From contig NZ_AMZB01000137.1 of NCBI RefSeq assembly GCF_000313755.1, positions 62,001 to 126,000 of the forward strand: a DNA stretch of 64,000 nucleotides. Reading direction: 5' to 3'. Under the pieces are notes generated by a model. That model was not told where the DNA came from. It made no database searches and was given only the letters and a program-made list of their open reading frames with translations. How positions within the stretch are numbered: the first letter of the stretch is position 1; each line of letters opens with the position of its first letter. A program made the position numbers and the translations under genes. Below are positions 1 to 64,000 of this stretch, piece by piece. This DNA is from Pseudomonas nitroreducens TX1 (GTDB lineage Bacteria; Pseudomonadota; Gammaproteobacteria; Pseudomonadales; Pseudomonadaceae).

Positions 1-161
1 AGCTTCGCGTGAAGCAACTCTACAGGCTGCCAGGTGGCGGACTCCGCGTACGCAGTTTCAACAGAGATGAGCATCCCGACGAGGAATACAGCAACGCCCA
101 AATTCGGGATCAGGAAATCGAGATCCTTGGCCGGGTGTTCTGGTCAGGCGGCTTTCACTGA
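1..161 (+). CDS. Prophage repressor, S24/LexA-like peptidase C-terminus (partial)
   Basis: Only the last 52 codons are in the window; the reading frame is open from base 3 to the TGA at 159-161. The peptide begins LRVKQLYRLPGG and ends IEILGRVFWSGGFH. This matches the C-terminal beta-strands of S24 peptidases such as LexA and cI-type repressors: the VKQL segment aligns with the LexA TVKRL strand, whose lysine is the catalytic general base, and GRVFW is the usual last strand. By family knowledge such proteins are lysogeny repressors that self-cleave under RecA-ssDNA stimulation. Position and direction relative to the downstream pL-like region match lambda cI. The N-terminal HTH and catalytic serine lie outside the window, so a UmuD-like role cannot be fully excluded. 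Confidence 0.8.
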   Translation, partial: LRVKQLYRLPGGGLRVRSFNRDEHPDEEYSNAQIRDQEIEILGRVFWSGGFH

Positions 162-173
162 CAAGGAGGTTCT

Positions 174-368
174 ATGAGCTTCACTATTGGCATTCTCGCA
201 GCCCTTATCGTTTACGCCCTGTACCAGGTCCAGGAGCTTCAGAAGCAACTTCGCTCCGCTCACGGCAAGCTCGATACTCTTTACGCGGCGATCAAGACGA
301 ATGAAGACTCCATCGCCGATGTCGCTGTACTGGCCGATGAAATTGCAAGAAGCCTGCGCAGGGAATGA
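174..368 (+). CDS. Small single-span membrane protein downstream of the repressor
   Basis: 64 aa. A strong Shine-Dalgarno AAGGAGGT at 163-170 sits a few bases before ATG 174. Residues 4-18 form a hydrophobic segment (IGILAALIVYALYQV), followed by a charged, heptad-like region (QELQKQL...KLDTLYAAI) that could form a coiled coil facing the cytoplasm or periplasm. It lies 12 bp after the repressor stop and before an intrinsic terminator, so it is probably co-transcribed with the repressor and expressed in the lysogen. In lambda this position is occupied by rexAB. I do not recognise the family; a lysogeny or superinfection-exclusion role is inference from position only. Confidence 0.7.
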   Translation: MSFTIGILAALIVYALYQVQELQKQLRSAHGKLDTLYAAIKTNEDSIADVAVLADEIARSLRRE

Positions 369-382
369 CCTCTGTAAGACCG

Positions 383-407
383 AAACCCGCCACATGGCGG
401 GTTTTTT
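383..407 (+). terminator. Intrinsic terminator after the repressor transcript
   Basis: The arm AAACCCGCC at 383-391 pairs with GGCGGGTTT at 396-404 around a 4-nt loop, and the T run extends to 407. It would end the repressor and membrane-protein transcript before the early leader region. Confidence 0.85.
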
Positions 408-471
408 ACGCCCAAAAATCCAACTTTAAGTTACTGATTTCTATGAACAACAACCTTTATGCGGAATTTTT

Positions 472-513
472 ACAACCAAAACCCTTGCGCACTGTAACTT
501 TGGGTTGTAGATT
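472..513 (+). promoter_or_regulatory. Candidate early (pL-like) promoter and operator
   Basis: A possible -35 TTGCGC (485-490) and -10 TAGATT (508-513) are 17 bp apart; each is an imperfect match. The box is flanked by inverted ACAACC (472-477) and GGTTGT (503-508), with another AACAACAACC at 446-455, so repressor half-sites overlapping the promoter are plausible. The setting is right: between the repressor terminator and the antitermination leader. A further CAACCG/CGGTTG stem-loop is at 524-539. Promoter and operator assignments are inference. Confidence 0.35.
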
Positions 514-630
514 TACCCCAACGCAACCGGAAACGGTTGAGGCCCTGAAAAGGCACACACGGCTGGTAAAGCCACCAGCTAGCACGGAGTCAGCAAAATG
601 ACTCCCCGGCCCCGACGAGGGATCGACCGG

Positions 631-645
631 CTCTGGAAGACAGAG
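631..645 (+). promoter_or_regulatory. boxB-like hairpin with GAAGA pentaloop
   Basis: CTCTG-GAAGA-CAGAG forms a 5-bp stem with the pentaloop GAAGA. Lambda nutL boxB is also a 5-bp stem with a GAAGA loop, the RNA element bound by the arginine-rich N protein. Here it stands 3 nt upstream of boxA, the order used in bacterial rRNA leaders rather than in lambda nut sites. Two other hairpins lie upstream: GCTGGT/ACCAGC (562-579) and GGAGTCA/TGACTCC (586-605). Confidence 0.45.
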
Positions 646-648
646 AAC

Positions 649-660
649 CGCTCTTTAACA
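649..660 (+). promoter_or_regulatory. boxA antitermination element
   Basis: CGCTCTTTAACA is a perfect match to the bacterial boxA consensus (YGCTCTTTAACA), the RNA site for NusB-NusE (S10). It lies about 135 bp downstream of the candidate pL -10 and 360 bp before the first early gene. By established knowledge boxA nucleates Nus-factor antitermination in rRNA operons and in lambdoid nut sites. Several intrinsic terminators inside the downstream operon make processive antitermination a sensible requirement here. Confidence 0.75.
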
Positions 661-671
661 GACACGAAAGA

Positions 672-753
672 CGCCGCGCGAGACGCCAGATTGCTGAGCG
701 CGGCGGGAAACACCGAATCGAATTAGCGCGCCGAGCTTCGGCTGAAGGCGCGC
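672..753 (+). other. Structured leader RNA: two hairpins after boxA
   Basis: The first hairpin pairs CGCCGCGC (672-679) with GCGCGGCG (698-705). The second pairs GCGCGCC (726-732) with GGCGCGC (747-753) and encloses AGC-TTCG-GCT, a stable UUCG tetraloop. Neither is followed by a T run, so they are not terminators. Two tandem hairpins recall the cis-acting put RNA of phage HK022, but that is only an analogy. From 754 to 1023 I see no convincing ORF; it reads as untranslated leader ending in the Shine-Dalgarno of the next gene. Confidence 0.5.
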
Positions 754-1023
754 CGGACCTCATGCACCCTGCCCCATCACTCGGGCGCCTGCTCTGTAGC
801 GTGCATGTTGTATGGACCTTTGATCCGCAGCGGAGAGAGCTGATTGACGCTGCGGGGAGGAAGAGCGAGCCCAACCACCGAGAACCCATAACCTGCAATC
901 AGCAGCGGGAGCGGGCATCGCCAGGGATGAGTCCTGGATGACAGCCGGGAATAGACCGGCACCCGATTTCACTGGCTGGCCCTTCACCGAGGGCCAGACG
1001 GGAAGTCAACTAGGAGAAATACC

Positions 1024-1179
1024 ATGAACAACCGCAGCAAGTTCCATTTCCGCGAAGCCCATGCAGCCATTCGCAGGGCACGCCAATTCAAGCTTTCAGG
1101 ATGTAGAAGCTTCTTCGAACGCGCAGTTCATGAGGCGTGCATGCACCGAGCAAACGCGATCCACGCTATGGGTGAATAA
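1024..1179 (+). CDS. Small basic phage protein, first gene of the early operon
   Basis: 51 aa; ATG 1024 follows TAGGAG (1011-1016). The N-terminal half is arginine-rich with helical spacing: R4, K6, R10, R17, R18, R20, K23. This resembles the arginine-rich helices that bind boxB RNA, although it is far shorter than lambda N. It is the first gene after the boxB/boxA leader, the position of N in lambda. No family is recognised. A role as an antitermination partner is speculation from position and composition. Confidence 0.6.
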   Translation: MNNRSKFHFREAHAAIRRARQFKLSGCRSFFERAVHEACMHRANAIHAMGE

Positions 1180-1365
1180 ATGATTATTTCTCAGATGCCC
1201 TTCGCAAGAGGGGCATCGAGGAAGTCGAACCTTGGAGTCATGAGGGGAGCGTCCGGCTGACGTGCGACGGCAGGTGGAAACCCCAGCGGTAAACCCATAG
1301 GCGCCCATTGTCACGACTTGGGCCTAGCGGCCGCTCCCCCATGGCTCCGCAAGCAGGAGAAAGAA

Positions 1366-1617
1366 ATGGAAAAGAACATTCCGGCGTTTCCGATTCCAGG
1401 GCAAACGTACGCCTTCCCCGAGGGTTCATTCACTGAAAATACGAACTACGGCATGACCCTGCGCGACTACTTCGCGGCGAAGGCCTTGCAAGGAATGTTG
1501 GCAAATGGCGACTGGGTAGATCGGATGGCAACCCGGTCAGGTTTGGAAGCTGATGTTTGTGCGTCGAAAGCTGCTTACGAAGTAGCCGACGCCATGCTCG
1601 CAGCCCGCGACGCCTAA
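1366..1617 (+). CDS. Conserved phage hypothetical protein (GMTLRDYFAAKAL motif)
   Basis: 83 aa. ATG 1366 is preceded by CAGGAGAAAGAA; upstream in-frame codons lack a ribosome site. The segment GMTLRDYFAAKALQGML followed by an Ala-rich helix ending in ADAMLAARDA is a common arrangement in small early proteins of Pseudomonas and enterobacterial phages. Function is unknown. The 186 bp before it hold a GATGCCC/GGGCATC hairpin (1194-1217) and no convincing gene. Confidence 0.75.
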   Translation: MEKNIPAFPIPGQTYAFPEGSFTENTNYGMTLRDYFAAKALQGMLANGDWVDRMATRSGLEADVCASKAAYEVADAMLAARDA

Positions 1618-1650
1618 CGCGCCCTTGCGCATACACACACTGGAGGCGAG

Positions 1651-1839
1651 ATGAGCAATTGGAGAAAGACCGCAGACGGCAATCTTCCGATTGATACCGA
1701 CCTGCTCGGAAAGTGGAAGAACGGCCACATAGAAGATGTTCGCTTCCACGATGATGGCGAAGACTTCACCTATCACTCGCTGTATGACGGCGAGTCGTTC
1801 GATGAACTTCCAGAGTTCTGGATGCCGATTCCAGACTGA
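1651..1839 (+). CDS. DUF551-like phage protein (copy 1)
   Basis: 62 aa with Shine-Dalgarno TGGAGG before ATG 1651. The C-terminus ends in FWMPIPD, the signature tail of DUF551 proteins (usually THWMPLP), and the N-terminus NWRKTADGNLP resembles the family start. DUF551 proteins are small, very common phage early proteins of unknown role. This prophage carries two more copies (2567-2803 and 10343-10558), which are clearly diverged. Confidence 0.7.
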   Translation: MSNWRKTADGNLPIDTDLLGKWKNGHIEDVRFHDDGEDFTYHSLYDGESFDELPEFWMPIPD

Positions 1840-1981
1840 CTCCCCGGCAAGGACGCCACCCTTCAATGGGGATGATGCGCAGGCCTGCCAAGGCAGCTGC
1901 AAGCGCTGCGTAACCAGCTCTTGTGGTCTCCTACTGCGCGCCGGTCTAGCGAGCCGGCCATCCCCACCCTACCCCTCATTA

Positions 1982-2005
1982 GCCCGGCAAGTCCGGGCAT
2001 TTTTT
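1982..2005 (+). terminator. Intrinsic terminator inside the early operon
   Basis: GCCCGG (1982-1987) pairs with CCGGGC (1993-1998) around CAAGT, followed by A and six T residues. It stands between two same-strand early genes, so full-length transcripts must read through it, as expected for an antiterminated operon. The rest of 1840-2067 shows no gene. Confidence 0.7.
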
Positions 2006-2067
2006 CGCCTGTATGACGACAGCGAGACAGGACGCTGCCGCATGCACGCGACCACGAGGTCATAGAC

Positions 2068-2394
2068 ATGAACGCAATCCAGCATCACCGGCTAGAGGAG
2101 AGCTGCCTCGCTCAGAGCGAATGGCTCACCGAGCAGGTAGGCGAGCTCCTCAAGGGCAACGACGCAGACAACGTCCTGTTCTTCACCAAGACCATGCCGA
2201 ACTGGAAGCAAGGCTTCGCCGACTCGGTAATGGAACTGCTCGGCGAGATCGGCGGCCGTGAGTGCCCAGTCGTGCAGATCCTCATCGCCTTGGAGCAGAA
2301 CAACTCCGAACTGGCATCTGCCATCTACCACAGCCGCATCCGCGAGCACGTTGTTCAGCTCGCCAAGCAATGCATCCAGGAGAGCGCAGCATGA
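2068..2394 (+). CDS. Phage hypothetical protein
   Basis: 108 aa, predicted mostly helical, acidic, no membrane segment. Features include EWLTEQVGELLKGND and MPNWKQGFADSVMELLGEIGG. ATG 2068 follows the operon-internal terminator by about 60 bp. Its stop overlaps the next start as ATGA (2391-2394), implying translational coupling. Family not recognised. Confidence 0.7.
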   Translation: MNAIQHHRLEESCLAQSEWLTEQVGELLKGNDADNVLFFTKTMPNWKQGFADSVMELLGEIGGRECPVVQILIALEQNNSELASAIYHSRIREHVVQLAKQCIQESAA

Positions 2395-2570
2395 AGTACT
2401 ACGTCGAACTGACCTACCCGAAGGCATCCAGGCTTCCGGTCTACGGTCTGACTCTTGAGGCCGCGAGCAAGTCCATAGCTATCAACGAGGCAACTGTTCA
2501 AGCAGCGCGCGAAGGCTGGCGTGGATCGCCGAAGAAAGTCACAGCGCGCCAGGTGCAGGAGGCGGCATGA
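2391..2570 (+). CDS. Small phage hypothetical protein
   Basis: 59 aa starting MKYYVELTYPKASRLP. Starts and stops in ATGA overlaps with both neighbours, which supports ATG 2391 rather than earlier in-frame codons. The N-terminus looks like a beta strand, and the C-terminus is basic (RGSPKKVTARQVQ). No recognised family. Confidence 0.7.
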   Translation: MKYYVELTYPKASRLPVYGLTLEAASKSIAINEATVQAAREGWRGSPKKVTARQVQEAA

Positions 2571-2803
2571 GCGAGTGGATCAAGTGCAGCGACAGACTGC
2601 CGGAGTACCAAGAAGACGTAATCGTCCTAATGCCTGGAGGCTACATCGCAGCAGCATATGTGTCGTGGCTTCATTCCAACGGGAATGCTGATTGGGCTCC
2701 AGCCAATGTGCATTCAACCTATGACGGAATCGGAAGGGTTGTTCTGGACGATGTTCCAACGCACTGGATGCCTTCCCCTGAGCTGCCCACGGAGGAGTCG
2801 TGA
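2567..2803 (+). CDS. DUF551 family phage protein (copy 2)
   Basis: 78 aa. Starts MSEWIKCSDRLPEYQEDVIV and ends THWMPSPELP, the full DUF551 pattern: an N-terminal W-x-x-x-x-D-x-LP box, a central W, and a terminal THWMPxPE box. It begins in an ATGA overlap and ends overlapping the next micro-ORF. Molecular function is unknown. Confidence 0.8.
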   Translation: MSEWIKCSDRLPEYQEDVIVLMPGGYIAAAYVSWLHSNGNADWAPANVHSTYDGIGRVVLDDVPTHWMPSPELPTEES

Positions 2804-2937
2804 TGGTATACATCGCCCCGACCTTCCCCGCCCTAATCCAAGCCCTGAGAAATCAGGGCTTTTCGTATCTGGAGTTCAGGAGATCGCCGTTTAAGTGCAA
2901 TGGGTGGTGGGTCTGCTGTGTGGAGGTGCCGAAATGA
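2803..2937 (+). CDS. 44-aa phage micro-ORF
   Basis: ATG 2803 shares its first base with the previous TGA, and its stop overlaps the next start (ATGA, 2934-2937). The peptide contains FPALIQALRNQGFSYLEF and then FKCNGWWVCCVEVPK. Overlaps at both ends and a tryptophan/cysteine-rich C-terminus suggest a real gene. The coding sequence contains an 8-bp perfect hairpin AGCCCTGA-GAAA-TCAGGGCT (2841-2860) followed by only three further T residues, which resembles a weak terminator. Confidence 0.6.
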   Translation: MVYIAPTFPALIQALRNQGFSYLEFRRSPFKCNGWWVCCVEVPK

Positions 2938-3158
2938 ACCGCGAGTACTTCACCGCCGTATTCAAGATCACCGATCAGGCCAAGTTCATGGAGCTGGCAA
3001 AGCAGATCACCACGAGCATGGCTGAACAATCCGACCTGAGCGGCGCTGTAATCACTGGCGCAGGCTGGTGCGACGAGATGACAGCCGCTGACAACATGCG
3101 CGCTTGGCTGGACAACCGCGGCGAGGACACGGAGTCCATCGAGCGAGGTGAGGCATGA
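2934..3158 (+). CDS. Phage hypothetical protein
   Basis: 74 aa; ATG 2934 was chosen because it overlaps the preceding stop and GGAGGTG lies just upstream at 2922-2928. Begins MNREYFTAVFKITDQAKF and has a conserved-looking AGWCDEMTAADNMRAW segment. Ends in an ATGA overlap with the next ORF. Unknown function. Confidence 0.7.
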   Translation: MNREYFTAVFKITDQAKFMELAKQITTSMAEQSDLSGAVITGAGWCDEMTAADNMRAWLDNRGEDTESIERGEA

Positions 3159-3295
3159 ACCAAATCATCATCCCCGGCTGGCTCACCATCCTGATCCTGA
3201 TGATCCGCGCGGCGAAGGTCATGGACCTGCAAGCCGGATGGTCTGCGGAACAGCCAGCCTACCCCATCACGCACCCAAGCTCGGTGGGCCGGTAA
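3155..3295 (+). CDS. Small phage protein with hydrophobic N-terminus
   Basis: 46 aa. ATG 3155 overlaps the previous stop. Residues 3-17 (QIIIPGWLTILILMI) are hydrophobic and may insert in the membrane; the rest is polar and proline-rich. Family not recognised. The 162 bp downstream contain no supported gene and a weak GGCGC/GCGCC hairpin near 3418-3434. Confidence 0.5.
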   Translation: MNQIIIPGWLTILILMIRAAKVMDLQAGWSAEQPAYPITHPSSVGR

Positions 3296-3457
3296 TCCGG
3301 ATATCCGAGCCAACGCCAGCGTGCGGTGCGTTGCATAGAGCTAACACACGCAATGGCGGCCTGGAGCTACAAACCGGCTCGTACAGCGGCATCCGGCCTG
3401 GGTGACGCCATCGACTGGCGCGCGTTAAGCGCCTTTCCCTTCTACCTGGAGAACGAT

Positions 3458-3742
3458 ATGAGCGACGTAGTGAAGTTCCCGATTGAGGCCGAGATGAAGG
3501 TCGTGATCACCAACGGCGAGAGCTTCGGCGTCGCCACCATCGGACTTGGGTACGGGGGATTCCCTACCGAAAAGGAGGTTCAGGAGCGAATCCAGCGATT
3601 CGAGAGGGAAGAACTAGCTGGACTGCAAGGCTATCGACTGGCGACAGCACCTGAGCTTTGGGACTACGCCTGCCTTGAGAAGGCGGGACAGACCTTCGCC
3701 ACTCCGGCCGCATATCGCGAATTCGCGCCAATCGACGCCTAA
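3458..3742 (+). CDS. Phage hypothetical protein
   Basis: 94 aa. ATG 3458 follows CTGGAGAACGAT. The protein has a beta-rich N-terminus (VVKFPIEAEMKVVITNGESFGVATIG) and a helical middle (EKEVQERIQRFEREEL). It is directly upstream of the recombination genes, but nothing in it identifies a function. Confidence 0.65.
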   Translation: MSDVVKFPIEAEMKVVITNGESFGVATIGLGYGGFPTEKEVQERIQRFEREELAGLQGYRLATAPELWDYACLEKAGQTFATPAAYREFAPIDA

Positions 3743-3784
3743 CCCATTCCTTCACTGGCTGCGCATGCGCGGCGAGGTATTACC

Positions 3785-4531
3785 ATGTCCACGGCACTAG
3801 CCCCTCTTCTGAACAAGTTCGCCACCCGCTACGAGATGGGCACAACGCCCGAAGAGGTGGCTAGCACTCTCAAGCAGACCTGTTTCAAAGGTCAGGTCAA
3901 TGACGCTCAGATGGTCGCGCTGCTGATCGTGGCAGACCAGTACAAGCTGAACCCCTTCACCAAGGAGCTCTACGCCTTCCCCGACAAGAACAACGGCATC
4001 GTGCCGGTTGTTGGGGTGGACGGCTGGGCCAGGATCATCAACGAGAACCCGCAGTTCGACGGCATGGAGTTCGCGATGGACCCGCAGGGCACCGAATGCA
4101 CCTGCAAGATTTACCGGAAGGACCGCAGCCACGCCATCAGCGCAACCGAATACATGGCCGAGTGCAAGCGCAACACTCAGCCTTGGCAGTCGCACCCGCG
4201 CCGCATGCTGCGGCACAAATCGATGATCCAGTGCGCCCGCTTGGCGTTCGGCTTCGCAGGAATCTACGACCAGGACGAGGCAGAGCGGATTGTTGAGCGC
4301 GACGTCACGCCGTCTGAGCAGTACGAGGACATCAGCGAGGCAATATGCCTGATCAAGGCATCACCAACGATGGAGGACCTGCAGACTGCGTTCAGCGACG
4401 CCTGGAAGGCATACAAGACCAAGGGCGCCCGCGACCAACTTACTGTCGCCAAAGACCAGCGGAAGAAAGAGCTTCTGGATGCACCGATTGAAGGCGAGAT
4501 TGTGGAGGCCGGCGATGATCGAGCAGCGTAG
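3785..4531 (+). CDS. bet: Phage recombination protein Bet (RecT/Redbeta family annealase)
   Basis: 248 aa against 261 for lambda Redbeta. Family blocks are evident: LKQTCFKG (about residues 29-36), DQYKLNPFTKELYAFPDKNNG (52-72) and VPVVGVDGWARIINENPQFDG (74-94), then the basic RRMLRHKSMIQCARLAFGFAGIYD block. By family knowledge Bet coats ssDNA produced by its partner exonuclease and anneals it to complementary DNA. The exonuclease gene follows with a 17-bp overlap, as in red-type modules. The C-terminal tail (EGEIVEAGDDRAA) is short and acidic. Confidence 0.95.
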   Translation: MSTALAPLLNKFATRYEMGTTPEEVASTLKQTCFKGQVNDAQMVALLIVADQYKLNPFTKELYAFPDKNNGIVPVVGVDGWARIINENPQFDGMEFAMDPQGTECTCKIYRKDRSHAISATEYMAECKRNTQPWQSHPRRMLRHKSMIQCARLAFGFAGIYDQDEAERIVERDVTPSEQYEDISEAICLIKASPTMEDLQTAFSDAWKAYKTKGARDQLTVAKDQRKKELLDAPIEGEIVEAGDDRAA

Positions 4532-5135
4532 TGATGAATGGTTCGCACAGCGCCTTGGGCGCGTGACGGCTAGCAAGGTCAAGGATGTGATGGCAAAGGG
4601 GCGCAGCGGCGCCCATTCTGCTACCCGGCAGAACTACATGATGCAGCTCTTGTGCGAACGCCTGACCGGCAAGCGCGAAGAGAGCTTCACCAGTGCCGCC
4701 ATGCAGCGCGGCTCCGACTTGGAGCCCATTGCACGCTCTGCCTACGAGTTTTATGCCGGCGTCATGACGGTTGAGACTGGCCTGATCCTTCATCCAGAGA
4801 TCGATGGCTTCGGTGCATCGCCGGATAGCTTGGTAGGTGCGAATGGCCTCCTCGAGATAAAGGTCCCCAACACCGCAACCCACATCTACACGATGCAGTC
4901 AGGCAAGCACGACTCCACCTACGAATGGCAAATGCTCGCACAGATGGCCTGCAGTGGCCGAGAGTGGGTCGACTTCGTGTCCTTCGACGACCGCCTTCCA
5001 GAGGAACTGCAGTACGTCTGCTTCCGCTACCACAGGGACGAGGCGCGCATCCGCGAGATGGAGGCCGAGGTGAAGGCGTTCCTGGATGAGCTGGCAGCGC
5101 TTGAGGCTGACATGCGCGGGAGGATGGCGGCGTGA
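4515..5135 (+). CDS. YqaJ/lambda-exo type recombination exonuclease
   Basis: 206 aa. ATG 4515 has GTGGAGG at 4502-4508 and gives the family start MIEQRSDEWFAQRLGRVTAS; it lies inside the end of bet. The active-site blocks of lambda exonuclease are present: GSDLEP (E70), GASPDSLVG (D104), LLEIKVP (E114, K116) and YEWQMLAQM. Members are Mg2+-dependent 5'-3' dsDNA exonucleases that hand ssDNA to Bet. Its stop overlaps the next gene as GTGA. Length is near lambda Exo (226 aa). Confidence 0.93.
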   Translation: MIEQRSDEWFAQRLGRVTASKVKDVMAKGRSGAHSATRQNYMMQLLCERLTGKREESFTSAAMQRGSDLEPIARSAYEFYAGVMTVETGLILHPEIDGFGASPDSLVGANGLLEIKVPNTATHIYTMQSGKHDSTYEWQMLAQMACSGREWVDFVSFDDRLPEELQYVCFRYHRDEARIREMEAEVKAFLDELAALEADMRGRMAA

Positions 5136-5656
5136 AAGCAATAACATCCCGACCAACCAAGGTCTGTACTGCATGCGGGTCAGACTTCTATCGACACCCG
5201 AAGGACTCAGAGTCCCAATGGGCCTCTCGCTCTTATTGCTCAATTTCCTGCAAAAACAGATCGCATGAGTCGACCCCAATCCACCTAAGGTTCTGGGCGC
5301 ACGTCGATAGAAAGGCCGACGACGATTGCTGGGAATGGACAGGTTCAAAGGATGGGCATGGGTACGGGACCCTGAGCGCAGGAGGAGGAAGGCCGCCACA
5401 AAAGGCTCACCGAATCGCATTTGAAATGGCGCACGGCCCAATACCTGCCGGCCTAGTTGTTAGGCACAAGTGCGACAACCCAGGTTGTGTAAACCCGAAC
5501 CATCTGGAGGTGGGAACCCAAAAGGACAATTCAGCCGACATGGTCGCAAGAGGCCGTCTCAACCCAATTTCTCTATTGAATCTAAGGCCTGGCGTCTCCG
5601 GTCGCCGTGGCGCAGGACCAAAATCTGCAGGAGAACTTCATGGCCAGAGGAGTTAA
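5132..5656 (+). CDS. HNH endonuclease (homing-type)
   Basis: 174 aa with a GTG start overlapping the exonuclease stop. The N-terminus carries a possible zinc-binding set (CTACGSDF...YCSISCKNR). The core is the HNH_3-type nuclease: [30 protein letters not shown], then [19 protein letters not shown], where H of RHKC, N and H of PNHL form the beta-beta-alpha metal site. Codon use is more AT-rich than in its neighbours, and the ORF runs 17 bp into ssb. Both points suggest a late insertion between two recombination genes. Free-standing HNH genes of this type are often homing endonucleases; the target is unknown. Confidence 0.85.
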
Positions 5657-6116
5657 CAAAGTCATTCTCGTAGGCAACTGCGGAGATGACCCGTCCGTTC
5701 GTTACATGCCCAACGGCAACGCGGTGACCAACGTTACCCTGGCCACCAGCGAAAGCTGGAAGGACAAGCAGACCGGCCAGCAGCAGGAGCGTACCGAGTG
5801 GCACCGCGTGGTGTTCTTCGGTCGCCTGGCGGAAATCGTCGCCGAGTACGTTCGCAAGGGCTCGCAAATCTATGTCGAAGGCAGCCTACGCACCCGAGAG
5901 TGGGAGAAAGACGGCGTGAAACGCTACACCACCGAAATCGTGGTTGACGTGAACGGCAATATGCAGCTGCTGGGCGGCAAGCCTTCTGGTGACAGCCAAC
6001 AGCAGCCGCGGCAACAGCGCCCGCAACAGGCGCCACAGTCCCAGCAATCCGCGCCGCCTGACAGCTTCGACGATGACATCCCGTTCATCCGCCTGCATCC
6101 CCTGGCGGGCGCATGA
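5640..6116 (+). CDS. ssb: Single-stranded DNA-binding protein, phage type
   Basis: 158 aa. ATG 5640 has CAGGAG just upstream and gives [22 protein letters not shown], the standard SSB start. The OB-fold spans about residues 1-110 ([37 protein letters not shown]), followed by a Q/P-rich linker. The acidic tip FDDDIPF, normally the extreme C-terminus, is here followed by nine more residues, IRLHPLAGA. Since the free terminal Phe of SSB is used to bind partner proteins, this extension is unusual. It completes the exo-bet-ssb recombination module. Confidence 0.95.
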
Positions 6117-6136
6117 CATCAATCTGGCGTGATTAG

Positions 6137-6165
6137 AGGGAGCCTCCATGGCTCCCTTTCTTTTT
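6137..6165 (+). terminator. Intrinsic terminator after ssb
   Basis: AGGGAGCC (6137-6144) pairs with GGCTCCCT (6150-6157) around TCCAT, followed by TTCTTTTT. It is a second strong terminator inside the early transcription unit, only 10 bp before the next gene start. Confidence 0.85.
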
Positions 6166-6175
6166 GAGGTGTGCC

Positions 6176-6868
6176 ATGGAAACAGACTTCCCCGAGATTG
6201 AAGAACGGTTCGCGGCTGATGCGTGGCGCGAGCCGGTTTACGTAGAGCACCGGATTACGCATGAGGATTTGCAGGCGGCGACTGAGGCTTGGCTGAAGGA
6301 AGGCAACGAGATAACCACAGTCGAATCTGGTCTTCAAACGGCGACCAAATCTGAGTTCAACGGACGCATCGTAGGAGGCTCTGATGCTGCACAGAAAGCA
6401 GCTGAGAACCAGAACGAAGCCGCCCGGGACAAGCAGTCGAAACGCAGCAAGAAGGATATGCAGGTCTGCGAGGCTCTGGTTGAGCTTCTCCCCGAGAAGC
6501 TGGGGCGCGCAGCGTTCGCAAAACGCCTTGGAATCAAGGATTCAGTGCTTCAGAGAATCCTGCGCACTTACTTCCCCAAAGACTCCCGCTTCGACTACCT
6601 GCGCCCAGTGCAACGGAAGATCGGCCCGATGAAGACGCTGGAAGAAGCCTTCTGGATTCTCGCCAAGGGCCGCATAGCCATCGTGGACGGCGTGAGCATG
6701 AAGCGCTGCTCGCTCTGCAAACAGGCAAAGCCCGTTACGGAGTTCTTCATGGACGGCAGCAAGGCATCTGGTTTCGCGAGCCGCTGCACTGCTTGCGAGA
6801 AGGCGATCTATGGGATGCACGATGGCATTCGAACTCGCATCGACCAACACGAGAGGGCAGCAGCATGA
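6176..6868 (+). CDS. Phage protein with helical middle and C-terminal zinc finger
   Basis: 230 aa. ATG 6176 is preceded by TGAGGTG. Residues about 80-125 contain a helix-turn-helix-like stretch (LGRAAFAKRLGIKDSVLQRILRTYF). Residues about 180-215 contain a treble-clef type finger: KRCSLCKQAKPVTEFF...GFASRCTACEKAIYG, a C-x2-C...C-x2-C pattern common in phage proteins. This suggests DNA binding. The exact role is unknown. Stop overlaps the next start as ATGA. Confidence 0.75.
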   Translation: METDFPEIEERFAADAWREPVYVEHRITHEDLQAATEAWLKEGNEITTVESGLQTATKSEFNGRIVGGSDAAQKAAENQNEAARDKQSKRSKKDMQVCEALVELLPEKLGRAAFAKRLGIKDSVLQRILRTYFPKDSRFDYLRPVQRKIGPMKTLEEAFWILAKGRIAIVDGVSMKRCSLCKQAKPVTEFFMDGSKASGFASRCTACEKAIYGMHDGIRTRIDQHERAAA

Positions 6869-7089
6869 AAGGCCTCGACAAGTCCAAAGCACAACGCCAG
6901 ATCGAGTCGATCACCAGCCAGTCGTTCGACGACATTTTCGAATCCGCTCGCCGGCAAGCCGAGGCAGACGCCCTGCTCCGCCGCTGCAAACACATGACCG
7001 GCCAGCTCAGCACCATCGGCGGCCAGCAACTCAGCGAAGACATCTGCGAGTACTTCAGGAAGTACGGCGCGCAAAGGGAGGCAGCATGA
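6865..7089 (+). CDS. Phage hypothetical protein
   Basis: 74 aa from ATG 6865 (ATGA overlap on both sides). Mostly helical and basic: MKGLDKSKAQRQIESITSQSF, then RRQAEADALLRRCKHMTGQL. No recognised family. Confidence 0.65.
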   Translation: MKGLDKSKAQRQIESITSQSFDDIFESARRQAEADALLRRCKHMTGQLSTIGGQQLSEDICEYFRKYGAQREAA

Positions 7090-7856
7090 ACCGCGAAGAC
7101 GTAGCCAAGGATCTTGCCGTGGAGAACAACGAGGTGCTGCGAAAGAGAGTCTTCGCAGCCGAAGCTCTGCTTGCCGAGTGGGAAGCGACTTTCGGCGAGC
7201 CTGCGAAAAGCGGGAATCTCGGCCAGGTTACTCGGGACTTCCTCGCCTCGCAGCAGGGGGAGGCAACTGCGGCAGAAAGTGCCCAAGTTCACCCCGAGCA
7301 GGCAGAGGGCGCGCATGGGGAGCGGGAGCGCTTCCGCGCCAACTACAAGCACCTGGACCTGAGCGAGAAGCCTGATGCCTGGGGCCGTACTCAGTTCCTG
7401 CATTCGCATGTTGAAGCGCTCTGGCAGGGATGGAGTCACCGCGCCGCCCTGGCGCAACCATCCCCGACCTGCTCGGCCTGTCACGGCTCGGAGATGGTCT
7501 TCACCGACAAACTCGACCATAACGGTAATCACATTGAGGTCGATTGTCCTGATTGCGCGCAACCCTCCCCGGCGCCGGAGCTGGTCCACTGCGCGTGTGG
7601 AGATGCATTCCCGGTTAACAGCTATGGCGCTGGCTTCATGGATGCGAACAACGGCGTCTGCCAAAACTGCGATGCGGCAACGGTCGCCCAGGCTGGGCAG
7701 GTGCCGGAGGAAGTGCGCCGCGCGGCTATGGAACTGGTGGCGTACAGCGAGGGCTCTCGCTCGCATCAGATCGTCAGATGTTCTGCCACGCTTCGAGATT
7801 GGCTCGCCGCCGCGCCGGCGCAGGGAGGGTCTGCCGATGATTCCAGCAATGACTGA
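7086..7856 (+). CDS. Phage hypothetical protein with two zinc-ribbon-like Cys clusters
   Basis: 256 aa from ATG 7086 (ATGA overlap). The N-terminal third is helical (VENNEVLRKRVFAAEALLAEWE). Central FRANYKHLDLSEKPDAWGRTQFLHSHVEALWQGW is a motif repeated in Pseudomonas phage proteins. Two C-x2-C pairs follow: CSACHG with CPDC, and CACG with CQNC, so zinc binding is likely. The C-terminus resembles host-takeover style modular proteins, but no function can be assigned. Confidence 0.7.
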   Translation: MNREDVAKDLAVENNEVLRKRVFAAEALLAEWEATFGEPAKSGNLGQVTRDFLASQQGEATAAESAQVHPEQAEGAHGERERFRANYKHLDLSEKPDAWGRTQFLHSHVEALWQGWSHRAALAQPSPTCSACHGSEMVFTDKLDHNGNHIEVDCPDCAQPSPAPELVHCACGDAFPVNSYGAGFMDANNGVCQNCDAATVAQAGQVPEEVRRAAMELVAYSEGSRSHQIVRCSATLRDWLAAAPAQGGSADDSSND

Positions 7857-8133
7857 TCCGATGGGGCGGCACTGGCGCCAGCCCGACCGCTCCCAAATCC
7901 TTCTGGACGACACGCACGCAGTGATGGATCAGCGGGCGTTCGGGCAGTTGGCCGAGTACTCAACCAGCACACCGTCCGGCGTTTATCCAGGAAAGATGTG
8001 GAAGTGCCAGTGCCGCGGCGGCGAGTGGGTGCTCCGCTGGTTCGGCGAGGTGAAAGGTAGGCCGGACCTCTGCTCCAACAATCAGCGAGAAATCCTGCTG
8101 TGCGAAGCGCCGCCGGCGCAGGGAGGTGAGTGA
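7837..8133 (+). CDS. Phage hypothetical protein
   Basis: 98 aa; ATG 7837 has GGGAGG at 7823-7828 upstream and overlaps the end of the previous gene by 20 bp. Contains VYPGKMWKCQCRG, WVLRWFGEVKG and PDLCSNNQREILLCE, which read as a small beta-rich domain with paired cysteines. Function unknown. Confidence 0.65.
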   Translation: MIPAMTDPMGRHWRQPDRSQILLDDTHAVMDQRAFGQLAEYSTSTPSGVYPGKMWKCQCRGGEWVLRWFGEVKGRPDLCSNNQREILLCEAPPAQGGE

Positions 8134-8612
8134 TGCCCGACTACAAAGCCGCATTCGAGGCTGCATCGCTCGACCTAAGCACGATCATGTCCGCGCTCGG
8201 CTTCGTCAGCTATCCGGGGATAGACCCGATGCTTCGGGCGATCACCAACCTGACCCTCGCGAAGGCTGAGGCCCAGGCGCTCAGGGAGCAACTGGAAGCC
8301 CTGCGCGCAATGGTGGTGGTGTTCCCCGATTTCGACAACGACGTGATCATCGATACCTTCAGGCGGAATGGATTCAGGATTGAGTTGGGCGAGACCTATT
8401 CCGTTAAAGGCCAGATCGCTCAGTTGTTGAATGCGCTTGGCGAACTGGCGCGCCTCAACGGCAAGGCGGTGAGCGAGGGGCTGTTGCGGCGGATCGTGGA
8501 AGAGCAGCCCGCAATGCAGGACATCGGCGAGATGTTCAATTGGCAGTACGCGCGCGATCAGGCAATGGCAGAACTGCGCGCCCTGCTCGGCGAGGTGAAT
8601 GAGCATGAGTGA
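8133..8612 (+). CDS. Phage hypothetical protein
   Basis: 159 aa from ATG 8133, whose A is the last base of the preceding TGA; GGGAGG lies upstream. Helical, with a coiled-coil-like part (AKAEAQALREQLEALRAMV) and an acidic C-terminus. Overlaps the next gene. Not recognised. Confidence 0.65.
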   Translation: MPDYKAAFEAASLDLSTIMSALGFVSYPGIDPMLRAITNLTLAKAEAQALREQLEALRAMVVVFPDFDNDVIIDTFRRNGFRIELGETYSVKGQIAQLLNALGELARLNGKAVSEGLLRRIVEEQPAMQDIGEMFNWQYARDQAMAELRALLGEVNEHE

Positions 8613-8826
8613 TCTGATCTGCAGAAAGACCATGATGCGCTGTCAGACTCCCGGAATGTGCGCTCCGTATGGCGGATGCCGGACTGAAGTGGCCATCCCC
8701 GACGACCAGGTGCTGGTGCCGAGGGAGTGGCTGTCTGCGCTAATCGGTGAGATTTCGCACGGCTGGGGTGAGTCGTTCGAAGAGAGCGAAATCGCCGAGC
8801 AGATTCGCACCCTCCTCTACCCCTAA
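8599..8826 (+). CDS. Small Cys-rich phage protein
   Basis: 75 aa. ATG 8599 or ATG 8605 are both possible; GCGAGG at 8590-8595 suits either. The N-terminus CRKTMMRCQTPGMCAPYGGC has four cysteines and may bind zinc. The C-terminus (VLVPREWLSALIGEIS...) is helical. Seen in Pseudomonas phages as a hypothetical protein. Confidence 0.65.
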   Translation: MSMSDLICRKTMMRCQTPGMCAPYGGCRTEVAIPDDQVLVPREWLSALIGEISHGWGESFEESEIAEQIRTLLYP

Positions 8827-8866
8827 CCCTTCCCCTTAACCGCACACCCGTATGGGAGGCATTCGC

Positions 8867-9031
8867 ATGTCCAAATTTCGTCCATGCCCAGCATGTCGAG
8901 GCTATGACCTTGAGCGGCGCTGGTGCCACGTTTGCGATGGCCGAGGCGTTGTTGACGTCGAGGCTCAACAGAAGGAGCGCGCAGAGATGGTGAAGTTGCT
9001 GCGCGAAGCCGGCATTGAAGTGAGGGACTGA
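8867..9031 (+). CDS. 54-aa zinc-ribbon micro-protein
   Basis: ATG 8867 follows GGGAGGC. Residues 7-27 contain CPAC and CHVCDGRG, a DnaJ-like C-x2-C...C-x2-C-x-G pattern that should bind one zinc, followed by a charged helix (EAQQKERAEMVKLLREAG). Its stop is 2 bp before the next GTG. Function unknown. Confidence 0.65.
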   Translation: MSKFRPCPACRGYDLERRWCHVCDGRGVVDVEAQQKERAEMVKLLREAGIEVRD

Positions 9032-9033
9032 CC

Positions 9034-9321
9034 GTGAATGACGATAACGACGAGTTCGCAAACTGGTGGCGCGCACCCGAGCAAGAAGAACTCCGCAAGT
9101 CCTGCGCTATGGGCTGGGGCAGATACATCTGGCAAGCCTGCCGCGCGGCTCTGAAGGTGGAGCTGCCGGATGTTCCAGACTTCGTCATCAGCGCAGAAGA
9201 GTCACTGGATATGGAGCCTGAAGTCTACGAGTCGCTTGAATCCATCCACTGCGCAGAGGTTGCAATGCTGCACCGCTGCAAGAGAGCCCTCCAGCAAGCC
9301 GGAATAGAGGTTTCACCATGA
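9034..9321 (+). CDS. Phage hypothetical protein
   Basis: 95 aa with a GTG start just after the previous stop; TGAGGG lies upstream. The region FANWWRAPEQEELRK...GWGRYIWQACRAAL resembles short phage proteins in which W-x-A-x-R-A-A repeats occur. The stop overlaps the next ATG. No assigned function. Confidence 0.65.
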   Translation: MNDDNDEFANWWRAPEQEELRKSCAMGWGRYIWQACRAALKVELPDVPDFVISAEESLDMEPEVYESLESIHCAEVAMLHRCKRALQQAGIEVSP

Positions 9322-9557
9322 CTGTACACTTCAAGCTTGTCTGCTGTACCTGCGGGAAATCCACAGCCTGCGAAGCTGACGGGCATCCATCGTTCGCCTT
9401 TGAGGTCTGCATGATGGCGAATCAGGTCGGGATGATCGGATTCCTTGATCCGGATAACGGCCGCGGCCTCGTCTTCTGCTCCAAGGACTGCCTCGACTTC
9501 CAGCGAACCAAGTCTGGCCGGCTTCGTCGGCGTCTGCTCAAGAAGGAGGCTGCCTAA
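9318..9557 (+). CDS. Phage protein with Cys pairs
   Basis: 79 aa. ATGA overlap at the start, TAATG overlap at the end. Cysteines are spaced CCTCGKSTAC near the start and CSKDC near the middle, followed by a basic tail (RTKSGRLRRRLLKK). A small zinc-binding, possibly nucleic-acid-binding protein is likely; nothing more can be said. Confidence 0.65.
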   Translation: MTVHFKLVCCTCGKSTACEADGHPSFAFEVCMMANQVGMIGFLDPDNGRGLVFCSKDCLDFQRTKSGRLRRRLLKKEAA

Positions 9558-10201
9558 TGGACCTCACCAAGCTGAAGGAGCTGGCGGAGCGGGCTACGCC
9601 GGGTCGTAACTTCGACAGGCTGCCGTCTGCTGGTGGCGGCCTCAAGTACACCTGCACGGGCGATGATGGATCGCTAGTACTGCGGGTTGACCACAAGAAC
9701 GACCTGTTTGGATTCATCGGTCCAAAGGGCGAAGAGGACGAAGCGTTCTTCTTGGCCTGCACGCCGCAAGCAGTTCTTGAGCTGATTTCCGAGGTGGAGC
9801 GGCTGCGCAACCGGCTGGAGATCGACGAAAGAACGCCTTATGACGGCATTGCCTGTCGTGACGAGACGATCAAAGGACTGGACGAGAAGTGTGACCGGCT
9901 CAAGGCAGAGGTGGAGCGGCTGCGCGGACAGGTAGATCACCTGATCAACCAGCATATGCCGCGTGAGCCTATCCCTGACATGCCAGGCTGGACCCGAGTG
10001 ATCGACGCGGACCGGCTCAAGGCGGAGAACGCGGCGCTGCGCAAGGACGCCGAGCGGTATCGGTGGCTGCGTGATCTTCCTGACGGCTCTCCATACGAAG
10101 AGATCGGGAACTACCCCGGCTGCTTCTGGGATGAAGAGATTGATAGAGGAATGGCAGACGCAGCCCTGGAAGGAGGCGGGAATGACCAAGCAGCGCGCTA
10201 A
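9557..10201 (+). CDS. Ead/Ea22-like phage protein
   Basis: 214 aa. ATG 9557 overlaps the previous stop (TAATG). The start LTKLKELAERATPG and the block EAFFLACTPQAVLELISEVERLR match the Ead/Ea22-like family, widespread small phage proteins of unknown function. A long coiled coil follows, with near-repeats CDRLKAEVERLRGQV and ADRLKAENAALRKDAERYRWLRD. The C-terminus overlaps the next gene by 20 bp. Confidence 0.8.
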   Translation: MDLTKLKELAERATPGRNFDRLPSAGGGLKYTCTGDDGSLVLRVDHKNDLFGFIGPKGEEDEAFFLACTPQAVLELISEVERLRNRLEIDERTPYDGIACRDETIKGLDEKCDRLKAEVERLRGQVDHLINQHMPREPIPDMPGWTRVIDADRLKAENAALRKDAERYRWLRDLPDGSPYEEIGNYPGCFWDEEIDRGMADAALEGGGNDQAAR

Positions 10202-10346
10202 GGGCTATGCCCAGGCTAAGCGGCAGCATGAAGCAGGAATGCCGATTGCGCTCCTCTACACCGGATTCCGCGCGATGCCGATTTCTGAGTTCAAGGTCGG
10301 CGCACTGGAGTACGTGAACGAGCAATTGGAAGGAGGCGGGAGATGA
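10182..10346 (+). CDS. Small basic phage protein
   Basis: 54 aa from ATG 10182 with GGAGGCGGG immediately upstream. Begins MTKQRAKGYAQAKRQHEAGMP (basic helix) and ends NEQLEGGGR. Starts inside the Ead-like gene and ends in an ATGA overlap. Unknown function. Confidence 0.6.
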   Translation: MTKQRAKGYAQAKRQHEAGMPIALLYTGFRAMPISEFKVGALEYVNEQLEGGGR

Positions 10347-10558
10347 GCGAGTGGCTTCCGATAGACAGTGCGCCAACAGACTCCGACGGCATAGATCTGT
10401 TTGGATGGATCGATTATGACCTTCTGGAAATGCGACTGACTGATTGCGAGTTCATTGATGGTGTATGGCACTACTTCCGCTGCGGGGAAATGGTGTCCAT
10501 TGACACCATAGGCTTCCATCCAACCCACTGGATGCCCATTCCCGCACCGCCCAAGTAA
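10343..10558 (+). CDS. DUF551 family phage protein (copy 3)
   Basis: 71 aa. Starts MSEWLPIDSAPTDSDGI and ends THWMPIPAPPK, the DUF551 pattern. GGAGGCGGG precedes the start. Its 115-bp downstream gap holds a GCCAGCGC/GCGCTGGT hairpin without a T run and no supported gene. Confidence 0.8.
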   Translation: MSEWLPIDSAPTDSDGIDLFGWIDYDLLEMRLTDCEFIDGVWHYFRCGEMVSIDTIGFHPTHWMPIPAPPK

Positions 10559-10673
10559 TCAAATGCCCGTCAAATACGCGGCCAGCGCCACGCCTGCGTT
10601 AGCGCTGGTTCATCAAGAACCAGTCAAATAACCCCACTCACACCTCCGCACTGCGGATAGATGAGGTATTGCT

Positions 10674-11012
10674 ATGAGCGCAGCAGAACAACTGCTCGAC
10701 GAGTTCGACAAGGTGACAGAAAAGAGGATGGCCGAGCTGCTCGGAACGACTGCTCGAGCCCTGCAGAGAAAGCGCGACCGCAAGATCATCCCCACATGGG
10801 TTTGGGCGAAGATAGACGGCCGAATCATCTACAGTAAAAGGAGGTATGACGAGTGGCTAGAAAGCCTCTGGACCTGCCGACCGGCGTCGAAGTCATCGGC
10901 CAATCAGTCCGAATTCGCTTCCAGTGGGGAAAGCGCAGGCGTTGCGAAACGCTTGCCTACCCACCGACCCAGAAAGGAATCGCAGCGGCAGCAGCTCTAC
11001 GTACTCAGGTAG
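10674..11012 (+). CDS. xis: Excisionase-like DNA-binding protein
   Basis: 112 aa. The segment EKRMAELLGTTARALQRKRDRKIIPTWVWAKIDGRIIYSKRRYDEWLES is a MerR/Xis-type winged helix typical of proteins encoded directly upstream of phage integrases. Family members bend DNA at attP/attR and direct excision. The last 50 or so residues are read from DNA that also encodes the integrase N-terminus (160 bp overlap), so the functional domain is probably residues 1-65. Confidence 0.8.
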   Translation: MSAAEQLLDEFDKVTEKRMAELLGTTARALQRKRDRKIIPTWVWAKIDGRIIYSKRRYDEWLESLWTCRPASKSSANQSEFASSGESAGVAKRLPTHRPRKESQRQQLYVLR

Positions 11013-12037
11013 TTCAGTACGCCAAGATGGGCGTGTTGACCCATGAGAAGTATCTTGAGTTCTTCCCTTCATCCCGCGCGCACCTTCCTTCCACTGCCTG
11101 CCCCACCTTCTTTGAATACGCCCAGGAATGGCTCGACTCGTTAGAAGTTGTCGACGCCACTCGCAAAGGCTATCGAATCTCCCTTCAGCGCTACTGGATC
11201 CCCCACCTGGCACAACTGCCAATGGACCAGATCCCAGCGACCATGATTCGCCGGATCGTCGCAACGACGAAATGGCCATCACCAAGCCGCAGAAAGAATG
11301 TCGTCCGCGTAGTGACCTGCCTGTTCAAGCAGGCCATGAAGGAAGAGGTCGTTCAACGTGACCCAACGATATCCGTCCCAGTGGCAAAGGTTCCAAAGCG
11401 GGAACTGGATCCATTCACGCAGGAAGAAGCAGACCTGATCATCGCCAAGCTCTATGAGGTGGCGACAGGTATGCAGCAAATCTACGCCTGCCTGTTCGAG
11501 TTCCTGTTCTACACAGGGATGCGCCCGGGCGAGGCAATGGCGCTGCGCTGGGACGAGGTGGACACACGCGCCAGGAAGGCAAAGGTCTGCCGGATCCAGC
11601 TCCGCGGCAAGATCATCGAGCGCACCAAAACGAAGACCGTTCGTGAAGTTCTATTGAACGAACGCGCTCTGCATGCCATCGAACAAGCTAGGCCGTTGAC
11701 TGCGGCGAGATCGGATTACGTGTTTGCTACAAGCCTGACGGCGGATCGATCCGACCTTTACATCAAGTCGGAGACTGGCCCGAAGCGCTATTGGCGCACC
11801 GCCCTGCGGAAGCTCGGCATGCGTCAGCGCAGAACGTACGACACTCGCCACACGTACGCGACGATGTGTTTGATGGCTGGAATGAACCCCGCCTTCATCG
11901 CCTCGCAGCTCGGCCACAGCGTGCCGGTTCTGCTTTCGACCTACGCCAAATGGCTCAACTCGACATCCGACTGGAGCGAGATGGAAAAGCTGAAAACTGG
12001 TACGAATTTGGTACGGAGGAAATCTAAGGAGGACTGA
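10853..12037 (+). CDS. int: Tyrosine recombinase (phage integrase)
   Basis: 394 aa. GTG 10853 is preceded by AAAAGGAGGT with good spacing. An N-terminal arm-binding domain (DUF3596-like, residues about 8-70) is followed by a core-binding SAM-like domain (about 83-170) and a catalytic domain (about 185-375). Catalytic residues visible: R224 in TGMRPGEAMALRW, R332 in YDTRHTYAT, H355 in QLGHS, Y364 in STYAKWL. The usual first His of the RHRY set is Tyr329, a substitution common in this subfamily. It mediates site-specific integration and excision and lies 29 bp from the host gene asnO, which places attR there. Confidence 0.95.
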   Translation: MARKPLDLPTGVEVIGQSVRIRFQWGKRRRCETLAYPPTQKGIAAAAALRTQVVQYAKMGVLTHEKYLEFFPSSRAHLPSTACPTFFEYAQEWLDSLEVVDATRKGYRISLQRYWIPHLAQLPMDQIPATMIRRIVATTKWPSPSRRKNVVRVVTCLFKQAMKEEVVQRDPTISVPVAKVPKRELDPFTQEEADLIIAKLYEVATGMQQIYACLFEFLFYTGMRPGEAMALRWDEVDTRARKAKVCRIQLRGKIIERTKTKTVREVLLNERALHAIEQARPLTAARSDYVFATSLTADRSDLYIKSETGPKRYWRTALRKLGMRQRRTYDTRHTYATMCLMAGMNPAFIASQLGHSVPVLLSTYAKWLNSTSDWSEMEKLKTGTNLVRRKSKED

Positions 12038-12110
12038 GGCCCTGATTTTACTGGGCCCACAGCGCTATGTGCGGAATAGCAGGAGAACTACGTTTCGATA
12101 ACCAGGCTGC
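12038..12110 (+). other. Probable attR, prophage-host junction at the 5' end of asnO
   Basis: The prophage ends within this stretch by inference: the integrase stops at 12037 and host asnO starts at 12067. The first asnO codons (GGA, ATA, GCA, GGA, CTA, CGT among codons 3-9) are rare in this genome, while codons after about 30 are typical. This fits a phage-supplied copy of the gene start up to a crossover in the first 10-30 codons. A GGCCC/GGGCC hairpin lies at 12038-12057. attL is outside the window, so the core sequence cannot be defined. Confidence 0.45.
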
Positions 12111-13836
12111 GGACCTTGCCGCAGTCGAACGCATCACTCATCACCTCGCCCCACGAGGCCCCGATGCCTGGGGCTTTCACAGCGAAGGGCCCGTCGCCCT
12201 GGGGCACCGGCGCCTGAAGATCATGGACCTGGCCGAAGCTTCCGGTCAGCCGATGATCGACACCTCGCTGGGCCTGTCGCTGGTGTTCAACGGGGCAATC
12301 TACAACTACCCCGAACTGCGCAGCGAGCTGGAAGCGCTGGGATACCGCTTCTTTTCCGGTGGCGACACCGAAGTACTCCTGAAGGGATACCACGCCTGGG
12401 GTGAACAACTATTGCCACGCCTCAATGGCATGTTCGCGTTTGCCATCTGGGAGCGCGACAAACGGCGCCTGTTCATCGCCCGCGACCGCCTCGGCATCAA
12501 GCCGCTGTACCTGTCGCAGACCGGCCAGCGCCTGCGCTTCGCCTCCAGCCTGCCGGCCCTGCTCAAGGGCGGTGACATCGACCCGGCGCTGGACCCGGTG
12601 GCGCTCAACCACTACCTGAACTTCCATGCCGTGGTGCCCGCGCCGCGTACCCTCCTGGCGAAGGTGCAAAAGCTGCCGCCGGCGACCTGGATGGCCATCG
12701 ATGCCCAAGGCCACGTCGAGCGCCAGCGCTGGTGGAACCTGGAATACGGACCGCTGCCGGACGAACGCGAACTGACCCTGGATGACTGGGAAGACCGCCT
12801 GCTGAGCAGCCTGCGCGACGCCGTGAGCGTCCGCCAGCGCGCCGCGCGCGAGGTCGGCGTGCTGCTCTCCGGCGGCGTCGATTCGAGCCTGCTGGTCGGC
12901 CTGCTGCACGAAGCCGGGGTCGAGGACCTGCTGACCTTCTCCATCGGCTTCGAGGATGCGGGCGGCGAGCGCGGCGACGAGTTCCAATACTCAGACCTGA
13001 TCGCCAGGCGCTACGGTACCCGCCACCACCAGTTGCGCATCGACGAAAACGAAGTCATTTCGCAGTTGCCGGCGGCCTTCCGCGCCATGAGCGAACCCAT
13101 GGTCAGCCACGACTGCATCGCCTTTTACCTGCTCTCGCGGGAAGTCTCGAAGCACTGCAAGGTGGTGCAGAGCGGCCAGGGCGCCGACGAGCTGTTCGCC
13201 GGCTATCACTGGTACCCGAAAGTAGCCGGTGCGAAGGACCCGCTGCTGGCCTACCGCGCGGCCTTCTTCGACCGCAGCCACGGCGAGTACCTGGACACCG
13301 TCCGCGAAGCGATGCGGGTGGAGGACGTGGCCAGCGAATTCGTTCGCGAGCACTTTGCCCAATCCGGCGCGGAAGACCCGGTAGACAAGGCGCTGCGCCT
13401 GGACAGCACCATCATGCTGGTGGATGACCCGGTCAAGCGCGTGGACAACATGACCATGGCCTGGGGCCTGGAGGCTCGCGTGCCGTTCCTCGACTACCGC
13501 GTGGCAGAGCTGTCGGCGCGCATTCCGGCGCGCTTCAAGCTCGGCGATGGCGGCAAGCAGGTACTCAAGGCCGCGGCGCGCAAGGTGATCCCCAGCGAGG
13601 TCATCGATCGGCCCAAGGGCTATTTCCCGGTACCGGGCCTCAAACACCTGCAAGGCAATACCCGCGCCTGGGTCAGCGAACTGCTGATGGACCCGAGCCA
13701 GGACCGCGGGCTGTTCGAGCCGGCAATGTTCGACCGCCTGCTCAGCGACCCCGCCACCGACCTCACCCCACTGCGCGGCTCCAAGTTGTGGCAGCTGGCC
13801 GCCCTCAACCTCTGGCTGACGGAACAAGGCCTCTAG
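12067..13836 (+). CDS. asnO: N-acetylglutaminylglutamine amidotransferase (AsnB-like)
   Basis: 589 aa. The Ntn-type glutaminase domain starts at Cys2 after Met removal (MCGIAGEL; RGPDAWG; FNGAIYNY; GGDTEVLL), and the synthetase domain carries the PP-loop SGGVDS at 268-273 plus GQGADELFAGY and GLEARVPFLDYR. Asparagine-synthetase-like enzymes of this subgroup amidate the dipeptide made by Ngg, giving the osmoprotectant N-acetylglutaminylglutamine amide (NAGGN). Downstream ngg and the M42 peptidase confirm the subgroup. There is no good Shine-Dalgarno next to ATG 12067; AAGGAGG at 12026-12032 inside the integrase end is over 30 nt away. The native promoter appears displaced by the prophage. Confidence 0.9.
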   Translation: MCGIAGELRFDNQAADLAAVERITHHLAPRGPDAWGFHSEGPVALGHRRLKIMDLAEASGQPMIDTSLGLSLVFNGAIYNYPELRSELEALGYRFFSGGDTEVLLKGYHAWGEQLLPRLNGMFAFAIWERDKRRLFIARDRLGIKPLYLSQTGQRLRFASSLPALLKGGDIDPALDPVALNHYLNFHAVVPAPRTLLAKVQKLPPATWMAIDAQGHVERQRWWNLEYGPLPDERELTLDDWEDRLLSSLRDAVSVRQRAAREVGVLLSGGVDSSLLVGLLHEAGVEDLLTFSIGFEDAGGERGDEFQYSDLIARRYGTRHHQLRIDENEVISQLPAAFRAMSEPMVSHDCIAFYLLSREVSKHCKVVQSGQGADELFAGYHWYPKVAGAKDPLLAYRAAFFDRSHGEYLDTVREAMRVEDVASEFVREHFAQSGAEDPVDKALRLDSTIMLVDDPVKRVDNMTMAWGLEARVPFLDYRVAELSARIPARFKLGDGGKQVLKAAARKVIPSEVIDRPKGYFPVPGLKHLQGNTRAWVSELLMDPSQDRGLFEPAMFDRLLSDPATDLTPLRGSKLWQLAALNLWLTEQGL

Positions 13837-13841
13837 AGCCC

Positions 13842-13865
13842 GGCGGCGTCGGGTACGACGCCGCC
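13842..13865 (+). other. 10-bp perfect hairpin between asnO and ngg
   Basis: GGCGGCGTCG (13842-13851) pairs perfectly with CGACGCCGCC (13856-13865) around GGTA. No T run follows. It may protect or process the intercistronic mRNA, or tune expression between the two genes. Confidence 0.5.
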
Positions 13866-13907
13866 ATTCCTTCAGCCCAGGACAGATGCCTTATCAGGGA
13901 GCGCAAG

Positions 13908-15707
13908 ATGAAACCCCATTCCAACCTGCCCCACCCGCACAACCAGCGCCTGCTGCGCGGCCAGACGCCGACCTACGAGCGCTTGCAGGCGCGGCTCGCC
14001 GGTGACCACACCGAAAGCCTCGGCCCGCTGATATTGCAGTGCGGCTGGGGTCGCTTGCTGATCGGCCACACCTTCTCCAGCCCCGACAAGCTTGCCGCCG
14101 AACTGCTCAACGAACAGCCCGGCGAACGCGACATCGCCCTCTACGTCGCCGCGCCGCAGCAGGTGCTGGCCCACGCCCCGCAGCAGCTCTTCCTTGACCC
14201 TTCCGACGCGCTGCGCCTGTGGTTTACCGACTATCGCCCGGCGCGCCGGCCCTTCCGCGGCTTTCGTATCCGCCGCGTGCACAGCGACGACGACTGGGCG
14301 GCGATCAATCGCCTGTACCTGTCGCGCGGCATGCTGCCGGTCGACCCGTCCAAGGTCACGCCGCGCCATCAGGGCGGCCCGGCCTACTGGCTGGCCGAAG
14401 ACGCCGAGACCGGCACGGTGATCGGCACCGTCATGGGCATCAACCACGCCAAGGCCTTCCGCGACCCTGAAGGCGGCTCCAGCCTCTGGTGCCTGGCGGT
14501 GGATCCGCAGTCCAGCCGGCCAGGGGTCGGCGAAGCGCTGGTGCGCCACCTCATCGAACACTTCATGAGCCGCGGCCTGGCATACCTCGACCTGTCGGTA
14601 CTGCACGGCAACCAGCAGGCCAAGTCGCTGTACCGCAAGCTGCGCTTCCGCGAGCTGCCGACCTTCGCGGTGAAGTGCAAGAACGGCATCAACCAGTCGC
14701 TGTTCCTCGGCCCCGGCCCGGAACAGGGTCTGAATCCTTACGCCCGGATCATCGTCGACGAAGCCCATCGGCGCGGCATCGAAGTGCAGGTGCAGGACGC
14801 CGACGCCGGTCTCTTCACCCTCACCCAGGGCGGCCGGCGCATCCGCTGCCGCGAGTCGCTGTGCGACCTCACCAGCGCCGTGAGCATGAGCCTGTGCCAG
14901 GACAAGACCCTCACCCACCGCGCCCTCGACCGCGCCGGCCTGCGCCAACCGCAGCAGCGCCTGGCCGGCAGCGCGGAAGAAAACGCCGCGTTCCTCGAAG
15001 AGCACGGCGCGCTGGTGGTCAAGCCAGTGGACGGTGAACAGGGCCAGGGTGTCGCCGTGGACCTGGGTACGCCGGAAGAAGTCGAGAACGCCATCGCCCA
15101 AGCGAAGCAGTTCGACACCCGGGTGATCCTCGAGAGCTACCACGCCGGCCAGGACCTGCGCATCGTGGTAATCGGCTATGAAGTGGTGGCTGCCGCCATC
15201 CGCCGCCCGGCCGAGGTGATAGGCGATGGCCGGCACAGCATCCGCGAGCTGATCGAAGCGCAGAGTCGCCGTCGCCAGGCCGCCACCGGGGGCGAAAGTC
15301 GCATTCCGCTTGACGGCGAAACCGAGCGCACTCTCGCCGCCGCAGGCTTCGGCTACGACGACGTGCTGCCCAGCGGTCAACGCCTGGCCGTGCGGCGCAC
15401 CGCCAACCTGCATACCGGCGGCATCCTCGAAGACGTCACCGAGCGCCTGCACCCGACGCTCGCCGACGCCGCCATCCGCGCGGCACGGGCCCTGGAGATT
15501 CCGGTCACCGGCCTCGATCTGCTGGTCACCGAGGCCGACCAGCCGGACTACGTGATCATCGAAGCCAACGAACGGCCCGGCCTGGCCAACCATGAGCCGC
15601 AGCCCACCGCCGAGCGCTTCGTCGACCTGCTTTTCCCGCTCAGCCGCGAACTGCTGCACCGAGACAACCGTGACCAGCCTCACCCCAACGAGGAGGCCCC
15701 GGCATGA
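13908..15707 (+). CDS. ngg: N-acetylglutaminylglutamine synthetase (GNAT + ATP-grasp)
   Basis: 599 aa from ATG 13908, preceded by AGGGAGC. Two domains: a GNAT acetyltransferase at about 115-280 (LAVDPQSSRPGVGEALVRHLIEHF is the acetyl-CoA loop region) and an ATP-grasp ligase at about 310-590 (EEHGALVVKPVDGEQGQG; TGLDLLVTEAD; VIIEANERPGLANH). The fusion is diagnostic of the NAGGN pathway enzyme that acetylates and joins two glutamines. It is coupled to the next gene by an ATGA overlap. Confidence 0.92.
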   Translation: MKPHSNLPHPHNQRLLRGQTPTYERLQARLAGDHTESLGPLILQCGWGRLLIGHTFSSPDKLAAELLNEQPGERDIALYVAAPQQVLAHAPQQLFLDPSDALRLWFTDYRPARRPFRGFRIRRVHSDDDWAAINRLYLSRGMLPVDPSKVTPRHQGGPAYWLAEDAETGTVIGTVMGINHAKAFRDPEGGSSLWCLAVDPQSSRPGVGEALVRHLIEHFMSRGLAYLDLSVLHGNQQAKSLYRKLRFRELPTFAVKCKNGINQSLFLGPGPEQGLNPYARIIVDEAHRRGIEVQVQDADAGLFTLTQGGRRIRCRESLCDLTSAVSMSLCQDKTLTHRALDRAGLRQPQQRLAGSAEENAAFLEEHGALVVKPVDGEQGQGVAVDLGTPEEVENAIAQAKQFDTRVILESYHAGQDLRIVVIGYEVVAAAIRRPAEVIGDGRHSIRELIEAQSRRRQAATGGESRIPLDGETERTLAAAGFGYDDVLPSGQRLAVRRTANLHTGGILEDVTERLHPTLADAAIRAARALEIPVTGLDLLVTEADQPDYVIIEANERPGLANHEPQPTAERFVDLLFPLSRELLHRDNRDQPHPNEEAPA

Positions 15708-16927
15708 GTCAACTGCCACAACCGGACCTGAACTACCTGCAGCGCGTGCTGCTGGAAATGCTCGCCATCCCCAGTCCCACTGGCTTCACCGATACCATCG
15801 TGCGTTATGTCGCCGAACGGCTGGAGGAGATCGGCGTCCCCTTCGAAATGACCCGCCGCGGAACCATCCGCGCGACCCTGCTGGGCCGGCGCAAAAGCCC
15901 GGACCGCGCGGTCTCGGCGCACCTGGACACCATCGGCGCCATCGTTCGCGAGATCAAGCCCAACGGCCGCCTGGCACTGGCGCCGGTGGGCTGCTGGTCG
16001 AGCCGCTTCGCCGAAGGCAGCCGGGTCACCGTATTCTGCGAAAACGGCGTGTTCCGCGGCAGCGTTTTGCCGTTGATGGCCTCGGGGCACGCCTTCAATA
16101 CCGCGGTGGACACCCTGCCGATCAGTTGGGACCACGTCGAACTGCGCCTGGATACCTACACCGCCAGCCGCGCCGACAGCGAATCCCTGGGCGTGGCCAT
16201 TGGCGATTTCGTCGCCTTCGACCCCCTGCCGGAGTTCACCGAGAGCGGCCACATCAGCGCTCGCCACCTCGATGACAAGGCCGGCGTCGCGGCGTTGCTC
16301 ACCTCGCTCAAGGGCATCGTGGAAAGCGGCCTGGTGCCGCCGATCGATTGCCACCCGCTGTTCACCATCACCGAGGAAATCGGCTCCGGCGCGGCCGGCG
16401 CGTTGCCCTGGGACGTGAGCGAATTCGTCGGCATCGACATCGCGCCGGTGGCCGAGGGACAGAACTCCAGCGAGCACGCGGTGAGCGTCGCGCTGCAGGA
16501 TTCCGGCGGTCCGTATGACTTCCATCTTTCACGCCATCTGCTGCGGCTGGGCGAACGTCACGAAGTCCCGGTGCGGCGCGACCTGTTCCGCTACTACCAC
16601 AGCGATGCCCAGTCGGCGATCACTGCCGGCCACGACATCCGCACCGCCCTGCTGGCCTTCGGTTGCGACGCCACGCACGGCTACGAGCGCACCCATATCG
16701 ACAGCCTTGCCGCACTGTCGAAGTTGCTCACGGCCTACATGCTCAGCCCGCCGGTGTTCGACAGCGACGCAGAACCCAGCGAGGGCGCACTGGAGCGCTT
16801 CAGCAAGCAGCTGGAGCACCCGGTGCACATGGAAAGCACCACCCATGTGCCGCCGGTGGACGAGCTGATCGACAGCGGCGATGGATCGACTGACAAAGGC
16901 AAGACACCGGAGGGGAACAACGACTGA
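15704..16927 (+). CDS. M42-family peptidase of the NAGGN osmoprotectant cluster
   Basis: 407 aa. Co-catalytic metal-site residues: H73 and D75 in AHLDTIG, D190 in RHLDDKAG, catalytic E224 and ligand E225 in TITEEIGSG, D245 in GIDIAP, and a C-terminal His in ATHGYERTH. Family M42 enzymes are cytosolic aminopeptidases. This subgroup is always found with asnO and ngg and is thought to degrade or trim NAGGN when osmotic stress ends; that role is inferred from context. The tail after residue 370 is low-complexity and acidic. Confidence 0.9.
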   Translation: MSQLPQPDLNYLQRVLLEMLAIPSPTGFTDTIVRYVAERLEEIGVPFEMTRRGTIRATLLGRRKSPDRAVSAHLDTIGAIVREIKPNGRLALAPVGCWSSRFAEGSRVTVFCENGVFRGSVLPLMASGHAFNTAVDTLPISWDHVELRLDTYTASRADSESLGVAIGDFVAFDPLPEFTESGHISARHLDDKAGVAALLTSLKGIVESGLVPPIDCHPLFTITEEIGSGAAGALPWDVSEFVGIDIAPVAEGQNSSEHAVSVALQDSGGPYDFHLSRHLLRLGERHEVPVRRDLFRYYHSDAQSAITAGHDIRTALLAFGCDATHGYERTHIDSLAALSKLLTAYMLSPPVFDSDAEPSEGALERFSKQLEHPVHMESTTHVPPVDELIDSGDGSTDKGKTPEGNND

Positions 16928-16939
16928 AGCTGCACTCGG

Positions 16940-16973
16940 CGCAGCGCGGGACTACAATCCCGCGCTGCGATTT
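16940..16973 (+). terminator. Likely terminator of the NAGGN operon
   Basis: A 12-bp perfect stem CGCAGCGCGGGA / TCCCGCGCTGCG (16940-16951, 16958-16969) with loop CTACAA is followed by ATTT. The T run is short, so efficiency is uncertain. Confidence 0.6.
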
Positions 16974-16999
16974 CGAGTACGATTCACGAGTAGCCCGCC

Positions 17000-17230
17000 A
17001 TGCTGATTCCCTTCGAGCTCATCGAAGCCGACACCCTCGACAACCTGCTGGAAGATTTCGTCACCCGGGAAGGCACCGACAACGGCGACGACACACCGCT
17101 GGACGTGCGCGTCGAACGCGCGCGCCATGCACTCAAGCGCGGCGAGGCGGTGATCGTCTTCGATCCGGAAAGCCAGCAGTGCCAACTGATGCTGAAAAGC
17201 GAAGTGCCGAGGGAGTGGCTGGAGGATTGA
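17000..17230 (+). CDS. UPF0270 (YheU-like) protein
   Basis: 76 aa, the usual length. Starts MLIPFELIEADTLDNLLEDFVTREGTD and ends VPREWLED, both typical of the family; ALKRGEAVIVFDPESQQC is the conserved middle. Function is unknown. It follows the NAGGN genes after a hairpin, so it probably has its own promoter. Confidence 0.9.
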   Translation: MLIPFELIEADTLDNLLEDFVTREGTDNGDDTPLDVRVERARHALKRGEAVIVFDPESQQCQLMLKSEVPREWLED

Positions 17231-17345
17231 GCTCTTTGTAGGAGCGAGCTGGCGCAATGGGTTTCATGGCCGACCTCGGCGCGTCAGATGTACTCGCCCC
17301 TCTCCCTAACCCTCTCCCTGAAGGGAGAGGGGACAGTAAGGAAAG

Positions 17346-17920
17346 TGCTGATGCAACGGAGTTTGCCGGATGTCTCCGTAGCGCCCTTCTGGCAGAGGAC
17401 TGCTCCCTCTCCCTTCAGGGAGAGGGAGTAGTAAGGAATGTGCTGATGCAACGGAGTTTGCCGGATGTCTCCGTAGCGCCCTTCTGGCAGAGGACCGCTC
17501 CCTCTCCCTTCAGGGAGAGGGAGTAGTAAGGAATGTGCTGATGCAACGGAGTTTGCCGGATGTCTCCGTAGCGCCCTTCTGGCAGAGGACCGCTCCCTCT
17601 CCCTTCAGGGAGAGGGAGTAGTAAGGAATGTGCTGATGCAACGGAGTTTGCCGGATGTCTCCGTAGCGCCCTTCTGGCAGAGGACCGCTCCCTCTCCCTT
17701 CAGGGAGAGGGAGCAGTAAGGAATGTGCTGATGCAACGGAGTTTGCCGGATGTCTCCATAGCGCACTTCTGGCAGAGGAACGCTCCCTCTCCCTTCAGGG
17801 AGAGGGAGCAGTAAGGAATGTGCTGATGCAACGGAGTTTGCCGGATGTCTCCGTAGCGCCCTTCTGGCAGAGGACCGCTCCCTCTCCCTTCAGGGAGAGG
17901 GCTGGGGAGAGGGTATTACC
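17346..17920 (+). repeat. 95-bp tandem repeat array, six copies
   Basis: The marker ATGCAACGGAG occurs at 17351, 17446, 17541, 17636, 17731 and 17826, exactly 95 bp apart. Each unit reads GTGCTGATGCAACGGAG, GCCGGATGTCTCC, CCCTTCTGGCAGAGGA and ends in the palindrome CCCTCTCCC-TTCA-GGGAGAGGG. Copies are nearly identical; the fifth has the most changes (CCATAGCGCACTTC). The period is not a multiple of three and each unit contains stops, so it is not coding. It fills the gap between UPF0270 and ynfA. A related palindrome family recurs near 40075-40190. Confidence 0.95.
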
Positions 17921-17923
17921 AGT

Positions 17924-18253
17924 TCAGGGCGCGAGTTTGGGCCCCAGCAGCACCACGCTGGCGCCAATCACACAGAGCGCCACGCCCACCCAGTCGCTCC
18001 ACAGCGGGCGACTCTTCTCGACGAAGGCCAGCCAGAACAGCGATGCAGCGACGTAGATGCCGCCGTACGCGGCATAGGCGCGCCCGGCATAGTTGGCCTC
18101 GACGCGAGTGAGCAGCAGAGCGAAGACCGTCAGGCTGAGCAGGCCGGGAATGCCCCACAGAGCGCTCTTGTCCAGCCGCAGCCAGAGGTAGAAGGCGTAG
18201 CAGCCGGCGATCTCGCAGAACGCGGCGAGGACGAACCAGAGGTAATTGATCAC
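17924..18253 (-). CDS. ynfA: UPF0060 membrane protein YnfA
   Basis: 109 aa from GTG 18253 ([23 protein letters not shown]). Four predicted membrane helices and the family motifs [32 protein letters not shown] and [15 protein letters not shown]. The family resembles a small multidrug resistance transporter fold; substrate unknown. An earlier GTG at 18286 would add 11 residues, but the family begins at the chosen start. The gene ends right at the repeat array. Confidence 0.9.
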
Positions 18254-18286
18254 AGCGGTCTTCTCTTGAGGGGCAGTCGCGAGCAC

Positions 18287-18757
18287 TCAGCCGCGCAGGC
18301 CGCCCTCGCGCTCCCAGGCGCAGCGCACTTTCAGCTCGCCTTCGCGTGGGCTATGGAAGCCGTTCTCGGATTCCCAGCGGAAGGTGTGGCTGCCGTTGAC
18401 TTCGGTTTCCAGGTGCACCACCGCGCTGGCCCAGTAGAGGCGGCGCAGCAGGGCTTCGAACTGTTCGACCCAGAGTTTCCACTCGTACTCGATGGTCTGG
18501 TAGCTGGCGCCGAAATGGATCACCTGGGACTGGTACAGGCCCGCGCCTTCGGTCTCGCAGCGGCTGAACATCTCGCGGCCGAGGAAAGGCCAGGCCTCCC
18601 CCATGGGCAGGCTGTCGAGCACCTTGCGGTTGGCGGCGCGGCGCAGGCGGCGCTCCATCGAGTCGCCGGGCCAGTCGCGAATGCAGCCATAGACGATGGA
18701 TTCAGAGTGCAAGCGGGTTCTTCCTTCAATGACACCGGAGCCTTCTAACACAGGCAT
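18287..18757 (-). CDS. Conserved Pseudomonas hypothetical protein
   Basis: 156 aa from ATG 18757 (MPVLEGSGVIEGRTRLHSES); a TTG at 18769 is also possible and neither has a clear ribosome site. Soluble, rich in Trp and Arg, with IRDWPGDSMERRLRRAANRKVL and HFGASYQTIEYEWKLWVEQFEALLRR. No signal peptide or membrane segment. I do not recognise a domain. Confidence 0.65.
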   Translation of the reverse strand: MPVLEGSGVIEGRTRLHSESIVYGCIRDWPGDSMERRLRRAANRKVLDSLPMGEAWPFLGREMFSRCETEGAGLYQSQVIHFGASYQTIEYEWKLWVEQFEALLRRLYWASAVVHLETEVNGSHTFRWESENGFHSPREGELKVRCAWEREGGLRG

Positions 18758-18801
18758 GGCGATGCGCAAAGCACGAATCCCAAGCGCTGGGCGGTAGCCC
18801 G

Positions 18802-18835
18802 AAAAAGCAAAAGCCCCGCGACATTCGCGGGGCTT
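18802..18835 (-). terminator. Intrinsic terminator (minus strand)
   Basis: AAGCCCCGCG (18811-18820) pairs with CGCGGGGCTT (18826-18835). On the minus strand the stem is followed by TTTTGCTTTTTC. It ends transcripts coming from the SDR gene or its 3' region. Confidence 0.85.
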
Positions 18836-19020
18836 TCACCGGGGTCCAACGTACATCAGCCAGGCAGGCCGGTGACTAAAACTAACCCTTTGCACCGACC
18901 TGGGCAAGCCCTCTCTTTCACTGCACCGAAAGGGGGCGAATTCCTTGCTCAGAACCGGCTTTACGATCGTCCGAGCTGGAGCTGCATTCACGCAGTCATG
19001 CCAACGCGCAGCAGATCCTA
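18805..19020 (-). ncRNA. Candidate structured 3'-region RNA upstream of the terminator
   Basis: About 190 bp between the SDR stop and its terminator hold no ORF. On the minus strand AGGTCGGTG and CACCGGCCT (plus-strand 18893-18901 and 18866-18874) form a 9-bp stem with one G-U pair around an 18-nt loop, and the RNA ends at a strong terminator. It could be a long 3' UTR or a 3'-derived sRNA. I could not match it to any RNA family I know. Confidence 0.25.
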
Positions 19021-19029
19021 ATCAGGTTC

Positions 19030-19842
19030 TCAGGCCAGGCTGCGGCGCTTGGCTTGCATCTTCTCCGCCATTTTCGCCATCTCGTCGTAGATCGCCTGGG
19101 GATTCTGCTGCTTGATCTGCCAGGCCATGCGGCCCTGTTCGTGGGGCAGGATCATGAAGACGTCGCGGGCCACTTCCTGGTGGATGTAGTCGGCAATGTC
19201 CGCGGCGCTGATGGGCGAGCTTTCCAGCAGCTTGCCGACCTGGGTCTTCATCTCCGGACTCGGGCCGCGGAAGGAGTCCAGCAGGTTGGTCTGGAAGAAC
19301 GACGGGCAGACCACGTGAACCTTCACGTCCACCAGGCTGAGATCGGCCAGCAGGCTTTCCGACAGGGCCACCACGCCGGCCTTGGCCACGTTGTAGTTGC
19401 TCATCGCCGGGCCCTGCATCAGGGCGGCCATGGAAGCGATGTTGATGATGCGGCCCTTGCTCTTCTCCAGCAGCGGCAGGAAGGCCTTGCAACCCTTGAC
19501 CACACCCATCAGGTTGATCGAGATCTGCCAGTCCCAGTCCTCCAGCGACAGTTCGCTGAAGAAGCCGCCGGAGGCGACGCCGGCATTGTTGACGATGATG
19601 TCGATGCCGCCGAATTTCTCTTCGCAGGACTGCGCCAGCTGCGTCAGTTGGCTGTAGTCGCGCACGTCGCAGCGCTGGGTGAAGCCGTCACCGCCGGCCT
19701 CGCGCACCAGCTTGAGGGTTTCCTGCAGGCCTGCTTCGTTGACGTCGGCCAGCGCCAGCTTCCAGCCCTCGCGGGCCCAGCGCAGGGCGATTTCGCGTCC
19801 GAGGCCGGAACCGGCGCCGGTGATCATGATGCGATTTTGCAT
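19030..19842 (-). CDS. Short-chain dehydrogenase/reductase
   Basis: 270 aa from ATG 19842. Classical SDR: cofactor loop TGAGSGLG (8-15), NNAG (85-88), catalytic S137, Y150 and K154 (YNVAK). D34 in LADVNEAG could favour NAD(H). After the Rossmann core a C-terminal part includes PHEQGRMAWQIKQQNPQAIYDEMAKMAEK, seen in Pseudomonas SDRs of unknown substrate. No operon partner; it is followed by a long 3' region and a terminator. Confidence 0.9.
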   Translation of the reverse strand: MQNRIMITGAGSGLGREIALRWAREGWKLALADVNEAGLQETLKLVREAGGDGFTQRCDVRDYSQLTQLAQSCEEKFGGIDIIVNNAGVASGGFFSELSLEDWDWQISINLMGVVKGCKAFLPLLEKSKGRIINIASMAALMQGPAMSNYNVAKAGVVALSESLLADLSLVDVKVHVVCPSFFQTNLLDSFRGPSPEMKTQVGKLLESSPISAADIADYIHQEVARDVFMILPHEQGRMAWQIKQQNPQAIYDEMAKMAEKMQAKRRSLA

Positions 19843-20008
19843 AGGGGAGGTCTGCCTTTTCTTGTCTTGTCCGGGACGGGTGATCGACAGGGTTTGTCGA
19901 CGACTGTGGCCCGAAGTGTAACCAAGGCTTTCGGCTATCAGCGGCGAAATCAGGGCGCTGAATGCCCCTGGCAAACCGCCGGCGCACTAGCGCTTGGAGG
20001 GATGCCGG

Positions 20009-20308
20009 TCAGACCTGGAGGAGCACGCAGAGCTTGCCCAGCACCAGGGCAATGCCGGCGGAGACGAGCAGGTGGGCCGCGCAGTTGACGCGCTCGCGCT
20101 TGAACTGGGCGAAGCCACGGATGCGATAGCGCAGTATGAAGATGCCCAGCGCCAGGGGAAGGGCCGGGCCGAGGAAGGCAAACTGCCAATAGCGGTCCGG
20201 ATTGGCCACCGGGTCCAGGGTCATGGCCTCGGCCAGCGGCGGCAGGCCCAGCCCGCACTGGACGAGCAACCACACCACGCCCAGCACAACCAGTACAACG
20301 CCCAGCAT
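20009..20308 (-). CDS. Small membrane protein, unknown
   Basis: 99 aa from ATG 20308 with GGGAG upstream. Three hydrophobic segments: MLGVVLVVLGVVWLLVQ, FLGPALPLALGIFIL and AAHLLVSAGIALVLGKLCVLL, with a basic loop FAQFKRERVN. No family recognised. Confidence 0.7.
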   Translation of the reverse strand: MLGVVLVVLGVVWLLVQCGLGLPPLAEAMTLDPVANPDRYWQFAFLGPALPLALGIFILRYRIRGFAQFKRERVNCAAHLLVSAGIALVLGKLCVLLQV

Positions 20309-20439
20309 CCCCAAGACTCCCTGATAGCAAAGGCCCAGTATGTTAGTACAGGCACTCCGGGATGGCTGTGCGACGAATCACCCTGTGGCGTATCGGCGCT
20401 GTGACGAAAGCGGGTTATCGCCGGAGCGAGCTTCGAGCG

Positions 20440-20510
20440 ATCGCGGACAGCGTCCGCTCCTACGCAGGCGGTTAGCCCTGTGCTTTTCGTAGGAGCGGAT
20501 TCATCCGCGA
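20440..20510. repeat. REP-type palindrome pair
   Basis: TCGCGGACAGCGTCCGCTCCTAC (20441-20463) and GTAGGAGCGGATTCATCCGCGA (20489-20510) face each other. This is the common Pseudomonas extragenic palindrome type and stands between two minus-strand genes. Confidence 0.75.
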
Positions 20511-20529
20511 AGCTCTTGGCGAGGGCCGG

Positions 20530-20688
20530 TCAAATCCGACCGAGCAACAGCAACACCAGCAGCACGACCAGCACCACGCCGATCACGCCCGAGGGGCCGT
20601 AACCCCAGTTGCGCGAGTGGGGGAAGACCGGCAGGCCGCCGATCAGCATCAAGATCAGGATGATCAACAGGATAGTCCCGAGTCCCAT
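20530..20688 (-). CDS. DUF3309 small membrane protein
   Basis: 52 aa; AGGAG precedes ATG 20688. The sequence GTILLIILILMLIGGLPVFP, NWGYGPSGVIGVVL, LLLLLGRI is the DUF3309 pattern: two hydrophobic segments around a W-GYGPSG turn. Such proteins are abundant, often stress-induced membrane peptides in proteobacteria; function unknown. Confidence 0.85.
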   Translation of the reverse strand: MGLGTILLIILILMLIGGLPVFPHSRNWGYGPSGVIGVVLVVLLVLLLLGRI

Positions 20689-20805
20689 ATCGTCTCTCCT
20701 CTTTCAGTCGACGAGGGGCGATGGCTCGCGGGGTGCGAATGGCCAGCGCTTGTAGATACCGACCGAGGCGGCGCGGGGAAGATTCAAAGAATCTGCGCGG
20801 GACTA

Positions 20806-21432
20806 TCAGCTCAGGTCGCGGGGCAGCGAGCCCTTGCGCAGGCGCAGGAACATCAGCGCGGCGGTGCGCGCATCGCCGATGGCGGTATGGCGGCCCTCGA
20901 TAGGGATTTCGAGGTTGCGCGCCAGGGTGTCGAAGCGCAGGTCCAGGTGCAGGTCGGGGAAACGCCGGCTCATCTTGCGGTGATAGATCTCCGAGACCTC
21001 TACACGCGGATTATCCAGCCTTGCGCCGAGCTGCTCGCGCAGGTGGCGACGCAGCACGGCGACGTCGAAGGACAGGTAATACCCCAGCAGCGGCCGCTCG
21101 CCGACGAAGGCCTGCACCCGACGCAGCGCCTCCACCAGCGGCAGTTGGCCTTCGAGGTCGGCGCGACGCAATTTATGGATGCGGATCGACTCGCCGTCGA
21201 GTGACAGCGGCGGCTCCACCAGAAGCTCCAGGCGTTCACCGAGAATCAGCTTGCCATGACGGATGACCACCGCGCCGATGCTGAGGATGTCGGCCTTGCG
21301 CGGGTCGAGGCTGGTGGTCTCCAGGTCCAGCGACACCAGTTCCTCCGCCTGCGCCGGGTCGTACCGCCACCAGTACAGGCGTCGGCGCCAGGCGGACCAG
21401 TGCGGATCGGGGGCAGCGACACAGGCGTTCAT
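20806..21432 (-). CDS. DnaQ-like 3'-5' exonuclease (DEDDh)
   Basis: 208 aa. ExoI DxE motif at D36/E38 (SLDLETTSLDP), ExoII Asp at D123 (GYYLSFDVAVL), ExoIII H182/D187 (RHTAIGDA), so all DEDDh residues are present. N-terminal Trp/Arg-rich 25 residues are unusual. The start overlaps the stop of the upstream CBS protein (ATGA), so the two are translated together. This pairing with a DUF294 protein is conserved next to actP and suggests a nucleotide- or RNA-linked role, but the substrate is unknown. Confidence 0.9.
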   Translation of the reverse strand: MNACVAAPDPHWSAWRRRLYWWRYDPAQAEELVSLDLETTSLDPRKADILSIGAVVIRHGKLILGERLELLVEPPLSLDGESIRIHKLRRADLEGQLPLVEALRRVQAFVGERPLLGYYLSFDVAVLRRHLREQLGARLDNPRVEVSEIYHRKMSRRFPDLHLDLRFDTLARNLEIPIEGRHTAIGDARTAALMFLRLRKGSLPRDLS

Positions 21433-23219
21433 CGGGTCTCCAAGTGGAATTGGCGGCTCAGGCTCTGCTTGAACTTCTTCACCGTGTGCAGCCCGAAGCG
21501 CAGCAGGTCGCGCTCGTGGCGGCTCAGGCGGGAAACGTCCAGGCCCTGCTCGCGGCCGTCGCGCTGGCCGTCCAGTTGCTGGCGCAGGCGCAACTGGAGG
21601 AACAGTTCGAATGCCTCGACCAGGTTGTCCGCCAGCGTCTCATCCAGCACGCCGAGTGTCTTCAGGGCGGTGAGGCGGCCGAGGGTGCCTCGCTCCTCCA
21701 GCCCTTCGCGCACGGCCAGCACGCGGGCACCGTGGACAATAGGAAAGATGCCGCCGCGCTTCGCGTCCAGGTGCGCATCCTGGGTCTTGAGCTGGCCGAG
21801 GAAGGTCAGCGGCGTGTCGAACTGCAGGGCCGGCAGGGCCAGGTCGCTCATCCAGCGGCTACTGTCGCCGGCCAGAGCCTTCAGGCCTTCGCGCAGGCTG
21901 TCGAACAGTCTTCGGTTACCCGCCACCGGCCAGGCATCGGCGAGGATCGACAGGCGCATCAGCTGCTCGGGACGCCCTTGCAACGGCAGCTCGCGCAACT
22001 CGCGTTGCCACTCCGACAGGGGTTTGCACCATTCCGGCCGGCTGGCCATTACGCCGCCAGGGCATGGCGGATATCCAAATTCCAGCAGCGCAGCGGTGAA
22101 ACGCTGCATCAGCAACAGGCCCTGCTCCACTGGCAGGCCGTCATCCAGGATCAGCGCGTTGTCCTGGTCGGTCTTCAATAGTTGCTCCGCGCGGCCTTCG
22201 CTACCCATCACCAGCAGGCAGCATCGGCCACGCAATACCGGCGGTACCTGCAGTTCGAAAAGTCGTTCGAGCAATTGTTCGTTGAGCGCGCTGACCAGTT
22301 GCATGATGAAACGCAGGCGGATGCCATTGCCGGCCAAGGTCGCGATGAGCGTGTGCAGGGTCTCGGCGGCGGCGCGCAGTTCGGCCTCGCTTTCGGCGCG
22401 GGCAATGCGCAGCGCCAGCACATGGGAATGGGTGGAAAACAGGCTGAGCACCTGGGTCAGGTGGAGCAGGCCGACCACCCTGCCTTCTTCGCAGACGGCC
22501 ACGCGTTCGATGCGCTGGCGAGTCATGAGGATCATTGCGTCGAAGAGGAAGTCGCCCAGTTCGACATGGCTCAACGGGCGATGCGCCAGCGGGCCGATGG
22601 GCTGCGCTTCGCTGAAGCCGTCGCGGAAGTGCGCGGTCATCAGGTCGGTTCGGGTGACGATGCCCAGCGCACCTTCCTCGCGCACCAGCAGTGCGTCGGC
22701 ACCACGGCTGAGCTGCAGGCGCGCCGCATCACCCAACGGCAGCGCCGGCTCCACCTCGATGGCGGGCAACAGGTGTTCGGGCGCAATGCGGGTGAGGATG
22801 AATTCGGCAAGGTTCTGCCCGTCGCGACGTTCCAGCTGGCGTTTGCTGGCCAGGTCCGCACGGAAGAAGCGGGCGAACTGCGGGTTGTCCGTGCACAGCT
22901 GGTGGAACACTGCCGCCGGCAATTCGTAGACGATGCTCTCCTCCACCGCCTGGTAGCGGTGCTTGCTGCTGCCGGAGAACAGCCCGCGCACGTCGAACAG
23001 GTCTTCGTCGCCGTACTGGGCGAACAGCTTGCCATCCTCGCCGCGCTCCTCGATCACGCCCTTCATCAGAATGAACAGGCAAGGCACCGGCGCGCCGGCT
23101 TCGAGCAGCACTTCGTCGACCGTGTAATAGCCCATGCTCAGCGCATCGCGCAGTTGCTCCCGCTCCCGCGGGCGGAGCTGGTCGAAGGGCGGCGAGGCGA
23201 AGTTGAAATCATCGGACAT
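21429..23219 (-). CDS. cNMP-binding / CBS / DUF294 nucleotidyltransferase-like protein
   Basis: 596 aa from ATG 23219. An N-terminal cyclic-nucleotide-binding-like domain (about 1-130: PVPCLFILMKGVIEE; DLFDVRGLFSG), then two CBS motifs (about 150-270), then a DUF294 nucleotidyltransferase domain with LLVMGSEGRAEQLLKTDQDNALI (GSEGR and D-x-D/N metal site), and a helical DUF294_C end. Architecture is that of putative signal-transducing nucleotidyltransferases near acetate permease genes. The activity and target have not been established as far as I know. Confidence 0.9.
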   Translation of the reverse strand: MSDDFNFASPPFDQLRPREREQLRDALSMGYYTVDEVLLEAGAPVPCLFILMKGVIEERGEDGKLFAQYGDEDLFDVRGLFSGSSKHRYQAVEESIVYELPAAVFHQLCTDNPQFARFFRADLASKRQLERRDGQNLAEFILTRIAPEHLLPAIEVEPALPLGDAARLQLSRGADALLVREEGALGIVTRTDLMTAHFRDGFSEAQPIGPLAHRPLSHVELGDFLFDAMILMTRQRIERVAVCEEGRVVGLLHLTQVLSLFSTHSHVLALRIARAESEAELRAAAETLHTLIATLAGNGIRLRFIMQLVSALNEQLLERLFELQVPPVLRGRCCLLVMGSEGRAEQLLKTDQDNALILDDGLPVEQGLLLMQRFTAALLEFGYPPCPGGVMASRPEWCKPLSEWQRELRELPLQGRPEQLMRLSILADAWPVAGNRRLFDSLREGLKALAGDSSRWMSDLALPALQFDTPLTFLGQLKTQDAHLDAKRGGIFPIVHGARVLAVREGLEERGTLGRLTALKTLGVLDETLADNLVEAFELFLQLRLRQQLDGQRDGREQGLDVSRLSRHERDLLRFGLHTVKKFKQSLSRQFHLETR

Positions 23220-23237
23220 CCGTTATCCATCCCTTGC

Positions 23238-23276
23238 AAAAAAGCGGGGCCGGGGGTGTTTCCACCCCCGGCCCCG
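23238..23276 (-). terminator. Strong terminator after actP
   Basis: A 14-bp perfect stem (23245-23258 with 23263-23276) around TTTC is followed on the minus strand by GCTTTTTT. It separates the yjcH-actP transcript from the CBS/exonuclease operon. Confidence 0.9.
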
Positions 23277-23294
23277 GCAGGTTAGCTCAAGCGA

Positions 23295-24950
23295 TCAGTG
23301 GGCGACTGCACCACTGGCCCCCAGGCCGGTCTGCGAGCGGATGAACTGCGGGAAGAAGCGCGCGCGCTCTTCGTCGGCCGCAGTGGACTTGTCGGTGATG
23401 GAGAAGAACCAGATACCGATGAAGGCCACGGCCATGGAGAACAGCGCCGGGTATTCGAACGGGTAGATGGGCTTCTCGTGGCCGAGGATCTGAACCCAGA
23501 TGGTCGGGCCAAGGATCATCAGCACCACCGCGGTGATCAGGCCCATCCAGCCGCCGATCTTGGCACCGCGGGTGGTCAGCTTCTTCCAGTACATGGAGAG
23601 CAGCAGCACCGGGAAGTTGCAGCTGGCGGCGATGGAGAAGGCCAGGCCGACCATGAAGGCGATGTTCTGCTTCTCGAACAGGATGCCGAGGATGATCGCG
23701 ACCACACCCAGGCAGACGGTGGTGATCTTCGATACGCGCAGTTCATCTTTCTCGTTGGCCTTGCCACCCTTGAGCACGCTGGCGTACAGGTCGTGGGACA
23801 CGGCCGAGGCGCCGGCCAGGGTCAGGCCGGCAACCACCGCCAGGATGGTGGCGAAGGCCACCGCGGAGATGAAGCCCAGGAACAGGCTGCCGCCCACCGC
23901 GTCGGCCAGATGCACGGCCGCCATGTTGTTGCCGCCCAGCAGCGCGCCGGTGGCGTCCTTGAAGTCCGGGTTGGTGCTGACCAGCAGGATCGCGCCGAAG
24001 CCGATGATGAAGGTCAGGATGTAGAAGTAGCCAATGAAACCGGTGGCGAAGAACACCGACTTGCGGGCTTCCTTGGCGTCACTGACGGTGAAGAAGCGCA
24101 TCAGGATATGCGGCAGGCCTGCAGTGCCGAACATCAGCGCAAAGCCCAGGGAGAACGCGGAGATCGGGTCCTTCACCAGGCCGCCGGGGCTCATGATGGA
24201 CTCGCCCTTCGGGTGAACCTTGATGGCTTCGGAGAACAGGGTGCTGATGTCGAAGTTGACGTGCTTGAGCACCATGATCGCCATGAAGGTGGCGCCCGAG
24301 AGCAGCAGTACGGCCTTGATGATCTGCACCCAGGTGGTGGCGAGCATGCCGCCGAACAGCACGTAGAGGACCATCAGGATCCCGACCAGCACCACGGCGA
24401 CGTGGTAGTTCAGGCCGAACAGCAGCTCGATGAGCTTGCCGGCACCGACCATCTGCGCGATCAGGTAGAACGCCACGACCACCAGCGAACCGCAGGCGGA
24501 CAAGGTACGGATGTCCTTCTGCTTCAGGCGGTAGGACGCCACGTCAGCGAAGGTGTACTTGCCCAGGTTGCGCAGGCGTTCGGCGATCAGGAAGAGAATG
24601 ATCGGCCAGCCGACGAGGAAGCCGATGGAGTAGATCAGGCCGTCGTAGCCGGAGGTGAACACCAGTGCGGAAATACCGAGGAAGGACGCGGCGGACATGT
24701 AGTCGCCGGCAATCGCCAGGCCGTTCTGGAAGCCGGTGATGCTGCCGCCGGCGGTGTAGAAGTCAGCGGCGGATTTGCTGCGTTTGGAGGCCCAGTAGGT
24801 GATGCACAGGGTCAGGCCGACGAAGGCGACGAACATGACGATGGCGGAGACGTTCAGCGGCTGGCGCTGTACCTCGCCGGTGAGGGCGTCTGCCCAGATG
24901 GCAGGAGCGAACGCGGCCAAAGCGAGGGCCGCAGAAATTCGGCCTTTCAT
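23295..24950 (-). CDS. actP: Cation/acetate symporter ActP
   Basis: 551 aa sodium:solute symporter (SSS) family protein. A cleavable signal-like N-terminus ([16 protein letters not shown]) precedes about 13 membrane helices. Family blocks include [31 protein letters not shown] and [15 protein letters not shown]. It imports acetate and small carboxylates. ATG 24950 overlaps the yjcH stop, the standard yjcH-actP arrangement. Confidence 0.95.
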
Positions 24951-25258
24951 TGCTGGGCCTCCTTGAGGATTTCCTGGTTCAGACGGTCGAACTCACCGTT
25001 GGCACGGCGCACGTAGATGCCAGTGAGCACGAAGGCGGAGACGATCAGCCCGACGCCCATGGGGATGCCCCAGGTGACGGACGAATCGGCACTGATCTTC
25101 GCGCCGAGCAGCTGCGGCTGGAAGGCGATGAGCAGGATGAAGACCACGTACAGGCCCAACATGATCAGGGAAAGCAGCCAGGCGAAGCGTTCGCGCTTGG
25201 CCACCAGCTCTTTGAAGCGCGGATTGGTATCAATCCGCTGGTAGATGCTGTCGTTCAT
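24947..25258 (-). CDS. yjcH: DUF485 membrane protein YjcH
   Basis: 103 aa with two membrane helices ([35 protein letters not shown]) and the DUF485 motif [16 protein letters not shown]. Always paired with actP; probably stabilises or modulates the symporter. Confidence 0.93.
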
Positions 25259-25335
25259 TTTGTTCTTGTCCTCACAGCGGGGATGACGCGGATGTCGTCG
25301 ATCCCTAATTTATTTGAGCGCTGCAAGCTCTCCAG

Positions 25336-25349
25336 ACGACTTTAGTCGT
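25336..25349. promoter_or_regulatory. Palindrome upstream of yjcH-actP
   Basis: ACGACT-TT-AGTCGT is a perfect inverted repeat about 80 bp upstream of the yjcH start. Acetate genes in Pseudomonas are controlled by a LuxR-type response regulator (CrbR/ErdR), so this is a candidate binding site; the assignment is inference. Confidence 0.35.
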
Positions 25350-25398
25350 AGCGATTTGCCCTCTCTTGCGAACAAGCCCGGAATAGACGCTTCGGCAT

Positions 25399-25437
25399 AA
25401 AAAAATCCCCCGCGAACTGAGTGGTTCGCGGGGGATT
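25399..25437 (-). terminator. Terminator after the betaine-type binding protein gene
   Basis: AATCCCCCGCGAAC (25404-25417) pairs with GTTCGCGGGGGATT (25424-25437); the minus strand continues into a T run (25399-25405). Confidence 0.9.
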
Positions 25438-25470
25438 CTTCTGTGTCGCGGGTGAAGTGGCCCTAACTGA

Positions 25471-26325
25471 TTACAGCCATTGCTTCACGCGATCGGGGTG
25501 CGCCTCGACCCACTTCTTGGCGGCCACTTCCGGCTTCTCGCCGTTCTGTACGGCGAGCATGACCTCACCAATTTCCTGGCCGTCCTTCCACTGGAATTTC
25601 TTCAGGAATGCCCAGACTTCCGGTGCCTTCTTCTCCAGCGCCGGGTTGGCGACGCTGTCGACGTGCTCTTCTTCGCCATAGACCTTTTTCGGGTCTTCCA
25701 GGAACTTCAGCTTCCACTTGGCGAACATCCAGTGCGGAATCCAGCCGGTCACCGCTACGGCCTTCTTGTCGTTCTCCGCACGGGTCAGCTCGGAGATCAT
25801 GCCGCTGCCGGAGCTGGCCACCAGTTTGTAATCCAGGCCGTAGTCCTTGATCGCCTGGTCGGTCTTGAGCATCACCCCGGCGCCAGCGTCGATGCCGACG
25901 ATGCGGCCGCCGAAGTCATCCTTCTGCGCGTTGAGGTCCTCGATGCTGTTGGCTTTCACGTACTCGGGCACGATCAGGCCGATCTTCGCGCCCGGGTAGT
26001 TCACGCCCAGGTTGACCACCTTGTCCTTCATCTTCTCGTAATAGGCGCCGTGGGTGACCGGCAGCCAGGCCGAGAGCATGGCGTCGAGCTTGCCGCGCGC
26101 CACGCCCTGCCACATGATCCCGGCGGCGACCGGCATCAGCTTGACCTGGTAGCCGAGCTTCTCGCGCATGATCTCGGCGGCGACGTGCGTGGTCGCCACG
26201 CTGTCCGACCAGCCGTCCACGTAACCGATGGTGATTTCCGGCTTGGCCGCCGCACCGGCCAGCCCGGCTGCCGCCGACAGCACCAGCCCTGCGCCCAGGC
26301 CCAACAGGCGTCGCATCATTCGCAT
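25471..26325 (-). CDS. betX: Glycine betaine/choline-type ABC substrate-binding protein
   Basis: 284 aa OpuAC family. Signal peptide about 1-26 (GLVLSAAAGLAGAAA). Aromatic residues for a quaternary-amine cage are visible: W39 in YVDGWSDS, W in GIMWQG, W in LSAWLPVTHG, and WIPHWMFAKW. No permease or ATPase gene is adjacent, so it must serve a transporter encoded elsewhere, as in P. aeruginosa where BetX is an orphan binding protein for betaine. RBS GGGGAG precedes ATG 26325. Confidence 0.85.
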   Translation of the reverse strand: MRMMRRLLGLGAGLVLSAAAGLAGAAAKPEITIGYVDGWSDSVATTHVAAEIMREKLGYQVKLMPVAAGIMWQGVARGKLDAMLSAWLPVTHGAYYEKMKDKVVNLGVNYPGAKIGLIVPEYVKANSIEDLNAQKDDFGGRIVGIDAGAGVMLKTDQAIKDYGLDYKLVASSGSGMISELTRAENDKKAVAVTGWIPHWMFAKWKLKFLEDPKKVYGEEEHVDSVANPALEKKAPEVWAFLKKFQWKDGQEIGEVMLAVQNGEKPEVAAKKWVEAHPDRVKQWL

Positions 26326-26451
26326 GGTTTTCTCCCCGTGATTTTATCGGCGCGCCGGGGCGAGCCCGGCGCATTTCGCGGTCTTGGCCGCCCCCTCATG
26401 ATCGGCGCCCCCTGCTGGCGAACTGCTCTGAGAGCGACGCCAAACGGTCCG

Positions 26452-26500
26452 ATCCACGACACGAACCGTCCATCCACGACCACGCGATTCCATCCGCGAC
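26452..26500. promoter_or_regulatory. Three direct repeats phased at 20 bp upstream of betX
   Basis: ATCCACGAC at 26452 and 26472 and ATCCGCGAC at 26492 are spaced exactly 20 bp, that is two helical turns, about 130-170 bp upstream of the betX start (read as GTCGTGGAT on the betX strand). The layout fits an activator that binds tandem sites, such as an AraC-family protein; the glycine betaine regulator GbdR would be an obvious candidate, but its consensus could not be checked. Confidence 0.4.
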
Positions 26501-26577
26501 GACGGTGCCGGCCTATCGCCTCCATACACAGGCTCGATTACCGGATACGGCGCTGGCGCAGTAGTCTTTCAGCAACG

Positions 26578-26590
26578 GAGAATCATTCTC
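26578..26590. promoter_or_regulatory. Fur-box-like palindrome
   Basis: GAGAATCATTCTC is a perfect 6-1-6 palindrome, matching the core of the Fur 7-1-7 site (TGATAATNATTATCA with the frequent GAGAAT variant). It lies 18 bp upstream of the DUF2061 gene start. Only this one unit is present. Confidence 0.4.
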
Positions 26591-26608
26591 GACTGGAGGA
26601 ACGCCATC

Positions 26609-26821
26609 ATGCTCAAGACCGTCACCTTCACCCTGATGCACTTCATGATCGCCTTCAGCGTCGCCTACGCGCTGACCGGCAGCATCACCGTGGGCGGCCT
26701 GGTGGCGTTGGTCGAGCCGCTGTGCAATGCGGTGGGCTTCCACTTCCACGAGAAGTTCTGGAAACGCATCGAGGGCAACACGGCGCAGCCGACGCACAAT
26801 TGGATTCACCGCCACGCGTGA
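26609..26821 (+). CDS. DUF2061 small membrane protein
   Basis: 70 aa; TGGAGGAA precedes ATG 26609. Two hydrophobic helices (FTLMHFMIAFSVAYALTGS; VGGLVALVEPLCNAVGF) and the family ending FHEKFWKRIEG...HNWIHRHA. Function unknown. The palindrome just upstream hints at iron control. Confidence 0.85.
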   Translation: MLKTVTFTLMHFMIAFSVAYALTGSITVGGLVALVEPLCNAVGFHFHEKFWKRIEGNTAQPTHNWIHRHA

Positions 26822-26894
26822 GTGCCCGCGCGGGCACTGACGGCGGCTGGCAGCATTGCTAAGATGCGCGCCTCGCCCCGGTTCGCGTGCCCCC

Positions 26895-28454
26895 ATGCCC
26901 CAGTCACCGCGCTTTCCGCTCCTCCCCTACTGCCTCGCCCTGCTGCTCGCCTTCATCGCCCTTGCCGGGCTCTGGTACGGCCTGGGCAAACCGGTAACCC
27001 TGCCTGACGCAGCCACGCCCACGCACAAGCTGCAGTGCGCGTCCTACAGTCCGTTCGCCAAGGACCAGTCGCCGTTCGACCAGCCCTTCGTCCTGCGCCC
27101 AGAGCAGATGGATGCCGACCTGGCGCTGCTGGCGACGCGTTTCGACTGCGTGCGCACCTATTCCATGACCGGCCTGGAAGGCATCCCGGCGCTGGCCCGC
27201 AAGCACGGTCTGAAACTGATGCTCGGCGCCTGGGTCAACGCCAATCCGGTGGATACCGAGCGTGAGATCGAGGCGTTGATCAAGGCCGCCAACCAGTACC
27301 CGGACGTGGTCCAGGCCGTAATCGTCGGCAACGAGACGCTGCTGCGCAAGGAAGTCACCGGGCGCTACCTCGCCGGACTTATCCACAAGGTGAAGACCCA
27401 GGTGCGCCAGCCGGTGACCTACGCCGACGTCTGGGAGTTCTGGCATCAACACCCGGAAATCGCCCCGGCGGTGGACTTCGTCACCATCCACCTGCTGCCC
27501 TACTGGGAAGACAATCCACGCGGCATCGACGACGCCCTCGCCCATGTGGCGAAGATCCGCGAGGACTTCGGCCGCGAGTTCGCCCCCAAGGACATCCTCA
27601 TCGGCGAGACCGGCTGGCCCAGCGAGGGCCGCCAGCGCGAGACCGCCCTGCCCAGCCGGGTCAACGAAGCGCGTTTCATCCGCGGCTTCGTGCACATGGC
27701 CGAGGAAAAAGGCTGGCACTACAACCTGATCGAAGCCTTCGACCAGCCCTGGAAGCGCCAGAGCGAAGGCGCGGTGGGCGGCTACTGGGGCCTGTTCAGT
27801 GCCGACCGCGAGGAGAAAGGCGTGCTCGCCGGGCCGGTCAGCAACCTGCCGGGCTGGCCGATATGGCTGGGGCTTTCCGGCGTGATCCTGCTCGGTGCCC
27901 TGCTGGTGGGTGGCCGCCCCGCCTCTGCTCGCAGTGCATTCCTGCTGCCACTGGCCGGCGCGCTGGGGGCCGGCTGCATCGGCCTGTGGCTGGAACTGTC
28001 GGTGATCACCAGCCGGTTCTGGGGTGAATGGCTCTGGGCGGCAGCGCTGGCCGGGCTCAACCTGCTGGTGCTGCTGCACATCAGCCTGGCGCTGTCGGCC
28101 CGCACGGGTTGGCGGAGCAAGGCGTTCGATTGCCTGCAACGCCGCGCCGGGCTGTGGCTGGCGACCGCCGGTTTCGCCGGCGCGGTGCTGATGCTCGGGA
28201 TGGTCTTCGACGCTCGCTACCGCAGCTTCCCCAGCGCGGCCCTGCTGTTCCCAGCGCTGGTCTATCTGTGCCGGCCGGTTGATGCGCCGCGCCGCGAAGC
28301 GCTGCTGCTGGCGCTGATCATCGCCGGAGGGATTCCCGCGCAGTTGGCGCAGGAAGGGTTGAGCAACCTTCAGGCGCTGGGATGGGCCACGGTGAGTCTT
28401 CTGCTGCTGGGTGCGCTGTGGCGAGGATCGCGCCTGTCAGAGCAAAAGGCCTGA
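26895..28454 (+). CDS. Membrane-bound GH17-family glycoside hydrolase / glucanosyltransferase
   Basis: 519 aa from ATG 26895. An N-terminal membrane anchor (about 11-30) is followed by a GH17 catalytic domain: acid/base E147 in VGNETLL and nucleophile E238 in GETGWPSEG, exactly the family motifs. After about residue 315 there are six or more membrane helices. GH17 enzymes act on beta-1,3-glucans; bacterial membrane forms are linked to cyclic or periplasmic beta-glucan synthesis, usually beside an ndvB-type synthase. No glycosyltransferase lies here, so its partner would be elsewhere. Confidence 0.85.
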   Translation: MPQSPRFPLLPYCLALLLAFIALAGLWYGLGKPVTLPDAATPTHKLQCASYSPFAKDQSPFDQPFVLRPEQMDADLALLATRFDCVRTYSMTGLEGIPALARKHGLKLMLGAWVNANPVDTEREIEALIKAANQYPDVVQAVIVGNETLLRKEVTGRYLAGLIHKVKTQVRQPVTYADVWEFWHQHPEIAPAVDFVTIHLLPYWEDNPRGIDDALAHVAKIREDFGREFAPKDILIGETGWPSEGRQRETALPSRVNEARFIRGFVHMAEEKGWHYNLIEAFDQPWKRQSEGAVGGYWGLFSADREEKGVLAGPVSNLPGWPIWLGLSGVILLGALLVGGRPASARSAFLLPLAGALGAGCIGLWLELSVITSRFWGEWLWAAALAGLNLLVLLHISLALSARTGWRSKAFDCLQRRAGLWLATAGFAGAVLMLGMVFDARYRSFPSAALLFPALVYLCRPVDAPRREALLLALIIAGGIPAQLAQEGLSNLQALGWATVSLLLLGALWRGSRLSEQKA

Positions 28455-28455
28455 T

Positions 28456-28824
28456 TCAGCGCGATGGAGCGCGCACCAGGCGCAGCCCGGCCAGTACCAC
28501 CGCGAACACCGCGAGCCCGGCGTTGTACAGCACCAGCGCCGGCAGCGTGACCAGCAGCGCCAGCATCGCCAGCCACCACCCCGCCTGACGCGGCACGAAG
28601 AAAGCCAGCAGCGACAGCCCCAACGCCAGTTTGCCGAACACACCGAAGTGGATCGCCCAGCCGAGCTGCGAGCGCACGCTGCACTGCCAGCGCGCGGCCT
28701 CGTCGGCGCAGACTCCGACCCAGCGGCCGTCCTCCATCAACCCAAAACGCACGCCATAGCTGGCGGCCAGCCAGAGCGCCAGGGCGAGCAGCACAAGGAT
28801 CACGGGCAAAAAACGACGGGACAT
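28456..28824 (-). CDS. Small membrane protein, unknown
   Basis: 122 aa from ATG 28824 with GGAG upstream. About three to four hydrophobic segments (FLPVILVLLALALWLAAS; FGKLALGLSLLAFFV; WWLAMLALLVTLPALVLYNAG), and two cysteines in the first loop (VGVCADEAARWQCSVRSQLGW). Converges on the GH17 gene, 1 bp apart. Not recognised. Confidence 0.7.
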   Translation of the reverse strand: MSRRFLPVILVLLALALWLAASYGVRFGLMEDGRWVGVCADEAARWQCSVRSQLGWAIHFGVFGKLALGLSLLAFFVPRQAGWWLAMLALLVTLPALVLYNAGLAVFAVVLAGLRLVRAPSR

Positions 28825-28935
28825 GGCGCCACTACTCCGGGCAGGCGGAAAACCGGCGCCCAGCATAACCAGCGCAAGAGCCGATGCAAGGGGATCCGCT
28901 TGCAGCCTAGACTTTGCCCATCAACGGAGCCCTTG

Positions 28936-29502
28936 ATGAAACGATCGTCCCTGTTCCTGCTGGCCTGCCTGGCCACCAGCTTCTGGTGGCTGTGGCCGAA
29001 CGACCGTCCCCAGGCCCCGCAGCAGCACAGCCAGTCCTTGTCCGATGGTGGCATGCGCGTCGAGCGGTACTCCATCTATCCCTTGCAGGAATTCAGCATC
29101 GAAGCGCGCGTGCTGGGCCGCGAGGACTACCGCCTGGGCCGCGAGGCCGAGCTGTCGCCCACCGATCTCGCCCTTGGCTGGGGCCCGATGGACGATCCCG
29201 AGGTGCTGGCCGATATCCGCATCACCCAGGGCAACCGCTGGTTCTACTGGCACGCGGACAAGCTGCCGATTCCCCGCCGCGAGCTGGAAACCCACGCCGC
29301 CAACATGCACATGATCCCGGCCAACGATGAGGTGGCGCGCGCTTTGGCCGAGGTCAGCGCCGGGGAACACGTGCGTCTTTCCGGCAAGCTGGTGCGCGTG
29401 GAAGGCGATGACGGCTGGCGCTGGGTCAGCTCGCTGACCCGCGAGGACACCGGTGCCGGCGCCTGCGAACTGGTCTGGCTGGAGCGCCTGGAACGCTACT
29501 GA
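28936..29502 (+). CDS. Conserved secreted or anchored hypothetical protein
   Basis: 188 aa from ATG 28936 (ACGGAG upstream). An N-terminal hydrophobic segment (SLFLLACLATSFWWLW) may be a signal or anchor. The conserved-looking body ILGREDY-like (VLGREDYRLGREAELSPTDLALGWGPM) continues with ITQGNRWFYWHADKLPIPRREL and HVRLSGKLVRVEGDDGWRW. It is probably a small beta-rich periplasmic protein. Function unknown. Confidence 0.75.
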   Translation: MKRSSLFLLACLATSFWWLWPNDRPQAPQQHSQSLSDGGMRVERYSIYPLQEFSIEARVLGREDYRLGREAELSPTDLALGWGPMDDPEVLADIRITQGNRWFYWHADKLPIPRRELETHAANMHMIPANDEVARALAEVSAGEHVRLSGKLVRVEGDDGWRWVSSLTREDTGAGACELVWLERLERY

Positions 29503-29573
29503 AGCAACCGGTTGCCAGCGGCGTGGGGCTTTGGGCATGCTCGGCGCCATTCGCTCCACGAGGAACTTCCCCC

Positions 29574-30059
29574 ATGCCCCGTGTCACCCTGCGCCCCGCC
29601 ACACCCGACGACATCCCGCTGATCCTCGACCTCATCCGCGAACTGGCCGACTACGAGAAGCTGGTCCATGAGGTGAAGGCCGACGCCCAGCGCATGCACG
29701 AGCACCTGTTCGGTCCGCGCCCCTATGCCGAAGTGCTGATCGGCGAAGTGGACGGCGAACCTCAGGGTTTCGCGCTGTTCTTCCACAACTACTCCACTTG
29801 GCTGAGCCAGCCCGGCATCTACCTCGAAGACCTCTACGTACGCCCCACCGCCCGGGGCGCTGGCCTGGGCAAGGCGCTGCTCACCGAGCTGGCGCGGCTG
29901 GCGGTGGAGCGCGATTGCGGGCGCCTGGAATGGTCGGTACTGGACTGGAACGAACCCGCCATCGGCTTCTACCGCAGCCTGGGCGCGCGCCCGCAGGACG
30001 AATGGACCGTCTATCGTCTAACCGGCGATGCCTTGCGTGACCTCGCGCGCAAGGACTGA
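29574..30059 (+). CDS. GNAT N-acetyltransferase, SSAT/thialysine type
   Basis: 161 aa from ATG 29574. Start VTLRPATPDDIPLILDLIRELADYEKL is typical of spermidine/thialysine acetyltransferase-like GNATs. The acetyl-CoA loop LYVRPTARGAGLGKALLTELARLA and WSVLDWNEPAIGFYRSLGA are clear. It probably acetylates a small amine; the exact substrate is not shown by the sequence. Confidence 0.9.
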   Translation: MPRVTLRPATPDDIPLILDLIRELADYEKLVHEVKADAQRMHEHLFGPRPYAEVLIGEVDGEPQGFALFFHNYSTWLSQPGIYLEDLYVRPTARGAGLGKALLTELARLAVERDCGRLEWSVLDWNEPAIGFYRSLGARPQDEWTVYRLTGDALRDLARKD

Positions 30060-30144
30060 GACGCGCATTGCACTTGTAGGAAATGTGCTGGTCTTAATGC
30101 CCGGTCACCCTAGAGTTGGCCTCCTCTTGAAAGGACTCCGAACC

Positions 30145-31494
30145 ATGACACTTCTTTACCGCGTGGCCGCCCTGATCGGCTGCCTCGCAATGGCACTCGC
30201 CGGGCCGGCATCGGCCCGCGACGTGGATCAGGCCAGCTACGGCTATCCGTTGGTCAACCCGTTCGAGGCGACCATTGCCACCACTCCGCCGGAGCTGCGC
30301 CCGCAACTGCCGACGGACGATGACATCCGCCAGTCGGACTACGCGCTCAAACTACGCCCGGAACGCGAGTACGAGCTGCCGAGCAACTTCTGGCCAGTGA
30401 AGAAGCTGCACTACCGCCTGGCCTGGCAGGATCATGCTGCGCCACTGGTGTTCATCATCGCCGGCACCGGCGCGCATTACGCCAGCAGCACCCCGGAATA
30501 CCTCAAGCGCCTGTTCTACAGCGCCGGCTACCACGTGGTGCAGATTTCCTCGCCGACCAGCTGGGACTTCATGATCGGCGCCTCGCGTATCTCCACCCCC
30601 GGCTACACCCCCGACGATGCGGACGAGCTCTACCGGGTGATGCAGGCTGTGCGCGCGCAACACCCGGACCTGCCCGTCACCGATTATTACCTCACCGGTT
30701 ACAGCCTCGGTGCGCTGCATGCAGCGTTCGTCAGCCAACTCGACGAGACGCGTCGCAGCTTCAACTTCAAGCGCGTGCTGCTGCTCAACCCGCCGGTCAA
30801 CCTCTACACCTCGGTCAGCAACCTCGACAAACTGGTGCAGACTCAGGTCAAGGGCATCAATGACACCAACACCTTCTACCAGGTGGTGCTGTCGAAACTG
30901 ACCCGCTACTTCAAGCAGAAGGGCTATGTCGACCTCAACGACGCCTTCCTCTTCGATCTGCAGCAGTCCAAGCAGCACCTGTCCAACGAAGAGATGGCCA
31001 TGCTGATCGGCGCGGTGTTCCGCTTCTCCTCCGCCGACATCGCCTTCACCTCCGACCTGGTCAACCGCCGCGGCCTGATTACCCCGCCCAAGTACCCGAT
31101 CACCGAAGGCACCAGCCTGACGCCCTTCTTCAAGCGCGCCATGCAGTGCGACTTCGAGTGCTACATGACCGACCAGCTGATGCCGCTCTGGCGCGCGAAG
31201 TACGATGGCGGCAGCCTGCCGCAGCTGATCGAGCAGGTCAGCCTCTATGCGCTCAAGGACTACCTGCATGACAGCCCGAAGATCGCCGTCATGCACAACG
31301 CCGACGACGTCATTCTCGGCCCCGGCGATATCGGCTTCCTGCGCCGCACCTTCGGCGACCGCCTGACGCTCTACCCGCGTGGCGGCCACTGCGGCAACCT
31401 CAACTACCGCGTGAACGCCCAGGACATGCTGGGCTTCTTCAAGGGACAGGGTGCCCCGGCCGACGGCCTGGCCACCGCGCAGACAGGGAACTGA
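30145..31494 (+). CDS. Exported alpha/beta-hydrolase-fold protein
   Basis: 449 aa from ATG 30145 (AAAGGA upstream). Signal peptide 1-25 (ALIGCLAMALAGPASA-R). Nucleophile elbow G-Y-S187-L-G, an acid in HNADDVILG and a catalytic His in PRGGHCGNLN give a complete triad. Homologues are often misnamed serine/threonine kinase. It is 4 bp from an MlaA-family lipoprotein gene, so the pair is an operon; a role in envelope lipid handling is a reasonable inference. Confidence 0.85.
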   Translation: MTLLYRVAALIGCLAMALAGPASARDVDQASYGYPLVNPFEATIATTPPELRPQLPTDDDIRQSDYALKLRPEREYELPSNFWPVKKLHYRLAWQDHAAPLVFIIAGTGAHYASSTPEYLKRLFYSAGYHVVQISSPTSWDFMIGASRISTPGYTPDDADELYRVMQAVRAQHPDLPVTDYYLTGYSLGALHAAFVSQLDETRRSFNFKRVLLLNPPVNLYTSVSNLDKLVQTQVKGINDTNTFYQVVLSKLTRYFKQKGYVDLNDAFLFDLQQSKQHLSNEEMAMLIGAVFRFSSADIAFTSDLVNRRGLITPPKYPITEGTSLTPFFKRAMQCDFECYMTDQLMPLWRAKYDGGSLPQLIEQVSLYALKDYLHDSPKIAVMHNADDVILGPGDIGFLRRTFGDRLTLYPRGGHCGNLNYRVNAQDMLGFFKGQGAPADGLATAQTGN

Positions 31495-31498
31495 CTCC

Positions 31499-32311
31499 AT
31501 GCCATTCCGCCATTCCTGGACTCTCGCCCTGCTGCTGGCCTGCGGCTTCGCCCAGGCCCAAACGCCACAACCGGTGCAGACACCGACCACCACCAAATTC
31601 GACATGGCCCCGGACGAGGATGGCTTCAAGCACCCGCTGGATGCGCTGAAGTTCAACCCCGGCCTGGACCAGCGGGAATTCGAGCGCGCCACCTTCGACG
31701 CCCTCAACGTCTACGATCCCTGGGAGTCGTGGAACCGCCGGGTCTACCACTTCAACTACCGCTTCGACGAATGGGTGTTCCTGCCCGTGGTGCATGGCTA
31801 TGAGTACGTCACTCCCAGCTTCGTGCGTACCGGCGTGAGCAACTTCTTCAGCAACCTGGGCGAGGTGCCGACCCTGCTCAACAGCGTCGCCCAGCTCAAG
31901 CCCGAACGCGCGGCGAACAGCACCGCGCGGCTGCTGTTCAACACCATCTTCGGCATCGCCGGCCTGTGGGACCCGGCTACCGCCATGGGCCTGCCCAAGG
32001 TCAGTGAGGACTTCGGCCAGACCCTGGGCTATTGGGGCGTGCCCGCCGGGCCATACGTGATGCTGCCAATCCTCGGCCCGTCCAACGTGCGCGACACCGG
32101 CGGGCTGGTCACCGACTTCGTGGCCGCCCGCGAGGTGAACTACCTGAATTATTCCGACCTGAGCAGCCGCTACTGGGAGTTGCCGGTGCTGGAGATCATC
32201 GACAAACGCTACAGCAACAGCTTCCGCTACGGGCAGATGAACTCGCCCTTCGAGTACGAGAAGCTGCGCTACTTCTATACCGAAGCCCGGCGTCTGCAGA
32301 TCCAGGAGTGA
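31499..32311 (+). CDS. MlaA/VacJ-family outer-membrane lipoprotein
   Basis: 270 aa from ATG 31499. Signal with lipobox LLAC (Cys15). The MlaA domain includes VYDPWESWNRRVYHFNYRFDEWV, NFFSNLGEVPTLLNSVAQ, RLLFNTIFGIAGLWDPAT and EDFGQTLGYWGV. Family members sit in the outer membrane with OmpC-like porins and remove misplaced phospholipid. No other mla genes are adjacent; in P. aeruginosa the main MlaA is encoded elsewhere, so this may be a paralogue working with the upstream hydrolase. Confidence 0.88.
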   Translation: MPFRHSWTLALLLACGFAQAQTPQPVQTPTTTKFDMAPDEDGFKHPLDALKFNPGLDQREFERATFDALNVYDPWESWNRRVYHFNYRFDEWVFLPVVHGYEYVTPSFVRTGVSNFFSNLGEVPTLLNSVAQLKPERAANSTARLLFNTIFGIAGLWDPATAMGLPKVSEDFGQTLGYWGVPAGPYVMLPILGPSNVRDTGGLVTDFVAAREVNYLNYSDLSSRYWELPVLEIIDKRYSNSFRYGQMNSPFEYEKLRYFYTEARRLQIQE

Positions 32312-32318
32312 ATCCGAT

Positions 32319-32342
32319 CCGCCGCCTTCGGGCGGCGGTTTT
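32319..32342 (+). terminator. Terminator after the MlaA-family gene
   Basis: CCGCCGCC-TTCG-GGCGGCGG with a UUCG loop followed by TTTT. Confidence 0.85.
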
Positions 32343-32451
32343 CCTCTCCGTAAACAATCTAATTTATCGATATTTAGACCAGAAAACTCGCAACCATTTA
32401 TCCATCAATTGGGACTAGGATGATCTCCATTCACAGATCAAGGAGGTCCCC

Positions 32452-33312
32452 ATGACCCGTTTACGTACCGTGATCGACCAGCACATTGGCCACCCGGCCT
32501 CCGACGGCGCCGGTGTGCGCCTGACCCGCGTCATCGGCGGCCCAGGCATCGAACGCTTCGATCCGTTCCTGATGCTCGACCAATTCGACACGCAGAACCC
32601 CGACGACTACATCGCCGGCTTCCCCGCGCACCCGCACCGTGGTTTCGAGACCGTCACCTACATGCTCGAAGGGCGCATGCGCCACGAAGACCACCTGGGT
32701 AATACCGGCCTGCTCAAGCCCGGCGGCGTGCAGTGGATGACAGCCGCCCACGGCATCATCCACAGCGAGATGCCCGAACAGGTGGAAGGCGCCATGCGCG
32801 GCTTCCAGCTGTGGTTGAACCTGCCAGCCAAGGACAAGCTGTCCCCGGCCGGCTACCGCGACATCGAACCCGAAGACGTGCCCCGCGTGACCACTGCGCA
32901 AGGCGTGGATGTCACCGTGATCGCCGGGCGCTTCGACGACGGCCATACCGCCATCGATGGCGCCGTGCAGCGCCCCGGAACCGAGCCGCACTACTTCGAC
33001 CTGGTACTGCCGGCGGGCACGGGGGTGGCACCGCGGATTCCGGCGGGCCATCGGGTAATGCTGTATGTGTACGAAGGGTCTCTGCAGGTGCCTGGCGAGC
33101 GCGGTGACGAGACCGTCGCCACCAACCGCCTGGTGCGCCTGGGCCAGGGCGACGAAATCCAGCTCTCCAGCGACAAGGGCGCGCGCGCCCTGCTGCTGGC
33201 CGGCAAGCCGCTCAATGAGCCCATCGTGCAGTACGGCCCGTTCGTGATGAACAGCCGCGAGGAAATCGAGCAGGCCCTGCGCGATTACCGTGATGGGGTC
33301 TTTGCCGTCTGA
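32452..33312 (+). CDS. Pirin-family protein
   Basis: 286 aa; AAGGAGGT just before ATG 32452. Bicupin with the metal site H60, H62 (FPAHPHRGFET), H104 and E106 (GIIHSEMP), all conserved. Bacterial pirins include quercetin 2,3-dioxygenases and redox-sensing regulators. The 110-bp upstream region is AT-rich and includes the palindrome TATCGATA (32365-32372), a possible LysR-type site. Confidence 0.92.
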   Translation: MTRLRTVIDQHIGHPASDGAGVRLTRVIGGPGIERFDPFLMLDQFDTQNPDDYIAGFPAHPHRGFETVTYMLEGRMRHEDHLGNTGLLKPGGVQWMTAAHGIIHSEMPEQVEGAMRGFQLWLNLPAKDKLSPAGYRDIEPEDVPRVTTAQGVDVTVIAGRFDDGHTAIDGAVQRPGTEPHYFDLVLPAGTGVAPRIPAGHRVMLYVYEGSLQVPGERGDETVATNRLVRLGQGDEIQLSSDKGARALLLAGKPLNEPIVQYGPFVMNSREEIEQALRDYRDGVFAV

Positions 33313-33340
33313 CGCCCCCGCCGACTCCTGCTTTTCATGA

Positions 33341-33404
33341 AGGAGCAAGCTCGCTCGCGAACAGGCACCGTGCCACGCGGTTCGCGAGCAAGCTCGCTCC
33401 TACG
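33341..33404. repeat. REP-type palindrome pair
   Basis: AGGAGCAAGCTCGCTCGCGA (33341-33360) faces TTCGCGAGCAAGCTCGCTCC (33381-33400). It lies between convergent pirin and patatin genes and can form a long hairpin, so it may also end transcription. Confidence 0.75.
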
Positions 33405-33418
33405 AAAAGCAGCGCAGA

Positions 33419-34603
33419 TTAAAGCGACCAATCTTCCATCCCCAGAAAGCGCGCGATCTCCGCGCGCTTTTCCATGGCATCGCGATAGCCCAATTCGATC
33501 AGCGCATTGCAGTAACCCGGCTCGAACAGCAGGTAACTGAGCACGCCCGCACCACTCGCCTTGGTCGCACCCGGCCCGCGCAGGAACAGGCGCAGCGCGC
33601 GCGGCAGCTCGTGGCGGTACTGCGCGGCGATCTCGTCCAGCGGTCGACTCGGCGAAATCAGCAGTACATCCACCGGCGCCAGGCCCAACGTTTTGCGGCG
33701 CGCCTCTTCCGGGACCAGCGAGCTGAGGAAGTTGATGCGGTGCAGCAGCTCGATATCCCCTTCCAGGCTGTCGATGAAGGTGCTGTTGAGCAGATGGATG
33801 CCCACCTGCGCCAGGCTCGGCGGTTGGCCCGTACGGTAGTTGGCCACCTGCTCGTTGGCGCTGCCGACCGTGGGGTTACCGCTGACGCCAATCACCAGCA
33901 CGCGAGTGGCGCCCAGGTGCAGCGCCGGGCTGATCGGCGCCTGCTGGCGAACCGCACCGTCGCCGAAGAACTCGCGAAGTATCTTCACCGGGCGGAACAG
34001 CAACGGAATCGCCGAGCTGGCCAACAGATGCTCGATTTCCAGCCGTGTCGGCACACCAATGCGCCGGTGGCGCAACCAGGGATCGATGGTGGCGCGGCCC
34101 TGGTAGAAAGTCACCGCCTGCCCGGATTCGTAACCGAAGGCGGTTACCGCCACCGCGCGCAGGTTGCGGCGGCGCACGGCAGCGGCGATGCCGGATAGGT
34201 CCAGTTCACGTTCCAGGAGATAGCGCAGCGGCGTGCTGTCCAGCAGCGCCACCGGCTCGCGCTTGCCCAGCCCGAGCAGGCTGTGACCGAGGAACTTGAA
34301 GGCCTGGCTGAACACACCCGGCCAGTCGGAACGGTAGACCTGTCCGGTGCGAAAGCCCTTCCAGACCTGGGTCAGGCGCTCCACCGCACCGGTGAAGGAC
34401 AACGCACCGCACGCCAGCCCGACCGCATTGATCGCTCCAGCGGAAGTGCCGACGATGACCGGGAAAGGATTCTCGGCCCCCTCGGGCAGCAGCTCCGCGA
34501 TGGCGGCCAGCACGCCGACCTGATAGGCCGCTCTCGCCCCGCCGCCGGAGAGGATCAGGCCGGTGACGGCCGGAGTTTGCTGGGGAGTGGCGGAGTCGGT
34601 CAC
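33419..34603 (-). CDS. Patatin-like phospholipase
   Basis: 394 aa. Oxyanion loop SGGGARAAYQVG, nucleophile S54 in VGTSAGAINA, catalytic Asp in EFFGDGAVRQ: a complete Ser-Asp dyad. No signal peptide, so cytosolic or membrane-associated. C-terminal DUF3336-like helices include YCNALIELGYRDAM. It precedes and may be co-regulated with the lipid A acyltransferase gene 45 bp away on the same strand. Confidence 0.9.
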   Translation of the reverse strand: MTDSATPQQTPAVTGLILSGGGARAAYQVGVLAAIAELLPEGAENPFPVIVGTSAGAINAVGLACGALSFTGAVERLTQVWKGFRTGQVYRSDWPGVFSQAFKFLGHSLLGLGKREPVALLDSTPLRYLLERELDLSGIAAAVRRRNLRAVAVTAFGYESGQAVTFYQGRATIDPWLRHRRIGVPTRLEIEHLLASSAIPLLFRPVKILREFFGDGAVRQQAPISPALHLGATRVLVIGVSGNPTVGSANEQVANYRTGQPPSLAQVGIHLLNSTFIDSLEGDIELLHRINFLSSLVPEEARRKTLGLAPVDVLLISPSRPLDEIAAQYRHELPRALRLFLRGPGATKASGAGVLSYLLFEPGYCNALIELGYRDAMEKRAEIARFLGMEDWSL

Positions 34604-34648
34604 GGCAGAAGTCCTTGTCTCGTCGTACCAGCGTAGTCCGCCGAAGCG

Positions 34649-35581
34649 CTACTTCTTCTTGTCGTAGAGCTTCGGTTCGCCCTCGGGGCGGCTCTTGAAG
34701 CGGCGGTGCGCCCAGAGGTACTGCTCGGGCTGGCGGCGAATCTCGCTTTCCACCCACTGGTTGATGCGGATGCAGTCGGCCTCTTCGCTCTCGCCGGGGA
34801 AGTCTTCCAGCGGCGGGTGGATGGTCAGGCGGTAGCCGGAACCATCGGCCAGGCGCGACTGGGTGAACGGCAGCACCAGCGCGCGGCCCAGGCGGGCGAA
34901 CTTGGTGGTGGCGGTGACAGTGGCGGCCGGGATGCCGAACAGCGGCACGAACAGGCTCTGCTTGGCGCCGTAGTCCTGGTCCGGGGCGTACCAGATGGCA
35001 CGGCCGGCACGCAGCACCTTGAGCATCGCACGCACGTCCTCGCGCTCGATGGCGGTGGCGTCGGCGTTGTGGCGCTCGCGGCCGGTACGCTGGACGAAGT
35101 CGAACACCGGGTTGTCGTGCTCGCGGTACATGCCGTCGATGGTCTGCACCTGGCCGAGCAACGCGGCGCCGATCTCCAGGGTTGTGAAGTGCATGGCCAT
35201 GAGGATCACGCCCTTGCCTTCGGCCTCGGCCTTCTTCAGGTGCTCGATACCCTCGATGTGGGCGAGCCTGGCCAGGCGCGCCTTGGGCCACCACCAGCTC
35301 ATGGCCATCTCGAAGAAGGCGATACCGGTGGAAGCGAAGTTTTCCTTGAGCAGGCGCTCGCGCTCGGCGGCCGGGAGTTCGGGGAAGCACAGTTCAAGGT
35401 TGCGCGCGGCAATCGCCCGGCGGCTGCCGACCACGCGGTACATCACCGCGCCCAGCGCGCGCCCCAGCCCCAGCAGCGCCGGATATGGCAACTGCACCAC
35501 CAGCCAGAGCGCGCCAAGGCCGAGCCAGAGCGGCCAGTGACGGGGATGGAGGAACTCTCGGCGAAAGGTGGGGCGGTCCAT
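34649..35581 (-). CDS. Lipid A secondary acyltransferase (LpxL/HtrB family)
   Basis: 310 aa from ATG 35581. An N-terminal membrane anchor (WPLWLGLGALWLVVQLPY) and the HX4E active site H131-FTTL-E136. Further family motifs: DGMYREHDNPVFDF, WYAPDQDYG and VPLFGIPAAT. Transfers an acyl chain (laurate in relatives) to the lipid A precursor at the inner membrane. By position it corresponds to the second HtrB gene of P. aeruginosa (recalled as PA3242). Confidence 0.92.
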   Translation of the reverse strand: MDRPTFRREFLHPRHWPLWLGLGALWLVVQLPYPALLGLGRALGAVMYRVVGSRRAIAARNLELCFPELPAAERERLLKENFASTGIAFFEMAMSWWWPKARLARLAHIEGIEHLKKAEAEGKGVILMAMHFTTLEIGAALLGQVQTIDGMYREHDNPVFDFVQRTGRERHNADATAIEREDVRAMLKVLRAGRAIWYAPDQDYGAKQSLFVPLFGIPAATVTATTKFARLGRALVLPFTQSRLADGSGYRLTIHPPLEDFPGESEEADCIRINQWVESEIRRQPEQYLWAHRRFKSRPEGEPKLYDKKK

Positions 35582-35725
35582 GGAACTTTCCGGTCACGAT
35601 CAAAGCCCGACATTCTACCTTGCGCGGGCGCGCCGTGCCTGCCTTGCGCCCTGGCTATGCGCCACGCTTGCGGCTGTTGGGGCGGTCCGCTATAAGTCCA
35701 CCCATTTTGATGACGCAGTCCGACC

Positions 35726-36661
35726 ATGAGCCAAGCTGACCTTCTCGACCAAGATCCCGTATTCCAGCTCAAGGGCAGCATGCTGGCCGTCACCGTTCTG
35801 GAACTGGCCCATAACGACCTGCCGCGCCTGGACCGCCAGCTCGCCGACAAGGTCGCCCAGGCGCCCAACTTCTTCCGCGATACCCCGCTGGTGCTGGCGC
35901 TGGACAAGCTGCCCGACGGCGAAGGCCAACTCGACCTGCAGGGCGTGCTGGACATCTGCCGCCGCCACGGCCTGCGCACCCTGGCCATTCGCGCCAGCCG
36001 CGAGGAAGACATTCGCCTGGCCACCATGTTCGACATCCCCGTGCTACCGCCTTCGGGCTCCTCCCGCGAGCGCGCGGTCGAGCCCAAGGATGCCGTCCCG
36101 CAAGTGACTGGCGCCGCGCCGGTACGTCGCCCGCGGGGCGAGAAGCTCTCCGAAAAGGTGGTCGAGCAGGCCGCTGGCGCGGGTGTGCAAGCCGAGAAAC
36201 CCTCCTCGCAGACCGCCGAAGCCAAGCCGGAGAAACCCACAGAGATCGCCGTCGAGCCAACCGACGCAGCCCAGCAGCCGGCGAAGGAAGCCGCTCCGGA
36301 AAAACCTGCCGAGCCGCCGGCACCGGTCGTCCGTCCGACCAAGCTGGTCACCACCCCGGTCCGCGGCGGCGTGCAGATCTACGCCGCCGGCGGCGACCTG
36401 ATCGTGCTCGCGCCTGTCAGCCCCGGCGCGGAACTTCTCGCCGACGGCAATATCCATGTGTACGGTCCGATGCGCGGTCGCGCCCTGGCCGGAGTCAAGG
36501 GCGACACCAGCGCACGTATTTTCTGCCAGCAGCTGGCCGCGGAACTCGTGTCCATCGCCGGCAATTACAAGGTCGCCGAAGACCTTCGACGCAGTCCGCA
36601 ATGGGGGCAGGCAGTGCACGTCAGCCTGTCGGGTGACGTGTTGAACATCACCCGCCTTTAA
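35726..36661 (+). CDS. minC: Septum site-determining protein MinC, long linker form
   Basis: 311 aa against about 230-265 in relatives. The N-terminal FtsZ-inhibiting domain is residues 1-108 ([26 protein letters not shown]) and the C-terminal beta-helix about 206-311 ([37 protein letters not shown]), which binds MinD and dimerises. The intervening 100 residues are Ala/Glu/Pro/Lys-rich and probably disordered. First gene of minCDE. It starts 144 bp from the divergent acyltransferase gene. Confidence 0.95.
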
Positions 36662-36722
36662 CGGATACTGCCGCGACTTTCAGGGACCAGAATTCTTCGT
36701 TTTTTCTTTGGGGTGAATCACC

Positions 36723-37538
36723 TTGGCCAAGATCCTCGTAGTCACTTCCGGTAAGGGTGGCGTCGGTAAAACCACCACCAGCGCAGCCATCGGCACCGGC
36801 CTGGCCCTACGCGGCCACAAGACCGTCATCGTCGACTTCGACGTAGGCCTGCGCAACCTCGACCTGATCATGGGCTGCGAACGCCGCGTGGTTTACGACT
36901 TCGTCAACGTCATCAACGGCGAAGCGACCCTGACCCAGGCCCTGATCAAGGACAAGCGCCTCGAGAACCTGTTCGTGCTGGCCGCCAGCCAGACCCGCGA
37001 CAAGGACGCACTCACCCAGGAAGGCGTCGGCAAGGTCATCGAAGAGCTCAAGCAGTCCTTCGACTACGTGATCTGCGACTCCCCGGCCGGCATCGAGAAA
37101 GGTGCCCACCTGGCCATGTACTACGCCGACGAGGCGATTGTCGTGACCAACCCGGAAGTTTCCTCGGTCCGCGACTCCGACCGCATGCTCGGCCTGCTGG
37201 CCAGCAAATCCGCCCGCGCCGAGAAAGGCGAGGACGCGATCAAGGAACACCTGCTGCTGACCCGCTACAACCCCGAGCGCGTCACCAAGGGCGAAATGCT
37301 CGGCGTCGAGGACGTCGAGGAAATCCTGGCCATCCGCCTGCTCGGCGTGATCCCGGAATCCCAGGCGGTGCTCAAGGCATCCAACCAGGGCGTACCGGTC
37401 ATCCTCGACGAAGAGAGCGATGCCGGCCAGGCGTACAGTGACGCCGTCGAGCGCCTGCTGGGCAAGGAAATGCCCCACCGCTTCCTCGACGTGCAGAAGA
37501 AAGGATTCCTGCAACGACTGTTCGGAGGACGTGAATGA
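36723..37538 (+). CDS. minD: Cell division ATPase MinD
   Basis: 271 aa with a TTG start at 36723, required to keep the family N-terminus [17 protein letters not shown]. Deviant Walker A KGGVGKT with signature K11 and K16; switch regions [11 protein letters not shown] and [12 protein letters not shown]-terminal amphipathic membrane-targeting helix FLQRLFGG. It oscillates with MinE and positions MinC. TTG may set MinD level relative to MinC. Confidence 0.96.
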
Positions 37539-37789
37539 GCCTTTTAGATTTCTTCCGCAGCCGGAAGTCGCAATCCAGCGCATCCATCGCGAAAGAAAGA
37601 CTCCAGATCATCGTCGCCCATGAGCGCGGCAACCGTTCGCAACCGGACTACCTCCCGCAGCTGCAGAAAGACCTGCTGGAAGTGATCCGCAAATACGTGC
37701 CCATCGACCAGGAACAAGTCCAGGTCGAGCTGGCCAACCAGGGCAGTTGTTCGATCCTGGAACTCAACATCACCCTGCCGGAGCGTTGA
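37535..37789 (+). CDS. minE: Cell division topological specificity factor MinE
   Basis: 84 aa, family length. N-terminal [11 protein letters not shown] membrane-targeting helix, anti-MinCD region [16 protein letters not shown]-terminal dimer domain [20 protein letters not shown] overlap with minD. Confidence 0.96.
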
Positions 37790-37805
37790 TCCGGCCAGGG
37801 TGAAC

Positions 37806-37829
37806 CTGCGGCGGCCTCGGCCGCCGCAG
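37806..37829 (+). terminator. Hairpin after minE, probable terminator
   Basis: CTGCGGCGG (37806-37814) pairs with CCGCCGCAG (37821-37829), followed by TCGTTTCTG. The T run is poor, so read-through into rluA is possible. Confidence 0.5.
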
Positions 37830-37865
37830 TCGTTTCTGTCTCACTTATTTCGCGTACGAGCCTCC

Positions 37866-38501
37866 ATGCCGCTTTCCCAGATCGAATTCGTCCATGAGGA
37901 CGCCGCCCTGCTGGTGGTGAACAAGCCCACCCTGCTGCTCTCCGTGCCCGGTCGCGCGGACGACAACAAGGACTGCCTGATCACCCGCCTGCAGGAGAAC
38001 GGCTACCCGGAAGCGCGCATCGTCCACCGCCTGGACTGGGAGACCTCCGGCCTGATCGTGCTGGCCCGCGATGCCGACAGCCACCGCGAGCTGTCCCGAC
38101 AGTTCCACGACCGCGAGACCGAGAAGGCGTACACCGCACTGTGCTGGGGCGAGCCCGAGCTCGACAGCGGCCGCATCGAGGCGCCGCTGCGCTACGACCC
38201 GCCGACCAAGCCGCGCCATGTGGTGGATTTCGAGCAGGGTCGACACGCGCTGACCTTCTGGCGCGTCATGGAGCGCCACGGCAACTGGAGCCGCGTCGAA
38301 CTCACACCGATCACCGGCCGCTCGCACCAGTTGCGCGTGCACATGCTCAGCATCGGCCACCCGCTGCTGGGTGATCGCCTGTATGCCGAAGGCGAAGCCC
38401 TGGAACTGCGCGACCGCCTGTGCCTGCACGCCAGCATGCTGGCCCTGACCCACCCGCAGACCGGCGAGCGTCTTCGCTTCGAGTCGCCTGCGCCGTTCTG
38501 A
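37866..38501 (+). CDS. rluA: RluA-family pseudouridine synthase
   Basis: 211 aa from ATG 37866. Catalytic motif VHRLDWETSG with Asp, plus LLVVNKPTLLLSVPGR and TGRSHQLRVHMLSIGHPLLGDRLY. There is no S4 domain, as in RluA (219 aa in E. coli), which modifies 23S U746 and tRNA U32. Position after minCDE supports the assignment. Confidence 0.9.
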   Translation: MPLSQIEFVHEDAALLVVNKPTLLLSVPGRADDNKDCLITRLQENGYPEARIVHRLDWETSGLIVLARDADSHRELSRQFHDRETEKAYTALCWGEPELDSGRIEAPLRYDPPTKPRHVVDFEQGRHALTFWRVMERHGNWSRVELTPITGRSHQLRVHMLSIGHPLLGDRLYAEGEALELRDRLCLHASMLALTHPQTGERLRFESPAPF

Positions 38502-38510
38502 TTCACTTTG

Positions 38511-38593
38511 TGTAGGAGCGGACTCCGTCCGCGATGTATGTCCGGCCGGCCGGAACCGGCGGGAAACGATCGCGGACAAAGTCCGCTCCTACG
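38511..38593. repeat. REP-type palindrome pair
   Basis: TGTAGGAGCGGACTCCGTCC (38511-38530) and GCGGACAAAGTCCGCTCCTA (38572-38591) flank a GGCCGGCCGG core. Located between rluA and apeB. Confidence 0.75.
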
Positions 38594-38678
38594 CTCGCCC
38601 CACCTGTTGGCGCGCCCCTTGGCCGCAGAATCGCGCATTTACGTTAAACTTCCGGCCATTCGCTGTCCGGAGTTACCC

Positions 38679-39968
38679 ATGCGTGCAGAACTCAACCAAG
38701 GCCTGATCGACTTCCTCGCGGCCTCCCCCACCCCCTTCCACGCTACCCAGGCCCTCGCCCTTCGCCTCGAAGAGGCTGGCTACCAGCGCCTGGACGAGCG
38801 CGACGCCTGGCGCACCGAAGCCGGTGGCCGCTATTACGTCACCCGCAACGACTCCTCGCTGATCGCCTTCAAGCTCGGCACCGCGCCGCTACTGGAGAAT
38901 GGCCTGCGCCTGGTCGGTGCGCACACCGACAGTCCCTGCCTGCGCGTCAAGCCGAACCCCGAGCTGGTGCGCAACGGCTACTGGCAGCTCGGCGTCGAAG
39001 TCTATGGCGGCGCGCTGTTCGCCCCCTGGTTCGACCGCGACCTGTCCCTGGCCGGCCGTGTCACCTTCCGCCTGGCCGGCAAGGTCGAGAGCAAGCTGAT
39101 CGACTTCAGGGCGCCCATTGCGGTCATCCCCAACCTGGCGATCCACCTCAACCGCGAAGCGAACATGGGCTGGTCGATCAACGCCCAGACCGAACTGCCG
39201 CCGATCCTCGCCCAGGTCGCCGCTGGCGAGACGCGCGACTTCCGCGACCTGCTCGGTGAACAATTGCAGCTGGAGCACGGCATCACCGCCGACGCCATCC
39301 TCGATTACGAGCTGAGCTTCTACGACACCCAGCGCGCCGCCGTGATCGGTCTCGACCAGGCCTTCATCGCCGGCGCCCGCCTGGACAACCTGCTGTCCTG
39401 CTATGCCGGCCTGCAGGCCTTGCTGGCCAGCAGCGACGAGCAGAGCGGCGTGCTGGTCTGCACCGACCACGAAGAAGTCGGCTCCTGCTCCGCCTGCGGC
39501 GCCGACGGCCCGTTCCTCGAGCAGGTGCTGCGCCGCCTGTTGCCCGAGGGCGATGCCTTCACCCGTACCGTGCAGCGCTCGCTGCTGGTCTCCGCCGACA
39601 ACGCCCACGGCGTCCACCCCAACTACGCCGACAAGCACGACAGCAACCACGGCCCGAAGCTCAACGGCGGCCCGGTGATCAAGATCAACAGCAACCAGCG
39701 CTACGCCACCAACAGCGAGACCGCCGGTTTCTTCCGCCACCTGTGCCTGGAAAACGAAGTGCCGGTGCAGAGCTTCGTGACCCGCAGCGACATGGGATGC
39801 GGCTCCACCATCGGCCCGATCACCGCCAGCCAGATCGGCGTGCGCACCGTGGACATCGGCCTGCCGACCTTCGCCATGCACTCCATCCGCGAGCTGGCCG
39901 GCAGCCAGGACCTGCACTACCTGACCAAGGTACTCAGCGCCTACTACGACAGCACCAACCTGCCCTGA
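38679..39968 (+). CDS. apeB: M18 family aminopeptidase
   Basis: 429 aa from ATG 38679 ([22 protein letters not shown]). Zinc-ligand motifs: [22 protein letters not shown] (catalytic Glu), [10 protein letters not shown] and the terminal MHSIREL His. Cytosolic dodecameric aminopeptidase preferring acidic or neutral N-termini in relatives. Single gene ended by a strong terminator. Confidence 0.95.
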
Positions 39969-39973
39969 CCCCA

Positions 39974-40000
39974 ACGCCCGGCATCCGCCGGGCGTTTTTT
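39974..40000 (+). terminator. Terminator after apeB
   Basis: CGCCCGGC (39975-39982) and GCCGGGCG (39987-39994) around ATCC, followed by six T residues. Confidence 0.92.
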
Positions 40001-40026
40001 CATGGGTGCCGCTGGCAGCGTTTATG

Positions 40027-40235
40027 TAGAAGCGAGCTTGCTCGCGAACTGCTCAGCCCCGAAGTCCCCTCTCCCCCGCCTCTCCCTGAAGAGAGAGGCA
40101 GCAGTTCGTACCGACTGACGGCAAGGTTTCATCCTGCACCTAACAGTCCCCTCTCCTCTTCAGGGAGAGGGTTAGGGAGAGGGAAGCCCCGCTGGGAGTT
40201 CTGCCAGTTCGCGAGCAAGCTCGCTCCTACAGGTT
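40027..40235. repeat. Composite repeat: REP ends around CTCTCCC palindromes
   Basis: Outer parts are inverted REP-like sequences, GAAGCGAGCTTGCTCGCGAA (40029-40048) and TTCGCGAGCAAGCTCGCTCC (40208-40227). Inside are two blocks of the CTCTCCCT...AGGGAGAGG family (about 40070-40100 and 40147-40185), the same family as in the 17.4-kb array. It fills the space between convergent apeB and the GntR gene; nothing coding is seen. Confidence 0.7.
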
Positions 40236-40251
40236 CGCCGCAGACCTGGGA

Positions 40252-40968
40252 TCAATCCGGCACTTCCACACTCACGTGGATAGCATCGTGCCGCCAGAAC
40301 TCCAGGTCGCAGTCGATGATGCGCCCGTGCTGGTCGCCGTTGATGCGGGTGATGCGCAGCGCCGGGCTGCCTTCGGCAACGCGCAGCACACTGGCGGCCT
40401 CGCCGTGCAGGGCTGTGGGCACCATGTCGAAGCGCACACGTCCGTAGCGGATGTCGTAGCGACTGGCGTACAGCTCGGTCAGGGAGCAGGTCAGGTCGCT
40501 GTCGAGAATGCCGGGGAAGTACGCCGGGTTGAGGTAGTGCTCGACATAGAGCACCAGCCGGCCGTCTACGCGCCGAACCCGGCGGATCTGGTAGACGCTC
40601 GACAACGCCGGTAGCTCCAGCAGCTCGCAGATGGCCGCACTGGCCGGTATCTGCCGAGCCGACAGCACCTCGGTCGCCGGCACGCGCCCCTGCCCTTGCA
40701 CCATGGCGTGATAGTGGCTGCGCACTAGCGGGTTGTAGAGCAGGCGCGGCGGCGAGACGAACCAGCCACGGCGCTCCTCGCGATAGATCAGCCCCTGGGC
40801 CTCCAGCTGGCCCAGCGCCTCGCGCAGGGTGATCCGGGTGGTGTCGAACAGCTCGCTCAGCTTGCGCTCGGCCGGCAGCTTGCCGCCGGCGCTGAGCAGG
40901 CCGCTGTCGATCTGTTCGATGAGTGCGCGGCAGATCGCCGTGACCGTGGGTAGCGCCGTATCGCGCAT
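40252..40968 (-). CDS. GntR-family regulator, HutC/UTRA type
   Basis: 238 aa. N-terminal winged HTH at about 10-75 (GGKLPAERKLSELFDTTRITLREALGQLEAQGLIYREERRGWFV), then a UTRA ligand domain at about 90-235 (VYQIRRVRRVDGRLVLYVEHYLNPAYFP; LRITRINGDQHGRIIDCDLEFWRHD). It faces the organophosphate-type ABC operon across a 331-bp control region with several candidate operators. PhnF/PhnR regulators of phosphonate genes belong to the same subgroup. Probably a ligand-responsive repressor of itself and the operon. Confidence 0.9.
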   Translation of the reverse strand: MRDTALPTVTAICRALIEQIDSGLLSAGGKLPAERKLSELFDTTRITLREALGQLEAQGLIYREERRGWFVSPPRLLYNPLVRSHYHAMVQGQGRVPATEVLSARQIPASAAICELLELPALSSVYQIRRVRRVDGRLVLYVEHYLNPAYFPGILDSDLTCSLTELYASRYDIRYGRVRFDMVPTALHGEAASVLRVAEGSPALRITRINGDQHGRIIDCDLEFWRHDAIHVSVEVPD

Positions 40969-40982
40969 TCGATTCCCTCTTT

Positions 40983-40994
40983 TGGACTAGTCCA
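40983..40994. promoter_or_regulatory. Palindromic operator candidate near the GntR gene
   Basis: TGGACTAGTCCA is a perfect 12-bp palindrome 15 bp upstream of the GntR start codon. Length and centre resemble HutC/PhnF-type operators (the PhnF site I recall is TGGTATAGACCA), which suggests autoregulation. Confidence 0.45.
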
Positions 40995-41108
40995 GCCCCA
41001 GAACAGGGCATTTCGTTCCCCCAACCGGGTGCGGTCATCCTAGGAAAGCCCCATGACCGTCCCGTGACAAAGCTTTTGCAAGCAGCGCCCATGCCAGATA
41101 ACGACACC

Positions 41109-41151
41109 AGCGTAGACCAGGCGGATCAGGGCGTTGGCCATGGTCTACGCT
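41109..41151. promoter_or_regulatory. Long inverted repeat with TAGACCA half-sites
   Basis: AGCGTAGACCA (41109-41119) and TGGTCTACGCT (41141-41151) are perfect inverted copies with centres 32 bp apart, about three helical turns. Each contains the TAGACCA/TGGTCTA half-site found again at 41255. Could be a GntR-protein site allowing cooperative binding or looping. It can also form an 11-bp hairpin. Confidence 0.45.
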
Positions 41152-41201
41152 TTTCCCCGACGCCCCGCTGGGCACTCAGGGCCGGGCCGGCGCACCTGGG
41201 G

Positions 41202-41235
41202 TTTACATCAAACTGTCATCCGCCCCGCTTAGATT
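41202..41235 (+). promoter_or_regulatory. Pho box and -10 element of the organophosphate-type operon
   Basis: TTTACATCAAACTGTCAT (41202-41219) matches the 18-bp Pho box CTGTCATAAAACTGTCAT at 14 positions; the second half-site CTGTCAT is perfect. A -10-like TAGATT (41230-41235) begins after 10 bp, the spacing at which PhoB-bound boxes replace the -35. There is no other -35 candidate. The predicted start is about 41242, 58 bp before the first gene. This predicts PhoB activation under phosphate starvation. Confidence 0.6.
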
Positions 41236-41249
41236 GGCCTGCGTCTTGC

Positions 41250-41261
41250 TGATCTAGACCA
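41250..41261 (+). promoter_or_regulatory. Operator candidate just downstream of the predicted start site
   Basis: TGATCTAGACCA shares 10 of 12 positions with the PhnF operator TGGTATAGACCA as I recall it, and contains the TAGACCA half-site of the upstream inverted repeat. Its position, about +8 to +20, suits repression by the divergent GntR protein. Confidence 0.45.
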
Positions 41262-41299
41262 CGATTGAAAACACTGAACGTCACCCGAAGGAGCACCGA

Positions 41300-42358
41300 A
41301 TGAAACGCTTGCTTGCTTCACTGCTGGGAACGGCCATTGCCTTGGGCAGCGGCCTCGCCATAGCGGCCAACGCCGATCTGCAATCGCTGGAAGCCGCCGC
41401 CCGCAAGGAAGGCCAGGTCAACAGCGTGGGCATGCCCGACAGCTGGGCGAACTGGAAGGACACCTGGAAGGACCTGGAAAGCAAATACGGCCTCAAGCAC
41501 ATGGACACCGACATGAGCTCGGCCCAGGAGCTGGCCAAGTTCAAGGCCGAGAAGGAAAACGCCAGCGCCGACATCGGCGACGTCGGCGCCGCCTTCGGCC
41601 CCATCGCCCTGCAGATGGACGTCAGCCAGCCCTACAAGCCCAGTACCTGGGACCAAGTCCCGGAATGGGCCAAGGACAAGGACGGCCATTGGGCGTTGGC
41701 CTACACCGGCACCATCGCCTTCATCGTCAACAAGCAACTGGTGAAGGATGTACCGCACAGCTGGGCCGACCTGCTCAAGGGCAAGTACAAGGTCACCATC
41801 GGTGACGTCAGCGCCGCGGCCCAGGCTGTCAACGGCGTGCTGGCGGCAAGCATCGCCAACGGCGGCGACGAGAAGAACATCAAGCCGGGCCTGGAGTTCT
41901 TCGCCCAGCTCGCCAAGCAGGGCCGCCTGTCGCTGACCAACCCGGTGATCAACACCCTGGAGAAGGGTGAGGTGGAGGTCGGCATCGTCTGGGACTTCAA
42001 CGGCCTGAGCTACCGCGACCAGATCGACCCGTCGCGCTTCGAGGTGCTGATCCCCTCCGACGGCTCGGTGATCTCCGGCTACACCACCATCATCAACAAG
42101 TACGCGAAGAACCCGAACGCCGCCAAGCTCGCCCGCGAGTACATCTTCAGCGACGCCGGGCAGATCAACCTGGCCAAGGGCAATGCCCGTCCGATCCGCG
42201 CCGAGCACCTGACCCTGCCGGCCGACGTGAAGGCCAAGCTGCTACCCAACGAGCAGTACGCCAAGGCCCAGCCGATCAAGGACCCCAAGGCCTGGGAGGA
42301 GACCTCCAAGCGTCTGCCGCGCCTGTGGCAGGAAAACGTCATCATCAATATGCAATGA
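41300..42358 (+). CDS. ABC transporter periplasmic substrate-binding protein
   Basis: 352 aa. Signal peptide 1-22 (SLLGTAIALGSGLAIAANA). Family-1/6 extracellular binding protein of the type used for ferric ions, 2-aminoethylphosphonate or organophosphates (EAAARKEGQVNSVGMPDSWANW; VGIVWDFNGLSYRDQ; AREYIFSDAGQINLAKGNARPIR). It is the first gene of the six-gene operon and sits under the Pho box. Phosphonate or phosphoester binding is inferred from the enzymes encoded downstream. Confidence 0.88.
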   Translation: MKRLLASLLGTAIALGSGLAIAANADLQSLEAAARKEGQVNSVGMPDSWANWKDTWKDLESKYGLKHMDTDMSSAQELAKFKAEKENASADIGDVGAAFGPIALQMDVSQPYKPSTWDQVPEWAKDKDGHWALAYTGTIAFIVNKQLVKDVPHSWADLLKGKYKVTIGDVSAAAQAVNGVLAASIANGGDEKNIKPGLEFFAQLAKQGRLSLTNPVINTLEKGEVEVGIVWDFNGLSYRDQIDPSRFEVLIPSDGSVISGYTTIINKYAKNPNAAKLAREYIFSDAGQINLAKGNARPIRAEHLTLPADVKAKLLPNEQYAKAQPIKDPKAWEETSKRLPRLWQENVIINMQ

Positions 42359-42414
42359 CGCCCGCCGCCCCGGCTCGCGCCGGGGCGGCCGCGTTTCAAC
42401 GAAGGCCCCGCTCC

Positions 42415-43224
42415 ATGCGCCACGACGTCATCCTGGTCGTCCTCGACGGCCTCAACTACAGCGTCGCCCACGACTGCATGGGCCACCTGCAGGCCCTGTG
42501 CAACGCCGGCCGCGGCCAGCTCTACCGGCTGGAATGCGAGCTCCCCTCGCTGTCCCGCCCGCTCTACGAATGCATCCTCACGGGAGTGCCGCCCATCGAC
42601 AGCGGCATCCTGCACAACGACGTATCGCGCCTGTCCAACCAGCGCAGCCTGTTCCACTACGCCCGCGATGCCGGTCTGAGCACCGCCGCCGCTGCCTATC
42701 ACTGGGTCAGCGAGCTTTACAACCGCACGCCCTTCGACCCGGCGCGTGACCGTCATACCGATGATGAAACCCTGCCGATCCAGCACGGCCATTTCTACTG
42801 GACCGACCACTACCCCGACTCGCACCTGTTCACCGACGCCGAGTCCCTGCGCCGCCGCCATGCGCCGAACTGCCTGCTGGTGCACCCGATGAACATCGAC
42901 GACGCCGGCCACAAGCACGGCCTGGGCACGCCTCAGTACCGCAACAGCGCGCGCCACGTCGACATCATTCTTTCCGAGTACCTGCACCAGTGGCTGGCCG
43001 CCGGTTATCAGGTGATGGTCACCGCCGACCACGGCATGAACGATGACCGCACCCACGGCGGCATCCTTCCCGAAGAGCGCGAGGTACCGCTGTTCGTCTT
43101 CGGCGAGGCGTTCAGCCTCGATGACCAGGCGCGCCCGCGTCAGGTCGAACTCTGCGGGACGCTGTGCGAAATCCTCGGCGCCGCCCACGACAAACCGGTC
43201 TGTCGGGAGTTGCTCAAGGCATGA
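42415..43224 (+). CDS. Alkaline-phosphatase-superfamily phosphodiesterase-like enzyme
   Basis: 269 aa from ATG 42415. Metal and nucleophile motifs of the NPP/ALP superfamily: D11 in VVLDGLN, probable nucleophile S47 in LPSLSRPLYECILTG, NIDDAGHKHG (Asp, His), TADHGMNDD (Asp, His) and a later THGG. No signal peptide, so it acts in the cytoplasm after import. Expected to cleave a phosphodiester, phosphonoester or similar substrate. The stop overlaps the permease start (ATGA). Confidence 0.82.
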   Translation: MRHDVILVVLDGLNYSVAHDCMGHLQALCNAGRGQLYRLECELPSLSRPLYECILTGVPPIDSGILHNDVSRLSNQRSLFHYARDAGLSTAAAAYHWVSELYNRTPFDPARDRHTDDETLPIQHGHFYWTDHYPDSHLFTDAESLRRRHAPNCLLVHPMNIDDAGHKHGLGTPQYRNSARHVDIILSEYLHQWLAAGYQVMVTADHGMNDDRTHGGILPEEREVPLFVFGEAFSLDDQARPRQVELCGTLCEILGAAHDKPVCRELLKA

Positions 43225-44063
43225 GATCGAATACCGGAAAACTCTTCGCCCTGCTCTGCCTGCTGCCCTTCGCGCTGTTCTTCTTCGCCTTCCAGCTCGC
43301 CCCGCTGCTGTGGGTGATGATCAACAGCGTGCGCACCGGCGATGGCTGGGGGCTGGCCAATTTCAGCGAGATCTTCGGCTCGCCGTTCTACCGGCAGGCG
43401 ATCCGCTACAGCCTGGAAATCTCCGTATGGTCGAGCCTGATCGGGCTGTTCGTCGCCATCCTCGGCAGCTACTCGTTGCGCCAGGTGGACAGCAAGCTGC
43501 GCGACTTCGTGATGGCCTTCGCCAATATGACCAGCAACTTCGCCGGGGTGCCGCTGGCCTTCGCCTTCATCATCATCCTGGGCTTCAACGGCGCGATCAC
43601 GCTGCTGTTGAAGCAGGCGGGGATCATCGAGGACTTCAACCTCTACTCGAAGACTGGCCTGATCATCCTCTACACCTACTTCCAGATTCCCCTCGGCGTC
43701 ATGCTGCTCTACCCGGCCTTCGACGCCCTGCGCGAGGACTGGCGCGAATCCGCCGCTCTCCTGGGGGCCAGCCACTGGGCGTTCTGGCGGCACATCGGCA
43801 TCCCGGTGCTGACGCCGGCCCTGCTGGGCACTTTCGTCATCCTGCTGGCCAACGCGTTGGGCGCCTACGCCACGGTGTACTCGCTGACCACCGGCAACTT
43901 CAACGTGGTGCCGATCCGCATCGCCGGGCTGGTCTCGGGCGACGTGTTCCTCGACCCGAACATGGCCAGTGCGCTGGCGATGGTGCTGGTCGGCCTGATG
44001 AGCATCATTACCCTGGCCCACCAGTGGCTGCTGCGCCGGAGCTACCATGTCGCGAAACGCTAA
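43221..44063 (+). CDS. ABC transporter permease 1
   Basis: 280 aa from ATG 43221. Six predicted helices with the BPD_transp_1 EAA loop ESAALLGASHWAFWRHIGIPVLTPALLG. Pairs with the next permease, which starts 17 bp before its end. Confidence 0.9.
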   Translation: MRSNTGKLFALLCLLPFALFFFAFQLAPLLWVMINSVRTGDGWGLANFSEIFGSPFYRQAIRYSLEISVWSSLIGLFVAILGSYSLRQVDSKLRDFVMAFANMTSNFAGVPLAFAFIIILGFNGAITLLLKQAGIIEDFNLYSKTGLIILYTYFQIPLGVMLLYPAFDALREDWRESAALLGASHWAFWRHIGIPVLTPALLGTFVILLANALGAYATVYSLTTGNFNVVPIRIAGLVSGDVFLDPNMASALAMVLVGLMSIITLAHQWLLRRSYHVAKR

Positions 44064-44835
44064 CCACATTTACCACCGCGTGGTGGTGTACGCGCTGTTC
44101 CTGATCCTGCTGGTGCCGCTGGCCGCCACCCTGCTCTACTCGCTGGCCACCTCGTGGAGCGCCAGCGTGCTGCCGGACGGCCTGACCCTGAGGTGGTTCC
44201 TGACCCTGTGGAGCGACCCGCGCTTCCTCGTTGCCTTCGGCCAGTCACTGCTGGTGTGCTTCGGCTCACTGATCCTCAGCGTTGCGCTGGTGCTGCCGCT
44301 GATGTTCGTCATCCACTACTACTTCCCGCGCCTGGATGCGCTGATGAACGTGCTGATCCTGCTGCCCTTCGCGGTGCCGCCGGTGGTGTCGTCGGTCGGC
44401 CTGCTACAGCTCTACGCCTCGGGCCCGGTGCCCATAGTCGGTACGCCGTGGATCCTGATCGGCTGCTACTTCACCATCGCGCTGCCGTTCATGTACCGGG
44501 CGATCAGCAACAATCTGCAGGCAATCAACCTGCACGACCTGATGGACGCCGCCCACCTGCTCGGCGCCAGCACCTGGCAGGCCGCCCTGCTGGTGGTACT
44601 GCCGAACCTGCGCAAGGGCCTGATGGTGGCGCTGTTCCTGTCCTTCAGCTTCCTCATCGGCGAGTTCGTCTTCGCCAACCTGCTGGTGGGCACCCGCTAC
44701 GAAACGCTGCAGGTGTTCCTCAACAACATGCGCAACAGCAGCGGCCACTACACCAGCGCGGTGGTGGTTTCCTACTTCCTCTTCGTCCTGCTGCTCACCT
44801 GGGCGGCGAACCGTTTAAGCAAGGACAAGGCATGA
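44047..44835 (+). CDS. ABC transporter permease 2
   Basis: 262 aa. Six helices; EAA-type loop MDAAHLLGASTWQAALLVVLPNLRKGL. Overlaps permease 1 by 17 bp and the ATPase start by 4 bp (ATGA). Confidence 0.9.
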   Translation: MSRNANHIYHRVVVYALFLILLVPLAATLLYSLATSWSASVLPDGLTLRWFLTLWSDPRFLVAFGQSLLVCFGSLILSVALVLPLMFVIHYYFPRLDALMNVLILLPFAVPPVVSSVGLLQLYASGPVPIVGTPWILIGCYFTIALPFMYRAISNNLQAINLHDLMDAAHLLGASTWQAALLVVLPNLRKGLMVALFLSFSFLIGEFVFANLLVGTRYETLQVFLNNMRNSSGHYTSAVVVSYFLFVLLLTWAANRLSKDKA

Positions 44836-45827
44836 GCTTCCTCAGCGTCGAGACACTGAACAAGAGCTACGGCACCACCACGGTGTTCCAGGACATCGAT
44901 TTCGCCGCCGAGCGTGGCGAGTTCGTCACCTTGCTCGGCCCCAGCGGCTGCGGCAAGTCCACCCTGCTGCGCTGCATCGCCGGACTCACCGCGGTGGACA
45001 GCGGGCGCATCCTGCTGGACGGCGAGGACATCGTGCCCAAGAGCCCGCAGAAGCGCGGCATCGCCATGGTGTTCCAGAGCTATGCGCTGTTCCCCAACAT
45101 GACCGTGGAACAGAACGTCGCCTTCGGCCTGCGCATGCAGAAAGTGCCGGCGGCGGAGTCCGCCCAGCGCGTGCGCGAGGCGCTGGAGATGGTCGAGCTC
45201 GGCCCGCTGGCAGCGCGCTATCCGCACCAGCTCTCCGGCGGCCAGTGCCAGCGCGTCGCCCTGGCCCGCTCACTGGTCACCCGGCCGCGCCTACTGCTGC
45301 TGGATGAGCCGCTGTCGGCGCTGGACGCACGCATCCGCAAGCACCTGCGCGAGCAGATCCGGCGCATCCAGCAGGAATTGAAACTGACCACGGTGTTCGT
45401 CACCCACGACCAGGAAGAAGCGCTGACGCTGTCCGACCGCATCGTGCTGATGAACGCCGGGCGCATCGTCCAGAGCGGCGACGCCGAGACGCTCTACACC
45501 GCCCCGGAAAACGCCTTCGCCGCCGGCTTCATCGGCAACTACAACCTGCTCGACGCTGCCCAGGCGACCCGACTGCTTGACCGTCCCTTCCGCCAGCAGG
45601 TGGCGATCCGTCCCGAATCCCTGCGCCTGAGCGTGGAGCCGGGCGAAGGCATCCCGGTTCGGGTACTCTCCCACAGCCTGCTGGGCAACGTGATCCGCTA
45701 CCGGGTCGACGCCAGCGGCGTCGAGCTGACCGTGGACGTCCTCAATCGCAGCGCCGAGCGCCTGTACCCGGCCGGCACCCAGCTTGGCCTGCAAGTAGAC
45801 ATTGAAAGCATTCGGGAGGTGGCCTGA
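44832..45827 (+). CDS. ABC transporter ATP-binding protein
   Basis: 331 aa. Walker A GPSGCGKST (36-44), Q-loop VFQSYALFP, signature LSGGQ, Walker B LLLLDEPLSALD, H-loop THDQEEA, and a C-terminal TOBE-like domain (VAIRPESLRLSVEPGEG). This architecture is of the ferric/putrescine/phosphonate-like importers. TGATG overlap with the HAD gene. Confidence 0.93.
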   Translation: MSFLSVETLNKSYGTTTVFQDIDFAAERGEFVTLLGPSGCGKSTLLRCIAGLTAVDSGRILLDGEDIVPKSPQKRGIAMVFQSYALFPNMTVEQNVAFGLRMQKVPAAESAQRVREALEMVELGPLAARYPHQLSGGQCQRVALARSLVTRPRLLLLDEPLSALDARIRKHLREQIRRIQQELKLTTVFVTHDQEEALTLSDRIVLMNAGRIVQSGDAETLYTAPENAFAAGFIGNYNLLDAAQATRLLDRPFRQQVAIRPESLRLSVEPGEGIPVRVLSHSLLGNVIRYRVDASGVELTVDVLNRSAERLYPAGTQLGLQVDIESIREVA

Positions 45828-46480
45828 TGGCCCTGGTGATATTCGACCTCGACGACACCCTGATCGACGGCGACTGCGCGAGCCTGTGGAGCAAGCGCAT
45901 GGCCGATCTGGGCTGGGTCGACGCGGAGTCGTTCCTCAAGCGCGACGCCGAACTGATGGCGCTGTACGCGCAGGGCAAGCTGCCCATGGAGGACTACATG
46001 GCCTTCGCCCTGGAGCCGATGGCCGGGCGCAGCGTGGAAGAAATCGAGCGTGACGTGGAAGCCTTCGTCGAGGACGTGATCGAGCCGCTGATCCATAGCG
46101 ATGCCTGTGCCACCCTCGCCCGCCACCGTGAGGCAGGTGACCGTCCGCTGGTGATCTCGGCCTCCGGCGTGCACCTGGTCAAGCCCATCGCCGAACGGAT
46201 CGGCATCGACGAAGTGCTGGCCATCGACCTGGAAGTGCTGAACGACCACTACACCGGTCGCACCGTGGGCGTGCTCACCTACCGCGAAGGCAAGGTGCTG
46301 CGCCTGCTCGACCTGCTAGAAGGCGACGACAGTTCCCTGGCCGAGGCACATTTCTACTCCGATTCGCGTAACGACCTGCCGCTGCTCAAGCTGGTGGGCA
46401 AGCCGCACGTGGTGAATGCCGACCCGGTGTTGCTGGAGCACGCGCAGAAGATGGGCTGGGACGTCCTCAACTGGAAGTGA
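45827..46480 (+). CDS. HAD-IB family phosphatase
   Basis: 217 aa. Motif I FDLDDTLIDGD (nucleophile D7, acid D9), motif II SASG in LVISASGVHLVKPIAE, motif III K in YREGKV, motif IV YSDSRNDLPLL. Similar to phosphoserine-phosphatase-like HAD-IB enzymes. As last gene of the operon it could remove phosphate from the product of the upstream phosphodiesterase. Confidence 0.9.
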   Translation: MALVIFDLDDTLIDGDCASLWSKRMADLGWVDAESFLKRDAELMALYAQGKLPMEDYMAFALEPMAGRSVEEIERDVEAFVEDVIEPLIHSDACATLARHREAGDRPLVISASGVHLVKPIAERIGIDEVLAIDLEVLNDHYTGRTVGVLTYREGKVLRLLDLLEGDDSSLAEAHFYSDSRNDLPLLKLVGKPHVVNADPVLLEHAQKMGWDVLNWK

Positions 46481-46493
46481 CGTCGCGCAATGG

Positions 46494-46519
46494 AAAAGGG
46501 CCGCGGAAGCGGCCCTTTT
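46494..46519. terminator. Bidirectional terminator
   Basis: AAAAGGGCCGC (46494-46504) and GCGGCCCTTTT (46509-46519) around GGAA; A and T runs serve both strands, between converging operons. Confidence 0.92.
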
Positions 46520-46558
46520 CATCAGCGGTTCTGCAGGCGCGAGCTGGCGCGCCGAGCC

Positions 46559-47521
46559 TCAGCTCAGGCTTTCGTCGATCAGCACCACCACCTTGCCTTG
46601 CACCTGGTTGCTCGCCAGGGCATCGAACGCGCTCTGCGCGTCGCGGACCGGGAAGGTGCTCTCCAGTTGCGGGCTCAGCTTGCCTGATTCGAACAGCGGC
46701 CAGACCTTCTGCCCAAGCTCGGCGATCAGCTGCGCCTTGTAGTCGGCGTCGCGCGATCGGAGGGTCGAGCCGATCAGCTGGATGCGCTTGCCCAGCAGCA
46801 GGGCCAGGTCCAGTTCGGCCTTGCGACCGCCCATCAGGCCAATGACCACCCATCGACCGTCACGGCCGAGGATTTCCAGATCCAGCTTGGCGTAGTTCGC
46901 TCCCACCGGGTCGAGGATCACATCGAAGGGAGCGAAATCCCGAAGCGATTCGAGACTCTCGCCACGCAGCACGCCGCCTTCTGCGCCCAGATCCTGGCAA
47001 TAGGCAAGACGATCGGCCGATCCGACGCTTACCCAACACGGACTGCCAAAAGCCTTGCACAATTGGATACCGGCCGAGCCGACGCCGCTGGCGCCCGCGT
47101 GCAACAGGACCTTCTCACCGGGTTGCAGTGCGCCGAGCATGAACAGGTTCAGCCATGCCGTGGCGTAAACCTCGGGCAGCGCGGCAGCTTCGGCCAGGCT
47201 CAGGCCCGCGGGCACCGGCAGCGCATGGCGCTGGTCCACCACCACTTCCTCAGCCATGCCTCCGCCGGCCAGCAGCGCGCAGACGCGGTCGCCCACCTGC
47301 CAGGTGCTGCCGGCGCCGACCTCGGTCACCACGCCGGAACATTCCAGGCCGATGATGTCGCTCGCCCCAGGCGGCGGCGGGTAGAGGCCGGCCACCTGCA
47401 ACAGGTCGGCGCGGTTGAGTCCCGCCGCGGCGACCTGGATGCGAATCTGTCCCTGTGCGCAAGTCGGGTTGGGGCGCTCAACCCACTCCACTCGCCCTTC
47501 GATGCCTTGCAATGCGTTCAC
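46559..47521 (-). CDS. NAD(P)H quinone oxidoreductase, MDR superfamily
   Basis: 320 aa from GTG 47521, with GGAGGCAGC upstream; the family start is (V/M)xALQGxEG. Zinc-free medium-chain reductase (PIG3-like): GLNRADLLQVAGLYPPPPGASDIIGLECSG and the nucleotide loop HAGASGVGSAGIQLCKAFG. Probably a soluble quinone or enone reductase. Diverges from prc with a 105-bp gap. Confidence 0.9.
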   Translation of the reverse strand: MNALQGIEGRVEWVERPNPTCAQGQIRIQVAAAGLNRADLLQVAGLYPPPPGASDIIGLECSGVVTEVGAGSTWQVGDRVCALLAGGGMAEEVVVDQRHALPVPAGLSLAEAAALPEVYATAWLNLFMLGALQPGEKVLLHAGASGVGSAGIQLCKAFGSPCWVSVGSADRLAYCQDLGAEGGVLRGESLESLRDFAPFDVILDPVGANYAKLDLEILGRDGRWVVIGLMGGRKAELDLALLLGKRIQLIGSTLRSRDADYKAQLIAELGQKVWPLFESGKLSPQLESTFPVRDAQSAFDALASNQVQGKVVVLIDESLS

Positions 47522-47626
47522 GCTGCCTCCATAGTGACTTCGCAGGGCCCGATCCGAAAGGTCGGGCCCTTTCTTCGCGCCGAATTCACCTGCGATTGAA
47601 CCCGGCGCCGCCAATTAAGGCCTAAT

Positions 47627-49738
47627 ATGCGTCATAACTCCGCGATCAGTCGAATCAGCATGAAGCGATTTTTGCCCCGTACCGCCCTGTTGTTCATCCT
47701 CGGCGCAACCGCCTTTTCCTCGTTCGCGGCCACCACCAGCCCGAACGTCTGGGACGGCCTGCAGCCGGACCGGGATCAAGTGATCGCCAGCCTCAACATC
47801 GTTGAACTGCTCAAGCGCCATCACTACAACAAGCCGCCGCTGAACGACGAGCGCTCGGCAAAGATCTATGACAGCTACCTGAAGACCCTCGATCCGGCGC
47901 GCATGTACTTCACCGCGTCCGACATCGACCAGTTCGCACCCTGGCGCACCCAGTTCGACGACTTCCTCAAGAGCGGCGAACTGGAGCCCGGCTTCACCAT
48001 CTACAAGCGTCATCTCGACCGCCTGAAGGAGCGCCTGGACTTCGCCCTGGCCACCCTGAACAAGGGCGTCGACAAGATGGACTTCAACACCGACGAATCT
48101 CTGGAAATCGACCGCGAGAAATCGCCCTGGGCGAAAGACAGCGCTGCTCTCGACGACCTGTGGCGCAAGAAGGTGAAGGACGAAGTCCTGCGCCTGAAGA
48201 TCGCCGGCAAGGACAACAAGGCCATCCAGGAACAGCTGACCAAGCGCTACAAGAACCAGCTGATGCGCCTGGAGCAGACCCGCAGCGAAGACATCTTCCA
48301 GGCTTATATCAACGCCTTCGCCCAGACCTACGATCCGCACACCCAGTACCTGTCTCCGGATAGCGCGGAAAACTTCGACATCAACATGAGCCTGTCTCTG
48401 GAAGGCATCGGCGCCGTCCTGCAGAGCGACAACGACTACGTCAAGGTCGTGCGCCTGGTCCCGGCCGGCCCCGCCGAGAAGAGCAAGCAGATCGCCACTT
48501 CCGACAAGATTATCGGCGTCGCCCAGGGCAAGGGCGAGATGGTCGACGTGGTCGGCTGGCGCCTGGATGAGGTGGTCAAGTTGATCCGCGGCCCGAAAGG
48601 CTCGCAGGTGCGCCTGGAAGTGATCCCCTCGACCAATGCGCCGAACGACCAGACCAGCAAGATCGTCACCATCACCCGCGAGGCGGTGAAGCTGGAAGAC
48701 CAGGCGGCGAAGAAGTCGGAAATCACCATCGATCACGAAGGCAGGAACTACAAGCTGGGCATCATCGATGTGCCGGCCTTCTACCTCGACTTCAAGGCCT
48801 ATCGCGCGGGCGACCCGGACTACAAGTCCACCACCCGCGACGTGAAGAAACTGATCGGCGAGCTGCAGAAGGACAAGGTCGACGGCATCGTCATCGACCT
48901 GCGCAACAACGGCGGCGGCTCCCTGCAGGAAGCCACCGAGCTGACCGGCCTGTTCATCGACCAGGGCCCGACCGTGCTGGTGCGCAACAGCGACGGCCGT
49001 GTCGACGTCCTCAACGATGACGAAGGCAAGGCCTTCTACACCGGCCCGATGACCGTGCTGGTCAACCGCCTGTCCGCCTCGGCTTCGGAAATCTTCGCCG
49101 GCGCCATGCAGGACTACCACCGCGCGCTCATCGTCGGCGGCCAGACCTTCGGCAAGGGCACCGTGCAGACCATCCAGCCGCTGAACCATGGCGAGCTGAA
49201 GCTGACCCTGGCCAAGTTCTACCGCGTCTCCGGCCAGAGCACCCAGCACCAGGGCGTGATACCGGACATCGCCTACCCGTCCATCGTCGACGACAAGGAA
49301 ATCGGCGAGAGCGCCCTGCCCGACTCCATGCCGTGGGACACCATCAAGCCCGCGCTGAAGGCCCAGGTCGATCCGTTCAAGCCGTTCCTCGACCAGTTGC
49401 GCACCCGTCACGATGCGCGCACCGAGCACAACGCGGACTTCGTCTATGCCCGCGAGCGTCTCGCCCTGGCCCAGGAGCTGATGAAGGAAAAGACCGTCAG
49501 TCTCAACGAAGCCAAGCGACGCGCTCAGCAGACCAGCATCGAGAACCGTCAACTGGCCATGGAGAACGCCCTGCGCAAGTCCAAGGGCCAGGAGCCGCTC
49601 AAGGAGCTGAAGAAGGAAGACGAGAACGCCCTGCCGGAAGAGGACAAGACCAAGCCGCAGGACGACGCCTACCTCACCGAATCAGGGCACATCCTGATCG
49701 ATTACCTCAATCTGGATTCCCAGGTGGCCAAACACTGA
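47627..49738 (+). CDS. prc: Periplasmic tail-specific protease Prc
   Basis: 703 aa from ATG 47627 (AAGG upstream); ATG 47660 directly before the signal peptide MKRFLPRTALLFILGATAFSSFA is an alternative. Contains an N-terminal helical domain, a PDZ domain (LEGIGAVLQSDNDYVKVVRLVPAGPA) and an S41 catalytic domain with S485 in SASASEIFAG and K510 in TFGKGTVQ, 25 residues apart as in E. coli Prc (S452/K477). C-terminal DUF3340. In P. aeruginosa this protease (AlgO) degrades envelope regulators including MucA variants and influences alginate. Confidence 0.95.
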   Translation: MRHNSAISRISMKRFLPRTALLFILGATAFSSFAATTSPNVWDGLQPDRDQVIASLNIVELLKRHHYNKPPLNDERSAKIYDSYLKTLDPARMYFTASDIDQFAPWRTQFDDFLKSGELEPGFTIYKRHLDRLKERLDFALATLNKGVDKMDFNTDESLEIDREKSPWAKDSAALDDLWRKKVKDEVLRLKIAGKDNKAIQEQLTKRYKNQLMRLEQTRSEDIFQAYINAFAQTYDPHTQYLSPDSAENFDINMSLSLEGIGAVLQSDNDYVKVVRLVPAGPAEKSKQIATSDKIIGVAQGKGEMVDVVGWRLDEVVKLIRGPKGSQVRLEVIPSTNAPNDQTSKIVTITREAVKLEDQAAKKSEITIDHEGRNYKLGIIDVPAFYLDFKAYRAGDPDYKSTTRDVKKLIGELQKDKVDGIVIDLRNNGGGSLQEATELTGLFIDQGPTVLVRNSDGRVDVLNDDEGKAFYTGPMTVLVNRLSASASEIFAGAMQDYHRALIVGGQTFGKGTVQTIQPLNHGELKLTLAKFYRVSGQSTQHQGVIPDIAYPSIVDDKEIGESALPDSMPWDTIKPALKAQVDPFKPFLDQLRTRHDARTEHNADFVYARERLALAQELMKEKTVSLNEAKRRAQQTSIENRQLAMENALRKSKGQEPLKELKKEDENALPEEDKTKPQDDAYLTESGHILIDYLNLDSQVAKH

Positions 49739-49742
49739 TCGG

Positions 49743-49771
49743 GTGACATCAAACAGTCATGACACTGTCGT
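49743..49771 (+). promoter_or_regulatory. Pho-box-like direct repeats
   Basis: Three half-sites at 11-bp spacing: GTGACAT (49743), CAGTCAT (49754) and CTGTCGT (49765). The last two with spacer match the 18-bp Pho box at 14 positions. No -10 stands at the right distance, and a terminator follows, so function is doubtful. It lies between prc and the EAL gene. Confidence 0.35.
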
Positions 49772-49780
49772 GAAATGCAC

Positions 49781-49807
49781 AGGGCCGGGAAACCGGCCCT
49801 TTACTTT
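49781..49807 (+). terminator. Terminator after prc
   Basis: AGGGCCGG-GAAA-CCGGCCCT (49781-49800) followed by TTACTTTT. Confidence 0.88.
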
Positions 49808-49827
49808 TACAGCCACCGAGAACCGTC

Positions 49828-51576
49828 ATGACCGTCACCGAGCAGTTGAGCGCGCTGGACCAGATCCTCGCTCACGGCGACCTGCACTGCCTGTTCCAGC
49901 CCATCCTGTCGCTTTCGGAAAGGCGCCTGGTGGGCTACGAAGCCCTTACCCGCGGCCCGTCCAACGGCCCCCTGCATTCGCCCTTGCCGCTGTTCAGCAT
50001 TGCCCGCAGCAGCGGTCGTCTGAGCCAGCTGGAGCTGCTCTGCCGGCGCAAGGCCTGCGCGCGCTTCCGGGACCTGAAACTGGAGGGCAGGCTGTTCCTC
50101 AACGTATCGCCGGAATCCCTGCTGGAACCGACCCACCAGCCCGGCCGCACCTTGCAGCTGCTGCAGACCTTCGGCATCTCGCCCAGCGACGTGGTGATCG
50201 AGCTGACCGAGCAGACGCCCATCGAGGACTTCACCCTGCTCGACACCGCGCTGCACCACTACCGCGCCATGGGCTTCTCCATCGCCCTGGACGACCTGGG
50301 CGCCGGCTACTCCAGCCTGCGCCTGTGGTCCGAGCTGCGTCCCGACTATGTGAAGATCGACCGACACTTCATCGAAGGCATCCACCTGGATGCCGTGAAG
50401 CGCGAGTTCGTCGGCTCGATCCTGAAGATGGCCCACGCCTCCCGCGCCCAGGTGATCGCCGAAGGCATCGAGATTCCGGAAGAGCTGGCCGTGCTCTCAG
50501 AGATGGGCGTGGACCTGGTGCAGGGCTACCTGCTCGGCCGTCCCAACGAAACGCCACCGCGTGACGCGCGCACCCTGCTGCCGGAAGTCGACAGCGCCGG
50601 CGCCCTGCTCGCCGAAGATCAATCCGATCTCAACCCCTTGCTGCTGGAGCAACCGGCCGTGCGCGACGGCACGCCCATCGGAGATGTGCTGGAGGCCTTC
50701 CGCGCGCAGGCCAATCTCAATTCGCTGGCAGTGCTGGACCGGGACGACCAGCCAGTAGGGATCGTCCACCGGCACGCGCTGTCCGAGGCCCTGCTCAAGC
50801 CCTTCGCTCCGGAGCTGTATGCGCGCAAACCGATCAGCCGACTGATGAGCGATGACTTCCTCGCGGTGGAGCGCAGCCAGACGCTGCAGCAGGTCAGCCG
50901 CCTGTTGACCAGTCGCGCGCGGCAGCGCATCGAGGAAGACTTCATCATCACCCTGAACGGCCGCTACCTTGGCCTGGGCCGGGTGATCGACGTGCTCAAG
51001 CTGATCACCGAGCAGAAGTTACGCCAGGCCCGCCACGCCAACCCGCTGACCCTGCTGCCGGGCAACGTGCCGATTCAGCAATGCCTGGCGCGCCTGTTGC
51101 AGCAGGGCCGCGAAGCCGTGGTGTGCTACGTCGACATCGACAGCTTCAAGCCTTTCAACGATCTCTACGGTTACGCGCGTGGCGATGAAGTCCTGCTGTG
51201 CCTGGCGCAGTGCCTGGGCGAACGCGTGGACCCGACGCGGGATTTCGTCGGCCACATCGGCGGCGACGATTTCATGCTGGTGCTAGGCACGCAGGACTGG
51301 CGCGAACGGCTCAATCACCTGCTGGAGGATTTCCAGGGGCAGTGCCGGCGCTTCTACAGCCGCGAGCACCTGGACGCGGGCTGCTTCGTCGCGCACAACC
51401 GCCAGGGGCGACGCGAGGAGTATCCGCTGCTGTCACTGTCGATCGGCGTAGTGCAGGTGAAGCGTGGCGCCGGGCAGCGCCTGGATGCCAGCCAGTTGGC
51501 CGGGCTGGCCTCGGAGGCCAAGCGTCACGCGAAGAACATGCCCGGCTACAGCCTGCACATCCTCACGACAGATTGA
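49828..51576 (+). CDS. EAL-CBS-GGDEF protein, probable c-di-GMP phosphodiesterase
   Basis: 582 aa. An N-terminal EAL domain (about 1-245) has all catalytic residues visible: YEALTRG, FLNVSPES, IELTEQ, ALDDLGAGYSS, DYVKIDRHF, AEGIE and QGYLLGRP. A CBS pair follows (about 270-400), then a GGDEF-like domain (about 410-582) whose signature is GGDDF at 478-482. Because the E is replaced by D, cyclase activity is doubtful and a GTP-sensing role is possible. No membrane segment. CBS domains suggest control by an adenine nucleotide. Confidence 0.92.
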   Translation: MTVTEQLSALDQILAHGDLHCLFQPILSLSERRLVGYEALTRGPSNGPLHSPLPLFSIARSSGRLSQLELLCRRKACARFRDLKLEGRLFLNVSPESLLEPTHQPGRTLQLLQTFGISPSDVVIELTEQTPIEDFTLLDTALHHYRAMGFSIALDDLGAGYSSLRLWSELRPDYVKIDRHFIEGIHLDAVKREFVGSILKMAHASRAQVIAEGIEIPEELAVLSEMGVDLVQGYLLGRPNETPPRDARTLLPEVDSAGALLAEDQSDLNPLLLEQPAVRDGTPIGDVLEAFRAQANLNSLAVLDRDDQPVGIVHRHALSEALLKPFAPELYARKPISRLMSDDFLAVERSQTLQQVSRLLTSRARQRIEEDFIITLNGRYLGLGRVIDVLKLITEQKLRQARHANPLTLLPGNVPIQQCLARLLQQGREAVVCYVDIDSFKPFNDLYGYARGDEVLLCLAQCLGERVDPTRDFVGHIGGDDFMLVLGTQDWRERLNHLLEDFQGQCRRFYSREHLDAGCFVAHNRQGRREEYPLLSLSIGVVQVKRGAGQRLDASQLAGLASEAKRHAKNMPGYSLHILTTD

Positions 51577-51577
51577 G

Positions 51578-52063
51578 TCAGAGCCCCAACTGGCGGGCGC
51601 GCGTTTCGTAGCGCTCGGCCTGGGCCTCATCGGCTTCCAGGCCAGGACCGCCGCTGCGATACAGCTCGCCGAGCTTGCGTGCCGCCAGTGGGTGGCCCGC
51701 CTCGGCGGCTTGCGCCCAATAGCGTGCCGCTTCCTGCGCATCACCGACGTGCCGGGTATCGCCCTTGAGCGCTTGCACGCCCAACTGGTACGCCGCCTTG
51801 TGATCGCCTGCAGCAGCGGCGGCACGAAGCAGACGCAGGCCTTCCTCGCGCGCGCCGAAACCCTGTCCGCGGAACAGCAACAGGTGCCCGTAGAAACTCT
51901 GCGCACCGATGTCGCCCAGCGCAGCCATGCGCGAAAACTGGCCCTGCATCCAGGCCCAGGAACGCGGCTGGCGGACCATCCACGGCCAGCCCATCAGGCG
52001 CCGCGCCACGGCGTAACTCAACCGCGCACGCAAGCGCCAGAACAGCTCGCGAGGTGTCGCCAC
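51578..52063 (-). CDS. Sel1-repeat (TPR-like) protein
   Basis: 161 aa from GTG 52063, with GAGGAG about 10 nt upstream, just after the stop of the previous gene. Contains two or three Sel1-like repeats (GDIGAQSFYGHLLLFRGQGF; AGDHKAAYQLGVQALKGD; AGHPLAARKLGELYRSGG). No signal peptide. Such solenoids mediate protein contacts; partner unknown. Last gene of a three-gene minus-strand operon. Confidence 0.8.
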   Translation of the reverse strand: MATPRELFWRLRARLSYAVARRLMGWPWMVRQPRSWAWMQGQFSRMAALGDIGAQSFYGHLLLFRGQGFGAREEGLRLLRAAAAAGDHKAAYQLGVQALKGDTRHVGDAQEAARYWAQAAEAGHPLAARKLGELYRSGGPGLEADEAQAERYETRARQLGL

Positions 52064-52064
52064 G

Positions 52065-52430
52065 TCAAAGCTCCTCGGAGTACTCGAACTCGAAGACTCG
52101 CGCCACTTCCGCCGCATGCCAGCCGGCGGCCGCGGGGCCATCCGGCGCGCCGGAGAAGCGACCGAGGCGTTCGACATACTCGAAAAAGCCGGTTCTCGGC
52201 AAACGACTGGCGCCCTGGCTGATCACCAGCGAACTGCGCAACGGACGGCCGGCGCGGGCATCCAGCGCGGCCAGATGCTCCAGCGCTGCGGTCAGCACCG
52301 TCATCGCCGGCGTCGGCAGCTGCAGGCGCTCGATCAGCGCGCGGTAGGTCAACAGGTGACGCTGACGGCGAGCATCTTCCAGCTCGCCGAGCAGGCCTTC
52401 CCAATGCTTGCGACTGATCTGCACGCTCAA
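52065..52430 (-). CDS. Conserved hypothetical protein in operon with HTH gene
   Basis: 121 aa. Starts MSVQISRKHWEGLLGELE, then LTYRALIERL, ALEHLAALDARAGRPLRSSLVISQ, LPRTGFFEYVERLGRFSG and an acidic end. The pattern GRPL-x-S-L-V-x-S...GFF-x-x-x-x-x-LGR recurs in uncharacterised proteins, including some from mobile elements. Overlaps the upstream HTH gene by 4 bp. Function unknown; a toxin-like role is possible but unsupported. Confidence 0.7.
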   Translation of the reverse strand: MSVQISRKHWEGLLGELEDARRQRHLLTYRALIERLQLPTPAMTVLTAALEHLAALDARAGRPLRSSLVISQGASRLPRTGFFEYVERLGRFSGAPDGPAAAGWHAAEVARVFEFEYSEEL

Positions 52431-52744
52431 GAAACGGACTCCCCAGTGCCAAGGGCACGACGCAGGCCGTGCTGGATGGCGTCGCTGGCTTCGCGTTCGC
52501 CGTTCTCGATCAGTTCCAGGTAGGACGGGCTGATACCCACCGAACGCGCCAATGTTTCAAGGGATAAGCCACGGGCTTCACGCAGTGTTTTCCAGTCCGG
52601 CTTTTCGTCGAGCGCCGGGGCGGAAACGGGTTTGACGACCTGCGCAACGCCACGGCCAGCAGCGGCCAGCAGGGTCTGGTATTCAGCCCAGGGAACCACG
52701 GCGTACTCCGCTTCGCCGTCACGCATGATGACTTGAACGTTCAT
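52427..52744 (-). CDS. HTH Xre-type regulator, antitoxin-like
   Basis: 105 aa. The N-terminus MNVQVIMRDGEAEYAVVPWAEYQTLLAA resembles Phd/HigA-type antitoxin or DUF-type strands. The C-terminus has a clear Xre HTH (LREARGLSLETLARSVGISPSYLELIENGEREAS). First gene of the operon with the 121-aa protein, so it may regulate its own transcription. Confidence 0.8.
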   Translation of the reverse strand: MNVQVIMRDGEAEYAVVPWAEYQTLLAAAGRGVAQVVKPVSAPALDEKPDWKTLREARGLSLETLARSVGISPSYLELIENGEREASDAIQHGLRRALGTGESVS

Positions 52745-52828
52745 GACAACACTCCTTGCAGGCGCCCATCTTAACAGCCTGATGCGCGCCTGTGCCGGCT
52801 ATACTGCGCAGCGCCTCTCGCCACAGAC

Positions 52829-53587
52829 ATGGGGACCGACGTGCAGCGCTTGCTTCCGTTCTGCCTTTGCCTGGCCAGCGCCCTGTGTAACGCCGAGGAG
52901 CTGCGCTGGGGCTATTCGCCAAGCAACGGCATGCCCTACGCGGAAAGTATCGACCATGAATTGGCGCCTGGCTTCATCCGCGACCTGGGCGAAACCGTCG
53001 GACAGCGCCTGGGGCTCGAGGTTCGCTTCGTGGAAACGCCGGACAAGCGTGCCGAATCCGCGCTGGCACAGGGCGCAATCCACCTGCTGTGCATCAACAA
53101 TCCGCAGTGGATGAAGGCGCCAGAAAAGCTGCACTGGTCGCCCAGCCTGTTCGAAGAAGAGGATGTCATCGCCCAGCGGGCTGATTCCGTCCTGCTGGAC
53201 GATCTTTCCCACGCGGACGGCATTCGCGTCGGCACCAACCTCGGCTACATCTACCCCGAGCCACTGATGCAGGCCTTTGCCGACGGCAGGGCCAAACGCG
53301 CCGATGTGCGCGATCTGGATACCCGCCTGCACATGCTTGAGGCGCGGCGCCTGGACGCGCTGATCGACATGCGCCGTCCGCTGGAATTTCTTCTCGCCCA
53401 GCACAACCAACTGCCCTTGGCGATCAGCCGCAGCAACGTACAGCGCTACTCGATCCACTGCTCCTATGGCCCGGCCCTGCCGCTGGCGGCCGAGCGACTG
53501 GATGCCGTGCTGCAGACGATGGTGGATGACGGCACCATTCAGCGCCTGCTGGGCGAACAGAATGCGCGGGTGCGTCAAAGGCGCTGA
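52829..53587 (+). CDS. Periplasmic solute-binding protein (SBP_bac_3-like)
   Basis: 252 aa. Signal peptide about 1-22 (LLPFCLCLASALCNA). Body typical of amino-acid-type binding proteins (WGYSPSNGMPYAE; GFIRDLGETVGQRLG; ALAQGAIHLLCIN; IRVGTNLGYIY). No transporter genes nearby; family members also serve as orphan sensors. The end overlaps the convergent YkvA gene by 13 bp. Confidence 0.8.
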   Translation: MGTDVQRLLPFCLCLASALCNAEELRWGYSPSNGMPYAESIDHELAPGFIRDLGETVGQRLGLEVRFVETPDKRAESALAQGAIHLLCINNPQWMKAPEKLHWSPSLFEEEDVIAQRADSVLLDDLSHADGIRVGTNLGYIYPEPLMQAFADGRAKRADVRDLDTRLHMLEARRLDALIDMRRPLEFLLAQHNQLPLAISRSNVQRYSIHCSYGPALPLAAERLDAVLQTMVDDGTIQRLLGEQNARVRQRR

Positions 53588-54000
53588 ATCGCCTCCGGCG
53601 GCGGCAATTGCTTCAGGGCCTCGCGGGTTTCCACGCCTTGTGCATCACGCCAGAGCTTGAAGGCGTCGATCTCCGCTTGCCAACGGCGCACTACCCAGGC
53701 CAGTACCGCAAGGTCGTCGAGGAAGCCGACACCCAGCAGCCAGTCAGGCACCAGGTCAACCGGCGAAAGGAAGTACAACAGTGCCGCCACCACCGACACC
53801 AGCGCCTGGGAACTGATACCGCGATAATCGCCACGGACCCACGCCACCAGCAACTCCTGCAGCAACTTCAGATCGGTCTTGGCCAGCTTGATCCGGCCAC
53901 TCTTGCGCGACACCGCGAACAGCAGCGCCGGCAATCTCCCACCCGCAATGAAACGGCTGGCGAGCTTCAGGAAACGATCAAATCCCGGAGGCTTTTTCAT
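53575..54000 (-). CDS. YkvA-family (DUF1232) membrane protein
   Basis: 141 aa. Signature YFLSPVDLVPDWLLGVGFLDDLAVLAWVVRRW gives the DUF1232 hydrophobic hairpin, preceded by a basic amphipathic N-terminus. Widely conserved, function unknown. Confidence 0.9.
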   Translation of the reverse strand: MKKPPGFDRFLKLASRFIAGGRLPALLFAVSRKSGRIKLAKTDLKLLQELLVAWVRGDYRGISSQALVSVVAALLYFLSPVDLVPDWLLGVGFLDDLAVLAWVVRRWQAEIDAFKLWRDAQGVETREALKQLPPPEAIQRL

Positions 54001-54041
54001 CGATTCACCTCGATAGGAAGATTCGTACAGAGCGGGTTCAG

Positions 54042-54066
54042 GTTATCCACCTTTCCTGTGGATAAC
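54042..54066. promoter_or_regulatory. Inverted pair of DnaA boxes
   Basis: GTTATCCAC (54042-54050) and GTGGATAAC (54058-54066) are perfect inverted copies 7 bp apart. The second, read on the minus strand, extends to TTATCCACA, a perfect DnaA box; the first differs at one end base. They lie in the YkvA gene's upstream region. Possible DnaA regulation or titration site; it is not an origin, as only two boxes and no AT-rich unwinding element are seen. Confidence 0.5.
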
Positions 54067-54143
54067 TCTGTTGAAAGCCACCCCCTACATCGCCAAAACG
54101 CCCGAGCCACGAGGCCTGCAGACAGATCGGCGATTTTTTGTTC

Positions 54144-54325
54144 AGCCCTGTAAATGCGTTAAAAATCATGCAGTTGCGGCTAAGCGATGGGCCGATCAAT
54201 GTCAAGGGGAGGACATTGTTTCATCTGCGTCAAATATGTGCATAAGGGTAACACCGCGCCCAAGGTTACTTCCTTTCAGACCCTGCGGTCAGTACGCCGT
54301 TCCAGAGCGCTTTGCGCATAAATGA
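54144..54325 (+). ncRNA. Candidate small RNA ending at a strong terminator
   Basis: The 374-bp gap holds no ORF but is more AT-rich than its surroundings. A possible promoter is TTGTTC (54138-54143) with TAAAAA (54160-54165). Downstream is a 7-bp hairpin CAATGTC/GACATTG (54197-54218) whose loop AAGGGGAG presents GGGGA, a possible RsmA-like contact, and the stretch ends at a bidirectional terminator. Not matched to a known RNA. Confidence 0.3.
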
Positions 54326-54354
54326 AAACGCCCCGTGGGTAACGGGGCGTTTTC
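54326..54354. terminator. Bidirectional terminator
   Basis: AAAACGCCCCGT (54326-54337) and ACGGGGCGTTTT (54343-54354) around GGGTA. Ends the FKBP transcript on the minus strand and could end a plus-strand RNA from the gap. Confidence 0.92.
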
Positions 54355-54374
54355 TCTGGTACGAAGGTACTCAG

Positions 54375-55124
54375 TTACTTCTTCGGCGCTTCCGCGGCCG
54401 GTGCCGGAGCTTCTGCGGCATCAGGCTGATTCGGGTCCTTGATGGCCAGCAGTTCCAGGTCGAACACCAGCACGGAGTTGGCCGGGATGGTCGGGCTCGG
54501 GCTCTGGGCGCCATAGGCCAGTTCGCTCGGGATGAAGAGCTTGATCTTCTCGCCGACGTGCATCAGTTGCAGGGCTTCGACCCAACCCGGAATCACGCCG
54601 CCAACTGGCAGATCGATCGGGCTGCCACGCTGGATGGAGCTGTCGAAGACAGTACCATCGACCAGCTTGCCCTCGTAGTGAACGGTGACGACGTCGGAGG
54701 CCTTGGGCTGCGGACCGTCGGCTTTCTTCACGACTTCGTACTGCAGGCCGGACTTGGTGGTGACCACGCCCTCGCGCTTGCCGTTTTCCTCGAGGAATTT
54801 CTTGCCGGCTTCCAGCGCTTCGGAATTCTTCTTGGCGACCTGTTCTTCAGCGCGCTTCTGCAGGGCGGTGAAGGCTTCGGTCAGCTCTTCATCGGTCAGC
54901 TTCTGCTTCTGCTTGCCGACAGCGTCTTCGATCCCCAGGGCGACGGCTTTCGAATCCAGGTCATTCATGCCCTCCTGGGCGAGGCTCTTGCCCATGTTCA
55001 GGCCGATGCCGTAGGACGCTTTCTGCGCAGGAGTCTTGAGTTCCACTTCGGCGGCCTGTTTGTCGCAGCCCGCGAGAACCAGGCCGACCAGCGCGATCGC
55101 TGCCGCCAACCGATGTTGTTTCAT
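54375..55124 (-). CDS. FKBP-type peptidyl-prolyl isomerase lipoprotein
   Basis: 249 aa from ATG 55124 (AAGGA upstream). Lipobox LAGC at Cys20, an N-terminal FKBP_N dimerisation domain (about 35-130) and a C-terminal FKBP domain (VVTVHYEGKLVDGTVFDSS; GVIPGWVEALQLMHVGEKIKLFIPSELAYG). FkpA/Mip-type chaperone anchored in the envelope. The tail is Ala/Pro-rich. Confidence 0.93.
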   Translation of the reverse strand: MKQHRLAAAIALVGLVLAGCDKQAAEVELKTPAQKASYGIGLNMGKSLAQEGMNDLDSKAVALGIEDAVGKQKQKLTDEELTEAFTALQKRAEEQVAKKNSEALEAGKKFLEENGKREGVVTTKSGLQYEVVKKADGPQPKASDVVTVHYEGKLVDGTVFDSSIQRGSPIDLPVGGVIPGWVEALQLMHVGEKIKLFIPSELAYGAQSPSPTIPANSVLVFDLELLAIKDPNQPDAAEAPAPAAEAPKK

Positions 55125-55369
55125 GCTGAATCCTTGTCTTTGCGCCGTCATGGCTGAAGTAATGAAGCCGCGAGCTTATCAGGCGCTCGTGGCCAGTGGC
55201 TATGGGCAATAGGAACCACTGCAGGGGGAGAAGTTCCCACAGCAAACTTATAGGAAAATTAACAGGATAAGTCAGACGACCCGCACGGAATCGGTGTGAT
55301 CGGAACAGGCAACTTTCGGCGGGAAGGCTTTCGCAGGAAGTCCTGGCTTCGATAAAACGACAGGCAAAG

Positions 55370-55399
55370 AAAAAACCCCCAGGCATTGCTACCTGAGGG
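55370..55399 (-). terminator. Terminator of the tRNA operon
   Basis: On the minus strand CCCTCAGG pairs with CCTGGGGG (plus 55392-55399 and 55376-55383) and is followed by six T residues. Confidence 0.85.
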
Positions 55400-55410
55400 C
55401 TTTCGAATTG

Positions 55411-55487
55411 TGGCGCAGCGGACGGGACTCGAACCCGCGACCCCCGGCGTGACAGGCCGGTATTCTAACCGACTGAACTACCGCTGC
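55411..55487 (-). tRNA. tRNA-Asp (GTC)
   Basis: 77 nt with encoded CCA (55411-55413). The acceptor GCAGCGG pairs with CCGCTGC, the anticodon loop is CTGTCAC and the T-arm is GCGGGTTCGAGTCCCGT. Transcribed after tRNA-Val from the same promoter. Confidence 0.96.
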
Positions 55488-55501
55488 GTCGGACCTCGAG
55501 G

Positions 55502-55577
55502 TGGTGGGTGATGACGGGATCGAACCGCCGACCCTCTGCTTGTAAGGCAGATGCTCTCCCGGCTGAGCTAATCACCC
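55502..55577 (-). tRNA. tRNA-Val (TAC)
   Basis: 76 nt with encoded CCA (55502-55504). The acceptor GGGTGAT pairs with ATCACCC, the anticodon loop is CTTACAA and the T-arm is GGCGGTTCGATCCCGTC. First tRNA of the pair. Confidence 0.96.
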
Positions 55578-55597
55578 TTCGTCTCGAAGTGGGGCGC

Positions 55598-55626
55598 ATT
55601 CTACGGAGGACATTTGAACCTGGCAA
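55598..55626 (-). promoter_or_regulatory. tRNA operon promoter
   Basis: On the minus strand -35 TTGCCA (55626-55621), 17-bp spacer, -10 TAGAAT (55603-55598), then a GC-rich discriminator GCGCCCC, as in stringently controlled stable-RNA promoters. Confidence 0.85.
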
Positions 55627-55754
55627 GCCCCCGAATGAAAAAAATTTTCAGATGTTCCAAAGGCTTAGATGAAGAGCGTGAATGACGAAACGGGGTTGGC
55701 CTGAACCGCGCCGAACGGAATAATGGGTCCTTTGTGTCCAGGAGTTAGACCCTC

Positions 55755-56675
55755 ATGTGGTTCCGCAATCTGCTCGTATATCGCCTCACCCAGGATCTGC
55801 AGATCGACGCCGATGCCCTGGAGAAGGCCCTGGCCAGCAAGCCGGCGCGCTCCTGCGCCAGCCAGGAACTGACTACTTACGGTTTCTCCGCGCCTTTCGG
55901 CAAGGGCCCGGACGCGCCGCTGGTGCATGCCAGCGAAGGCTTCTTCCTGGTCAGCGCGCGCAAGGAAGAGCGCATTCTCCCCGGCAGCGTCGTGCGTGAC
56001 GCGCTCAAGGAGAAGGTCGACGAGATCGAAGCCGCGCAGATGCGCAAGGTCTATAAGAAGGAACGCGACCAGCTCAAGGACGAAATCGTCCAGACCCTGC
56101 TGCCGCGGGCGTTCATCCGCCGCTCGGTGACCTTCGCTGCCATCGCACCGAGCCTCGGCCTGATCCTGGTCGATACCTCCAGCGCGAAGAAGGCCGAAGA
56201 CCTGCTCTCCACCCTGCGCGAAGCCCTGGGCTCGCTGCCGGTTCGGCCGCTGACCGTGAAGACCGCACCGACCGCCACCCTGACCGACTGGGTGAAGACC
56301 CAGGAAGCCGCCGGCGACTTCTTCGTCCTCGACGAGTGCGAACTGCGTGACACCCACGAAGACGGCGGTGTGGTGCGCTGCAAGCGCCAGGACCTGACCA
56401 GCGAGGAAATCCAGCTGCACCTGACCTCCGGCAAGCTGGTCACCCAACTGTCCCTGGCCTGGTCGGACAAGCTGTCCTTCGTCCTCGACGACAAGGTCGC
56501 GATCAAGCGCCTGCGTTTCGAAGACATGCTGCAGGAGAAAGCGGAGCAGGATGGCGGCGAAGACGCCCTCGGCCAGCTCGACGCCAGCTTCACCCTGATG
56601 ATGCTGACCTTCGCCGAGTTCATCCCGGCGCTGATCGAAGCGCTCGGTGGCGAGGCAATGCCCGAAGGCATCTGA
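55755..56675 (+). CDS. rdgC: Recombination-associated protein RdgC
   Basis: 306 aa. Begins [15 protein letters not shown] and has the family blocks [24 protein letters not shown] and [32 protein letters not shown]. RdgC forms a ring around duplex DNA and limits RecA activity. No Shine-Dalgarno stronger than AGGAGT is seen upstream. Confidence 0.96.
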
Positions 56676-56684
56676 TGCCGCACC

Positions 56685-56708
56685 AGGCGCCGCCCACAGG
56701 CGGCGCCT
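56685..56708 (+). other. Perfect hairpin between rdgC and the BASS gene
   Basis: AGGCGCCGCC (56685-56694) and GGCGGCGCCT (56699-56708) around CACA, with no T run. Probably an mRNA-end or attenuating hairpin. Confidence 0.5.
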
Positions 56709-56731
56709 GACACAATAAGAAGGAAAGTCCC

Positions 56732-57688
56732 ATGCGTGCCCTTGCCTCCCTCAGCCGCTTCTTCGGCAACACCTTTCCTGTCTGGGTCCTGCTCTTCGCC
56801 GTACTGGCCTTCTTCCAGCCTGCCTGGTTCAAGGGGCTGACCGTCGCCATCGTGCCGCTGCTGGGGCTGGTGATGTTCGGCATGGGGCTGACGCTCAAGG
56901 CCGAAGACTTCCGCGAGGTCGGTCGTCATCCCGGCCGGGTAATCATCGGCGTACTCGCGCAATTCATCATCATGCCGGGCACCGCCTGGGCGCTGTGCAA
57001 ACTGCTGGCGCTGCCCGACGAAATCGCCGTGGGCGTCATCCTGGTCGGCTGCTGTCCAGGCGGCACGGCCTCCAACGTCATGACCTGGCTGTCGCGCGGC
57101 GACGTGGCACTCTCGGTTGCGATCACGTCGGTCACTACCCTTCTGGCCCCGCTCGTCACACCGGCCCTGGTCTGGCTGCTGGCGTCCGCCTGGCTGCCGG
57201 TCTCGTTCGGCGCCATGTTCCTGTCGATCGTCCAGGTGGTTCTGCTGCCCATCGCCCTGGGCTTCATTGCACAGCGCCTGCTCGGAGAGCGGACTCGCGT
57301 TGCCGTGGACGTGTTGCCGCTGGTGTCGGTGGTGAGCATCGTGGTGATCATTGCCGCGGTAGTGGCCGCCAGCCAGGCGAAGATCGCCGAGTCCGGCCTG
57401 CTGATCCTCGCCGTGGTCATGCTGCATAACGGGCTCGGGCTGTTGCAGGGCTACCTGACCGGGCGCCTGACAGGCATGCCGCTGGCCCAGCGCAAGGCAC
57501 TGGCCATCGAAGTCGGCATGCAGAACTCCGGGCTGGGCGCAGCCCTGGCAAACGCGCATTTTTCGCCCCTTGCCGCCGTTCCCAGCGCGCTCTTCAGCGT
57601 CTGGCACAACCTCTCCGGATCGATCCTGGCCGCGGTGTTCCGTCGCATGACCGACGAACCATCCGCCCAGAAGACCGCCCCGCAATAG
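56732..57688 (+). CDS. Bile acid:sodium symporter (BASS) family transporter
   Basis: 318 aa with AAGGAAAG before ATG 56732. About nine to ten helices; motifs [41 protein letters not shown] and [14 protein letters not shown] are those of BASS/YocS-like proteins. Imports an organic anion with Na+; substrates in bacteria include pantoate and keto acids, but the actual one is not shown. Confidence 0.92.
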
Positions 57689-57699
57689 GGCAATACATC

Positions 57700-57729
57700 G
57701 GCGCCGGGTTGCCCGGCGCCCCACTTTTG
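57700..57729 (+). terminator. Terminator after the BASS gene
   Basis: GGCGCCGGG-TTG-CCCGGCGCC (57700-57720) followed by CCACTTTTG. Confidence 0.7.
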
Positions 57730-57747
57730 TGCAAAATAATGCACATT

Positions 57748-57794
57748 GTGAGGACGACCTCACCACCTTCCGGTGCTCCAGCGGGGACGGCCCT
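57748..57794 (+). promoter_or_regulatory. Guanidine-II (mini-ykkC) riboswitch
   Basis: Two hairpins with ACGR loops: GTGAGG-ACGA-CCTCAC (57748-57763) and GGG-ACGG-CCC (57784-57793), 20 nt apart, directly upstream of gdx. This is the defining layout of the guanidine-II riboswitch, in which the two loops kiss and guanidinium binding frees the ribosome site. The GGAGAG ribosome site of gdx lies 20 nt downstream. Confidence 0.9.
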
Positions 57795-57823
57795 TCGTAT
57801 CCACCCACCGTCTGGAGAGCTCC

Positions 57824-58138
57824 ATGTCCTGGATCATCCTGTTCGTCGCCGGCCTGTTCGAAGTCGCCTGGGCCGTCGGACTGAAATACACCGAAGGCTT
57901 CACCCGTCCGATACCGACCGCCCTGACCGTGCTGGCGATCATCACCAGCATGGGCCTGCTTGGCCTGGCCATGAGAAATCTGCCGCTGGGCACCGCCTAC
58001 GCCATCTGGACCGGCGTCGGCGCAGTGGGCACCGTCATCGTCGGTATCGTGCTGTTCGGCGAGTCCATGGCGCCGGTACGCCTGCTCAGCGTTGCGCTGA
58101 TCCTGTGCGGACTGGTCGGCCTGAAATTGAGCCACTGA
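57824..58138 (+). CDS. gdx: Guanidinium exporter Gdx (SugE), SMR family
   Basis: 104 aa from ATG 57824. Four helices with the essential E13 in [16 protein letters not shown] and the Gdx-type [15 protein letters not shown] motif. Dual-topology homodimer that exports guanidinium in exchange for protons. The riboswitch in its leader supports guanidinium as true substrate rather than quaternary-ammonium drugs. Confidence 0.96.
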
Positions 58139-58344
58139 CGCTGTATCGGTTCTCGATACCGGCGGGCTGTCGCTTTCCCGAAAATTTGTCGGTATGCTGC
58201 GGGCCACTGTGTTTGCTAGGGTCACTGTGGCTCGTGACCTGGTGGGGCCATTCCCCACCACCCGGCTTCGACTGCACCTTGCAACTCAGGACGAGCGCGG
58301 ACCTTGTCCGCAAAACAATCTTCAATAGTTCAAGGTGTAATTCC

Positions 58345-58554
58345 ATGTCGAATCGTCAGACCGGCACCGTCAAGTGGTTCAATGACGCTAAAGGCTTCGG
58401 CTTCATCACCCCGGAAAGCGGCAACGATGTATTCGTTCACTTCCGCTCCATCCAGGGCAATGGCTTCAAGTCGCTGCAGGAAGGCCAGAAGGTCTCCTTC
58501 ATCGTCGTAGAAGGCCAGAAGGGCCTGCAGGCTGACGAAGTTCAGGTTATCTGA
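58345..58554 (+). CDS. capB: Cold-shock domain protein (CspA family)
   Basis: 69 aa from ATG 58345. RNP1 KGFGFI and RNP2 VFVHF are intact, and it begins [12 protein letters not shown]. Binds ssDNA/RNA. A leader of up to 200 nt precedes it, with a TGGGG/CCCCA hairpin near 58244, common for cold-shock genes whose mRNA is temperature-regulated. Confidence 0.95.
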
Positions 58555-58572
58555 TCCTCGTCCTGCCCCACG

Positions 58573-58605
58573 AAAAAGCCCCGGCAATGCCGGGGCTTTT
58601 TCTTT
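58573..58605. terminator. Bidirectional terminator
   Basis: AAAAAGCCCCGGC (58573-58585) and GCCGGGGCTTTTT (58589-58601) around AAT, between convergent genes. Confidence 0.93.
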
Positions 58606-58619
58606 TCCGTCGCGCAGCC

Positions 58620-60494
58620 TCAGCGAGCCGCGCCACGCAGTTCAGCCACCTGCTGCTGCAGCACCAGGCGCTTGGCCTCTTGCGGTGCCACCGGCTGGCC
58701 AGCCACCAGGCAGACCCGCGACCACAAGCGGCGCAGGAAGCCCTTCTGCGGATCGCGGCTGAAGAAGCTGCCCCACAGCCCCTGCAACGCCATTGGGATC
58801 ACTGGCACCGGGGTCTCCTCGATGATGCGCTCCACGCCGCCGCGGAACTCATTCATCTCGCCATCCAGGGTCAGCATGCCTTCGGGGAAGATGCACACCA
58901 ACTCCCCTTCGCGCAGGTACTCGGCGACCTTGGCAAAGGCCTTTTCGTAGGTCTGCGCGTCTTCGTTGCGCCCGGCGATGGGCACGGCGCCCGCGGTGCG
59001 GAAGATGAAATTGAGCACCGGGATGCGGAAGATCTTGTAGTACATGACGAAGCGCACCGGGCGACGCACGGAGCCGGCGATCAGCAGTGCATCGACGAAA
59101 GACACGTGGTTGCACACCAGGACGGCCGGGCCTTCATCGGGGATGGCGTCGAGGTTGCGGTGATCCACCCGGTACATCGAGTGGGTCAGCAGCCAGACCA
59201 GGAAGCGCATGGTGAACTCGGGCACGATCTTGAAGATGTACACGTTCACCGCGACGTTCATCAGCGAGAGCACGAGGAACAGTTCGGGGATCGACAGCTT
59301 CGCCACCGACAGCAGCAGGATCGAGACGATCGCCGCGACCACCATGAACAGCGCATTGAGGATGTTGTTCGCGGCGATCACCCGCGCGCGCTTGTCTTCT
59401 TCGGTGCGCGCCTGGATCAGCGCGTACAGCGGCACGATGTAGAAACCGCCGAAGATGCCGATGCCGAGGATATCCGCCAGCACAGCCCAGGACTGCGAAT
59501 GCTCCAGCACCGCCAGCCAGGTGTACGGCTGCTCGCCCTGCGGGAAGCCGCCCGAATGCCACCACAGCAGGATGCCGAACAGGCTCAGGCCGATGGAGCC
59601 GAAGGGCACCAGGCCGATCTCCACCTTCTTCCCCGAGAGCTTTTCGCAAAGCATCGAACCCAGTGCGATGCCCACCGAGAACACCGTGAGGATCAGCGTC
59701 ACCACACTCTCGTCGCCGTGCAGCAGCTCCTTGGCGTAGGTCGGAATCTGCGTCAGGTAGACCGCGCCGAGGAACCAGAACCAGGAGTTGCCCACCAGCG
59801 AGCGCGACACCGCCGGCCGCTGGCGCAGGCCGAGCAGGAGGATGCTCCAGGACTGGCGGAAGATGTTCCAGTCGATCTTCAGCTCCGGCAGCGCGGCGGC
59901 CGCGCGGGGAATCTTGCGGCTGGCGAGGAAGCCGCAGGTCGCCACCAGCACCACGGCGATGCCGACGCCAGCGGCGTAGTCCTGCCGCGACATCAGCACA
60001 CCGGCGCCGATGGTGCCGCAGAGGATGGCGAGGAACGTACCCATCTCCACCAGGGCGTTGCCGCCCACCAGTTCGTCCTCGCGCAGGTGCTGCGGCAGGA
60101 TGGAGTACTTCACCGGGCCGAACAGCGCGGAGTGGGTGCCCATGGCGAACAAGGCGAGAAACAGCAGCGGCAGGCTGCCGAACACGAAACCGGCGGCGCC
60201 CACCAGCATGATGACGATCTCGGCCAGCTTCAGCGCGCGCATCAGCGCGTCCTTGTTGAACTTCTCGCCGAACTGTCCGCCCAGGGCGGAGAACAGGAAG
60301 AACGGCAGGATGAACAGCAGCGCGCAGAGGTTGACCAGCAGGTTGCGGTCACCGCCGACGGTGAGGTGGTAGAGGATCGCCAGGATCAGCGACTGCTTGA
60401 AAATGTTGTCGTTGAACGCACCCAGCAGCTGGGTGATGAAGAAGGGCAGGAATCGCTTGGTGCCCAGCAGGGCGAATTGCGAATGTTGAGACAT
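58620..60494 (-). CDS. MFS transporter-acyltransferase fusion (LplT-PlsC type)
   Basis: 624 aa. Residues 1-415 form a 12-helix MFS domain like the lysophospholipid flippase LplT (QLLGAFNDNIFKQSLI; GPVKYSILPQHL). Residues about 430-624 form a PlsC acyltransferase with NHVSFVDA (H-x4-D) and FPEGMLT. It lacks the acyl-ACP synthetase domain of Aas, so it should flip lysophospholipid inward and reacylate it with acyl-ACP or acyl-CoA from elsewhere. Confidence 0.92.
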   Translation of the reverse strand: MSQHSQFALLGTKRFLPFFITQLLGAFNDNIFKQSLILAILYHLTVGGDRNLLVNLCALLFILPFFLFSALGGQFGEKFNKDALMRALKLAEIVIMLVGAAGFVFGSLPLLFLALFAMGTHSALFGPVKYSILPQHLREDELVGGNALVEMGTFLAILCGTIGAGVLMSRQDYAAGVGIAVVLVATCGFLASRKIPRAAAALPELKIDWNIFRQSWSILLLGLRQRPAVSRSLVGNSWFWFLGAVYLTQIPTYAKELLHGDESVVTLILTVFSVGIALGSMLCEKLSGKKVEIGLVPFGSIGLSLFGILLWWHSGGFPQGEQPYTWLAVLEHSQSWAVLADILGIGIFGGFYIVPLYALIQARTEEDKRARVIAANNILNALFMVVAAIVSILLLSVAKLSIPELFLVLSLMNVAVNVYIFKIVPEFTMRFLVWLLTHSMYRVDHRNLDAIPDEGPAVLVCNHVSFVDALLIAGSVRRPVRFVMYYKIFRIPVLNFIFRTAGAVPIAGRNEDAQTYEKAFAKVAEYLREGELVCIFPEGMLTLDGEMNEFRGGVERIIEETPVPVIPMALQGLWGSFFSRDPQKGFLRRLWSRVCLVAGQPVAPQEAKRLVLQQQVAELRGAAR

Positions 60495-60628
60495 CGTCCT
60501 TGTTTACCTGCGTAGCGGCCTCGAGCCGGAATGACAGCACGGATATGACGGCAACAGCGTGAAGAAAAGCCACATTTTCCGCACAAATCCATTGCGCTGA
60601 CGACAAATTCGCAAAGCGCGGGCCAAGA

Positions 60629-60656
60629 AAAAGCCCGTCACGCAGGACGGGCTTTT
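60629..60656 (-). terminator. Terminator after the TonB receptor gene
   Basis: AAAAGCCCGTC (60629-60639) and GACGGGCTTTT (60646-60656); the minus strand ends in TTTTTCTTGG. Confidence 0.88.
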
Positions 60657-60674
60657 CCAGGTGTCGGCATCCGA

Positions 60675-62840
60675 TCAGAAGCCGACGCTGCCCTGCACAT
60701 AGAAGGTGCGCGGCTCGCCGAGGTAGATGCCGGCGTTGTTGTCGCTGGAGCGGGTGTAGTTCATCTGGTCGAAGATATTCTTCACCCCGGCGGCGACTTT
60801 CAGGTTCGACGCCTGCGGGCCGAAGTCGTAGCCCACGCGGGCATTCCACAGCACGTAGCCGGGGATGTTGCCGTACTGGCCATCGGCGCTCGGCTCGGTG
60901 ATGTAATTGCCGGTGAAGCTGCCGTTGGAATTGGTGGTCGGACCGGGCGCGCGCTGCTTCGACTGGGCGAAGCCGTCGAAGTTGTAGGTCCAGCGGTCGT
61001 GCTCGTAGCGCAGACCGATGGTCGCCACCTGGCGCGAGTACAGCGGCAGGTCGCGGCCCTGGAAGCCGGGGATTTCGCCTTCGTAGGTCGCGCGGGTGTA
61101 GGTGAAGGTGCCGTAGGCGGTCAGGCCGGCGAGTACCGGGTCCAGCGCCGCCATGTCGTAGTGCGCCGAGGTCTCGATGCCCTGGTGCTTGGTGGCGCCC
61201 AGGTTGGTCCAGCCCACGTCGTTGCTGATGTACTGCAGCTCGTCGTCGAAGTCGATGTAGAACAGCGTGACTTCCCCGCCCCAGGTGCCGTTGTCGTAGC
61301 GAGTGCCGACTTCGTAGGTCTTCGCCTTCTCCGGCTGCAGGCCGCTGGCGGTGTCGTTGCCGCTGCCGCCCTGGCCGAGCTGGAAGTACTGCAGGCTGCC
61401 GAAGGACGTCTCGTAGTTGGCGAACAGCTTCCACTCGTTGGACAGGTGATACATCACCGCCAGCGCCGGCAGCGGCTCGTTGTAGTCCTTGCTGCGGTTC
61501 TTCTCCTGGACTGGCTTGCCCTTGTTGTCGAGGACCGGGCGCTCGTGCCAGTCGGTAGAAATGCGCTCGAAGCGGATGCCCGGGGTGACGGTCCAGTTGC
61601 CCACGTCGATCTTGTCGTCGAGGTAGATGGAATTCGCTTCGGTGCCGCCGGTACGATCCTGATAGACATGACCATCCGCCCCGGGAATCGGCGTCGGGGT
61701 GTTGTTCACGAGTCCGACCTGGCTGGCGCGCTCGTGCATGGCTTCCTTCAGGTAGCGGTAGCCGATGCTGGCTTCCTGGGTGGTCGGGCCGACCATGAAG
61801 ATCTTCGACACGCGCGGCTCGATACCAAAGGTGTGGTAGTCACGCGGATAGGAAGCCAGGGTCTTGAGATCGCGATTGGCGATGGTGCTGCCACGGAAGC
61901 TGTCGCTGTAGTAGGTCAGCACTTCGACCTGGGTGAGGTCGTCGATCTGCCGCTTGTACTTGAGTGACACGTCCTTGCGCCGGCCGGTGAAGTTGTCGTA
62001 GTCGCGCACCGACTGGTACGGGTCCTTGTCGAACTGTGCCTGGGTCAGGCCGCCGGGCATGTCGGCGCTGCCGTCGTAGTAATGGAAACTGGCGGAGAAC
62101 TCGTCGACGTCGGTGGGCGCCCAGTGGGTCTTGAACATCACGTCATCGATGTCGGTGGCGTCGTTGCCGTCGCGGTAGCCGGCGCCTTTCACGCCCGAGT
62201 ACAGCAGCGCGGCGCCCATGCCGTTGTCGGCGGTACCGCCGAGGAAAGCGTTGTAGAGCTTCTTCCACCCGCCGTGGGAAGCGGTCTCCACGGTGCTGCC
62301 GACATCGCCGGAGAATTCCTTGGGAATCGCGCGGGTGACGAAGTTGATCACCCCGCCGACGTTCTGCGGGCCATAGCGCACGGAGCCGGCGCCACGCACC
62401 ACATCGACACTGTCGAGGTTGCCGACCGACAGCGGGAACATCGACAGCTGCGGCTGGCCATAGGGCGCAACGGCGGCCGGGACTCCATCGATGAGCACGG
62501 TGGAGCGCGGCGACAAGCGCGAGGTCAGGCCGCGCACACCGACGTTGAGGGAGACATCGCTGCCGCCGGTGCCGTTGTTGTCCTGCACCTGCACGCCGGG
62601 AATGCCCCGCAGCACGTCGCGCACGTTCTGCGCGCCCTCTTCGATCATCTGCTCGAGCCGCACCACGGTGCGCGCGCCGGGGTGGTTCTGCACCACCTGC
62701 TGATCCGCCTCGCCGAGCCAGTCACCGACGACGGTAACAGTCTCCAGCGACTGGGGCTCTTCCTCGGCCAGTGCCGGCAACAGCGGCGCGGCCAGGGCTA
62801 CGGCGATCGCCAGGCGCGACCATGGACGAACGTGCGACAT
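60675..62840 (-). CDS. TonB-dependent outer-membrane receptor (FecA-like)
   Basis: 721 aa. Signal peptide 1-25 (AVALAAPLLPALA), TonB box near ETVTVVG (33-39), plug domain about 50-165 (NVRDVLRGIPGVQVQDNNGTGGSDVSLNVGVRG; VLIDGVPAAVAPYGQ; SVDVVRGAGSVRYGPQNVGGVINFVTR), 22-strand barrel ending in VGF. Resembles ferric-dicitrate-type receptors, but lacks the N-terminal signalling extension. An AraC regulator gene is upstream, so the ligand may be a siderophore or metal complex that this regulator senses. Confidence 0.93.
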   Translation of the reverse strand: MSHVRPWSRLAIAVALAAPLLPALAEEEPQSLETVTVVGDWLGEADQQVVQNHPGARTVVRLEQMIEEGAQNVRDVLRGIPGVQVQDNNGTGGSDVSLNVGVRGLTSRLSPRSTVLIDGVPAAVAPYGQPQLSMFPLSVGNLDSVDVVRGAGSVRYGPQNVGGVINFVTRAIPKEFSGDVGSTVETASHGGWKKLYNAFLGGTADNGMGAALLYSGVKGAGYRDGNDATDIDDVMFKTHWAPTDVDEFSASFHYYDGSADMPGGLTQAQFDKDPYQSVRDYDNFTGRRKDVSLKYKRQIDDLTQVEVLTYYSDSFRGSTIANRDLKTLASYPRDYHTFGIEPRVSKIFMVGPTTQEASIGYRYLKEAMHERASQVGLVNNTPTPIPGADGHVYQDRTGGTEANSIYLDDKIDVGNWTVTPGIRFERISTDWHERPVLDNKGKPVQEKNRSKDYNEPLPALAVMYHLSNEWKLFANYETSFGSLQYFQLGQGGSGNDTASGLQPEKAKTYEVGTRYDNGTWGGEVTLFYIDFDDELQYISNDVGWTNLGATKHQGIETSAHYDMAALDPVLAGLTAYGTFTYTRATYEGEIPGFQGRDLPLYSRQVATIGLRYEHDRWTYNFDGFAQSKQRAPGPTTNSNGSFTGNYITEPSADGQYGNIPGYVLWNARVGYDFGPQASNLKVAAGVKNIFDQMNYTRSSDNNAGIYLGEPRTFYVQGSVGF

Positions 62841-62889
62841 GCTTCCCCCTCCGCGAGGACTTCGTGAAGGGGCGGGAAATTAGAACTGA

Positions 62890-62924
62890 TTGTAAATTTT
62901 GTAAATGCAAATGTGTCGCAAATG
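62890..62924. promoter_or_regulatory. AT-rich direct repeats upstream of the TonB receptor
   Basis: TTGTAAA at 62890 and 62899 and GCAAATG at 62907 and 62918 (11 bp apart) lie 50-85 bp upstream of the receptor start, in an AT-rich island. They may be binding sites for Fur or for the neighbouring AraC-type protein. No full Fur box is visible. Confidence 0.3.
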
Positions 62925-63041
62925 AAAAAATATTCCGGTTGACTCGGATTCTCTTTTCGGTATCTCGAACGGCTGTTCATCAGACGCGGCGATAGGCCAG
63001 CAGCCCTTGTGTGATGGGGTTTCCCGGTGACGGGGAGAAAA

Positions 63042-63893
63042 TCAGGTCGAACGGAACGAGCGTGCGCAAGCCTGGCGATACTCGCCGGGACCGACGCCAT
63101 AGGCCTGCTTGAACTGTCGGCTGAGGTGGCTCTGGTCGGCGAAACCCAATTGCATGGCCACGTTCACCGGCATGCAGCCCTGCTTGAGCAGCGCCCTCGC
63201 CTGCTCCAGGCGACGCTGCTTGAGCCAGGCGTGGGGCGGCAGGCCGGTGGCCTTGCGGAAGACCCGGGCGAAGTGGAAAGGCGACAGCCCGACGGCGGCG
63301 GCCAGTTCCTCCAGCGACGGCGGCTCCATCAAGCGCGAACCCAGCAGTTCACGGGCGCGGGCCACGGCCAGGGGCTCGTTGCCCGCCGGCGGCGCCTCGG
63401 GAATCCGCGCGTGACGCTGGAACAGCATCAGCAAGGCTTCGCGCCAACAGGTCTGGCACTGCAGCACAGTCGCCTCGGAATCCAGCAGGTGGTGCGCAGC
63501 GAACAGCGCCTGCACCAGCTGCGGATCGAACACTACGCTGGCGTCGAAGGACGGCGTACCGCCTGGGCCGAGCTCCAGCTCCTCCAGCACGCCGGAAACC
63601 TGCGCCAGCTCCGGGTAGAAGCCGCGATAGCGCCAACCGTCCTCGTCGGCCTTGGAACCGGTATGAACCTCGTCGGGGTTGATCAGCACCACGCTGCCGG
63701 CCGGGGCGACGTGCTCGGCGCCGCGATGGTGGAAGCGCTGCGCGCCCTGCTCGATCATGACGAAGGCGAAGCCTTCATGGACGTGGGGCGAGAACACCTG
63801 CTCGATGTAGCGCGCGTGCAGCAACTCCACGCCGCCCAGCTCCTGGGCGCGCCAGAAGCGGGTGCGTTCGCCGCTCGCGTGATGTTCTGCCAT
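63042..63893 (-). CDS. AraC-family transcriptional regulator
   Basis: 283 aa from ATG 63893. An N-terminal cupin ligand domain (about 10-150: ARYIEQVFSPHVHEGFAFVMIEQGAQRF; VLINPDEVHTG) and a C-terminal double HTH (about 185-280: LEELAAAVGLSPFHFARVFRKATGLPPHAWL; PVNVAMQLGFADQSHLSRQFKQAYGVGPGEYR). Upstream neighbour of the TonB receptor on the same strand; probably its regulator. Confidence 0.92.
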   Translation of the reverse strand: MAEHHASGERTRFWRAQELGGVELLHARYIEQVFSPHVHEGFAFVMIEQGAQRFHHRGAEHVAPAGSVVLINPDEVHTGSKADEDGWRYRGFYPELAQVSGVLEELELGPGGTPSFDASVVFDPQLVQALFAAHHLLDSEATVLQCQTCWREALLMLFQRHARIPEAPPAGNEPLAVARARELLGSRLMEPPSLEELAAAVGLSPFHFARVFRKATGLPPHAWLKQRRLEQARALLKQGCMPVNVAMQLGFADQSHLSRQFKQAYGVGPGEYRQACARSFRST

Positions 63894-63959
63894 GGTCCTG
63901 CCTCGATGTCGCACCGCCGCTCTGCAGAGCGCGCGGGTCGATCACCTTACACCGCCCCT

Positions 63960-64000
63960 TCAGCCGTTGAAACCGGCTTCCAGTGCGGCCTTCACCTGCG
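63960..64000 (-). CDS. C-terminal end of a gene cut by the window edge
   Basis: The minus strand reads QVKAALEAGFNG and then TGA at 63962-63960. Codon use (GCC, CTG, GGC) fits the host. Only 12 residues are available, so the product cannot be named. Confidence 0.4.
   Translation of the reverse strand, partial: QVKAALEAGFNG

Follow-up and report, generated by a model that had tools for sequence, protein, structure and literature searches.

An operon with predicted Pho and repressor control sites appears to serve import and intracellular cleavage of a small organic phosphorus compound in Pseudomonas nitroreducens TX1 and many relatives

The locus described here lies in a window of 64,000 nucleotides from Pseudomonas nitroreducens TX1 (contig NZ_AMZB01000137.1) and consists of a repressor gene and a divergent run of six genes, S-A-P1-P2-T-H. 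The GntR/UTRA repressor R (40252..40968, minus strand), which is close to PhnR and carries the domains PF00392 and PF07702, lies just beyond the interval covered by the original prediction. On the plus strand are S (41300..42358), a substrate-binding protein of the AepS/PhnD3 type with an SBP_bac_6 match and, judged by eye, a signal peptide; A (42415..43224), an NPP-type hydrolase of the alkaline phosphatase superfamily (PF01663, Phosphodiest) that is predicted to be cytosolic; the permeases P1 (43221..44063) and P2 (44047..44835), both matching BPD_transp_1; the ABC ATPase T (44832..45827; ABC_tran and TOBE_2); and the HAD-IB phosphatase H (45827..46480; HAD). The families first read from the letters, that is, a binding protein, an alkaline-phosphatase-superfamily enzyme, two permeases, an ATPase, a HAD phosphatase and a UTRA repressor, are confirmed by Pfam. 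Adjacent open reading frames from A through H all overlap. The gap between S and A measures 56 bp, and an intercistronic hairpin is located there (42357..42395, plus strand, z -2.65); a terminator-like hairpin follows 3' of H (46493..46520, plus strand, z -4.62). No sigma-70 promoter came up in a simple pattern scan, which also missed the latter hairpin. The start of A was placed at the ATG at 42415 on the basis of its homologues, while the longest reading frame opens at 42325.

The operon promoter contains a Pho box, TTTACATCAAACTGTCAT (41202..41219, plus strand), and the -10 element TAGATT (41230..41235, plus strand) stands exactly 10 bp 3' of it. The box shares 14 of its 18 positions with CTGTCATAAAACTGTCAT; of the 14 positions scored here, it matches 11. 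A single site of this kind is modest alone, as the window has 11 sites with at most three mismatches where 3.55 would be expected; it is the conservation across promoters that makes the box more than chance. Of 133 upstream regions, which include three from the TX1 genome itself, 102 carry the anchor TANATTGG and give 69 distinct 38-mers; the anchor was picked after inspecting the promoters, 31 of the 133 regions are without it, and there are many close kin among the sequences. With exactly 10 bp between box and TANATTGG, 64 of the 69 distinct promoters score at least 10/14 and the remaining five score 8 or 9, whereas none of the 69 reaches 10/14 at any of eight other spacings (4-9, 11 and 12 bp), and a chance origin of the box is thereby rejected. 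The operon promoter thus has a conserved Pho box at PhoB-type spacing to its -10 element, and the arrangement originally described is borne out. A second box, TTGTCACGGGACGGTCAT, faces R (41053..41070, minus strand; score 11, with a further overlapping register at 41042-41059), and the -10 element of R, TAGGAT (41037..41042, minus strand), follows 10 bp after it, a layout that recurs in relatives. Minus-strand boxes scoring at least 12 occur in 32 of 110 distinct upstreams against 0.04 expected. Phosphate control, as had been proposed, is supported by these conserved predicted sites.

Candidate operators of R accompany both promoters. The predicted palindrome TGGACTAGTCCA lies in the leader of R (40983..40994), and the predicted operator TGATCTAGACCA, which is conserved in relatives, stands just 3' of the operon -10 element (41250..41261). 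Between the promoters, an inverted repeat with operator-like half-sites, GCGTAGACCA...TGGTCTACGC, was recognised by eye (41110..41150). An operator with at most three mismatches is present in 122 of the 133 upstreams, compared with 14.65 expected from single-base shuffles. Its co-occurrence with R was scored in 79 loci (the 81 loci L060-L140 minus L061, whose upstream was not extracted, and L108, whose upstream is cut): the predicted operator is present in all 69 loci with R and absent from eight of the ten without R, the exceptions being L083 and L092. The sites and their co-occurrence with R support the local repressor control that had been suggested. In the upstreams of L137, L021 and L022 there is no recognisable anchor or operator; the TGGTCTACGC half-site occurs in all three. 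L137, from P. schmalbachii, has the same upstream sequence as L021 and lacks R and H as well, and its transporter and A are kept. R scores 289.4 bits on the PhnR profile TIGR03337, under the cut-off of 296.75, and is rejected as PhnR by this curated measure; five R orthologues score 248.1-285.8 bits, all likewise under the cut-off.

Of 298 Pseudomonadaceae genomes sampled, 177 have a homologue of A (E up to 1e-20), as do 41 of 398 genomes across the phylum (E up to 1e-15). The phylum-wide set includes distant homologues of about 33% identity, for which several neighbourhoods hold dipeptide-type transporters and no clear substrate clue. The query for the transporter locus was the 5t1p chain, to which the L060 protein of C. 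coli is identical. It gave 588 confirmed relatives, and the 80 best of them, which are those nearest to the query rather than a random sample, were taken as loci. S, P1, P2 and T are present in 80 of these 80, A in 77, R in 68 and H in 34, in 33 of them directly 3' of T (in L101 it stands apart); a gene of the Na/Pi-cotransporter family is found in 39. The locus also occurs in Enterobacterales, Pasteurellaceae and Campylobacter. The Campylobacter loci hold an additional Phytase-like gene, and a locus in a Helicobacteraceae MAG has a gene of the same cluster together with a glycerophosphodiesterase. The association of an importer with cytosolic enzymes of phosphoester-hydrolase type, as first proposed, gains support from the conserved sites, but the two-step hydrolysis proposed with it is not established, since H is missing from 46 of the 80 loci.

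Judged by locus numbers and gene order, P. putida BIRD-1 AepSTU is very probably the same transporter, which has thus very probably been studied by others already. In PPUBIRD1_3890-3895, the GntR regulator (3890), the binding protein (3891) and the ATPase (3895) correspond to R, S and T, and three genes separate 3891 from 3895, as in TX1, so that order and spacing agree by locus numbers rather than by sequences; a PF13343 binding protein and responsiveness to Pi are shared as well. In the portion of the proteomic study available (Lidbury 2016, PMC5082522), the regulator has log2 values of 3.57 and ND (not detected), the second being taken as that of the phoBR mutant, and the ATPase of 4.72 and ND; the binding protein, PhnD3, has 2.69 and 2.31 and is lowered yet detectable in the phoBR-mutant exoproteome. 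These excerpted data make the counterparts of R and T PhoBR-dependent, and that of S not clearly so. Excerpts of a later study (Murphy 2021, PMC8316502) name 3891 as AepS of AepSTU, an auxiliary 2AEP transporter, and report that a triple transporter mutant does not grow on 2AEP as phosphorus source; the transporter and its 2AEP role are named there, and adjacent hydrolases are not mentioned in the text available. The AepSTU operon is also mentioned in PMC9311074, as far as its excerpt goes, and an ABC transporter for phosphoethanolamine of this operon type was not found in the available part of PMC10132767.

The Campylobacter loci L060 and L061 have S, A, P1, P2, T and H in the same order. The C. 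jejuni operon, which we take to be the Cj0727-Cj0733 region, differs in a Phytase-like gene after S and in the missing R, and in C. coli (L060; L061 was outside the scan) the operator was not found. Upstream, both species carry GTTTCTAAAATGTTTC, a GTTTC-type box that presumably fits the PhosR box. The gene for the permease P2 reads as two pieces in C. jejuni 414 (L061:12966-13728) and as one in C. coli L060. Cj0728-Cj0734 are stated to have been shown to be phosphate-regulated (PMC1892558, in excerpt). With this and the BIRD-1 match, the earlier statement that no characterised system has this composition fails.

The PhnRSTUVWX system of Salmonella combines a PhnR-like repressor with a PF13343-type binding protein, two permeases and one ATPase. 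The TX1 operon has A and H where PhnW and PhnX stand in Salmonella, and its proteins score below the cut-offs for PhnR and for PhnSTUV (TIGR03227, 03258, 03226 and 03255); S as PhnS is rejected on this basis. In P. aeruginosa, we take the locus to be numbered PA3249-PA3255. According to the available parts of the respective articles, PA3250 is present in the supernatant of phosphate-starved PAO1 (PMC4899797) and is among the genes raised by pyocyanin and via PqsE (PMC5112799), a response that is another layer of control. PA3249 binds the amrZ promoter in vitro (PMC8041468, in excerpt), so R may have further targets.

We consider, with a probability of about 60%, that the locus is an AepSTU-type phosphorus-scavenging operon for regulated import, followed by cytosolic cleavage by A and then by H where present. 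At low phosphate, PhoB would bind the boxes before the operon and before R, as the conserved sites suggest. The TGGNCTAGNCCA-like palindromes that directly follow the two promoters would be occupied by R until its ligand releases it. A small organophosphorus compound would be bound by S in the periplasm and enter the cell through P1-P2-T. In the cytosol, A would cleave the compound as an NPP-type two-metal hydrolase, and H, where present, would take phosphate off the monoester product.

It could also be that the operon is a spare importer of 2AEP that feeds PhnWX or C-P lyase, with A and H as mere passengers. We regard this as unlikely. The likeness of R to PhnR, the weak likeness of S and the permeases to PhnS, PhnU and PhnV, and the AepSTU knockout data (PMC8316502, in excerpt) are in its favour. 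So is the co-occurrence of A with PhnX over its cut-off in 104 of the 298 Pseudomonadaceae genomes (Fisher p 1.8e-15, uncorrected for relatedness). However, A accompanies the transporter in 77 of the 80 loci, and the single aepSTU mutant was like the wild type on 2AEP as phosphorus source in the excerpts of PMC8316502. In a search for PhnX, PhnJ and PhnW, PhnX over its cut-off and PhnJ are both missing from 40 of the 177 A-containing genomes (two of them incomplete, G097 at 85% and G118 at 76%). PhnW is also under its cut-off in 39 of these 40 (in G253 there is a PhnW-like match, a partial one of 317 bits), and G135 is the exception. In C. jejuni 414, PhnX and PhnJ gave no match and PhnW none over its cut-off. 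In TX1 itself, a PgtP/GlpT-like transporter gene (under the PgtP/GlpT cut-offs) lies near phnWX, and elsewhere in the genome are PhnS2, PhnU2 and PhnT2 over their cut-offs; S is 24% identical to this PhnS2 over 252 columns. An exclusive role in 2AEP use is weakened by these hosts and by the other Phn genes of TX1. Because 39 of the 40 genomes also lack PhnW over its cut-off, 2AEP is probably not the main substrate, and its use looks secondary.

The predicted structure of A (pLDDT 97.8) has NPP phosphodiesterases as its best fold matches, and its metal ligands and nucleophile are in place, as expected of the alkaline phosphatase superfamily. The enzyme was first described as signal-less, which holds by eye, as a catalytic Asp is residue 11. 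H is, by synteny, presumably of the PA3255 type. PA3255 is called a histidinol-phosphatase homologue in the available part of PMC13318431. H scores 212.2 bits on the histidinol-phosphatase profile NF052360, below the cut-off of 280, and is rejected as HolPase by it; three relatives score 174.3-213.7 bits. A reading in which A needs no partner to release phosphate from a phosphomonoester, for instance phosphoethanolamine or glycerol 3-phosphate, and H is an accessory or a histidinol phosphatase, seems quite improbable: NPP diesterases are the best matches of A in sequence as well as in fold, and A and H are also adjacent in a different transporter context in genome G590, where A lies beside a peptide-type ABC transporter (L149) and H adjoins A (seen in L054). 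Direct cleavage of the C-P bond by A, as by phosphonoacetate hydrolase, would provide a self-contained phosphonate pathway for aminoalkylphosphonates or derivatives in bacteria that, like C. jejuni, have neither PhnWX nor C-P lyase. It would suit the phosphonate-type regulator and transporter, and PhnA structures rank with the nearest relatives of the A profile in sequence (E 2e-10). It is very unlikely all the same, as NPP diesterases score above PhnA, A reaches only 24.6 bits on the PhnA profile TIGR02335 (cut-off 407.55, by which A is rejected as PhnA), and the 50 best fold rows contain no entry for PhnA, which is not decisive.

For the phosphorus-scavenging operon that we favour, the imported substrates are most likely aminoalkyl phosphates, for example, glycerophosphoethanolamine or phosphoethanolamine, with 2AEP as a side substrate; glycerophosphoethanolamine is possibly the imported compound. 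In vertebrates, an NPP-type enzyme, ENPP6, has been proposed to supply the phosphatase PHOSPHO1 with its substrate (PMC7872340, in excerpt); A shares the ENPP6 fold, and the parallel is meant as analogy, with no orthology claimed. The identity of the substrate would show what organic phosphorus compound is scavenged in phosphate hunger by so many bacteria associated with soil, plants and animals, and naming it could lead to a corrected label for AepSTU, now called a 2AEP transporter.

Two further observations concern neighbouring or related DNA. Tandem Pho-box-like half-sites lie at 49743-49771, between prc and an EAL/GGDEF gene; a -10 element 10 bp downstream of them was not seen, and a box scoring 10-12/14 is present in this gap in 19 of the 19 Pseudomonas loci with both flanking anchors in order, a count made with no shuffle control. 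Locus L140 (NZ_CP042268.1), from the P. aeruginosa plasmid record pHOU1-1, contains minCDE together with the whole block; this record looks like chromosomal DNA and is perhaps an assembly artefact.
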